IMG/VR virus record: IMGVR_UViG_3300006916_010552
Location: 1-29,642 of that record
Length of the DNA stretch: 29,642 nucleotides
Direction: 5' to 3' (one strand)
Source of the DNA: a virus
Part shown: piece after piece, positions 1-29,642 of the stretch
Position numbering within the stretch: the stretch's first letter is position 1
Layout: each line of letters begins with the position of its first letter
Program-made: the position numbers and the translations under genes
The notes under the pieces: model-generated
Databases searched by the model: none
Seen by the model: the letters and a program-made list of their open reading frames with translations, nothing else
Told to the model about the DNA's origin: nothing

Positions 1-5
1 AGTAG

Positions 6-21
6 TGTTTCACGTGAAACA
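6..21. promoter_or_regulatory. Perfect chromosomal-type parS palindrome
   Basis: The 16 bases TGTTTCACGTGAAACA form a perfect palindrome identical to the bacterial chromosomal parS consensus (TGTTNCACGTGNAACA) bound by ParB. At equal base frequencies an exact specified 16-mer is expected about 7 in a million times in a window this size, so chance is unlikely. No parA or parB gene is visible here. It lies beyond the terminator of the leftward operon, 11 bases from the Fur-like box. Binding by host or phage ParB is inferred. Confidence 0.7.
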
Positions 22-32
22 AGCCAAATGCG

Positions 33-51
33 AATGAGAATCATTCTCATC
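33..51. promoter_or_regulatory. Fur-box-like palindrome
   Basis: Bases 34-50 form a perfect 8-1-8 inverted repeat (ATGAGAAT-C-ATTCTCAT). The 7-1-7 core TGAGAATCATTCTCA matches the Fur core TGATAATNATTATCA at all but two specified positions, and a 19-base alignment to the classical Fur box gives 15 matches. A gene it controls would lie left of the window, since the nearest right-hand gene points towards it and ends in a terminator. Regulation by host Fur is inferred. Confidence 0.5.
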
Positions 52-59
52 TAACAGGC

Positions 60-85
60 AAAAAAAGACCCGCGCGAGGCGGGTC
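60..85 (-). terminator. Intrinsic terminator of the leftward operon
   Basis: Read on the minus strand, a GC-rich stem of 7 base pairs (67-73 with 79-85, 5-base loop) is followed by a run of seven T. It lies 22 bases beyond the stop codon of the 56-aa gene and so ends leftward transcription. Confidence 0.85.
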
Positions 86-107
86 CAAAGTTGGCATGAA
101 ATGTGCC

Positions 108-278
108 TTAGTAAGGCTCCTCAAACCCTTTATTTTCCCAAATTTCTTGGAAACGATCCATCACAATTTTTTCAAATTGATCAACATCAAAAGCGTTTTC
201 GTCGAAGTTTTCGCAAGCCCAATCGTAGGCCTCTTCGTAGCAGTTTTCTTGAGCAATTTCGTTATAGTAATTTGACAT
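108..278 (-). CDS. Small acidic protein of unknown function (56 aa)
   Basis: I do not recognise this family. The protein starts MSNYYNEIAQ, is rich in Glu, Asp, Tyr and Phe, has no signal peptide or membrane segment, and looks like a short helical cytoplasmic protein. The start at 278 is chosen because AAGGAA lies 10 bases upstream on the minus strand; the longer frame to 347 would begin with TTG and run back across the promoter at 313-340. It is the last gene before the operon terminator and seems to have its own promoter, so it may be expressed separately from PPK2. Small acidic early proteins of phages often bind host proteins, but nothing in the sequence shows that here. Confidence 0.65.
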   Translation of the reverse strand: MSNYYNEIAQENCYEEAYDWACENFDENAFDVDQFEKIVMDRFQEIWENKGFEEPY

Positions 279-312
279 TTTTTGTTTCCTTGTTTGCTTA
301 ATCGATGTAACC

Positions 313-340
313 ATTTTAGCAAACCGGCCAAAATAGTCAA
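313..340 (-). promoter_or_regulatory. Sigma70-type promoter for the 56-aa gene
   Basis: On the minus strand, TTGACT (335-340) is followed after 16 bases by TAAAAT (313-318). Transcription would start near 306, giving a leader of about 28 bases that contains the ribosome binding site of the gene starting at 278. Confidence 0.55.
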
Positions 341-368
341 CCCCCAAAAGTGGAGAAAAAGTGGAAGT

Positions 369-980
369 TTAACGCGCCTCTAATAAATCACAGAGGCGGG
401 TGGTCAGATCGAGAATGCCTTGGCGCTTGTTGTTGTAGTCGATCACGTGCCAATCGGAATCAACCACGCGCTCTTTAAGAAGCGTCATGCGGTCATAGTA
501 TGAGAGCGCGTTTTCGTCATTCTCGGAAAATTTCCAATAGGTCAAGGGTGATTTTTTTCTGCGCTCAATTCTCGTTCGCTGTTCATCCTCGGAAATTGAA
601 AGCCAAAATTTGACAATGTGCACACCTTGAAATTTTTCCCATGCTTTGTGATTCGCTAGAAAATTCTGATATTGCCTTTCTGAGCACCAACCATTCAAGC
701 GTTGAACCATCGCGCGTGAATACCATGAGCGATCATAAAATACGATCTGATTGCAAGCTGGCATTCTGCCCGACCAATAGCCAAGCCATTTTTTCATAGT
801 GGATTTGCTAGGCTTACGCGATAAGTGGACAGAATATTTCGCTGGATTCAGATAGTGCGTCACCTCACGAATCGTGCTGGATTTTCCGGCAGTGTCGCGA
901 CCTTCTAGCACAACGGCAACGCCACGATGAGGGCGTGAATCTAAAATGGCGTTAAGCCTTGCTTGTTGAGTCTTGAGCAT
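369..980 (-). CDS. PPK2-type polyphosphate kinase (nucleotide phosphotransferase)
   Basis: PPK2 enzymes transfer phosphate between polyphosphate and nucleotides, making or using ADP/ATP or GTP. The P-loop is GRDTAGKS at about residues 27-34 (the PPK2 form is GRDAAGKG). The lid/Walker B region FYDRSWYSRAMV near residues 81-92 is the PPK2 signature, with Asp83 as the likely key acid. The segment FWLSISEDEQ followed by SPLTYWKFS also matches the family. At 203 residues it is shorter than typical members (230-300), mainly at the N terminus. The ATG at 980 is preferred because it follows the stop of the 36-aa peptide by one base and has GGGGG just upstream; a TTG at 992 in the same frame is possible. 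Substrate class cannot be decided. It is a likely auxiliary metabolic gene that draws on host polyphosphate for nucleotide energy. Confidence 0.88.
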   Translation of the reverse strand: MLKTQQARLNAILDSRPHRGVAVVLEGRDTAGKSSTIREVTHYLNPAKYSVHLSRKPSKSTMKKWLGYWSGRMPACNQIVFYDRSWYSRAMVQRLNGWCSERQYQNFLANHKAWEKFQGVHIVKFWLSISEDEQRTRIERRKKSPLTYWKFSENDENALSYYDRMTLLKERVVDSDWHVIDYNNKRQGILDLTTRLCDLLEAR

Positions 981-981
981 T

Positions 982-1092
982 TTAACCCCCAAAAATTAAG
1001 TAGAAAATTCCGCCGATCACGATTAGATCAGCGCATACAGAATAAATCAAATAGGCTTTAAAAAGCAAAGCCGCAAATTTTTTAGTTAGCAT
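982..1092 (-). CDS. 36-aa single-span membrane peptide
   Basis: This short frame begins MLTKKFAALL and ends IFYLIFGG, with a basic N terminus and one hydrophobic segment at about residues 7-34. GGAG lies 8 bases upstream of the ATG. It overlaps the exonuclease gene by 11 bases, and its TAA is separated from the PPK2 ATG by a single base, so it exactly fills the gap between two operon genes. That fit, more than its length, supports it as a real gene. Function is unknown; a small inner-membrane peptide is the only safe description. Confidence 0.6.
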   Translation of the reverse strand: MLTKKFAALLFKAYLIYSVCADLIVIGGIFYLIFGG

Positions 1093-1753
1093 TTACAATT
1101 CTCCAAGGTTGCGCATTTACGATATTATAAGGGATTTTTTTCTTGGTTGCAAAGCAAGCTGCCAAAATATCAACCTCAATTAAAGCGTCAGAAAGGGCGG
1201 TATGATCCTCGATAAATCCGTGATCGCCCGAACAGAATCGGTAGGCGTATTCTGCGCCCGTCTTGATATTGCCAGCGGATGAAACCCAACCAGCATTAAG
1301 CGCCAGTTTTTTATATGTCGCTTGGCTTAATTTTGTCTCGCAAGCAAATTGCCAAATGTCGAGCTGTTGAAGGCCAGCGGGACAAATTGCGCCAGAATAT
1401 CCTAGCGCTTTGTGAGTGTTTCGCATGACGCGACGATCAAAGCCGAGATTGTAAGCGGCAATCGTTGTCACGTTGTGCTGCTCAATAACGCGTTGAATCT
1501 CGGCAACAATCGACCACCAAGGGGCAAAACCGATTCGACCATCTGCAAGCATTTTGCTGTAGTGGGTGAATAGTTTTGAAGCATAGAATGCCCCCATCAT
1601 TTTTTTTGCATCCGTGAAAATCTCGTCGACGAGCGCGTTGTACGTTTCGAGAATCTCACCGTCTCGCGTATGGACAGCAAAGGCTATATCGTAAACCGAG
1701 CCGGTCAGATCGGCCGTTTCAGTGTCGAGAGTTAGAATTGCTTGCTTTTTCAT
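1082..1753 (-). CDS. DEDDh-family 3'-5' exonuclease
   Basis: The protein has the motifs of the RNase T / DNA polymerase III epsilon superfamily: ExoI with Asp10 and Glu12 in LTLDTETAD, ExoII with Asp106 in YNLGFDRR, and ExoIII with His184 and Asp189 in HTALSDAL, giving the DEDDh class. These residues bind two metal ions and remove nucleotides from 3' ends of DNA or RNA. Its 223 residues fit a stand-alone exonuclease, comparable in role to phage proteins that trim DNA or degrade host DNA (T4 DexA is one example of the type; orthology is not claimed). The start overlaps the HAD stop codon by one base (TAATG), which suggests coupled translation. DNA versus RNA preference cannot be read from the sequence. 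Confidence 0.85.
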   Translation of the reverse strand: MKKQAILTLDTETADLTGSVYDIAFAVHTRDGEILETYNALVDEIFTDAKKMMGAFYASKLFTHYSKMLADGRIGFAPWWSIVAEIQRVIEQHNVTTIAAYNLGFDRRVMRNTHKALGYSGAICPAGLQQLDIWQFACETKLSQATYKKLALNAGWVSSAGNIKTGAEYAYRFCSGDHGFIEDHTALSDALIEVDILAACFATKKKIPYNIVNAQPWRIVNAN

Positions 1754-2220
1754 TACGCTTCAGCCTTTTTTGTTTGGTTATATCTTACCGGATCGACAAC
1801 GCGAACACCAGCATTTTTTAAAGTTTTTTGCACGTCTGCATCATCATCCCACATCACAATTGAGCGAGCCAGATCGCGGAATGATATGCGGCGCTTCACC
1901 GCAAGCTCATGAAGTTTGCCGAGCTTGTATTCACCAGCGGCTCGATTATCGTTTATATCCCGAGATATGATAACGGGAGCTTTCAAGCCATAGCGATTCA
2001 GCCAAACGCGGTCAGCGTGTCCCATCACGCGGGAAGTTAAAATAACAACGTCCAAACCTTCGCGGATTGCTTGTCGTAATTGCTCGGCAAGCGGTAACGG
2101 CTTGTCTCGCATGATATTGGCTGGCGTATTCATGCGCCGCCATTCCGCAAGGGTCTCGCCTACCCTATGGCTAGAGTCAACAGTTGTTCCGTCGAGATCA
2201 AATATAAAAGTGTGAAGCAT
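1753..2220 (-). CDS. HAD-superfamily phosphatase, possibly a 3'-phosphatase
   Basis: HAD motif I is FDLDGTT, with nucleophile Asp8 and acid/base Asp10. Motif II is ILTSR with Thr62 or Ser63, a motif III lysine may lie near residues 99-102, and motif IV is MWDDDADV with Asp125-127. At 155 residues with a small cap it resembles the phosphatase domain of phage polynucleotide kinase/phosphatases, without the kinase half. A role removing 3' or nucleotide phosphates next to the exonuclease is inferred from context. The ATG at 2220 is preferred over a start at 2226 because AGGAA lies about 9 bases upstream. The start lies inside the end of the 66-aa membrane gene, and the stop overlaps the exonuclease start, so the genes form one operon. 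Confidence 0.75.
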   Translation of the reverse strand: MLHTFIFDLDGTTVDSSHRVGETLAEWRRMNTPANIMRDKPLPLAEQLRQAIREGLDVVILTSRVMGHADRVWLNRYGLKAPVIISRDINDNRAAGEYKLGKLHELAVKRRISFRDLARSIVMWDDDADVQKTLKNAGVRVVDPVRYNQTKKAEA

Positions 2221-2398
2221 AACCAAAAATTCCTATTAAGTTTAGTATGATTAGATTATAGCATCGTTTCTCATAGGCTTGCAAGCATAATAGTGAGAGC
2301 CCGAGAATAGCAGCAATTTTTCCAATCGGTTGATCTATCAGAAAGGGAGCGGCTCCCATAAGAGCCGTCCCGATCCAAGCGGAAGCATTGACGATCAC
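2198..2398 (-). CDS. 66-aa membrane protein, two hydrophobic spans
   Basis: The gene starts with GTG in a four-base GTGA overlap with the stop of the preceding helix-turn-helix-like gene, with GGAG about 8 bases upstream. Two hydrophobic segments at about residues 5-38 and 46-65 are split by a charged stretch (YEKR), typical of a small inner-membrane hairpin. I do not recognise the family. It belongs to the leftward operon and overlaps the HAD gene start by 23 bases. It is one of three small membrane peptides in this operon, which may act on the host envelope early in infection; that role is inferred only from topology and position. Confidence 0.65.
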   Translation of the reverse strand: MIVNASAWIGTALMGAAPFLIDQPIGKIAAILGLSLLCLQAYEKRCYNLIILNLIGIFGYASHFYI

Positions 2399-2694
2399 GC
2401 CATATGCTCCAACAAACGCTCGAGGCTACGAGCGGTAGCACGCTCAAGGCCTTCAAGCGAATCAACATCAATCGCCATAGATTTAGCGATAGCCAGAACC
2501 AAATCTGGCTTGCCTATACCGCGCTTTTTGGCGGCAGTTTTGCCGATATATTCAACGCCTAAGCTTTTGGCTTTTGAGATTACCGAGCGATGGCTTTTGT
2601 CAAGCTGGATAGCCAACGCTTGCGCTTTCTCAAAATCGAGAGGGGCAGCATTGACAATTGCTTGAACCTGTGAATCAGAGTAGTTTTTAGTCAT
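2395..2694 (-). CDS. Putative helix-turn-helix phage protein (99 aa)
   Basis: The protein starts MTKNYSDSQV and has a central segment ALAIQLDKSHRSVISKAKSL (about residues 28-47) that reads as a helix-turn-helix, followed by GVEYIGKTAA and a helical C terminus. It resembles a small protein common in marine T7-like and T4-like phages in which a similar segment is followed by a Lys-rich link; this is from memory, and no function is known to me. The start at 2694 follows AAGGAA at a spacing of 7; the longer frame to 2877 crosses a hairpin and the neighbouring gene and is unlikely. It is the second gene of the operon and could be the DNA-binding factor acting on the palindromes in the upstream intergenic region, but this is only positional inference. 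Confidence 0.65.
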   Translation of the reverse strand: MTKNYSDSQVQAIVNAAPLDFEKAQALAIQLDKSHRSVISKAKSLGVEYIGKTAAKKRGIGKPDLVLAIAKSMAIDVDSLEGLERATARSLERLLEHMA

Positions 2695-2762
2695 AGTTTT
2701 TTCCTTACGTTTTGTTGATTGAACAAGCATAGAATGCCAGAATTTTTTTAAAAAGTCCAGAG

Positions 2763-2789
2763 AAAATCTGGAATATAATCTATTCCAGA
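2763..2789 (-). terminator. Possible terminator or attenuator hairpin
   Basis: Bases 2767-2774 and 2782-2789 form a perfect 8-bp stem (TCTGGAAT with ATTCCAGA) with a 7-base loop, followed on the minus strand by TTTTC. It includes the stop codon of the 53-aa gene and lies before the helix-turn-helix-like gene. The stem is AT-rich and the T run short, so partial termination or mRNA processing is more likely than a full stop. Confidence 0.45.
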
Positions 2790-2941
2790 ATTTCATCAAT
2801 GAGGCTTGCTGAATAAGCGCAAACCGCCGCTGAGATGAATGGAAAGAGAGCCAAAAATGGGGCACCCAACAAAGCACAAACCGTGCCAGTTATGAGAGCG
2901 AAAATCGCCCAAGCTAGAATTAAATTTTTGATTATTTCCAT
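2780..2941 (-). CDS. 53-aa membrane peptide, first gene of the leftward operon
   Basis: The frame starts MEIIKNLILA and is hydrophobic over about residues 6-46, enough for one long or two short membrane spans, and ends in an acidic tail (IDEILE). A strong AAGGAG site lies 9 bases upstream of the ATG at 2941, and a promoter is placed about 30 bases further up. This makes it a convincing first gene despite its size. The family is not recognised. Hydrophobic early peptides of phages can alter the host membrane or block superinfection, but nothing in the sequence identifies the role here. Confidence 0.65.
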   Translation of the reverse strand: MEIIKNLILAWAIFALITGTVCALLGAPFLALFPFISAAVCAYSASLIDEILE

Positions 2942-2969
2942 TGGTTTAGCTCCTTAATATATGTGATGG

Positions 2970-2998
2970 ATTTTACAGGGTCTAATCCCAAATGTACA
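2970..2998 (-). promoter_or_regulatory. Promoter of the leftward operon
   Basis: On the minus strand, TGTACA (2993-2998) and TAAAAT (2970-2975) are separated by exactly 17 bases, and transcription would start near 2963. The first gene starts at 2941 with a strong ribosome binding site. The -35 box matches consensus at only four of six positions, so the promoter may need help or be regulated from the nearby palindromes. Confidence 0.45.
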
Positions 2999-3041
2999 GA
3001 GTTTTTTTATATCGATGTGCTATAAGCTTATAACCAAATGT

Positions 3042-3059
3042 GCGTCAATAGTTTGACGC
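3042..3059. promoter_or_regulatory. Operator-like palindrome, copy 1
   Basis: GCGTCAA-TAGT-TTGACGC is a perfect 7-bp inverted repeat with a 4-base centre. Its half-site and centre length equal those of copy 2 at 3162. On the minus strand the left half (CGTCAA, 3043-3048) reads TTGACG, a -35-like box 18 bases from TATAGC (3019-3024), so a protein bound here could block a second leftward promoter. Confidence 0.5.
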
Positions 3060-3161
3060 GGGGCATGCCTTATCTCTTAAGCAGGAACCGTGCCAAGTTT
3101 ATTTTTTCTTTATAAATCAATAGGTTACGCGCGCCTGACCAGGAGGGGGCGGTTAAAAGAC

Positions 3162-3177
3162 CGTCAAAATTTTGACG
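3162..3177. promoter_or_regulatory. Operator-like palindrome, copy 2
   Basis: CGTCAA-AATT-TTGACG is a perfect 16-base palindrome with the same half-site and 4-base centre as copy 1. The two centres are 119 bp apart. The copy is followed by CGCG, as copy 1 is followed by CGCGG. Two matching dyads in one intergenic region suggest a dimeric repressor, possibly with DNA looping. Confidence 0.5.
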
Positions 3178-3253
3178 CGCGCTGCGCACCCTTTCACGTA
3201 AACCTCAAGGTTTTTTCAAGAAGGCAACGCTAAAAGTTATGGGGGAGTAGGAA

Positions 3254-3622
3254 TTAAATTTTCTCTTTTAGATAACTACAAAAATAGTTTCTGCAATTAA
3301 AAGGCCTTTCTTCGTAAATTACACACTTTCGGAGAAGTGAGTGATAGAATATACAGTTTCCTCCACTATCTACACGAAGAGTTGGATAGTTTTCAGGATT
3401 TTGCCAGGAAGGTTTATCTGGGTAAAGCTTGGAACCCTCTTCAAAGTCCATATACATATCTTCATATCGAAGATTTAATGTTTCTGTCATTTCTTGAGTG
3501 TCTGGACAAGGCCCAAGAATATAATCTCGATCTTCGACTCTGCAACAAGAGCCGTGGTAACCTGAATTACCAAAACAATTGTACCTGCATTCGTAAGTAT
3601 AATCTGTTGCTATTATTTCCAT
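3254..3622 (-). CDS. YkgJ-like cysteine-cluster protein
   Basis: The protein of 122 residues has about eleven cysteines. Near the N terminus are Cys12, Cys16 and the pair Cys26-Cys27, and near the C terminus the signature with Cys, VIYEERP, NCR and YFC. This C-x-IYE-x-RP-x-x-CR pattern is that of YkgJ-family zinc or iron-sulfur cluster proteins, whose exact function is unknown. The N-terminal cysteines are spaced more widely than usual. The ATG at 3622 is preferred over a TTG at 3700 because a strong promoter overlaps the longer frame and would start transcription almost at this ATG, giving a nearly leaderless mRNA with no clear Shine-Dalgarno site. It is the only gene between the intergenic region and the divergent late promoter, and is one of several metal-related genes here. 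Confidence 0.7.
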   Translation of the reverse strand: MEIIATDYTYECRYNCFGNSGYHGSCCRVEDRDYILGPCPDTQEMTETLNLRYEDMYMDFEEGSKLYPDKPSWQNPENYPTLRVDSGGNCIFYHSLLRKCVIYEERPFNCRNYFCSYLKEKI

Positions 3623-3628
3623 GCAACT

Positions 3629-3658
3629 ATTATACCAAAAACACCCGTCCAGAGTCAA
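3629..3658 (-). promoter_or_regulatory. Leftward promoter of the YkgJ-like gene
   Basis: On the minus strand, TTGACT (3653-3658) and TATAAT (3629-3634) are 18 bases apart. The -10 box is perfect. Transcription would start at or beside the ATG at 3622, implying a leaderless message. Confidence 0.7.
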
Positions 3659-3694
3659 GAAATATTTTATACCATGCAAAAATAATTCTTGACT
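3653..3694. repeat. Inverted repeat joining two divergent promoters
   Basis: Bases 3653-3667 and 3680-3694 are inverted copies with 14 of 15 positions identical, each ending in the -35 box TTGACT preceded by an AT-rich stretch. The arms therefore place one promoter on each strand, back to back, with a 12-base centre. Confidence 0.65.
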
Positions 3695-3717
3695 TTCCAA
3701 CCTCCGAAGAATATAAT
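3689..3717 (+). promoter_or_regulatory. Rightward promoter of the late gene region
   Basis: TTGACT (3689-3694) and TATAAT (3712-3717) are 17 bases apart, close to the ideal sigma70 promoter. Transcription would start near 3724, giving a leader of about 48 bases before the fibre gene at 3772. Confidence 0.8.
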
Positions 3718-3771
3718 AGTCTTTAGATTCAAAAACTTCGTTCTAATTTTGAACAGGTCTAAAAGAATATT

Positions 3772-5634
3772 ATGGCAGCTCCCTCTTATACAACAGATTT
3801 AGTCCTTCTGGCAGATGCAGAGTCTTACGCTACGGATAACAGTGGTGTGGGTGGCACTTGGGCTATTTTTGGAGGAACCGGTGGTTCCAGCCCTGGAATA
3901 GGAGAGGACTTTGCAATTGAAGGCCAGTTTGCAATTGATTTGAAGATTACTTCGAATAACGGTCGCAGAGGTCCCGTATTTGAGATGAATACTGCAAGAA
4001 GCCTTGGAACAGATGAGATGTTCTTTGTCTGGTGTTTTGTTGCTACTCCAGGAATTTTAACAGCTGGTGCTCTTCCTGCTGGAACTGCTGCAACAGGTCT
4101 TTGTGTTTTTGCTGGGAATAATATAACTAACAGTTATGTTCATTATAGGGTTAAAGATCCTTTCGATTATGGAGAAAGAGGCCGAGTCGGAGAGTGCTTT
4201 GCTTGGATACCTGATGGGCTTTCGGCCATCAATGAGTCTATTGAAATTGCAGGCACTCCTTCAGCGCCTTGGAATATTATAGGAGCAACAGCATCTTTCT
4301 CTGCTAACTCAAAGGGTAATAACTTTGCTACTGATGCAATTCGTCAAGGTACGGGTATGTATATCACAGATGGCGAAACTGCAAATCCCGGAACCTTATC
4401 TGGTTTAAATTCGTCTCTAAATGCGTCTGCGAACGCAATCGGAACAATAGTTAAGTTATTCGGTACTGCTTATGAGGTACAGGGGGTGCTAGCAATTGGA
4501 GTTGATAATACGGGAACTTCTGAGACTGCAACTTGTATTTTTACAGATGACAGCGGTGCCTCGATTGGATTCAGAGAAATTGCAGGAAATACGTCTTCCA
4601 ATCCCAATACAAAAAATAAGTTTATTGTTGGAGGCTCTGCCACTACTGCTACATTCGCTTCAGCATCTTTTACTCAACTTCAATTCGCCACAGCTTCTCC
4701 TTATAGTTCCGCTGGGGCTTCAAAAGGATCTGCAGAAGTTGAGTTAAAAGATAGCAGTCTCTCTACTTTTAGAAGCTGTACCTTTACTTATATGTCAAAC
4801 TGGACTTTAACGTCCACAAATACTTCAAATAAGTTTACAAACTGTAATTTTAACTTTCTCTACGCATATGACCTTGGCACAGGCGTACACTCCGTAGTAG
4901 ACGCAAATAATGGAAACTTTGAGTTTTCAGGGTGTACTTTCTCAGGGAATACTCAAGCAATATTCTCAACCTCTGCAGGAGAGGCCTTGTTAGCGGCTCC
5001 TCTTGACCAAATATCAAATTGTACTTTTGAAAATCTATGTACCGCAGGAAACAGTGGTCATGCCGTAAATGCGGGAACTGTATCAGCCTCTACAACTTAT
5101 ACTTGGAACTCTACAGCCGTAACGGGTGCTGCGACAGATGCTTCGACCTTTAGAAATGCTAACGGGTCGACTGGTCATGAAGTAATTCGCATAAACTACA
5201 CTGATACATCAGCTCCGCTTACAATCGAGTACACTAACGGAGCTACTATTCCTACAGTTTACAATACTGGAGCTGGTACAGTAAATGTAGTTGCTCAACA
5301 AATAAACTTTGAGTTGACCTCAATTAAAGATGCTACAGAAATACGAATCATAAATGCGAGCACAAACGTAGAGATCGCAGGAGTGGAAGACGTTACGGGC
5401 GGAGTCGGAACTACTATTAACAACGGCTCAGGAGCTATCACTGTTTCTGGGTCAACAGATAATAATACAGTAAATTATGCTTATACATATAGTTCCGATA
5501 TTAATATAAAGATTGCCATAGTCAATAGAGATGATTATGAAATTTTATATATTCAATCAACTCTTACTTCAGCGAACCAAAGCACTCAGATTTTCCAACG
5601 AGAAGAAAGAAACTTCTCAGACCCGCCGCCTTAA
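3772..5634 (+). CDS. Large beta-helix virion protein (fibre, spike or decoration)
   Basis: This 620-residue protein is rich in Ser, Thr, Asn, Gly and Ala and poor in Lys. Residues about 320-460 contain repeated turns of the type FRSCTF, FTNCNF, FSGCTF and ISNCTF, the asparagine/cysteine ladder of a right-handed parallel beta-helix. The final 60 residues (starting around KIAIVNRDDYEILYIQST) may be a distinct end domain. Such proteins are tail spikes, fibres or capsid decorations that contact the host surface or its glycans. It has no signal peptide. It is the first gene after the late promoter and lies far from the tail genes, which slightly favours a head-attached fibre over a tail spike. The ribosome binding site is weak. 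An enzymatic activity cannot be assigned. Confidence 0.7.
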   Translation: MAAPSYTTDLVLLADAESYATDNSGVGGTWAIFGGTGGSSPGIGEDFAIEGQFAIDLKITSNNGRRGPVFEMNTARSLGTDEMFFVWCFVATPGILTAGALPAGTAATGLCVFAGNNITNSYVHYRVKDPFDYGERGRVGECFAWIPDGLSAINESIEIAGTPSAPWNIIGATASFSANSKGNNFATDAIRQGTGMYITDGETANPGTLSGLNSSLNASANAIGTIVKLFGTAYEVQGVLAIGVDNTGTSETATCIFTDDSGASIGFREIAGNTSSNPNTKNKFIVGGSATTATFASASFTQLQFATASPYSSAGASKGSAEVELKDSSLSTFRSCTFTYMSNWTLTSTNTSNKFTNCNFNFLYAYDLGTGVHSVVDANNGNFEFSGCTFSGNTQAIFSTSAGEALLAAPLDQISNCTFENLCTAGNSGHAVNAGTVSASTTYTWNSTAVTGAATDASTFRNANGSTGHEVIRINYTDTSAPLTIEYTNGATIPTVYNTGAGTVNVVAQQINFELTSIKDATEIRIINASTNVEIAGVEDVTGGVGTTINNGSGAITVSGSTDNNTVNYAYTYSSDINIKIAIVNRDDYEILYIQSTLTSANQSTQIFQREERNFSDPPP

Positions 5635-5643
5635 GGAGATAAC

Positions 5644-6102
5644 ATGGGAAAAGAATTAACATCAATCTCTCCGGAAGGATTAGAAGTAGCAAATGCCTAC
5701 TTAACTTTTGGAAATATCCCTGCGGTTTGCCAATCACTAGCAGTAACCGAAGAAAAAGTAGTAGAAGTACTAAACAAAAGAGAAGTTAAAAAATATATTG
5801 ATACTGTGTATCTTGATACAGGGTATAGAAATAAAAACAATATCGCATCGGTGTTGGATGAAATGATTGCGAGTAAATTAGAAGAGGCGAGAGAGTCTCA
5901 AGTTTATTCATCGAAGGATTTAGCAGACTTGCTGCAAATGGCCCATAAGATGAGAATGGATGAAATTAAAGCACAGGCAGATTTAGAGAAAAACTCTACT
6001 CGGATTGGGCAGCAAACTAATGTTCAAATTAATGATGCTTCAATTCCTTTTGGCCAAGGCAACTACGGCAAACTAATGGATAAACTATTAAATGGAGAAT
6101 GA
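5644..6102 (+). CDS. Probable terminase small subunit
   Basis: Small terminases recognise phage DNA and load it to the large subunit for packaging. The 152-residue protein has an N-terminal helix-turn-helix-like region (GLEVANAYLTFGNIPAVCQSL to EEKVVEVLN, about residues 12-44), then EVKKYIDTVY and GYRNKNNIASVLDEMI, and later VYSSKDLADLLQMAHKMRMDEI, a layout I associate with small terminases of marine phages. The C-terminal 40 residues are polar and probably flexible. AAGGAG lies 5 bases upstream of the ATG. It stands about 8.8 kb from the large subunit, which is unusual since the two are normally adjacent. The call rests on recognition of the pattern, not on a catalytic motif. Confidence 0.65.
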   Translation: MGKELTSISPEGLEVANAYLTFGNIPAVCQSLAVTEEKVVEVLNKREVKKYIDTVYLDTGYRNKNNIASVLDEMIASKLEEARESQVYSSKDLADLLQMAHKMRMDEIKAQADLEKNSTRIGQQTNVQINDASIPFGQGNYGKLMDKLLNGE

Positions 6103-6319
6103 ACTAGAACAACTTAGATCAGACTTTCTTCGACATGAAGCAGTTTGCGAAGAAAGGTGGAAGACAGTATTTAATGAAATTCGAGATGCAAAAGAGCAAG
6201 GAAATAATCGCTGGGCGGAAGTGAGATCTTCATTTGAAAGCGCACAAAGAATGCTTTTTGGCGGCTCAGGAGCTTTAATATTGTTTTTATTAGCTATAAT
6301 TTTTGGAGATTTATTATGA
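6092..6319 (+). CDS. 75-aa coiled-coil protein with C-terminal membrane anchor
   Basis: The first 50 residues are charged and helical (ENELEQLRSDF to WAEVRSSFESA) and the last 20 are a hydrophobic span (GALILFLLAIIFGDLL). This layout is like haemolysin XhlA-type or other phage lysis-associated membrane proteins, but also like many small anchored phage proteins. It overlaps the small terminase gene by 11 bases and the next gene by 4 bases (ATGA). GGAG lies inside the terminase end and can serve as ribosome binding site. A role in lysis is possible, but the clear lysis genes are at 13225-13997, so I leave the function open. Confidence 0.6.
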   Translation: MENELEQLRSDFLRHEAVCEERWKTVFNEIRDAKEQGNNRWAEVRSSFESAQRMLFGGSGALILFLLAIIFGDLL

Positions 6320-6606
6320 CAGTAGTTTATAAACAACGACGAGGAAAATTTTATAAAGTCGAAGATGGTGTAAAAACTTCTATTTCAGAAGAGGAGTGGC
6401 TCAAAGCTAATGGGCTGCTAGAGGATGAAGATGCCGGGACATTACAAGAAGAAGCCGAAGAAGAAAAAGCCTATGAAGCGCCGACAAAAGAAAAGCGGTC
6501 GCTGTTAAAAAAACAGACTCGAGAAAAATTAGAGTCAGGAGAGGCAGACTGGGAAAACCTAACTAAAGAAGAATGGGACTCCTTAGACTTGCCAGTTGCG
6601 GATTAA
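6316..6606 (+). CDS. Acidic hypothetical protein (96 aa)
   Basis: The family is not recognised. The N terminus (VVYKQRRGKFYKVEDG) looks like a short beta-rich domain, followed by a long stretch rich in Glu and Lys (about residues 34-85) that is probably disordered or helical, and an acidic end (WDSLDLPVAD). No signal peptide or membrane segment is present. It starts in an ATGA overlap with the anchored protein and so is likely translated with it. Its charge is opposite to that of the two very basic proteins just downstream, and a protein partnership with them is conceivable but not shown. Confidence 0.55.
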   Translation: MTVVYKQRRGKFYKVEDGVKTSISEEEWLKANGLLEDEDAGTLQEEAEEEKAYEAPTKEKRSLLKKQTREKLESGEADWENLTKEEWDSLDLPVAD

Positions 6607-6610
6607 GATT

Positions 6611-6748
6611 ATGTTACCTGAAAATGAAGAATTAGAGAATCCTTATTGCTATTCATGCAACTGTGCATGTCATTGCGAAAGTGGTCCCCACTCTTGTAGT
6701 GGCAAAGCAGAAAGTCATTCATGCGAATGTGTTTTCGTAGCTCCATAG
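6611..6748 (+). CDS. 45-aa cysteine-rich, metallothionein-like peptide
   Basis: The frame starts MLPENEELEN and then carries eight cysteines and three histidines in 28 residues: Cys13, 16, 18, 20, 22, 29, 38 and 40, in the order C-x2-C-x-C-x-C-x-C, then a lone Cys and a final C-x-C. Dense C-x-C spacing of this kind is typical of metallothioneins and other small metal-binding peptides. The gene follows the preceding stop by 4 bases and has only a weak ribosome binding site (TAAG), so expression probably depends on coupling. No signal peptide is present, so a cytoplasmic metal-binding role is inferred. It is too short for routine gene finding. A chance frame is possible, but eight clustered cysteines argue against it. 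Confidence 0.5.
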   Translation: MLPENEELENPYCYSCNCACHCESGPHSCSGKAESHSCECVFVAP

Positions 6749-6817
6749 TAAAAGCTATTGCTATTTATAGAGCGCATGAGAGCCAGCAAGATAATGCTGC
6801 TCTGAGAGGCTGTAAAA

Positions 6818-6976
6818 ATGAGAAAAGGGCTGTACTACAATATAAACAGAAGGAAGAAAAAAGGAATAAGTAGATCCAAGAAAAAATCTACGATCTCAGC
6901 TAAAGCCTACGCAAATATGCGAGCGGGCTTTAAGAAAGGAAAGAAACGTGGCAGCAAGAAAAAGAAGCGTTCGTAA
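6818..6976 (+). CDS. 52-aa highly basic protein
   Basis: The protein starts MRKGLYYNIN and is more than one third Lys and Arg, ending in RGSKKKKRS. AGAGG lies 8 bases upstream of the ATG. It overlaps the next gene by 29 bases in another frame, and both frames encode basic residues across the overlap. With its charge it should bind DNA, RNA or an acidic partner. Position among late genes suggests a minor head component or DNA-condensing peptide; this is inferred. The family is not recognised. Confidence 0.55.
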   Translation: MRKGLYYNINRRKKKGISRSKKKSTISAKAYANMRAGFKKGKKRGSKKKKRS

Positions 6977-7253
6977 AAAGCATCCTGCTCTGAAACGTGC
7001 AGGGGTTTCTGGTTTTAACAAACCAAAGCGTACTCCAAAGCATCCGAAAAAATCTCATGTTGTTGTCGCAAAAGTAGGTAGCAAAGTTAAAACTATTCGT
7101 TTTGGACAGCAAGGCGTAAAAGGTTCTCCCAAGAAAAAAGGAGAATCTGCGTCTTATGCTGCTCGTCGCCGTTCGTTCAAGGCAAGACACGCTGCAAATA
7201 TTAAAAAAGGAAAGATGTCAGCAGCCTATTGGGCTGATAAGGTGAAATGGTGA
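6948..7253 (+). CDS. Basic late protein with KSFKARH...AAYWA motif (101 aa)
   Basis: The GTG start has AGGAAAG 5 bases upstream. The protein is strongly basic, with a C-terminal block VKTIRFGQQGVKGSPKKKGE, then RRRSFKARHAANIKKGKMSA and AAYWADKVKW. I recall closely similar C-terminal blocks in many marine phage proteins and in a DUF5872-like family of large DNA viruses, where cysteines replace some of these positions; the function is not known. Its small size, charge and late position suggest an internal head or DNA-associated role. It overlaps its basic neighbour upstream (29 bases) and the next virion-type gene (7 bases). Confidence 0.6.
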   Translation: MAARKRSVRKKHPALKRAGVSGFNKPKRTPKHPKKSHVVVAKVGSKVKTIRFGQQGVKGSPKKKGESASYAARRRSFKARHAANIKKGKMSAAYWADKVKW

Positions 7254-8020
7254 ACAAAACTTATACAAAATTAACGCCGGCTTCTACAGCTCCGGTACAG
7301 GTGGTAATGCTTGCAGATAAAGATGGGAATACTATTAATAGCTTTGGTTCTGCAGCAAATATTCCTATTGCTTCAGGAGATGTTACAGGTCTAAGTCATA
7401 TTAATAAATTTGGATATAGGTCTAGCATTCCTAGCACTTTTCAGACAATCTGGGATGGAACTGTAGATTACTCATATCAGTCTGCCGCTGTAGTAAGTGC
7501 AGTAGCTGATAATTTGTCTGATGAAAATGGTACAGTATCAGTAGAAGGGCTAGATGAAAATTATAACTTTGTGTCCGAGACTATAACTATTGGAGGCTCT
7601 GCGTCTACTTCTCAATTTGTACGAGTATTTAGAGCTACACTCATAACAGCTAATACTGGAGATACTAATGTTGATGAGGTACGAATAAAAAACACAGGCA
7701 CAGATGTGGCTATAATTACTGCAGGAGCAGGGCAAACTTTGATGGCTCTTTACACAATCCCTGCAGGAAAGACGGGCTACTTATTAAAAGTAGGTGGTTC
7801 TATAGATGCAAACAACGATGCTTTATTTAGGTTATATGCACGTCCGTTTAATGGATCTTTCAATGTAAAGATGCAGAAGGGCGTTTTTGCTGCAGGCTTT
7901 GACTATGAATATCCCGTGCCTCTAGTGTTTGCTGAAAAAACTGATTTGGAGATTAAAGCAGCCTCCCAAAATAATGTTGGAGCTGGAGCGATTTTTGATC
8001 TTATTTTAAAGGATAACTAA
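7247..8020 (+). CDS. Virion-type beta-rich structural protein (257 aa)
   Basis: The protein is rich in Ser, Thr, Gly and Ala without signal peptide or membrane span. It reads as two beta-sandwich-like parts: residues about 50-150 (GYRSSIPSTFQTIWDG to FVRVFRATLI) and about 160-255 (LMALYTIPAGKTGYLLKVGG to IFDLILKDN), the second like a decoration or jelly-roll domain. Proteins with this sequence character are common virion components of marine phages, often without assigned position. The ATG at 7247 overlaps the basic gene; a GTG at 7250 would give a GTGA junction. AAGGTG upstream can serve either start. Confidence 0.6.
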   Translation: MVNKTYTKLTPASTAPVQVVMLADKDGNTINSFGSAANIPIASGDVTGLSHINKFGYRSSIPSTFQTIWDGTVDYSYQSAAVVSAVADNLSDENGTVSVEGLDENYNFVSETITIGGSASTSQFVRVFRATLITANTGDTNVDEVRIKNTGTDVAIITAGAGQTLMALYTIPAGKTGYLLKVGGSIDANNDALFRLYARPFNGSFNVKMQKGVFAAGFDYEYPVPLVFAEKTDLEIKAASQNNVGAGAIFDLILKDN

Positions 8021-8023
8021 ATA

Positions 8024-8356
8024 ATGAAATATTTACTACTGGCAACCGCATTACTGGTTGCCTGTGATGTATCCGCCAGTCCTTACATTGAGATTAAATC
8101 TGAAATAGAGTATAAGGACTTTAAAATAAAAGACCAAGTGAATCATACACGGTTTGGATATGAGAAAAAATCGCTTGTACGAGGGAGAAGTATTTACTTT
8201 GAAGCTGGTCATATGACAGGCGGTTCTTCGTGGGAAGGAGGATACAAAACAAGACTATCAGATACTCTTATAATTAAGGGTAAGCTTGAAGGAAAAAGAG
8301 AACGGGGGATGGACTCTAAAACTAAATTAGAGACGGAGATTCGATATACATGGTAA
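8024..8356 (+). CDS. Exported small beta-rich protein (110 aa)
   Basis: The first 19 residues (MKYLLLATALLVACDVSASP) form a Sec signal peptide with probable cleavage after VSA. The mature part of about 91 residues alternates charged and hydrophobic residues in strand-like pairs and ends in IRYTW, an aromatic end typical of outer-membrane beta-barrels. It is too short for a full eight-strand barrel, so an oligomeric or periplasmic beta protein is equally likely. AAGGA lies 9 bases upstream. It is the first of six consecutive genes with signal peptides. A cysteine in the signal region (VACDVS) could suggest a lipoprotein, but Asp follows it and the lipobox is poor. Confidence 0.6.
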   Translation: MKYLLLATALLVACDVSASPYIEIKSEIEYKDFKIKDQVNHTRFGYEKKSLVRGRSIYFEAGHMTGGSSWEGGYKTRLSDTLIIKGKLEGKRERGMDSKTKLETEIRYTW

Positions 8357-8910
8357 GACTTGTATTAATTTTGGCTACATTTGTAGCTTTTTCAGCTACA
8401 GCAGAGGAGTTAGTTGGTGATGATGTTATCCGAACAGATTCTACAACCACTAGTACGGTAACAACACAGTCAGATACTACGACTACTTTAAAGTCGCCTC
8501 CAGCTTCAGCTATTACTCCTACTATTAATACTTCTAATACTGATCTCTGTACTTTTGGGGTAGCTGGAGCTATACAAACGCAGATCTTGGGTATTTCTAC
8601 TGGTACTCAAGTTACTGATGAAAACTGCGAAAGATTAAAGTTATCAAAGACTTTGTATGATATGGGAATGAAAGTAGCGGCTGTGTCTACACTTTGTCAG
8701 GATAGACGAGTATTTGATGCTATGATGATGGCAGGCACTCCCTGCCCTTACGAAGGAATGATAGGCGCAGATGCTCGAGCAGCTTGGGAAACAAATACAG
8801 AATTACAACCAGACTCAGAAAAGCAGAAAGAAAAGGGATTAAGTAATGGATCTAAGACACTACTTGGTAGCGCCGGCGTTGCTAGCTTACTCGTTCTCCT
8901 CCTACTCTGA
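8350..8910 (+). CDS. Exported cysteine-paired protein with C-terminal membrane tail
   Basis: A signal peptide covers residues 1-18 (LVLILATFVAFSATAEE). A Thr/Ser-rich linker follows (about residues 28-62), then a compact domain with five Cys (DLCTFGVAGA, DENCERLKLS, STLCQDRRVF, GTPCPYEG) and a last hydrophobic stretch of about 15 residues ending LLVLLLL. The even number of spaced cysteines in the exported part suggests disulfides in the periplasm, although one may be free. I recall similar domains in marine phage genomes without assigned role. It overlaps the previous gene by 7 bases and the next by 65 bases, a large overlap for this genome. Confidence 0.6.
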   Translation: MVRLVLILATFVAFSATAEELVGDDVIRTDSTTTSTVTTQSDTTTTLKSPPASAITPTINTSNTDLCTFGVAGAIQTQILGISTGTQVTDENCERLKLSKTLYDMGMKVAAVSTLCQDRRVFDAMMMAGTPCPYEGMIGADARAAWETNTELQPDSEKQKEKGLSNGSKTLLGSAGVASLLVLLLL

Positions 8911-9730
8911 GAGCTTTGATACAAGCCCTCAGTACGGAACTACACAGAACGCTGCGCAGTTTGGTTATAACTGGGTAATGCAAAATGTATTGCCCCAACA
9001 AACAGGGTTAAAAGTTAATGGAGTAGTTTACCAGTATACTACTATAAAAGAAACTGATGACAATTTATTGGTTCATGTACAAAATGAAAATGCAAGAGGG
9101 CCTGGCTACATTTTTAGATCAACAGATGATTGGTCAGGCTTACCAGGAAATACTATTAATAGAGTAGTTCCTGTAAATTCTATTGATATCTCTTATTGGG
9201 GTGAGGGGAGTATTGAAACAGAAGGTGTAGGGAGTGTTACAGATGCTGAAGTCTATTATTCGTATCAGTATACTCCTTGCGAAGATCCACAAAGCGATTC
9301 GCGCTGCCCAGGTTATATAGATTACACGGCAGTTATTACAGAGGAGAGTTTACAACTAGAAAATAGCGAACAATATATTCAAAATGAACTAGATAGAAAA
9401 GCCAACCTGAAAGCTCAAAAAGACGAGGAGGAAAGAGCCGCCAGGGAAAAAGTTAAAAAAGACGCAGCAGAAGATGTGAAGGAAAATTTAGAGGAGTTAC
9501 TCGGGTCTATAAATACAGACCTTCTTAATACTCAATCTAAAGTAATTCACGATGCGCTTATGGCAACAAATTCTTTACCGCAAACATATTTTGCGGTATT
9601 AAAAGGCGGCCAGTATAACGATGCAGTAGTGCTAAAGGATACTAAGCTGCCTGATGCAAAGAAAGGTGCAAAGGTTGGGTTAGCCCAACAAGTATTGCAC
9701 GAAGAAATGGTTCAATCTCAATGGGATTAA
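8846..9730 (+). CDS. Exported protein with coiled-coil region (294 aa)
   Basis: Residues 1-21 (MDLRHYLVAPALLAYSFSSYSES) look like a signal peptide. Residues about 25-165 are a beta-rich domain with a Cys pair (TPCEDPQSDSRCPGY). Residues about 170-220 are a charged coiled coil (ELDRKANLKAQKDEEERAAR), and the C terminus is mixed helix and strand. GGGA lies 9 bases upstream of the ATG. The start sits inside the C-terminal membrane tail of the previous gene, so both must be decoded from the same 65 bases. I do not recognise the family. Periplasmic location is inferred from the signal peptide. Confidence 0.6.
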   Translation: MDLRHYLVAPALLAYSFSSYSESFDTSPQYGTTQNAAQFGYNWVMQNVLPQQTGLKVNGVVYQYTTIKETDDNLLVHVQNENARGPGYIFRSTDDWSGLPGNTINRVVPVNSIDISYWGEGSIETEGVGSVTDAEVYYSYQYTPCEDPQSDSRCPGYIDYTAVITEESLQLENSEQYIQNELDRKANLKAQKDEEERAAREKVKKDAAEDVKENLEELLGSINTDLLNTQSKVIHDALMATNSLPQTYFAVLKGGQYNDAVVLKDTKLPDAKKGAKVGLAQQVLHEEMVQSQWD

Positions 9731-9751
9731 TCCATGAAACGGGGAGAAAAC

Positions 9752-10249
9752 ATGAAAAACTTGTTGTTATTTGCAGGTCTAGTTGCATTTGCAATTGGAG
9801 CTCAGGCAGAGGATATGGAGGTAGTAGGTAACGTAGAATCTAAGTGTGTAGTAGTGCCGGATACCGCAGGTGTTTTTGGCAACCCTACTCCAGATACACT
9901 AAGTTCCGACCCTTCTGACGGTGGAGTAGATCCTGTGGTTAGATACGACGTTATTCAAGCAAGCTATTATAAGGCGAAAATTACTCATCCAAATTCGTTT
10001 TCTGAAGCTCCCGCTTTGAGTGATGTTGTAAACTGGTCAGGTGACACTGCTACTTCTCAGGTATCTGATTCATCTATGTCCGGCTATGATGCAGCTAAGA
10101 TTGAGTACGACAACGTAACTGAATTTTCGCTTACTGTTGCCGGAAGTACCTGGTTCAAGACTGAGACTTCTGCAGAGTATGGCTATGGCAAGGCCTTTCC
10201 TGCCGGCGTATATAGAGCTGTTGTGACGGCTGAATGTATCGCTATTTAA
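9752..10249 (+). CDS. Exported pilin-like (spore coat U / Csu-type) protein
   Basis: The start at 9752 (MKNLLLFAGL) gives a clean signal peptide ending in AQA; an upstream ATG at 9734 would only add six residues. The mature protein of about 146 residues is beta-rich, with one Cys near its N terminus (ESKCVVVP) and one four residues from the end (TAECIAI). This two-cysteine, strand-rich plan resembles secreted pilin subunits of the Csu/spore coat U type, but the similarity is one of pattern and could be misleading. GGGGAGA lies 6 bases upstream. The next gene looks like half of a pilus chaperone, which makes the pair interesting. Confidence 0.5.
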   Translation: MKNLLLFAGLVAFAIGAQAEDMEVVGNVESKCVVVPDTAGVFGNPTPDTLSSDPSDGGVDPVVRYDVIQASYYKAKITHPNSFSEAPALSDVVNWSGDTATSQVSDSSMSGYDAAKIEYDNVTEFSLTVAGSTWFKTETSAEYGYGKAFPAGVYRAVVTAECIAI

Positions 10250-10611
10250 TTTTATTGCTTTTGCTAACCTCTGGGCACTCTGTGAGTGCCCATGAGTTTA
10301 CTCCTACATACCCTGTGTTAAAACAGTCATATGTTCAAGGAGTTCTGTATACTACAATGTCTCTATTTAATTTACGTCAAGACGTAGAGTATTATGAAGT
10401 AGAGGTATTTGACAATGATTGGAATAAAGTTCCTTTTGCAATAAAAAATAAGATAATTAAAACGGATTATCTGCAAAAGAAAAAGATAGAAGTTTATATT
10501 AGGGAGAGAGACAAAGATAAAGCAGTATATGTCTGCTCTAAATCAAAATTGATATTAGAAGGAGGAGGTAAAACTGCGGTAGAGTCAAGAATTTGTTCAA
10601 AGTTTAAATGA
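10234..10611 (+). CDS. Exported PapD-like single-domain protein
   Basis: A signal peptide (MYRYLILLLLLTSGHSVSA) is followed by EFTPTYPVLK, then SLFNLRQDVEYYEVEVFD, NKVPFAIKNK and KKKIEVYIRE. This order (Pro-rich first strand, N-x-R in strand two, aromatic strand three, VPF turn, basic then IR strand) resembles the N-terminal immunoglobulin-like domain of periplasmic pilus chaperones. At 125 residues only one domain fits, whereas chaperones have two (about 230). Two cysteines near the end (VYVCSKSK, SRICSKFK) could form a disulfide. It overlaps the pilin-like gene by 16 bases. I recall this sequence type in marine phages as a conserved hypothetical; chaperone function is inferred weakly. Confidence 0.5.
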   Translation: MYRYLILLLLLTSGHSVSAHEFTPTYPVLKQSYVQGVLYTTMSLFNLRQDVEYYEVEVFDNDWNKVPFAIKNKIIKTDYLQKKKIEVYIRERDKDKAVYVCSKSKLILEGGGKTAVESRICSKFK

Positions 10612-11036
10612 GATTATTAATACTATTATTAAGCGTGGTTTCTTTTAATGCTTTAGCAGCTTCCAGCTCTCTAAACTTAAATCTCCCAGCAACTCCAGGC
10701 TCATATGCTTCTGATAGAATCAGGGCAAATAATGTAGAGTGTTCTATGGCTATAGGGGCATCTACAAATTTAGAGTTTGGAGTAGTAGGAGTTCTTAATC
10801 AGAATGGGCCTTATATTAGTAATGTAGGCGTTATTCCAGAAGATTATAATAGTAACGATTTAGTAAAAGATGTGGGGGTGTATGCAAAAATTACTATACC
10901 GTTAAATGCTCCAAAAACAAGATTAGACTGCAATGAACTTTATAGATTAGAGCTTGAAATTAAAAGAATGGAGGTTCAAAAACTCAAGCAAGAAATAGCC
11001 AACCTCAAAGCCCTACAGTTCGAGGGAGACGACTAA
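10608..11036 (+). CDS. Exported protein with C-terminal coiled coil (142 aa)
   Basis: A signal peptide (MRLLILLLSVVSFNALA) precedes a Ser/Asn-rich segment and a beta-type domain with NNVECSMAIG and GVYAKITIPL. The last 35 residues (LYRLELEIKRMEVQKLKQEI) form a strong coiled coil, and a second Cys stands just before it (RLDCNEL). Together these fit a periplasmic protein that oligomerises by its tail. It begins in an ATGA overlap with the PapD-like gene and ends directly before the membrane coiled-coil gene, whose long cytoplasmic or periplasmic coil might be a partner. I recall related proteins in marine phages but no function. Confidence 0.6.
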   Translation: MRLLILLLSVVSFNALAASSSLNLNLPATPGSYASDRIRANNVECSMAIGASTNLEFGVVGVLNQNGPYISNVGVIPEDYNSNDLVKDVGVYAKITIPLNAPKTRLDCNELYRLELEIKRMEVQKLKQEIANLKALQFEGDD

Positions 11037-11495
11037 ATGGCCGAAGTTGAATTTGGAGGTATGACATTTAAAGGCGGGAAGATGATGATTCTTCTTACAG
11101 CCTTATCCACTCTAGGTGGAGCAACATGGGGTGTCTTTGAGTTTTATAAAGACTACATGGATATGAAAGAAATTATTGCAAATATTGATACTGACGAAAT
11201 CGCAGCTAGAAATGCAGTAATAGAAACAAAACTTGATGAAGCTATAGATTATTCACGAAGTATAAAAAATGATTTACGGGATGACTTTAATCGTATGGAA
11301 AAGAATGTTGATCGTGTAGAGGACATGGTTCGTGAGAACGATACTAAAGTTGCAGAAATGATCGATAAAGCGACCGAAAGGTTTGACACTAAAAGAGATA
11401 GTTTGCAAAGCGATAATAGAGTCGCAATGGAAGCATTAGAGGATAGATTAAATAAAAAGATTCAAACAGTTTTAGATAATCCTTTGGCAAACTAG
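11037..11495 (+). CDS. Membrane-anchored coiled-coil protein (152 aa)
   Basis: The N terminus (EFGGMTFKGGKMM) precedes one hydrophobic span (ILLTALSTLGGATWGVFEFY, about residues 17-36). About 110 residues of highly charged helix follow, with heptad-like spacing (AIDYSRSIKNDLRDDFNRME onward). The membrane-plus-long-coil layout resembles spanin-like or holin-associated proteins, but no spanin partner lipoprotein is seen. GAGGGAGA lies 6 bases upstream and the ATG directly follows the previous stop. It closes the exported block, and its coil could bind the coil of the preceding exported protein. Similar proteins occur in marine phages; role unknown. Confidence 0.6.
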   Translation: MAEVEFGGMTFKGGKMMILLTALSTLGGATWGVFEFYKDYMDMKEIIANIDTDEIAARNAVIETKLDEAIDYSRSIKNDLRDDFNRMEKNVDRVEDMVRENDTKVAEMIDKATERFDTKRDSLQSDNRVAMEALEDRLNKKIQTVLDNPLAN

Positions 11496-11533
11496 ACCTA
11501 AGGAAGATATTGCTTCAGCTCGGGGAGGGGCAA

Positions 11534-11635
11534 ATGGTAATAGATTTTGTTCAGCGAAGCTACGCTAGAGATATGGTTCTAGTGTGCTCAATAGGTTTAA
11601 ATATGGGCTTCATAGTAGGGTTAGTGCTGCTATGA
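11534..11635 (+). CDS. 33-aa membrane peptide
   Basis: The frame starts MVIDFVQRSY and has one hydrophobic segment (VLVCSIGLNMGFIVGLVLL, about residues 15-33). GGGGAGGGG lies just upstream at good spacing, one of the strongest ribosome binding sites in the window. Its TGA overlaps the ATG of the next gene (ATGA), the usual junction in this genome. These two facts support it as a real gene despite its length. The function is unknown; a small holin-like or regulatory membrane peptide is possible. Confidence 0.55.
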   Translation: MVIDFVQRSYARDMVLVCSIGLNMGFIVGLVLL

Positions 11636-11826
11636 AAGTTAAAATTACTCTCACTAACGGGCACGTAGTAACAGGTATACTTGAAGAGGACTACAACGCT
11701 TTAAACGGAAGAGCAATTGATTGGATTCTAAATGATGAGCGCAATTTTATTCCTTTAAAAAGACCAGATGGGAAAGAGTTTCAACTTTCCAAAGCTGCAA
11801 TCGCAACGATCGCAGAGGAGAATTAA
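11632..11826 (+). CDS. 64-aa protein, possibly an Sm-like small barrel
   Basis: The ATG at 11632 overlaps the stop of the membrane peptide and is preferred over a start at 11584. The protein begins KVKITLTNGHVVTGILEEDY and ends FQLSKAAIATIAEE. The first part fits the Sm1 pattern (hydrophobic strand, NG turn, then x-x-x-x-G-x-L), and the end could be a short Sm2-type strand, as in Hfq/LSm or other small beta-barrel proteins. The middle (DWILNDERNFIPLKRPDGKE) does not clearly match, so this is a weak assignment. If right, it could bind RNA. Otherwise it is a conserved small hypothetical. Confidence 0.5.
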   Translation: MKVKITLTNGHVVTGILEEDYNALNGRAIDWILNDERNFIPLKRPDGKEFQLSKAAIATIAEEN

Positions 11827-11827
11827 A

Positions 11828-12409
11828 ATGGAAATGATTTTAGATTTAGCCATGACTTTTTGGCAATGGGTAGTCTTTGGAGTACTTGTATTAATTGGAT
11901 TTATTTCCAATAAATTTGATGGTCAGGGCGAGCATCGTGTAGGTTTTAAATATGCAGAAATGCCTCATATGACACCTCTTCCTATTGCTACGAAAGACAA
12001 AGGTTTCTTTAAAGCAATTTGGCATTGGTTAATGGGAGTTCGTCAATGGAGAATTCAAGACGATTTTTATTATGAGTTAGAAGGTGAGAAATATGTAATT
12101 CCTAAAGGTTTTGAGTTTGATGGCGCTTCTGTACCTAAGTTTTTGGCTATGTGGCTATCTCCTGTCGGGGTGCTTCTTATGGGCGGTCTTGTTCATGATT
12201 ATGCTTACAAGTATGCAGCTTTAATGAGTGACACGGGGGGTCGACCTCATGTTCATCACATGGACCAAAAAACTGCCGATAAGTTATTTAGGGATATTTG
12301 TATTGAAGTAAATGGCTTCAAACTTTTAAACTATCTTGCTTACTGGGCACTTCGTGCCGGTGGCTTTGTGGCTTGGAATGGTCACAAGAAAAGAGGAACT
12401 CATCTTTAA
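11828..12409 (+). CDS. DUF1353 protein with N-terminal membrane segment
   Basis: The start at 11828 is chosen because GGAG stands 7 bases upstream. Residues about 8-28 (AMTFWQWVVFGVLVLIGFI) form a membrane anchor. Residues about 80-190 carry the DUF1353 pattern: YVIPKGFEFDGASVPKFL, then LVHDYAYKYA with a His-Asp pair, TADKLFRDIC and YWALRAGGFVAWNG. DUF1353 occurs in many phages and has no established function; its conserved Asp and His-Asp residues may bind a metal, which is inference. Most family members lack the membrane segment, so this form is probably tethered to the inner membrane. It lies upstream of the first oxygenase. Confidence 0.75.
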   Translation: MEMILDLAMTFWQWVVFGVLVLIGFISNKFDGQGEHRVGFKYAEMPHMTPLPIATKDKGFFKAIWHWLMGVRQWRIQDDFYYELEGEKYVIPKGFEFDGASVPKFLAMWLSPVGVLLMGGLVHDYAYKYAALMSDTGGRPHVHHMDQKTADKLFRDICIEVNGFKLLNYLAYWALRAGGFVAWNGHKKRGTHL

Positions 12410-12426
12410 TTTTATAAGGTATTTAG

Positions 12427-13059
12427 ATGTACGAAGAACAACAAAATATAATTATTGTTGATAATATTTGGTCAAATGTGGATAAAGTAAGAGAATATGC
12501 TCTTACTCTTACATATGACACTGAAAATTTTGGGAATCATTTTTGGAGGACTCCTGCTCAATTAGATATGGGAATGATTCCTGTATTAGAGAAATATGTT
12601 GGCTCTACTATTCTTAGGGATCATTTTTGGGAGGTTCCCCCAGACCCTACTAAGCATCACCATATGAATATGACTTTTTACAAAGTTATAAATGAGAACG
12701 GATATAATGCCTGGGCTAATCATATTCACCATGACGGAGCAGATTGGACAGGTATTATATACCTTGATCCAGATATGGGCCCTGAAGTAGGAACTCAGTT
12801 ATGGAAACATAAGCTTAGTGGAGATGAATTTGCATTTGGACAAACTAATCATGTGAAAAAGAATGATGGAGGGTATGAAAGGTTTTGGGATAAAAGATGT
12901 GAGTCTCCCGAAGAATTTATACCTACAGATTATTTAGCTTATAAATATAATAGGATGGTTCTGTTTAAGGGAGGAATGTTTCATTCAGCTGTATATCCTC
13001 CAACTTTACCAGATCAATCAAGATTAAGTATGTTTTTATACTTTAACGTGGAGTATTAA
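12427..13059 (+). CDS. 2OG-Fe(II) oxygenase-like protein (210 aa)
   Basis: 2-oxoglutarate/Fe(II) oxygenases hydroxylate proteins, nucleic acids or small molecules. The iron ligands appear as His101-x-Asp103 (NHIHHDGADWTG) and His186 (LFKGGMFHSA), and Arg199 (SRLSMFLYF) is in place to bind 2-oxoglutarate. The strand GIIYLDPD and the turn LFKGGMFH match this double-stranded beta-helix fold. The first 80 residues are a helical cap. AAGGT lies 8 bases upstream. A second, different oxygenase lies at 14368. The substrate is unknown; virion or host proteins are possibilities. Confidence 0.75.
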   Translation: MYEEQQNIIIVDNIWSNVDKVREYALTLTYDTENFGNHFWRTPAQLDMGMIPVLEKYVGSTILRDHFWEVPPDPTKHHHMNMTFYKVINENGYNAWANHIHHDGADWTGIIYLDPDMGPEVGTQLWKHKLSGDEFAFGQTNHVKKNDGGYERFWDKRCESPEEFIPTDYLAYKYNRMVLFKGGMFHSAVYPPTLPDQSRLSMFLYFNVEY

Positions 13060-13224
13060 ATGAGTAAATATTTGCTAAAAATTATGGGAGAAAGAACTTC
13101 TCTAGACGGGGTCGCTCTTATTGCAATTTGTGGCGCTGTAATTCTTTTTGGAGGCCTTGCAAAAATTGCAGCTTGGGCAGGACTGGGGTATGGATTATAT
13201 ACCCTTTTAAAGACGGAGGACTAA
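13060..13224 (+). CDS. 54-aa membrane protein, possibly holin-like
   Basis: The ATG directly follows the stop of the oxygenase gene. The protein starts MSKYLLKIMG and has one or two hydrophobic stretches (GVALIAICGAVILFGGLA and IAAWAGLGYGLYTLL, about residues 17-50) with a short charged end (KTED). The gene stops one base before the ATG of the EF-hand protein, and its last codons contain the GGAGG ribosome binding site of that gene. Location just upstream of the EF-hand protein and cell wall hydrolase suggests a holin or antiholin; this is inferred. Confidence 0.65.
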   Translation: MSKYLLKIMGERTSLDGVALIAICGAVILFGGLAKIAAWAGLGYGLYTLLKTED

Positions 13225-13554
13225 ATGAGCGATCATACAGTAGATTCAGACGTAGCAAAAGAGATTGATGCAAATGGTGATGGGCACATCTCAAAAGAAG
13301 AATGGGATATGCACATGGAGTTCAAGCGCAAAGAGCTTGAAGATAAAGACGCACAGCGTGATGCAATCCGTAAGATGGCTTGGTTTTCATTGATCGGTCT
13401 TTTGGTATATCCTTTTGGTATTTTTTGCACAGCGTTATTTGGATTAGATAAAGGAGCGGAGTTAATTGCTGATATTGCTCCTACATACTTTGCATCTATT
13501 GCAGTATTAGTATCCGCATTCTTTGCTGCTGATGCAGTAGGTAAAAACAAGTGA
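13225..13554 (+). CDS. EF-hand membrane protein, candidate calcium-binding holin
   Basis: Residues 15-26 are a canonical EF-hand loop (DANGDGHISKEE) with Asp15, Asn17, Asp19, Ser23 and Glu26 at the calcium-binding positions. A charged helix follows, then two hydrophobic spans at about residues 51-72 and 83-103, giving a two-span topology with a soluble N-terminal calcium site. It stands directly before the cell wall hydrolase in a GTGA overlap, the usual place of a holin. Together with the 54-aa membrane protein it completes a lysis cassette. A single EF-hand normally needs a partner, so dimers are likely. Holin function is inferred from position and topology. Confidence 0.7.
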   Translation: MSDHTVDSDVAKEIDANGDGHISKEEWDMHMEFKRKELEDKDAQRDAIRKMAWFSLIGLLVYPFGIFCTALFGLDKGAELIADIAPTYFASIAVLVSAFFAADAVGKNK

Positions 13555-13997
13555 AATTAGTTTTATTATTTTTGCTACTACTGCCGCTCTCGGCAGTAGC
13601 TAGCAAAGATATAGAATGTTTAGCTACTAATATTTATTTTGAAAGTAGAGGAGAATCCTTGGCGGGGCAAGTGGCTGTAGCCCATGTTACAATGAATCGA
13701 GTATTCTCCTCTAAATTTCCGAATAGTATATGTGAGGTTGTATATCAAGCTAAGTACGATCAAATGCTCCCTTTAAAGAATCAGTGTCAATTTTCTTGGT
13801 ATTGCGACGGGCTAAAAGAAATTATAAAAGATAAAAAAGCTTATGAAAAAGCTAAAAATGTAGCTTTTTATGTCTTACACGGGGGACTAGATATAACAGA
13901 CGGAGCTTTGTATTATCATTCCCATACTGTAAGTCCTGATTGGAATAAAGAAATGAATCACACGGTTACTATAGGTAACCATATATTTTATAAATGA
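13551..13997 (+). CDS. Exported SleB-type cell wall hydrolase (endolysin)
   Basis: The family (Hydrolase_2) cleaves peptidoglycan. A signal peptide (MKLVLLFLLLLPLSAVA) precedes the catalytic domain, which begins IECLATNIYFESRGESLAGQ, with Glu31 the likely catalytic acid. Conserved segments VAHVTMNRV, CQFSWYCDG, the DITDGALYYHSHTVSPDW block and the terminal GNHIFY all match. With 148 residues it is the catalytic domain alone. The GTG start overlaps the stop of the EF-hand gene (GTGA). The signal peptide means export through the host Sec system, so lysis would depend on release or activation by a holin, unlike endolysins that need a hole to cross the membrane. Confidence 0.9.
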   Translation: MKLVLLFLLLLPLSAVASKDIECLATNIYFESRGESLAGQVAVAHVTMNRVFSSKFPNSICEVVYQAKYDQMLPLKNQCQFSWYCDGLKEIIKDKKAYEKAKNVAFYVLHGGLDITDGALYYHSHTVSPDWNKEMNHTVTIGNHIFYK

Positions 13998-14371
13998 GCT
14001 ATTCAGAACAAGTTCTCGATCATTATAATAATCCTCGTAATGTCGGAAAACTAAACAAAGAGGATGAAGATGTTGGCACAGGCATGGTGGGAGCTCCTGC
14101 GTGTGGTGATGTAATGCAATTACAAATAAAGGTAAATGATAATGGAATTATCGAAGATGCTAGGTTTAAAACCTACGGATGCGGAAGTGCTATTGCTTCT
14201 TCCTCCCTCCTTACCGAATGGGTTAAAGGTCGTAGTCTTGACGAAGCTGGGAGTATTAAAAACACCGACATCGCCGAGGAACTCGCCCTCCCGCCCGTCA
14301 AAATCCACTGTAGTGTGCTTGCAGAAGATGCGATTAAAGCTGCGATCGAAGACTACAGGAGCAAACATTGA
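13994..14371 (+). CDS. iscU: IscU iron-sulfur cluster scaffold protein
   Basis: IscU assembles iron-sulfur clusters with cysteine desulfurase IscS and passes them on with HscA/HscB. All functional residues sit at the positions of Escherichia coli IscU: Cys37 and Asp39 in APACGDV, Cys63 in YGCGSAIASSS, the HscA-binding motif LPPVK at 99-103, and His105-Cys106. At 125 residues it is full length, so it is probably active with host IscS, none of the other isc genes being present. It starts in an ATGA overlap with the hydrolase and ends in a TTGA overlap with an oxygenase. The middle (about 14200-14330) is richer in GC than its neighbours, a possible sign of transfer. It is a clear auxiliary metabolic gene. 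Confidence 0.95.
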   Translation: MSYSEQVLDHYNNPRNVGKLNKEDEDVGTGMVGAPACGDVMQLQIKVNDNGIIEDARFKTYGCGSAIASSSLLTEWVKGRSLDEAGSIKNTDIAEELALPPVKIHCSVLAEDAIKAAIEDYRSKH

Positions 14372-14931
14372 TCCCTTATAAAGTATACGATAACTTTTTT
14401 TCACAAGAAGAACTAACATCAGTATGGCAAGAATTTGATAAAAATGTTTTATCAAAAGTAACTACTGACACAGGTACTGCAACTCACGAGGGACAGCCTT
14501 TAAAAGATAACTGGGGTTGCTGGCTTGGACATGTTTTTCCTGATAATAGTACTAAAATTCCTCAATCCCCCTATACTAATATTATAGAAAATATCGAAGC
14601 AGAGGAGGAATGGTTCTGGAGATATTTTTTAAAAACCAAGGCAAGTGCTTTATTATCTTATTACGGTGATGGGGACTCTTATGGAAAGCATTTTGATCAA
14701 ACCCTAATAACTTGTTTAACTTGGTTAAATATTTACCCAGAGAAAACTTTTACAGGAGGAGATCTTATTCTGGAGGGCGGAAAAGACATCGTAGAGTACA
14801 AACATAATAGAACTGTTATTTTCCCCTCTATGATGTTTCATGAAGTGACTCCCGTGAAACTTCTAGACCCAGAGAAAGAATACTCAGGAAGATTTTGCTT
14901 AACTTTATTTTTTATGCAGGACGAAACATGA
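14368..14931 (+). CDS. Prolyl-4-hydroxylase-like 2OG-Fe(II) oxygenase
   Basis: The iron ligands are His108-x-Asp110 (GKHFDQ) and His158 (MMFHEV), and Arg175 (SGRFCLTLFF) is the likely 2-oxoglutarate anchor. The core runs LSYYGDGDSYGKHFD, LTWLNIYP, FTGGDLILEGG and TVIFPSMMFHEV, the standard layout of the P4H-type oxygenase fold. The start is TTG in a four-base TTGA overlap with iscU, with AGGAG 8 bases upstream. The gene overlaps the large terminase start (ATGA). Its close coupling with iscU suggests a shared iron theme, though these enzymes use mononuclear iron and not clusters. The substrate is unknown. Confidence 0.82.
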   Translation: MIPYKVYDNFFSQEELTSVWQEFDKNVLSKVTTDTGTATHEGQPLKDNWGCWLGHVFPDNSTKIPQSPYTNIIENIEAEEEWFWRYFLKTKASALLSYYGDGDSYGKHFDQTLITCLTWLNIYPEKTFTGGDLILEGGKDIVEYKHNRTVIFPSMMFHEVTPVKLLDPEKEYSGRFCLTLFFMQDET

Positions 14932-16229
14932 TAGAAATAAGTAGAGCTGATATTATCAGCGAATATATTGTAAATTCTCAGGACCCTAGACGGTTTATAA
15001 AATTACCAATAGAACCCTACTTAGAGTTATTACAAGTTACCCCTTTAGAGTCTCAAATGGCATTAATAAATGCTATAAACAATCCTAAGTACAGGTTTGT
15101 ATCTGCGGCTCTATCAAGGCGTCAAGGAAAAACTTATATTGCAAATATTGTAGGGCAATTAGTGTCTTTAATTCCTAATTCGCATATTTTAATTATGTCT
15201 CCGAACTATTCCTTGTCTCAAATATCTTTTGATCTTCAGAGAAATCTGATCAAGCATTTTGATCTAGAAGTAACTAAGGATAATGCGAAAGATAAAGTTA
15301 TTGAATTATCTAACGGTTCTACAGTTAGAATGGGTTCAGTAAACCAAGTAGACTCAGTAGTTGGTAGAAGCTACGATCTTATTATTTTTGATGAAGCTGC
15401 ACTAACAGATGGTAGAGACGCTTTTAATGTGGCTCTTAGACCTACACTTGATAAAGATAATTCAAAAGCTCTTTTCATTTCTACCCCACGAGGTAAGACT
15501 AACTGGTTTGCAGAGTTTTGGAATAGAGGCTTCTCAGAAGAGTTTCCTGAATGGGCCTCTATTAGAGCAACTTATAAAAGTAATCCTAGAATGTCGGAAA
15601 ACGATATTAAAGAAGCTAGAAAGTCTATGAGTGAAGCTGAATTTAGACAAGAGTATGAAGCAGACTTTAATACTTATGAAGGGCAGATTTGGTCATTTGA
15701 CGCATTAGAGTGTGTCGCTAATTTAGAAGACCTAGACGTATCTAGAATGGATGTATTCGCAGGATTAGACGTAGGTTACAGGGATCCTACTGCTTTTTGC
15801 GTAATAGGATATGATTGGGATGAAGAAAAATACTATGTATTAGATGAGTACTTAAACTCAGAAAGGACCACAGAGCAACATGCTACAGAGATACAGAAGC
15901 TTATGGATAAGTGGGATATTGACTATATTTTTATTGACTCTGCTGCTCAGCAGACACGATTTGACTTTGCACAAAATTTCGACATTTCTACCACAAACGC
16001 TAAAAAATCCGTACTTGATGGAATTGCACATGTTGCAGCCATTGTAGATAACAATAAACTTATTGTAGATCAGAGATGTAATGAAACTCTGTCCTGTTTA
16101 GATCAATATCAGTGGGACCCTAATCCTAATCTTGCTAGAGAGAAGCCTAGACATAACTATGCGTCTCACATGGCCGATGCTTTACGTTATGCATTATATA
16201 GTTTTGTTACTACTTCAACGGGATTTTGA
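14928..16229 (+). CDS. Terminase large subunit
   Basis: TerL is the ATP-driven motor and nuclease that packages DNA into proheads. The ATPase has a Walker A-like SRRQGKT at about residues 63-69, Walker B LIIFDEAA near residue 150, and the coupling motif ISTPRGKT. The nuclease half has GLDVGYRDPTAF near residue 280, FIDSAAQQ and HMADALRYAL with the acidic metal ligands. At 433 residues it is of normal size. The ATG at 14928 in an ATGA overlap is preferred over a start at 14895 inside the oxygenase gene. The small subunit lies about 8.8 kb upstream, an unusual separation. Confidence 0.95.
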   Translation: MIEISRADIISEYIVNSQDPRRFIKLPIEPYLELLQVTPLESQMALINAINNPKYRFVSAALSRRQGKTYIANIVGQLVSLIPNSHILIMSPNYSLSQISFDLQRNLIKHFDLEVTKDNAKDKVIELSNGSTVRMGSVNQVDSVVGRSYDLIIFDEAALTDGRDAFNVALRPTLDKDNSKALFISTPRGKTNWFAEFWNRGFSEEFPEWASIRATYKSNPRMSENDIKEARKSMSEAEFRQEYEADFNTYEGQIWSFDALECVANLEDLDVSRMDVFAGLDVGYRDPTAFCVIGYDWDEEKYYVLDEYLNSERTTEQHATEIQKLMDKWDIDYIFIDSAAQQTRFDFAQNFDISTTNAKKSVLDGIAHVAAIVDNNKLIVDQRCNETLSCLDQYQWDPNPNLAREKPRHNYASHMADALRYALYSFVTTSTGF

Positions 16230-16252
16230 GAACACCTACTTAAAAATAGTTG

Positions 16253-16281
16253 TTGACATCTTACCTCCCTTTGTATATAAT
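16253..16281 (+). promoter_or_regulatory. Consensus sigma70 promoter before HNH and portal genes
   Basis: TTGACA (16253-16258) and TATAAT (16276-16281) match the sigma70 consensus at every position with the ideal 17-base spacing. Transcription would start near 16288, giving a short leader before the ATG at 16302. It separates the capsid unit from the long upstream unit. Confidence 0.9.
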
Positions 16282-16301
16282 TTCAGATAACTAGGATTAA
16301 A

Positions 16302-16673
16302 ATGAAAGAACTTAAAAGAGACCCTGTTAAATATGTCAGAGACAAGGCAAAAGCAGGGTACAAAAAAGATACCAAGTGCTATATTTGTAGCGCTGAGATA
16401 GAGTTAGACTTTCATCATTACTATAGTTTAGCGCCTCTACTTGATCAATTCGTAAAAGAGAGGAACTATCATATAGAAGATATTAGAGATTTTAGAGAGG
16501 AGTTTATAAACGAACACTGGGAAGAGTTGTATGATTGGACTGTAACTCTGTGCCATACTCATCACTTAAAACTTCATTCTATATATGGAAGAAATCCTCC
16601 ATTACATGCTGCCAAGAAACAGATGAGATGGACAGAGCTACAAAGAGAGAAACATTTAAATGGCTTGGTATAA
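16302..16673 (+). CDS. HNH-type zinc-finger nuclease-like protein
   Basis: The protein has a first Cys pair (TKCYICSAEI), the HNH-type histidines in ELDFHHYYSL, and a later LCHTHHLKLHSIYG that supplies the other half of a zinc-binding His-Cys motif. Its 123 residues fit small HNH endonucleases. HNH proteins next to terminases often help cos-type packaging by nicking DNA, and here the gene lies between large terminase and portal, which fits that role. AGGA lies 7 bases upstream. It is the first gene after the consensus promoter and overlaps portal by 14 bases. The HNH motif is unusual, because Cys-X2-Cys and the CHTHH segment are far apart, so activity is inferred. Confidence 0.72.
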   Translation: MKELKRDPVKYVRDKAKAGYKKDTKCYICSAEIELDFHHYYSLAPLLDQFVKERNYHIEDIRDFREEFINEHWEELYDWTVTLCHTHHLKLHSIYGRNPPLHAAKKQMRWTELQREKHLNGLV

Positions 16674-17871
16674 TTTTTGGAGGACAGAAAAACAAGTAGA
16701 CTTGGACAAACTAAATCCTGTTCAAGAATACTATGCAGGAAACATCGAGCCTTCTAGAGAGTTCACTTTTAGTTACGAGAGGGCTTACGAAGACTTAGAA
16801 ATTGTCAATCGTGGCGTTAATATGATCGTAGACGATTGTTCTGAAATTGATTATATAGTACATCCTCAAACAAAAGGTACGCCGGTTGTAAAAGGAAACA
16901 AAAGAAGTAAGATAGAACTACTTTTAAATACGGAACCAAATCCTTTTCAGGATATTTCTTCATTTAGAAGAAACCTTTTTACAGACTACTTACTTGATGG
17001 TAATATTTTTATTTATTTTGATGGGGTACACCTATACCACTTAGCAGCTCCTAAAATATCGGTACATGCGTCTGAGAAGACTTATATTTCTCATTATACC
17101 TTTGAAGGTGGAGCGGGTAAAAAGGTAAATTTTGACCCTAAAGAAATTATACATATTAAAGAAAACTCTTTCTATTCCACGTATAGGGGAGTATCTAGAC
17201 TGAAGCCAGCATTAAGAACTATGATTCTTATGAGAAATATGCGATCTTTCCAAGATAATTTCTTTAAAAATGGGGCAGTACCGGGGTTGGTACTTAAAGC
17301 AAAAGACTCTCTATCAGAAAAAATTAAAGATAGACTGATTATGGCATGGACCACTAGATACCAGCCTCAATCTGGAGGTAAGAGACCTCTTATTCTCGAC
17401 GGTGGAATGGAAGTAGATGAGATCTCTTCCACAAACTTTAAAGAATTAGACTTTCAAAATGCTATTTCTGAGAATGAAAAAATTATTTTGAAATCTTTAG
17501 GTATTCCACCAATTTTATTGGATTCGGGTAATAATGCAAATATTCGACCAAACATGAGATTGTACTATTTAGAAACAGTAATGCCGATAGTTCAAAAAGT
17601 AAGTTCTGCTTTAGAAAGGTACTTTGGATTTTGCGTAAAAGAAGATATTAGTGATATTCAATCTCTACAACCAGAACTTCGAGACCAGTCGAATTTTTAT
17701 TCTACTCTTGTAAATTCTGGTATTATTACAGCAAACGAAGCTCGTGTTGCTATGAATTTTGAAGAAATAGACGGCTGCGGTGCTATACGAATACCTGCAA
17801 ACATAGCAGGATCAGCAGCTAATCCGTCAGAGGGTGGAAGACCTGTAGATGAGGACCAAGTAGATGAGTAG
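16660..17871 (+). CDS. HK97-type portal protein
   Basis: Portal forms the dodecameric channel for DNA entry at one capsid vertex. Of 403 residues, the N-terminal part carries VNRGVNMIVDDCSEIDY and LNTEPNPFQDISSFRR, and the core has LLDGNIFIYF, EIIHIKENSF, YRGVSRLKPALRT and the clip/stem FFKNGAVPGLVLK. Then come GGMEVDEI and the C-terminal LGIPPILLDSGNNANIRPNM, a strong HK97 portal pattern. The C-terminal end (SEGGRPVDEDQVDE) is flexible and acidic. It starts inside the HNH gene and its end overlaps the next gene by 8 bases. Confidence 0.95.
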   Translation: MAWYNFWRTEKQVDLDKLNPVQEYYAGNIEPSREFTFSYERAYEDLEIVNRGVNMIVDDCSEIDYIVHPQTKGTPVVKGNKRSKIELLLNTEPNPFQDISSFRRNLFTDYLLDGNIFIYFDGVHLYHLAAPKISVHASEKTYISHYTFEGGAGKKVNFDPKEIIHIKENSFYSTYRGVSRLKPALRTMILMRNMRSFQDNFFKNGAVPGLVLKAKDSLSEKIKDRLIMAWTTRYQPQSGGKRPLILDGGMEVDEISSTNFKELDFQNAISENEKIILKSLGIPPILLDSGNNANIRPNMRLYYLETVMPIVQKVSSALERYFGFCVKEDISDIQSLQPELRDQSNFYSTLVNSGIITANEARVAMNFEEIDGCGAIRIPANIAGSAANPSEGGRPVDEDQVDE

Positions 17872-18202
17872 TGTTAGACAAAGAAAAACTGCAATAGAGC
17901 AAGTAGCTAGAGATATTAAAGACTATAGTTTGGAAAGAGGAATTACTTATCCTGCATATTTACAAATTGTAGCACAACCTCTTCTTCCTTCAAGCCTTAG
18001 AAAAAGTTTTAAAAGTTGGAGACGTATGATCTCAGCAGTAGAAAAAGCGCACCCAGATGTATGGGATCATAGTATACAGGCTGCGCCGGAACCAGTAGCG
18101 ACTCCAGAACCTACTCCAGAACCTGTAATTGCAGAAGATCCTCTGGAAGCATTGAAGAAGTCTAGTTCTACTGGAACTGAAGTTGAGGAAAGCGATGAAT
18201 AA
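17864..18202 (+). CDS. Small protein between portal and protease (112 aa)
   Basis: The protein has a basic helical N-terminal half (SVRQRKTAIEQVARDIKDYS, later SFKSWRRMISAVEKA) and a Pro/Glu-rich C terminus (APEPVATPEPTPEPVIAEDP) that is probably disordered. I do not recognise the family. Its place between portal and the protease-capsid gene, and overlaps of 8 bases at both ends, mark it as part of the head operon. It might be a minor capsid or assembly factor, but no motif supports that. Pro-Glu repeats can be linkers or spacers. Confidence 0.6.
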   Translation: MSSVRQRKTAIEQVARDIKDYSLERGITYPAYLQIVAQPLLPSSLRKSFKSWRRMISAVEKAHPDVWDHSIQAAPEPVATPEPTPEPVIAEDPLEALKKSSSTGTEVEESDE

Positions 18203-20261
18203 GATTTTTAATCTTACATCTACCTTCAAAGCATTAAATGAAGATGATGACGGAGTTCACATTTGTGGTATGGCAAGTACCTCAGATTTTGACAGAGCAG
18301 GGGACAGTATTGAAGCATCTGCTTGGACAAAAGGTGGGCTAAATAATTTTGAAAAGAATCCAATTATTCTTTTCAATCATAATTATGACAAACCTATTGG
18401 CAGAGCCACAGGTTTAAAAGTTACTGAAAATGGATTAGAATTGAAAGCAAAAATTTCAAAGTCTGCTCCAGATCATGTAGCTCAATTAGTTAAAGAAGGT
18501 ATCCTTGGAGCTTTTTCCGTTGGTTTTCGAGTCAAGGATGCTGATTACATGGAGGAAACTGACGGATTAAAGATAAAGGATGCTGAATTGTTTGAAGTAT
18601 CAGTTGTTTCGGTACCTTGCAACCAAGCAGCTACTTTTTCTCTGGCGAAATCTTTTGACTCTATGGAAGAGTACGAAGAATTCAAAAAAACTTTCAAAAG
18701 TGTCGATCTAGCCGGTCAGTCTCTGGCTAAGGATGAAGATTCATCGGTAGCTAGTCACACACCGGACGGAACCCAAGAGGTTCAAAAGGAGATCAAAATG
18801 TCGGAAGAGAATAAAACTCCCGAAATCGACTTGGCTGCATTTGCAAAGCAGGTGGCAGAAGAGACTGCTGCTAAGATTGCTATGCAACAGGCCGAGCAGA
18901 AAGCAGCCGCAGAAAAGGCTGCCGAAGAAGCAGAGGTTAAAGCTAAGGCTGAAGCCGAAGCAAAAGCTGCTCAAGAAGCAGAAGTTAAATCAGCAGTGGC
19001 TGTAGGTGTTGAGTCAGGCGCAGAGCGTTTGATGTCAGACATTGAATCTAAGCTGGCTGAAAAAGACGCAAAAATGGAAGAAGTAATTAAGCAATTTTCT
19101 GCTCAGCTTGCTGATAAGAATGATGAAATTACTAAGATGCGTGAAAGCAAGAGAGTTTTCTCTGCTGATCGCGCTTCTTCTTCAGAAGACCTTTCACCTT
19201 TCGCAAAGGATTTGATGTATGGTCATATTCTTGGTGTAATTACTAACAAAGGCTGGAACACGGCTTATGGTAAGAATATGCTTCAAAAAGCTGGTATCGA
19301 CTATCCCAACGATGGTGGTTCAGTAGTTGGTGCAGACCAAGAGTATCCTAACATTGCTACTACAGTATCATCAGCAATTGAAAAGGAAGTACTGAACGAG
19401 CTTCGCCTCGCTCAAGCATTCCGTCAAATTCAAATGCCCGCAAAGACGATGGTAATGCCTATCCAGACCGATACTAATCTGGCAACTTTCCAGAATAGCA
19501 CTCCTAAGGATGGTAATGGTAATCCTACTGCAGACTTGGAGAATCGTACTCAGGTAGCTGGAAATACTTATACTCCTGGTCAGGTAGTTCTGCAAGCTCA
19601 TCGCTTGCTGTCAGCTACTTACATGGATAACATCGTTGATGAAGAAGTACTTATCAACTTGATGCCTATGCTTGTAGAGTCTATTGCTCGTTCACACGCT
19701 CGCGCAGTAGATAACATGATTCTTAATGGTGAATCAGGCCTTGTACAAGGTCTTGAATTTCATGCTGTAGCTTCAGGAGGCGGTTCAGTAGACCTCGACG
19801 GTAATACTATCGCTACAGGCAACTCTGCTACATTGACTGCAGAATTGCTCCTCGACGCACGTAAGGGCATGGGTAAGTATGGTTTGAATCCTGCTGATGT
19901 ACTTTATGTAGTATCACAGAAGTATTACTATGATCTGATTGCAGATCCTGGTTTTGCTGATATTACTGATGTTGGTTCAAACATTGCTACCAAGATCACT
20001 GGTACTATTGGTGCTGTATATGGTAGCCCTGTTGTTATTTCTGATAACTTTGAATCAGATGCAGCAGGCGGTACAGTTGCATATGCAGTTGCTCCTCGCA
20101 ACTACGTTATCCCACGTCTCCGTGGTGTAATGGTAGAACAAGACTACGAAGTAGCTCGTCAGCGTCGAGTTATTGTAGGTTCTCAGAACCTTGGCTTTAA
20201 TGAGCTCGTAAATGGTACTACTAATAACGAACCTTGTGTTAAGGTTGTTACCACTGCGTAA
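18195..20261 (+). CDS. Prohead protease-scaffold-major capsid fusion (688 aa)
   Basis: Three parts are joined in one reading frame. Residues about 20-150 are an HK97-type (S78) prohead protease with His62 (LFNHNYDKPIG) and Ser108 (GAFSVGF) and a third acid near LFEVSVVSVPCN. Residues about 205-320 are a charged coiled coil rich in Ala, Glu and Lys, the scaffold-like delta domain. Residues from about 325 on are the HK97-fold capsid protein (PNIATTVSSAIEKEVLNELR, QMPAKTMVMPIQTD, LNPADVLYVVSQKYYYDLI). The protease should cleave at the coiled coil during maturation. The ATG at 18195 is used here; the upstream codon at 18183 is unlikely. An internal start at 18798 probably gives separate capsid protein. 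The terminator at 20277 ends the unit. Confidence 0.92.
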   Translation: MNKIFNLTSTFKALNEDDDGVHICGMASTSDFDRAGDSIEASAWTKGGLNNFEKNPIILFNHNYDKPIGRATGLKVTENGLELKAKISKSAPDHVAQLVKEGILGAFSVGFRVKDADYMEETDGLKIKDAELFEVSVVSVPCNQAATFSLAKSFDSMEEYEEFKKTFKSVDLAGQSLAKDEDSSVASHTPDGTQEVQKEIKMSEENKTPEIDLAAFAKQVAEETAAKIAMQQAEQKAAAEKAAEEAEVKAKAEAEAKAAQEAEVKSAVAVGVESGAERLMSDIESKLAEKDAKMEEVIKQFSAQLADKNDEITKMRESKRVFSADRASSSEDLSPFAKDLMYGHILGVITNKGWNTAYGKNMLQKAGIDYPNDGGSVVGADQEYPNIATTVSSAIEKEVLNELRLAQAFRQIQMPAKTMVMPIQTDTNLATFQNSTPKDGNGNPTADLENRTQVAGNTYTPGQVVLQAHRLLSATYMDNIVDEEVLINLMPMLVESIARSHARAVDNMILNGESGLVQGLEFHAVASGGGSVDLDGNTIATGNSATLTAELLLDARKGMGKYGLNPADVLYVVSQKYYYDLIADPGFADITDVGSNIATKITGTIGAVYGSPVVISDNFESDAAGGTVAYAVAPRNYVIPRLRGVMVEQDYEVARQRRVIVGSQNLGFNELVNGTTNNEPCVKVVTTA
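18786..18800 (+). promoter_or_regulatory. Internal ribosome binding site and start within the fusion gene
   Basis: AAGGAG (18786-18791) lies 6 bases before an in-frame ATG (18798), stronger than the site for the full gene. Translation from it would give 487 residues starting MSEENKTPEI, the scaffold plus capsid part without the protease. This would supply capsid subunits in the large excess needed over protease. Confidence 0.75.
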
Positions 20262-20276
20262 TAAACCTTTTTTAAG

Positions 20277-20305
20277 CTCGGGGGACTTCGGTCCCCCAAG
20301 TTTTT
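20277..20305 (+). terminator. Intrinsic terminator after the capsid gene
   Basis: GGGGGAC and GTCCCCC pair around a stable TTCG tetraloop (20280-20297), followed by a T run (20301-20305). It lies 15 bases after the capsid stop codon and should cut connector transcription relative to capsid. Confidence 0.9.
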
Positions 20306-20432
20306 ACTAATTGACTTATGGCAGATTTTATTACAATAGATGAATATAAAGCTTTGGAAGGTATCACTTCTGGTACTGAAGACGAGAAGCTTGAGATATT
20401 AATTCCTTCAGTAAGTCAATTAGTAAAAACTT
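20298..20432. repeat. 21-bp perfect inverted repeat over the connector start codon
   Basis: Bases 20298-20318 and 20412-20432 are perfect inverted copies of 21 bases, separated by 93 bases. The left arm begins AAGTTTTTAC and contains the terminator T run; its last base is the first base of the connector ATG. In mRNA the two arms would pair and hide the start region, which also lacks a clear Shine-Dalgarno site. The right arm lies inside the connector reading frame. Confidence 0.85.
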
Positions 20433-20893
20433 ACTGCGCAAATAGTATTATTGATTATGCTACTAGCGCAAAAACGGAGTTGTTTACTGTAGACTATAAT
20501 AGTCACCTATTACAGCTTACAGAATCGCCTTTGATTGCTGTAACTAGCGTTCGAATAAAAGAAGAAATTGGAGACTCTTTTACAGCTTTAAGTGCAACAG
20601 ATTATAATTTAGATAAGAAAACTGACAGTATTATTCGTATCTCTGGTACTAGCTATAAGAATTGGCCAAAAGGTCCAGAATGCGTAGAAGTTGTTTACAC
20701 AGCAGGATATACAAGTACTCCTGCTGACTTAAAATTAGCAGTAGCAGATTTAATTACTTATTATTTAAGAGATGAGCACAAGCCTAGACAGTCTCTTTCC
20801 GGAGCTACCCAAGAAACCACTGAAAGTGGAGCAAGGGTAGGGTTTCCAGGGCATATTAGAAGAGTGCTCGACTTATATAGACTTATTCTATGA
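20318..20893 (+). CDS. Head-tail connector (gp6-like adaptor) protein
   Basis: Adaptor proteins of this type dock below the portal and start the neck. The N terminus (ADFITIDEYKALEG, then LEILIPSVSQLVKTYC) and the strand block LQLTESPLIAVTSVRI, IRISGTSYKNWPKG, VEVVYTAGYTSTPADLKLAV and LITYYLRDEHK match gp6-like/YqbG-type connectors at the normal length of 191 residues. Its position directly after the capsid gene agrees. The start codon is embedded in the arm of a 21-bp inverted repeat and has no clear ribosome binding site, so translation may be limited. The stop overlaps the next gene (ATGA). Confidence 0.85.
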   Translation: MADFITIDEYKALEGITSGTEDEKLEILIPSVSQLVKTYCANSIIDYATSAKTELFTVDYNSHLLQLTESPLIAVTSVRIKEEIGDSFTALSATDYNLDKKTDSIIRISGTSYKNWPKGPECVEVVYTAGYTSTPADLKLAVADLITYYLRDEHKPRQSLSGATQETTESGARVGFPGHIRRVLDLYRLIL

Positions 20894-22284
20894 GCCAGAC
20901 AACAGTACGAAAGGAAGTAGCAGACAGATTACTAAAATCTCTTTCAAAAGAGAATAATCCGATTATAAGAAAGGCAATAGAAACAGGGGGCAGACCCCAG
21001 ATTATACAGTTAAGAGATTTAAATTTTATAAAAGATACTATTAATAAATTAATAGAAAATGAAGAGATTCCGGATTTAAAAATAAAACTTACTCAAAAAA
21101 GATTAAACAAAGCAAGAGAATTCGCAGAAGCAATGCAAACCCGTTGGGTGTCTAAGCAGGGCTTAGCAAAAGTAACAGAAACAATAGCATATAAGATGAT
21201 GCTGGCTCGTAGACCTGAAATTGCCGCAGATATAGCAAATGGAGTTAGTTTTATAGTAGGAAGTTTTAGAAGTTTAAGAACTTTAAAAAATAAAATTGTA
21301 AATTTTGTTTTAGAAGAAGAGAGCGAAGAGATAAGGAGGATCGTAAGATCTAAAGTACAACGAGGACACGGAGTGGAAGGCGGAGACGCCGTTTCCACTG
21401 TACAAATTGCAGAAGCAGCCGGCGTTGCTGCCTCTGAAGGAGTAAATCTTGCGAAAACTCCTGGGCTAACAAACTATTTAGAAGAGCAATTTACTACTTA
21501 CGATATTCCAAACGTAAGTAGGCAAGTTGAAATTATAGAGAATGTGTTAGTTGAGTACCAGGCTTTCATTAGTGCTTCTGGAAAACTAACAGCAGATTAT
21601 ATACCGATTGTAACATTTCAAGACTGGTTTAGTAATGTAGGATTAGATTCTAGAACGGAAAGATTAATTTTACAAGTTGTAAGAGAATTTTTTGAAACAA
21701 AAGTATCCGCTCAAGAACTTGTAAATATGGAAGGCTCTAAAAGCATAAAAGATAAGATAGAGTCACATTTTGTTGAGAAACTGACAAAAGATTTAAAAAT
21801 AGCAAAGACTACAAGTAGGATTCCTAAGAATACAGGAAGTGATAGTAAAAGAAAAAAAGCTAGCTCTAAAAAAGTTAAATCTAAGGCAGTAGCTCCAAAA
21901 AAGACGGGGCCAAAAAGTTCAGCTGCTTTTGCAGTAGCTAGAAAACCCAAATCAAAAACTAAAGGTAATACAGTTACACTACCAAAGTTACTAGGGGTTT
22001 TAAATAGAAATCTTCCGACAGTAGTTGCTAAGAATATGGGAGATCCTAGACTTAATTATAGAACAGGAAGATTTGCTAACTCTGTCAGGGCAGTAGGAAT
22101 AAATAGAACTTCAGGAGGTTTTCCTAGTATTGCATATACTTATCAGTTAAGCCCCTATCAAACTTTTGAACCAGGGTTTAAACAAGGAAGCCCAGACAGA
22201 GATCCTAGAAAACTTATTGACTTGTCTATACGAGAAATAGCGGCTCAATTTGCTTTAGGAAGATTGTACACCAGGAGACAATAA
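20890..22284 (+). CDS. Neck or head-tail joining structural protein (464 aa)
   Basis: The protein has an N-terminal helical part, a middle segment QRGHGVEGGDAVSTVQ, a very basic linker (RKKASSKKVKSKAVAPKK, about residues 318-355) and a C-terminal domain with DPRLNYRTGRFANSVRAV, YTYQLSPYQTFEPG and DRDPRKLIDLSIREIA. I recall this end domain in structural proteins of marine phages, and its position between connector and tail terminator suggests head closure or joining, as for HK97 gp10-like proteins. The 464 residues are much longer than typical closure proteins (about 110-150), so it may be a fusion with a DNA- or portal-contacting arm. It overlaps both neighbours by 1-4 bases. Confidence 0.6.
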   Translation: MSQTTVRKEVADRLLKSLSKENNPIIRKAIETGGRPQIIQLRDLNFIKDTINKLIENEEIPDLKIKLTQKRLNKAREFAEAMQTRWVSKQGLAKVTETIAYKMMLARRPEIAADIANGVSFIVGSFRSLRTLKNKIVNFVLEEESEEIRRIVRSKVQRGHGVEGGDAVSTVQIAEAAGVAASEGVNLAKTPGLTNYLEEQFTTYDIPNVSRQVEIIENVLVEYQAFISASGKLTADYIPIVTFQDWFSNVGLDSRTERLILQVVREFFETKVSAQELVNMEGSKSIKDKIESHFVEKLTKDLKIAKTTSRIPKNTGSDSKRKKASSKKVKSKAVAPKKTGPKSSAAFAVARKPKSKTKGNTVTLPKLLGVLNRNLPTVVAKNMGDPRLNYRTGRFANSVRAVGINRTSGGFPSIAYTYQLSPYQTFEPGFKQGSPDRDPRKLIDLSIREIAAQFALGRLYTRRQ

Positions 22285-22739
22285 TGGCAGAAAATAGACT
22301 GTATACTACTAGAAGGCAGTCTATAGTTAATGCTTTAGTGGAAGCACTAAAAGGTATTAATGGATCAGGAGATTTTGTCAGTAATGTATTTAACAATGTT
22401 TCTCCTAGACTTAAATTTTGGGATGAAGTAGAACAATTTCCTGCCGTTCATCTAAATGCAGGTTCTGAAACTAGAGAATATCAGGGAGGCGGATATAAGG
22501 ATAGATTTCTGAGTATTTCCATAAGAGTTTATGTTAGACAAGAAAACGCTGTGGACGCTCTAGATTCTCTGCTAGAAGATATAGAGACTGTTTTGGAAGA
22601 CAACTCTAGAATAGCTTATACTGATAAGCAAGGAAATACACAATATACTCAACAAATTAGTATTCTCAGTATAGATACTGATGAAGGAGTTTTGGAACCT
22701 TTAGGCGTAGCAGAAATGCTGGTAGAGGTTCGATACTAG
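22284..22739 (+). CDS. Tail terminator (tail completion) protein
   Basis: Tail terminators cap the tube at the head end. The 151-residue protein starts with a helical segment (RQSIVNALVEALKGI), then NVSPRLKFWDEVEQFPAVHL, the strand LSISIRVYVRQ, a helix LDSLLEDIETVLED and a last strand EMLVEVRY. This layout is that of the lambda gpU / HK97 gp10 type tail terminator group, and position before the tail tube agrees. The start overlaps the previous stop by one base (TAATG). Similarity is of pattern, since these proteins diverge strongly. Confidence 0.7.
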   Translation: MAENRLYTTRRQSIVNALVEALKGINGSGDFVSNVFNNVSPRLKFWDEVEQFPAVHLNAGSETREYQGGGYKDRFLSISIRVYVRQENAVDALDSLLEDIETVLEDNSRIAYTDKQGNTQYTQQISILSIDTDEGVLEPLGVAEMLVEVRY

Positions 22740-22802
22740 AAAATACTGGCAAGAGCAAAAGCTCACGACCAAGTCTTTTCAAGATAGCTTTAGGAGAAAA
22801 CT

Positions 22803-24053
22803 ATGGCAAATAATTTATATTTTAGCCGCGATGCTAAACTCTTTGCTACATTTAAGAATGCCTCAGGAACTGTACAAGCAGCCTGGGAGATTCCTATTTT
22901 GGAAGGTTTTAGTTTTTCACAAGGCAATGAAAGCTCAGAAATTACTCTGAGTGAGATGGAATCCTCCGGTGGAGTGTCTCGTAGAGGCAGACGTTTGTTT
23001 AATACGGCTCTTTCTCCCGCAGAATGGAGTTTTTCTACTTATGTAAGGCCTTTTACAGCAGTAACAGCGCATACTGGCTATAGCGAGGGAGACCATCACG
23101 CAGTAGAAGAAGTACTTTGGGCACAAATGGCCGGAGCCGATGACTATAATACTGCAGCGTTTAGATCTGCAAAATTTGGTAATGGTGCAGTAACTACTAC
23201 AGATAATACTGATTTAAATATTTCGTTCGCACAGTCAAACCGTGCAGTGCTACAGCCTATGGATTTATATTTTGTTATTGAAACAAATGCAAGCAATCCT
23301 GTAGTTTATAAGCTCGAAGATGCTGTAGTAAATGAAGCTTCAGTTGATTTTGAGGTAGATGGTATCGCTACTGTTAACTGGTCTGGTTTTGCAAAAGAAA
23401 TCAAGGATTGGACGGCAAAGACTAATCTTAGCACAGCATTTACGAGTACAGCGGCTGGTAACATTCATTTGGATACTGACAATGATAACGCTTTCACTTA
23501 TGATGATGGAAATGCAGGCGTTGCTGCAAAAGATTTTGCAGTTTCTGATACGGATAACTTTATTCGTAATCGTTTGTCCCAGGTAAGTCTTACTGCAGCA
23601 GACATTGCTACATTCCCAGGTGCATCTACTAACGGTGTTTATAACCTTACCCTTACGAATGCAAATATTACAATTAGTAATAACATTGAATATTTAGTAC
23701 CTGCTGAGATTGGAAAAGTAAATATTCCGGTAGAAAATGTTACAGGTACTCGTACAGTTACAGGTTCTATGAGCTGTTATATTAACTATAACGATAGCGA
23801 CAACAGTGGTACTTCTACCGACTTGTTTAATGATATGAAAGGATCAGCTGCTTTAGACAAAGTTGTTAATGATTTTCAAGTAATTCTTAAGCTCGGTGGT
23901 GCATCAGGTAAGCGCGTAGAATTTACTATGGCGGATGCTCACTTAGAGATTCCTGTTCATAATATTGAGGATGTTATTTCTTTCGATATTAACTTCCATG
24001 GGCTTGATTCTATTGATGGGGCAGATGAAGTTTCTATTGCATACTTCGGTTAA
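22803..24053 (+). CDS. Major tail tube protein (416 aa)
   Basis: The tube protein builds the hollow non-contractile tail. The N terminus (NNLYFSRDAKLFATF, then WEIPILEGFSFSQGNESSEITLSEM) and SPAEWSFSTYVRPF read as the tube fold, and the C-terminal half (VTGTRTVTGSMSCYINY, then KRVEFTMADAHLEIPVHNIED) as further beta structure. At 416 residues it is about twice the usual length, so it may contain an extra domain in the middle. AGGAG stands 8 bases upstream after a 63-base gap. A strong terminator follows, as expected for a highly expressed gene, and the tail chaperone and tape measure come next. Confidence 0.85.
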   Translation: MANNLYFSRDAKLFATFKNASGTVQAAWEIPILEGFSFSQGNESSEITLSEMESSGGVSRRGRRLFNTALSPAEWSFSTYVRPFTAVTAHTGYSEGDHHAVEEVLWAQMAGADDYNTAAFRSAKFGNGAVTTTDNTDLNISFAQSNRAVLQPMDLYFVIETNASNPVVYKLEDAVVNEASVDFEVDGIATVNWSGFAKEIKDWTAKTNLSTAFTSTAAGNIHLDTDNDNAFTYDDGNAGVAAKDFAVSDTDNFIRNRLSQVSLTAADIATFPGASTNGVYNLTLTNANITISNNIEYLVPAEIGKVNIPVENVTGTRTVTGSMSCYINYNDSDNSGTSTDLFNDMKGSAALDKVVNDFQVILKLGGASGKRVEFTMADAHLEIPVHNIEDVISFDINFHGLDSIDGADEVSIAYFG

Positions 24054-24074
24054 TAGTTGATTTCTATTAATACT

Positions 24075-24103
24075 AAAGCGGGCTTCGGCCCGCTTTTCTT
24101 TTT
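24075..24103 (+). terminator. Intrinsic terminator after the tail tube gene
   Basis: A 9-bp stem (AAAGCGGGC with GCCCGCTTT) around a TTCG tetraloop at 24084-24087 is followed by TTTTCTTTTT. It lies 22 bases after the tail tube stop codon and 20 bases before the next promoter, so expression of tape measure is controlled separately. Confidence 0.92.
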
Positions 24104-24122
24104 CACCTTCTAAAAATAAATC

Positions 24123-24151
24123 TTGACTTTTTTCCTGCCTTCACCTATACT
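24123..24151 (+). promoter_or_regulatory. Promoter of the tail chaperone and tape measure unit
   Basis: TTGACT (24123-24128) and TATACT (24146-24151) are separated by 17 bases. Transcription would start near 24158, giving a leader of about 42 bases with AAAGGA before the ATG at 24200. The -35 box shares TCTTGACTTT with the promoter at 3689. Confidence 0.75.
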
Positions 24152-24199
24152 ATATAAATATGCAGTACTAACAACCCCAAATTGTTAAAAGGATAAAAT

Positions 24200-24622
24200 A
24201 TGAGTGACAAACCTGTTTCTCTTTCAAGTCTAATCACTGAAAGTAAAACTGTAGGTATTGATTTTCCAGGGTTTCCTGGCTGTAACGTAGAACTTTGTTA
24301 TTTAGGAAAATCAGAACTACTTAAATTAAGAAAAAGATCTTTAAAAACAAATTGGGATAAAAAAACTCGTCAACCGCTTGAAGAGCTAGATGAAGATAAG
24401 TTTATCCATGAATATAGCAAAGCGGTTATCAAAGGGTGGAAAGGACTGAAATATCGGTACCTAGAAGAGCTTCTTTTGGTAGATATCGCTGAACTTGACC
24501 CTGAAGACGAGCTTCCTTATACACAGGAAAATGCAGAACTTCTCATGAGTAACTCAAGTACTTTTGATACTTGGGTAACGGAAACAGTGAGCGAGTTGGA
24601 AAATTTTACTGGGAGCAAATAG
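24200..24622 (+). CDS. Tail assembly chaperone, upstream frame (gpG-like)
   Basis: In long-tailed phages two chaperones, G and GT, coat the tape measure protein during tail assembly, with GT made by a -1 ribosomal frameshift. This 140-residue frame is in the G position between tail tube and tape measure. It begins DKPVSLSSLITESK and contains helix-rich segments (YLGKSELLKLRKRSLK, EYSKAVIKGWKGLK), with an acidic end. The next frame overlaps its end by 52 bases, and a slippery heptamer A AAT TTT (24601-24607) lies four codons before its stop. The call rests on position, size and the frameshift layout, since these proteins diverge strongly. Confidence 0.8.
   Translation: MSDKPVSLSSLITESKTVGIDFPGFPGCNVELCYLGKSELLKLRKRSLKTNWDKKTRQPLEELDEDKFIHEYSKAVIKGWKGLKYRYLEELLLVDIAELDPEDELPYTQENAELLMSNSSTFDTWVTETVSELENFTGSK
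24601..24607 (+). other. Programmed -1 frameshift site
   Basis: The heptamer A AAT TTT has the X XXY YYZ form in the frame of the upstream gene (codons GAA AAT TTT). Slipping back one base puts the ribosome in the downstream frame as AAA TTT then TAC TGG, before the upstream stop codon at 24620. The joint product would be about 281 residues. Confidence 0.75.
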
Positions 24623-25044
24623 AGCAAATCCGCTCTCTACTAGCTCGATATGTAAAGGAAGCGGATTCAAAGTTTGATCACGACAAGTATTTGCTTGTTT
24701 GCGAACAGTTGGGGGAAGAACCTGACCCTGCCAAAATGCCGCTCGAGCCTTCTTCATTTCCGGAGGAGGTGCAAGTGGCATTTTTTATGTTCTCTCTACT
24801 TACAGATAGATGGGATGGCATGTCAGGAAGCTACTTAGGAAAATCTTGGGAAGGCGTAGAATACTTTTTTAAAACCTACGATATACAAGACCCTGGCACA
24901 GTTATTTATATAATGAAACTTTATGAAGGAATAATAGTATCTCATAAAGCAGAAAAAGCGGAACAAGAACGAAAGGCAGAAGAGAGAAGAAGAAAATCTG
25001 CTAGCGGTGGGGGTAAAACCTACACTCATAATGTACGTGGCTAA
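24607..25044 (+). CDS. Tail assembly chaperone, downstream frame (T part of GT)
   Basis: This frame is open from about 24571 and is most likely translated only by a -1 frameshift at 24601-24607, adding about 145 residues (YWEQIEQIRS onward) to the upstream chaperone. The T part binds the tape measure and the tail tube subunits. It is charged and helical, with VAFFMFSLLTDRWDG in the middle and a basic-acidic coiled end (KAEQERKAEERRRKSA). An internal ATG at 24571 gives a frame of 157 residues but has no ribosome binding site I can see, so independent translation is doubtful. The stop overlaps the tape measure start by one base (TAATG). Confidence 0.78.
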   Translation, partial: YWEQIEQIRSLLARYVKEADSKFDHDKYLLVCEQLGEEPDPAKMPLEPSSFPEEVQVAFFMFSLLTDRWDGMSGSYLGKSWEGVEYFFKTYDIQDPGTVIYIMKLYEGIIVSHKAEKAEQERKAEERRRKSASGGGKTYTHNVRG

Positions 25045-28000
25045 TGGCAAAAAATAAAGTAACTATTGATATTGAAGTCAATGGTAAAATGCAAAAAGCT
25101 ACTGTTGGTGTCAACAAGCTCAAAAAAGCGTTAAGAGAAACAGAGCAGGCACAAAAACAGCTAAGCAATACTTCTCGTGATGGATATCGCGCTCAGCAGG
25201 GTGTTGCTCAAAATACCGCAAACGGTACAAAAGCTTTTGCAAAACAAGCAGGTACTGTTCGCGGTATTGTTCCTATTTATGCTACATTCGCAGCAAACGT
25301 TTTTGCAATTACAGCAGCCTTTGGAGCCCTTCGAAGGGCGGCAGCAGTAGAACAGCTTACTTCTAGCTTAGAGAAGCTAGGGGCGGTAGCAGGAAGAAAC
25401 TTACCTGCTCTTGCTCAGGATCTTCGAGATATTACTGATTCTGCGATTTCTACTGAACAAGCCCTTCGAGCAACCTCAGTAGCCGTATCCGCAGGTTTTT
25501 CCAGCTCCCAATTAAAAGAACTTACAAAAGTAGCAAAAGGAGCTTCTCTAGCACTAGGAAGAGACCTTGGAGATGCTCTTGATCGTTTAGTACGAGGTAC
25601 AGCGAAACTAGAGCCAGAAATCTTAGACGAATTAGGTATTATCGTAAGACTTGATGATGCAACTAGAGAGTACGCAACGTCTTTAGGTAAGACTGCACAG
25701 GAACTTACTCAATTTGAAAGACAACAAGCATTTCTAAATGCTACAATCACACAAGGCTTGAGTAAATACGAAAAAATTGCTCAAGCAATTGATCCCAATC
25801 CTTACGATCAACTTTCGGCAGCATTCGATAATCTTTCTAAAACACTTATTAACTTTGCAAACTCTGCTCTTACCCCTATTGTCAAATTCTTTGCTCAAAA
25901 TGAACTTGCTTTATCAGGAGCTTTAGTGCTTTTTGGCTCTACTTTGGTAAGACAAGTAGTGCCCGCCATAGATGAGGTAATTCGTAGACAGCAAATATTA
26001 GCTTCTACGGCGTTACAAATGTCTAGAAAAGAAGGTAAACGATTTGCAGTAGTGTATCAAAAAGGGTTTGATGCTGTTGCTGCAAGTGCTGCAAAATTGG
26101 GAGATAAACTTCCTAAAGCTACTGCTGCATTATTGCCCGCTTTGGAAAAAGGTAATCTTGGGTTAAAAGAACAGGCAAATTTAAATAGAAGTCTGGGAGT
26201 TGCTATTACTGCGCGAGCAAAAGCCGCAAAAGCCGCAAGCGGGGCTAGAAAAGCAGAATTGCAGGCCGAAATAGCTCTTTTAAAGCAATTAAAACTAGAG
26301 ATTGCCTCTGTAGAAACCGCCACTACTAGAAGATTTGTGGCTAGCTCAAAGGGTGCTCGCTTACAGGCACAATCAAGAATTGCAAAAAGAAGTGCAGGTT
26401 ATAGTCAGGCTATAGATAATGCGGGCATTTTTGGAGGATTCGGAGTTGCATTACAAGGTGCTAAAAAACAGATAGGAGAAATAGATAAAGCAGCCAAGAA
26501 AGGAGCTGTAGGAGTACAAAAACTTAGAGTCGCTGCTTCAGCAGCAACTTCTGCTTTTGGACTATTCGGAAGAGCAACTCTTAATCTTATACCTGGAATA
26601 GGCCAACTATTATTTTTTGGATCTTTACTTTTGCCGTTATTTCAAAAGTTTTTTGGTCTTACAGAAGAAGAGGCTGCTTTAAAAGAAGTAACGAAAAGAT
26701 TTGATATATTTGGAAAAACTGTCGCTCTTATAGAGAAAGAATTAGAAACTATGGGAGACACCTTTGGCAGAATAACTTCTCAGCTAAAAGCAAAGTCAGG
26801 TGCTTTTGATGAAATAGCCGCAGGTATTAGAAAAATAGGAGAAGCCGCGGACGAAGCAAATATAGAAAAGTTGAACGCTGCTATTGAGGATCAACTTTCG
26901 GCGCAGAGACAAATTGCTCTTTCTACTCAGGCGATCCAGGGAGGAGTAGCAGGAGAAGGAGCTTTCATTTCTTTATTATGGGGACAGAGGGGTCTAGAAA
27001 ACGCAAAAGAAGCCATAGATTTAGCAGAGAGCGCTATAGGTACTATAAGTAAAGGCAATGCTTTAGCAGTTATAACAGCCGCTGAAGCAAAGCTTGGAAG
27101 AGCTTCAGGCCTTTTGAATGCTGGAAAAGAATTATCAAAACTTAAAAAATTATTAGACACTCCAGTATCTGAGGGCGGATTTCTTACAGAAGCAGGAACA
27201 ATTGATTATGCATTATTGGCACGAGGAGTAGACCAATACTCTCAAACTTTTGGAAAATTAGGTGGAGAGTTAAAGTCTGCCGGAGACCAACTAAGTAGAT
27301 TTAATCAAGAACAAACAAAACTCCAAGCAAAGAGAAGTACTCCATTTTCTGAAATTATAGGAATAAGCGGAGATTTTGGAAGAACTGTATCTTCTGTTAT
27401 TAATGAACTTGACACCACTGGAGGTCTCGGAGGTTTTGCAGGAGGGCTAAATATAAGAGAAGGAGAACTCGCTAAACAGAATCCAGAGTTTGCAAAACAG
27501 GCTGATTTTCTTTCAAGAATATACAATCTTTCAGTAAAAATTAGTTCTCTTGGTACTTTGAAGCTATACTCAGATAAGTTTACTGAGGAAGCTACTGCTG
27601 CAAATGATATTTTAATTAATAAGGTAAGCATACAGAAACAAGAAGAGCAACAATTAAAGGCATTACAAAGGATTCAAGAGGGCGGGGTTGTTGCTTTAGA
27701 GGCTCAATTCGCTCAAGAAGTAAATGTATTAGCAGCGAAAAAGAGCGCTTTAGAAGCCCAAAAAGATCTTAATGCTAAGTTCTTAGAAGGAGCAGAATTA
27801 ACAGCTAAAAACGCAGAAATAGATAGACAGATTAGTAATTTGGCTTATGAAAAAACTTCACAAGCAGAACAAGAATTCCAGATAACTAAAGCTCGTATTG
27901 CTGAAGATCAAAGAGCTTTAGACATATTAAATAAGGAAGTTTCTTTAAATAGGCAGTCTCTGGATATTGAGCAGAGAAAAAATGACCTTAGAAACGATAG

Positions 28001-29579
28001 ACTAGCAAGACAGGAAAGATCTAACTCTCCTTTCGCATTTCTAGGTGCTGATGAGCGCGCTGCTCAGCGAGAGCTTCAAAATGCATTGGACTTACAGAAA
28101 AGTAAAGAAGATTCGATCAAAAAAGAAGCCGAAGCAAAAAGACAACAAATAGAAATTGAATATGCGCTTCTGGATGCTAAGTATGAGTATCTCGCAGCAG
28201 AATTAGATGCTGCTGCAGATAAAGCAAACGACGGTTCTATAGAGGGGGCACTCAGAAAAGAAGCTCTTGAAAATAGAGCAAACGACTTAAGAAGTCTCGT
28301 TGGAGATCCTAATGGATTAAAAGGCAGAGCTCTCGAGTTAGTGGATGCAGATGAAACTTTAAAAATCGACGAACTCGGAAATAGTATTGAGAATCTAAAA
28401 GAAAAATTACGAGGATTTACAGTAGAGAAACAAATTGTGGATGCTGCTGCAAAAAGTTTTGCTGATGGATTCGGAGACGCTTTCTCCTCAATACTAGAGG
28501 GAACTAAATCTGTTAAAGACGCTTTTGGAGATCTTGCTACTAGCGTGTTAAGAAGTATTCAGAAAGTAATTTTTGATAGAATTACTCAGAAGTTTGTAAA
28601 CTTCTTATTTGGTGATCCTACCACTGGCGGAGGCGGGGCTTTAGGCGGTATATTTGGCGGAAATAAAGAAGAAGCGCCCACAGGACAAGGTCCTGCAGCT
28701 GCAGCTGCTTCTGCTATGCCTGGTATGAATTCTACTGGAGTATTAGGCTCTTCCGCCATGACACCGATGTATGTCTGTGTAGTAGCTTGTCCAGACGGCG
28801 CTATGGGCGTGCCGGGCATAGGTACAGGTACAGGTACACCAGGAATAGCTGGCCCTGTAGGAATGGCAGGTTCAGCCGGTGCCGCAATGGTAGAAAACTC
28901 TGGGTATGAACTAGGGCCCACTAAGGACGAAGAAGAACAAAGTAAGAAAGGTTTAATAGACGGATTAAAAAGTTTAGATACAGCTACTCTTGCGTCAACC
29001 GCAGCAGTAACTGGATTATTAGGAGGAGTACTAGGAAATACTAAAGCAGGAGAAGCGCTGCAAAAAGTAAGCATGGCATTACAGGCAGTAATTCTCGCAC
29101 AAACTATTTGGGACAAATTTATTCAACCGATGCAGAGTGCAAATACTGCAGCAAATACTGCAGCTTTGGCCGCTAATACGGTAGCTTTAACGGCTTCTTC
29201 TGCTTTTGGTTTTGCAAGAACAGGAGGCGTATTCTCAGGCGGAGCCAAAGTCAAGGGGTACTCAGAAGGTGGTGTAGCAAGCGGAAGACAGGGAGGTTAT
29301 CCTGCACTTCTTCACGGCACAGAAGCAGTAGTGCCACTCCCAAATGGAAGATCTATTCCTGTTGAGATGTCTTCCGTTGGCAGTGGCGGAGGTATGCAAG
29401 AGAATAATGTAAGTGTGAATGTTGTAATGAATGGAGAAGGTAATGCAGAGTCAACAAATTCTAAAGCGGATAGTGCAGAAGCTGCTTCAATGGGTAAGAA
29501 AATTGCTGCAGCCGTTCAAAATGAAATTCGCAATCAAAAGAGATCGGGCGGAATGCTTAGTCCGTACGGAGTAGCATAA
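25044..29579 (+). CDS. Tail tape measure protein (1511 aa)
   Basis: The tape measure sets tail length and is ejected with DNA. It is the longest gene here. The N terminus is helical (KLKKALRETEQAQKQL), with hydrophobic spans at about residues 74-97 (VPIYATFAANVFAITAAFGA) and 510-540 (LNLIPGIGQLLFFGSLLLPL). Long coiled-coil stretches follow, such as AKNAEIDRQISNLAYEK and YEYLAAELDAAADK. A Gly/Ala/Pro-rich low-complexity part lies near residues 1190-1290, and the C-terminal block GGVFSGGAKVKGYSEGG with YPALLHGTEAVVPLPNGR is a recurring tape measure end. At about 1.5 A per residue it predicts a tail of some 225 nm. No cell wall hydrolase domain is apparent. Confidence 0.93.
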   Translation: MAKNKVTIDIEVNGKMQKATVGVNKLKKALRETEQAQKQLSNTSRDGYRAQQGVAQNTANGTKAFAKQAGTVRGIVPIYATFAANVFAITAAFGALRRAAAVEQLTSSLEKLGAVAGRNLPALAQDLRDITDSAISTEQALRATSVAVSAGFSSSQLKELTKVAKGASLALGRDLGDALDRLVRGTAKLEPEILDELGIIVRLDDATREYATSLGKTAQELTQFERQQAFLNATITQGLSKYEKIAQAIDPNPYDQLSAAFDNLSKTLINFANSALTPIVKFFAQNELALSGALVLFGSTLVRQVVPAIDEVIRRQQILASTALQMSRKEGKRFAVVYQKGFDAVAASAAKLGDKLPKATAALLPALEKGNLGLKEQANLNRSLGVAITARAKAAKAASGARKAELQAEIALLKQLKLEIASVETATTRRFVASSKGARLQAQSRIAKRSAGYSQAIDNAGIFGGFGVALQGAKKQIGEIDKAAKKGAVGVQKLRVAASAATSAFGLFGRATLNLIPGIGQLLFFGSLLLPLFQKFFGLTEEEAALKEVTKRFDIFGKTVALIEKELETMGDTFGRITSQLKAKSGAFDEIAAGIRKIGEAADEANIEKLNAAIEDQLSAQRQIALSTQAIQGGVAGEGAFISLLWGQRGLENAKEAIDLAESAIGTISKGNALAVITAAEAKLGRASGLLNAGKELSKLKKLLDTPVSEGGFLTEAGTIDYALLARGVDQYSQTFGKLGGELKSAGDQLSRFNQEQTKLQAKRSTPFSEIIGISGDFGRTVSSVINELDTTGGLGGFAGGLNIREGELAKQNPEFAKQADFLSRIYNLSVKISSLGTLKLYSDKFTEEATAANDILINKVSIQKQEEQQLKALQRIQEGGVVALEAQFAQEVNVLAAKKSALEAQKDLNAKFLEGAELTAKNAEIDRQISNLAYEKTSQAEQEFQITKARIAEDQRALDILNKEVSLNRQSLDIEQRKNDLRNDRLARQERSNSPFAFLGADERAAQRELQNALDLQKSKEDSIKKEAEAKRQQIEIEYALLDAKYEYLAAELDAAADKANDGSIEGALRKEALENRANDLRSLVGDPNGLKGRALELVDADETLKIDELGNSIENLKEKLRGFTVEKQIVDAAAKSFADGFGDAFSSILEGTKSVKDAFGDLATSVLRSIQKVIFDRITQKFVNFLFGDPTTGGGGALGGIFGGNKEEAPTGQGPAAAAASAMPGMNSTGVLGSSAMTPMYVCVVACPDGAMGVPGIGTGTGTPGIAGPVGMAGSAGAAMVENSGYELGPTKDEEEQSKKGLIDGLKSLDTATLASTAAVTGLLGGVLGNTKAGEALQKVSMALQAVILAQTIWDKFIQPMQSANTAANTAALAANTVALTASSAFGFARTGGVFSGGAKVKGYSEGGVASGRQGGYPALLHGTEAVVPLPNGRSIPVEMSSVGSGGGMQENNVSVNVVMNGEGNAESTNSKADSAEAASMGKKIAAAVQNEIRNQKRSGGMLSPYGVA

Positions 29580-29642
29580 TGTCAACTTTTTATATTCAAG
29601 TTACGAATACAGGACTATCCGCTTCCGCTTCTGATAAGTTAG
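29579..29642 (+). CDS. Start of the next tail gene (partial)
   Basis: An ATG overlaps the tape measure stop codon by one base (TAATG, as at the chaperone-tape measure junction). The frame stays open for 21 codons to the end of the window, beginning MSTFYIQVTN. By position it should be a distal tail or tail-tip component, but too little is present to identify it. Confidence 0.6.
   Translation, partial: MSTFYIQVTNTGLSASASDKL

Follow-up and report, generated by a model that had tools for sequence, protein, structure and literature searches.

The window, that is the whole stretch of DNA that was analysed, has a length of 29,642 nucleotides and represents a 29.6-kb IMG/VR virus record classed as linear. 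Among known large terminases, those of large phages of Vibrio and enterobacteria come closest to the one encoded here (approximately 50%), and the genes described belong to an uncultured phage that is probably marine. The same phage encodes a homolog of polyphosphate kinase 2 (PPK2) on the minus strand (369-992; E ~1e-41). A same-strand row of genes, which includes the small terminase subunit, contains a function-unassigned acidic protein of 96 amino acids (6316..6606, plus strand), a short cysteine- and histidine-rich frame (6611..6748, plus strand), a basic protein of 52 amino acids assigned to phrog_25774 (6818..6976, plus strand), and a basic protein of 101 amino acids assigned to phrog_7595, a group frequent in marine phages (6948..7253, plus strand). 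The three genes flanking the short frame were used as syntenic anchors. The ATG at 6611 lies four bases past the stop of the 96-amino-acid protein, in agreement with the tight fit behind the previous gene described in the first-pass annotation, and 69 bases separate the frame from the next start at 6818.

When translated, 6611-6748 yields a peptide of 45 amino acids, MLPENEELENPYCYSCNCACHCESGPHSCSGKAESHSCECVFVAP, followed by a stop. It contains eight cysteines (positions 13, 16, 18, 20, 22, 29, 38, and 40; approximately 18% of the residues), arranged in the pattern C-x2-C-x-C-x-C-H-C-x6-C-x8-C-x-C, and three histidines (21, 27, and 36); the length, the cysteine positions, and the histidine count are exactly those reported previously. 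When the window was replaced by 60 first-order Markov copies, open reading frames of 35-60 amino acids with at least eight cysteines occurred 0.05 times per window, whereas the real window contains one, which is 6611-6748. The mechanical start of the frame is an in-frame TTG at 6596, and the stretch before the ATG (6596..6610, plus strand) carries a weak ribosome-binding signal, GCGGATTAAGATT. Since the ATG of the ortholog described below follows a clear ribosome-binding site, TAGGAGAAATAT, the ATG at 6611 was preferred. An antisense open reading frame of equal length lies opposite 6611-6748. The N-terminus of the peptide is acidic and a signal peptide is not apparent from the sequence itself, which favours a use of the cysteines in metal binding over a use in disulfides. 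The AlphaFold2 model, calculated without metal, is of low confidence (pLDDT 52, pTM 0.21); such a metal-free fold would be compatible with a metal-organised peptide and was not counted as evidence.

The first-pass annotation had proposed to search viral sequences for the cysteine pattern and to determine the mode of selection in relatives, and had named a loss of the cysteines in relatives as an argument against the peptide. An IMG/VR scan for the DNA pattern of YCxxCxCxCHC yielded a diverged ortholog (L257:276-395) as well as a set of 10-cysteine peptides. The ortholog, MTEEENPYCYDCDCSCHCDDSSHSCDMETHSCRCVFVAP, has 39 amino acids and an identity of 67% to the window peptide, and the gene order of SLDLPVAD-ending protein (the one of 96 amino acids in the window), peptide, phrog_25774 protein, and phrog_7595 protein is common to both records. 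All eight cysteines and three histidines are invariant and form the conserved core, and variation in both sequence and length is found in the spacers: L257 has two residues fewer ahead of the last HSC, with the frame intact across this in-frame indel. At four of the eight cysteines the codons are not the same in the window and L257, each time through a synonymous TGC/TGT exchange, and the aromatic residues Y12, Y14, and F42 are kept. In total, 17 synonymous changes on approximately 19.5 sites and 24 non-synonymous changes on approximately 91.5 sites were found (pS 0.88, which is near saturation, versus pN 0.26; Fisher p ~4e-7). Judged from this comparison, 6611-6748 is a real protein-coding phage gene under strong purifying selection, and this selection keeps residues of the metal-ligand type; the loss of cysteines that would have spoken against the peptide was not observed.

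A profile built from the window and L257 copies matched in three records (G000, G001, and G002). Among the matches listed there were two distinct versions of the 8-cysteine peptide and one identical copy; the latter, in IMGVR_UViG_3300025810_000177, comes from the phage of the window itself, with a DNA identity of 99.35% across 6.9 kb, and is uninformative on selection. Among 102 candidate stretches, of which one was confirmed, no ortholog was found beyond the near-identical phage, although the strict confirmation step also missed L257, so that absence there is not proof. Records 75% related in the downstream phrog_8198 protein lacked the peptide, as did L178, which has a matching order of terminase-small, membrane, and acidic genes; positions 1-400 of L178 resemble sequencing-adapter DNA read as coding (VCLCFFFSSRRRHTRYWRDWSSDVCSSD) and are probably an assembly contaminant. 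A tblastn search of cultured phages matched neither the 8-cysteine nor the 10-cysteine peptides, with the qualification that the low-complexity filter may mask such sequences. As far as the scans of the listed matches reach, the gene of the 8-cysteine peptide is thus accessory and restricted to a narrow group. Candidates from a scan for the spacing of all eight cysteines and from a scan of bacterial genomes were rejected, being mostly repetitive or out-of-context cysteine-rich frames among the matches listed. Directly 5' of the phrog_25774 gene, several records (L091, L094, L109, L119, L155, and others) encode a 6-cysteine zinc-finger-like protein (CGYCKEC...YFCHDGKDGSCFDNYC). This protein, which occurs in the pelagiphage HTVC010P and its relatives, shares with the window peptide the position relative to the following phrog_25774 gene, but differs in its cysteine pattern, is longer, and has no sequence similarity by inspection; it was rejected as a positional ortholog because of the pattern and length. 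In the AGE60314/AGE60315 region of HTVC010P (L083), the open frame extends upstream of the annotated 47-amino-acid gene, and the annotation may be too short.

The 10-cysteine peptides (alignment A2; for example MSGSPERYCNKCKCRCHCYSPECPNCSNDVCYTCECKEED in L188) follow the pattern YCxxCxCxCHC-x4-CxxC-x4-CxxCxC and were found in at least 22 distinct DNA versions in viral contigs. Their cysteines are conserved and they evolve under purifying selection (pS 0.74 versus pN 0.19). The family is without annotation in L188, L189, L217, L218, L224, L245, L250, and other records, is absent from Pfam, and has no significant match in PHROGs; an AlphaFold model of one member reached a pLDDT of 63 and, like that of the window peptide, was too poor to inform on the fold. 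Several of the genes, which have good ribosome-binding sites, lie in T4-like phages between genes for an Hsp20 and a lysozyme-like protein, an A-type Fe-S carrier and DNA polymerase, names that were read from the sequence, with the A-type carrier alone confirmed by a profile. Like the window peptide, the 10-cysteine peptides start with YCxxCxCxCHC, end with a CxC, are of similar length, are under purifying selection, and occur in phages with Fe-S carriers, but they have ten cysteines, with two additional pairs of the CxxC type. The profile of A2 had no match in G000 or G002 and did not detect the window peptide, and a profile-profile comparison (hhalign) of A2 with the 8-cysteine peptide aligned only 16 columns around the searched motif. 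Membership of both in one family was therefore rejected, the likeness in the motif being a product of how the search was constructed; the two would be similar in kind, with homology not established.

The first-pass annotation had suggested that the peptide could supply the metal-dependent proteins of this phage, and the window does encode proteins in line with this. An IscU/NifU_N Fe-S scaffold (PF01592; 13994..14371, plus strand; E 6e-54) would be a possible partner of the peptide, and a 2OG-Fe(II) oxygenase gene (14368-14931) follows directly after it. A protein with a CxxCxxCC putative Zn/Fe-chelating domain (PF03692; 3254..3700, minus strand), which contains 11 cysteines and, of nine records searched, was found only in the window and in G001, a nearly identical record, is a further possible metal-related partner. 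IscU is also present in L257, G005, and G008. In addition to IscU, L257 encodes an A-type Fe-S carrier (PF01521; L257:3476-3808; E 3e-24), and no such carrier was found in the window; since the L257 gene is inserted between two genes whose window counterparts are direct neighbours, the carrier is missing at that spot in the window phage. Among the matches listed, many of them shorter than 10 kb, 22 of the 41 records with either peptide contained an A-type carrier, compared to none of 47 control phage records (Fisher p ~8e-10), and the enrichment persisted when only records of at least 15 kb were considered (6/11; p ~1e-5). The carrier was also absent from all seven named phage records, four of which are cultured or named T4-like marine phages that lack the peptide as well. 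These comparisons are confounded: the control records had been selected on account of other genes and are unmatched for lineage, and most of the association stems from the 10-cysteine family, which was retrieved by its CxxCxCxCHC core, is of unproven homology to the window peptide, and occurs mostly in related T4-like phages that are hence not independent. With this reservation, the sole association found for the peptides is with Fe-S cluster assembly genes and not with Zn, Cd, or Cu resistance. It speaks, if only modestly, more for a role in metal handling than for a structural one, and the window peptide is a candidate companion of phage Fe-S assembly genes.

From the density of ligands, the CxC spacing, the conserved histidines beside cysteines, and the lack of an apparent signal peptide, we infer a metal-thiolate peptide, and we consider it reasonably likely that 6611-6748 encodes a small cytosolic buffer or chaperone of this kind, which may serve Fe-S assembly. 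Through their thiolates, and probably histidines too, the CxxCxCxCHC core and the terminal HSCxC would bind two to three soft metal ions, most likely Zn(II), with Cu(I) or Fe as possible alternatives, and the peptide, produced in the course of infection, would behave like a metallothionein that buffers or donates metal in labile form. Against this reading count the small number of distinct versions, the lack of the peptide in fairly close relatives, the failure of the metallothionein profile to match, and, for the Fe-S link, the lack of an A-type carrier in the window. That the frame is instead a chance, untranslated open reading frame is hardly credible: the weak ribosome-binding site at 6611 and the antisense frame would fit this explanation, but the L257 ortholog keeps the ligands and is preceded by a strong ribosome-binding site, the frame survived the indel, and the excess of synonymous changes between the two copies already contradicts it.

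A clearly less probable alternative, yet one of some weight, is a structural zinc knuckle or mini zinc finger, in which one or two zinc ions are held tightly for folding only, with no metal buffering, and the folded surface binds either nucleic acid or a protein of the host or the phage, such as the host RNA polymerase or a packaging regulator. Two tetrahedral sites can be formed by eight cysteines and three histidines, zinc-binding regulators of such a size are common in phages, and the gene lies in a late/structural cluster, next to genes for the small terminase subunit and for two small proteins of very basic character, at the place where pelagiphage relatives of the next gene have the unrelated zinc-finger-like protein (CGYC..C..CHDGK.GSCF..YC). 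Against this stand the unusual density of the CxCxCxCHC core, as mononuclear zinc fingers usually employ CxxC pairs, the scant non-cysteine sequence left for a binding surface, and the failure of zinc-finger profiles to match the peptide; a labile buffer and a fixed structural zinc peptide would look alike at the sequence level, which cannot tell them apart. In the structural region, the gene could also encode a virion component with disulfide-bonded cysteines, or the peptide could be a thiol redox or antioxidant agent with incidental metal binding, considering that metallothioneins scavenge reactive species as well (PMC7387436). This is rather unlikely, as the conserved histidines beside cysteines (CHC, HSC, HSC) suggest metal ligands, a signal peptide is lacking, and CxC spacing would be odd for disulfides.

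Within the preferred reading of a metal-thiolate buffer or chaperone, a more speculative step is that the peptide accompanies the phage-encoded Fe-S assembly proteins (IscU, A-type carrier), either by shielding this thiol-rich machinery from mismetallation with Zn or Cu, or by passing metal or thiols to it. Extended to both kinds of peptide, the idea would be that at least two unrelated marine phage groups carry CxxCxCxCHC metal-thiolate peptides as companions of Fe-S assembly, that is, a metallothionein-like peptide that buffers or donates metal specifically for Fe-S biogenesis in infection; this generalisation is doubtful at present, and we know of no such role ascribed to metallothioneins so far. 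If true, short metal-thiolate peptides under selection would add a new class to the auxiliary genes of phages, and one easily missed, as such genes may be skipped in gene calling and by the low-complexity filters of BLAST. To our knowledge, little is known of metal handling by phages beyond Fe-S carriers and tail metal sites, and the co-occurrence with Fe-S assembly genes offers a directly testable idea on why phages need metal buffering.

The description as metallothionein-like, already given in the first-pass annotation, holds in part. The peptide is a coding gene product with conserved cysteines and histidines, as a metal-thiolate peptide requires, and it agrees with the broad description of metallothioneins in being short, cysteine-rich (8/45), equipped with CxC and CxxC motifs, and conserved in an ortholog. 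Classical metallothioneins have no or rare aromatic residues, and with its three aromatic residues the peptide departs from a strict absence. It matched nothing in Pfam, PHROGs, or NCBIfam, and a sequence search of the PDB returned only a match at E 0.22, due to chance, with an 'insect toxin 2' chain. At E<=10, the profile of bacterial metallothioneins, PF02069 (Metallothio_Pro), had no match anywhere in the window; it matched in four of 14 control genomes, including Synechococcus elongatus. Membership in the bacterial metallothionein family is therefore not supported, and metallothionein is plausible as a way of working. The wording phage or viral metallothionein was not found in the open-access papers searched, and earlier work may exist elsewhere.

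With the bacterial SmtA/BmtA metallothioneins (PF02069) the peptide shares the small size, a presumably cytosolic location, CxC repeats, and histidines as candidate ligands. These proteins have 9-10 cysteines in a spacing unlike that of the window peptide, which has eight cysteines and three histidines, and a central zinc-finger-like YYCS..CA..H segment that the window peptide is without. No gene for an SmtB/ArsR-like repressor was seen among the part of the window genes that was read or scanned, the record being a fragment; Pseudomonas metallothioneins likewise have no linked regulator of the SmtB/ArsR type (PMC7387436). Phage-borne A-type carriers and IscU have been described in viral genomes of marine origin (Nishimura et al., 2017; PMC5332604), in a report whose main text contains no metallothionein, cysteine, zinc, or metal-binding terms, and it is with these phage-borne Fe-S assembly genes that the peptide shares its marine phage context and the presence of IscU and/or an A-type carrier.

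Follow-up and report, generated by a model that had tools for sequence, protein, structure and literature searches.

Among described systems, those that bear most directly on the locus reported here are chaperone-usher pili, two-component spanins (Rz/Rz1), the T5 protein Llp, which masks the receptor FhuA, and curli. The last of these has a phage-borne form. Pelagiphages encode a curli operon (type VIII secretion; PMC9599517, PMC9004378), and aggregation or adhesion has been proposed as the role of phage curli (PMC9599517). In this study, we analyzed a 29.6 kb IMG/VR virus record (29,642 nucleotides, hereafter the window), which carries late genes of a T5-like phage. Its terminase (14895-16229) is approximately 50% identical to the terminases of T5-like Vibrio and enterobacterial phages. 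A conserved unit of six genes, CYS-BIG-PIL-PAP-CC6-MCC, occupies positions 8350-11495. No description of this operon was found in the open-access literature.

The initial annotation had delimited a block of seven genes, i.e., six exported proteins followed by a membrane coiled-coil protein. All seven ORFs are present in the ORF list of the window, and the membrane coiled-coil gene indeed falls inside the conserved unit, whereas the first gene of the block lies outside it:

OMP, 8024..8356, plus strand: small exported beta-barrel-type protein (Pfam Phage_OMP), an optional neighbor outside the conserved unit.
CYS, 8350..8910, plus strand: begins with a signal peptide, has a domain containing four invariant Cys and ends in an uncharged poly-Leu C-terminal tail; first gene of the unit.
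BIG, 8846..9730, plus strand: exported protein whose N-terminal domain is conserved and contains two invariant Cys; it also has a charged stretch resembling a coiled coil.
PIL, 9752..10249, plus strand: exported, predicted pilin-fold subunit (AlphaFold2 model and PDB matches).
PAP, 10234..10611, plus strand: exported, predicted one-domain PapD-type chaperone with two invariant Cys (AlphaFold2 model, PDB matches and alignment).
CC6, 10608..11036, plus strand: exported protein; its mature N-terminus, S-L-N-L-N-L-P, is a candidate donor strand, and its C-terminal helix is coiled-coil-like.
MCC, 11037..11495, plus strand: putative inner-membrane protein with an N-terminal transmembrane segment and a long charged helix; its NPL(A/S) end is conserved, and its gene closes the unit.

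The overlaps between these genes could be reproduced: 7 nt for 8024/8350, 65 nt in another frame for 8350/8846, 16 nt for 9752/10234 and 4 nt for 10234/10608, while 10608 and 11037 abut with a gap of 0. The likely start of PIL is 9752, within a slightly longer ORF beginning at 9734. The gene at 8024 matches PF24653 (Phage_OMP) with 35.4 bits (gathering cut-off 27) and may encode a lipoprotein, as judged from a candidate lipobox (LVAC). Its relatives accompany the unit in few loci: only 2 of 76 have one no more than 1 kb upstream of CYS, and 10 of 80 (the best 80 of at least 573 PIL relatives) have one downstream of MCC. It was therefore rejected as a member of the operon. Besides these genes, the window encodes a secreted hydrolase at 13551, one more exported protein near the block.

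Conservation of gene order was examined by two scans of IMG/VR that overlap in part and together show the order kept in about 150 loci. The first scan used CYS as the query, followed by HMMs built from its matches, and yielded 85 loci with CYS, 83 with BIG, 77 with PIL, 76 with PAP, 73 with CC6 and 74 with MCC, nearly always in one order. Among loci with testable flanks, PIL was followed by PAP in 72/72, PAP by CC6 in 70/70 and CYS by PIL in 69/73. The second scan was anchored on PIL and retrieved at least 573 relatives, of which the best 80 were examined for gene order; some contigs are common to both scans. In the testable loci of these best 80, CYS (74/74) and BIG (77/77) lie upstream of PIL, and PAP (76/76), CC6 (71/71) and MCC (56/56) lie downstream. 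Both scans thus keep the order CYS-BIG-PIL-PAP-CC6-MCC, as the check for conserved synteny had called for. In addition, BIG overlaps CYS by at least 62 nt in all 83 loci, and the signal peptide of BIG is coded out of frame within the 3' end of CYS. Comparison of the window with five relatives gave pN values of 0.11-0.33 versus pS values of 0.68-0.94, which indicates that the reading frames are protein-coding and under purifying selection.

Signal peptides were called by a simple home-made rule. In the window, the rule was positive for 8024, 8350, 9752, 10234 and 10608, that is, for five of the six proteins initially proposed to be exported by Sec. The sixth, 8846 (BIG), was missed because of an acidic residue near its N-terminus, yet 71/83 of its homologs were flagged. 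The rates for the other families were 76/85 (CYS), 75/77 (PIL), 74/76 (PAP) and 66/73 (CC6), compared with 0/12, 0/43, 0/92, 0/64 and 1/57 for five other families from the same loci. MCC was positive in 58/74, and its hydrophobic stretch resembles an uncleaved anchor. Alignments revealed even numbers of invariant Cys in each exported protein of the unit (four in CYS and two each in BIG, PIL, PAP and CC6), as expected for an oxidizing periplasm.

Searches of the block proteins against Pfam, PHROGs and PDB profiles returned no function, and the PHROGs matches are unnamed families. Structure prediction was more informative. The AlphaFold2 model of PIL (mean pLDDT 91.8) best matches chaperone-usher pilins, which agrees with the pilin-like character first suggested for this protein: the top PDB matches are CFA/I CfaB (E 8e-4), a chain of a FimD-tip complex and the pilin domain of PapG, with FimG and CsuA/B lower. 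These matches are weak, with TM values of about 0.4 and only one at E < 0.001, and Ig-like folds are common. Against a viral fold library, no strong match was obtained (best E 2.8e-3). An hhalign comparison with E. coli pilins gave a probability of 57.6%, the two being aligned at the N-terminal G-x-V...C motif. Hydrophobic residues alternate along the mature N-terminus of PIL (V/T-P-I-x-G-x-V-x-S-K-C), in which the Gly is nearly invariant, and E. coli pilins start similarly (FxGxVxxxxC); the C-terminus carries an invariant G-x-Y and a Cys.

For PAP (pLDDT 90.6), the first 18 PDB matches of the AlphaFold2 model are periplasmic pilus chaperones or their complexes (FaeE, PapD, SfaE, FimC, SafB and Caf1M; best E 1e-4, TM 0.53-0.60). 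The protein has 125 aa including the signal peptide, as against approximately 230-250 aa for E. coli chaperones, and stops directly past the last strand, where FimC-type chaperones continue into a second domain. The model is thus consistent with the PapD-like single-domain protein described in the initial annotation. At the sequence level, hhalign found no match between PAP and E. coli FimC-type chaperones (probability 0.5%), no member of the PIL and PAP families matched a Pfam pilin or chaperone model, and searches of the window with PF00345 and PF05229 gave no match (the latter search had no positive control). A His-x-x-x-Pro-x-Tyr motif of PAP is invariant in the marine set (alignment made without a motif filter), and its His is predicted to lie at the mature N-terminus there; a second invariant His, looked for with a metal site in mind, was not found. 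The pair itself argues most strongly for a genuine resemblance: PIL and PAP are adjacent and independently indicate the two partners of one system.

The remaining proteins were described from their sequences. CYS ends in about seven residues, mostly Leu and without charge in the C-terminal profile, which is likely to be a membrane anchor. It is this tail over which the BIG signal peptide is coded in the other frame. The alternating S-L-N-L-N-L-P mature N-terminus of CC6 is widespread (57 distinct segments in the N-terminal profile) and represents a candidate donor strand; the pattern used to line up these segments itself demands alternating hydrophobic positions, so the profile describes the spread of the motif and is no independent test of it. 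MCC, found in 74 loci including pelagiphage HTVC115P, combines an N-terminal transmembrane segment with a long charged helix that is probably located in the periplasm.

With regard to timing, 26 of 78 non-redundant loci carry the T4-type late promoter TATAAATA no more than 100 nt upstream of CYS, versus approximately 1.1 expected from its density in these loci. It was present upstream of PAP in 3/69 loci and was absent upstream of BIG, PIL, CC6 and MCC. In the PIL-anchored set (the best 80 of at least 573 relatives, near-identical contigs included), 47/77 loci carry it upstream of CYS. Given this position at the head of the unit, the cassette is probably a late operon starting at CYS in the T4-like carriers that bear TATAAATA. 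The suggestion that the genes are made together is accordingly backed by the conserved order, the overlaps and the placing of a single late promoter before the first gene.

Taken together, we propose that 8350-11495 forms a single operon whose products build a periplasmic assembly of phage origin, based on donor strands, tethered to the inner membrane and made late, and we consider the chances of this proposal to be about even. CYS, BIG, PIL, PAP and CC6 would be exported by Sec and oxidized in the periplasm. There, PAP may lend a strand to the incomplete PIL (donor-strand complementation), and PIL might then be completed by the N-terminus of another PIL (I-x-G-x-V) or by that of CC6 (S-L-N-L-N-L-P). 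CC6 and BIG could provide the inner-membrane tether together with MCC and CYS, which would sit in the membrane through an N-terminal anchor and a hydrophobic C-terminal tail, respectively. The assembly would be made late and would most likely alter the envelope around lysis or progeny release. Donor-strand exchange is inferred, as are the partners, location and purpose of the assembly. The general idea of an envelope structure, which had been raised for the block at the outset, is supported, as are export and the predicted pilin and chaperone folds.

Whether such a product could leave the cell depends on an exit. No match to the usher model PF00577 above the cut-off was detected in 48 carrier records (all fragments; the control was positive), and the block of the window has no usher-sized ORF. 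Since no usher was detected in these 48 carriers, normal extrusion of a pilus is unlikely, and the product probably stays periplasmic or spans the envelope; the extracellular structure that had also been suggested thus lost ground. A surface fiber is still conceivable, in which PIL polymerizes by donor-strand exchange and exits via a host pore or an unrecognized phage pore for aggregation or adhesion. PIL does have a short N-terminal extension of the donor-strand type, an optional phage outer-membrane barrel lies near some cassettes, and phage-encoded curli offers a precedent (PMC9599517). However, with no usher in the carriers or the window (all fragments), a chaperone that has no second domain and a barrel missing at most loci, we regard this explanation as quite improbable.

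The unit is found in both T5-like and T4-like phages. A terminase 78-81% identical to that of the window was encoded by 9 of the 48 carrier contigs tested, while two long carriers (58.7 and 91.9 kb) without a terminase of this type encode a phrog_262 DNA polymerase, which we take to be T4-type; the larger also encodes a DnaB-like helicase. Conversely, only 2 of 27 records of terminase relatives (all fragments) contain PIL. The cassette is thus accessory and common to several unrelated phage lineages, many terminase relatives having no cassette. One search pattern run against 84,980 bacterial and archaeal genomes detected PIL in just two short MAG contigs; a bacterial origin was set aside, no cellular source having been found.

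Late expression and T5-like carriers also bear on the possibility that the assembly hides or occupies the phage receptor late in infection in the manner of T5 Llp, sparing progeny from debris and barring competitors, which would concern its purpose more than its anatomy. The products are exported, genes of the tail-fiber type lie nearby in several lineages, and late timing suits the protection of progeny. On the other hand, late expression in T4-like carriers fits poorly with classical early exclusion of competing phages, six proteins are many for a mask, and no receptor is known. Receptor masking is therefore, in our view, an unlikely purpose.

Neighbors of the unit include both tail-fiber-type genes and lysis genes, and the latter point to a role as lysis helper, i.e., a complex across the envelope that would weaken or disrupt it with holin and endolysin as a many-part spanin analog. 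Lysis-type genes occur in the flanks of 16/27 testable loci (a raw count), PIL-PAP-CC6 of pVp-1 and Ceto are closely followed by holin and endolysin genes, the lysozyme of CRP-207 directly follows CYS and its neighbor, and the layout of MCC as read from its sequence is Rz-like. However, Rz/Rz1-like genes stand alongside the full cassette on four carriers (L085, L138, L112 and L118), which implies that the unit is not simply the spanin and lowered the standing of a spanin as a complete explanation. Moreover, the unit has no conserved outer-membrane lipoprotein, and known spanins need no pilin-chaperone pair. We thus consider a lysis function of this kind to be unlikely as well.

Relatives of these families do occur in marine phages, as the initial annotation had stated. 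In Pelagibacter phage HTVC115P, CYS, BIG and MCC are present and PIL-PAP-CC6 are missing; CYS and MCC also occur in a podovirus from spring water. Vibrio phage pVp-1 contains PIL-PAP-CC6 (gp77-79) and none of the other unit genes; its PIL and PAP were each found in 179 Vibrio phage records with an identical host breakdown. A CC6 relative is also present in K251, K468a and vB_VhaS-tm, and was not found among the annotated genes of D53. Such half-modules in isolates make the full cassette look like two modules joined. In the representative Vibrio phages examined, PIL-PAP lie directly downstream of two conserved large structural-like genes, and the K251 module is placed between the genes for the major head protein and the head-tail adaptor. 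This arrangement would suit PIL-PAP-CC6 maturing or attaching a virion fiber or decoration after lysis. Nevertheless, neither of those two structural-like genes could be identified next to the marine cassette, and signal peptides send the products out of the cytoplasm, where virions assemble, so that a virion-associated role appears very improbable.

Returning to the proposed periplasmic assembly, we tentatively suggest that it may represent a new class of donor-strand assembly without an usher: a mobile late operon of T4-like and T5-like phages, based on a pilin, with a minimal one-domain chaperone and its own membrane anchors, built across or on the envelope. We rate this wider proposal as possible rather than probable. 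If true, lytic phages carry a conserved machine for assembly in the host envelope, so far unnamed despite being common among marine viral contigs, and the principle of chaperone and subunit known from pili operates with no usher and a chaperone of one domain. The Vibrio phage relatives have laboratory hosts, which would make the assembly directly testable.

Compared with two-component spanins (Rz/Rz1), the unit shares the out-of-frame CYS/BIG overlap, and its MCC, as read from the sequence, may have a similar layout of an N-terminal inner-membrane anchor and a charged periplasmic helix. The unit differs from spanins in having no conserved outer-membrane lipoprotein: no conserved lipobox was found in the unit, and small lipoprotein-like genes follow PIL-PAP in Vibrio phages only. 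With T5 Llp it has in common exported proteins in T5-like phages, but Llp is a single small lipoprotein, whereas the unit comprises six proteins and is apparently late in T4-like carriers. The parallels with chaperone-usher pili (FimC/FimA, PapD, FaeE/FaeG, CFA/I CfaB and CsuC/CsuA/B) include adjacent genes for a pilin-fold subunit and a PapD-fold chaperone, Cys of the disulfide type and the N-terminal G-x-V motif of the subunit. Unlike these pili, the unit has no detected usher, only the first chaperone domain and no family-level sequence match, and it is phage-borne with four further exported or membrane proteins. The chaperone-usher pathway is thus the closest in principle, although the one-domain chaperone, the undetected usher and the lack of a family-level score place the unit outside it. 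Similar to the curli operon of pelagiphages, the unit is a multi-gene export or surface-fiber operon of marine phages that is common to several lineages. Curli is made of CsgG, CsgF and CsgA/B, homologs of which were absent among the proteins of the block in Pfam searches, and the unit is built of different proteins. Even so, the pelagiphage curli operon is its closest phage precedent.

Near the cassette, directly 5' of the gene for a secreted SleB-type cell-wall hydrolase, is one for a small EF-hand protein that is predicted to cross the membrane twice; the two products are possibly a calcium-binding holin and its endolysin. Members of the EF-hand family were found at 64 of the cassette loci. 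Judged from the sequence, an IscU/NifU-like gene would lie between the hydrolase and the second of two 2OG-Fe(II) oxygenase-like genes.

12427-13059, + strand, first 2OG-Fe(II) oxygenase-like protein (read from sequence)
13225-13997, + strand, EF-hand protein and SleB-type hydrolase
13994-14371, + strand, IscU/NifU-like iron-sulfur scaffold (read from sequence)
14368-14931, + strand, second 2OG-Fe(II) oxygenase-like protein (read from sequence)

Neighbour clustering also revealed a family of membrane proteins of ~155 aa, repeatedly located within or adjoining the cassette (23 loci).

L121 (a compared locus), 8739-9209, + strand, member of this family

Further downstream in the window, a prohead protease and the major capsid protein are apparently fused in one ORF. 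In the relative G017 the corresponding region was called as several separate ORFs, and sequence errors may have caused the breaks.

18183-20261, + strand, single 692-aa ORF, prohead protease and major capsid protein

In every Vibrio lineage examined, PIL-PAP is directly preceded by a pair of large structural-like proteins of the gp75/gp76 type, which in Vibrio phage pVp-1 (L002) were assigned to PHROGs 22875 and 10818, both families without known function. PIL-PAP(-CC6) is followed in the Vibrio phages by a small lipoprotein-like gene containing S-G-C-T-I-N-F-x-I-D-T-D-Y-A; the alternating start of its product could serve as a further donor strand.

L002, 5973-11079, gp75 and gp76
L002, 12266-12424, lipoprotein-like gene (relatives in loci L185, L186 and L187)
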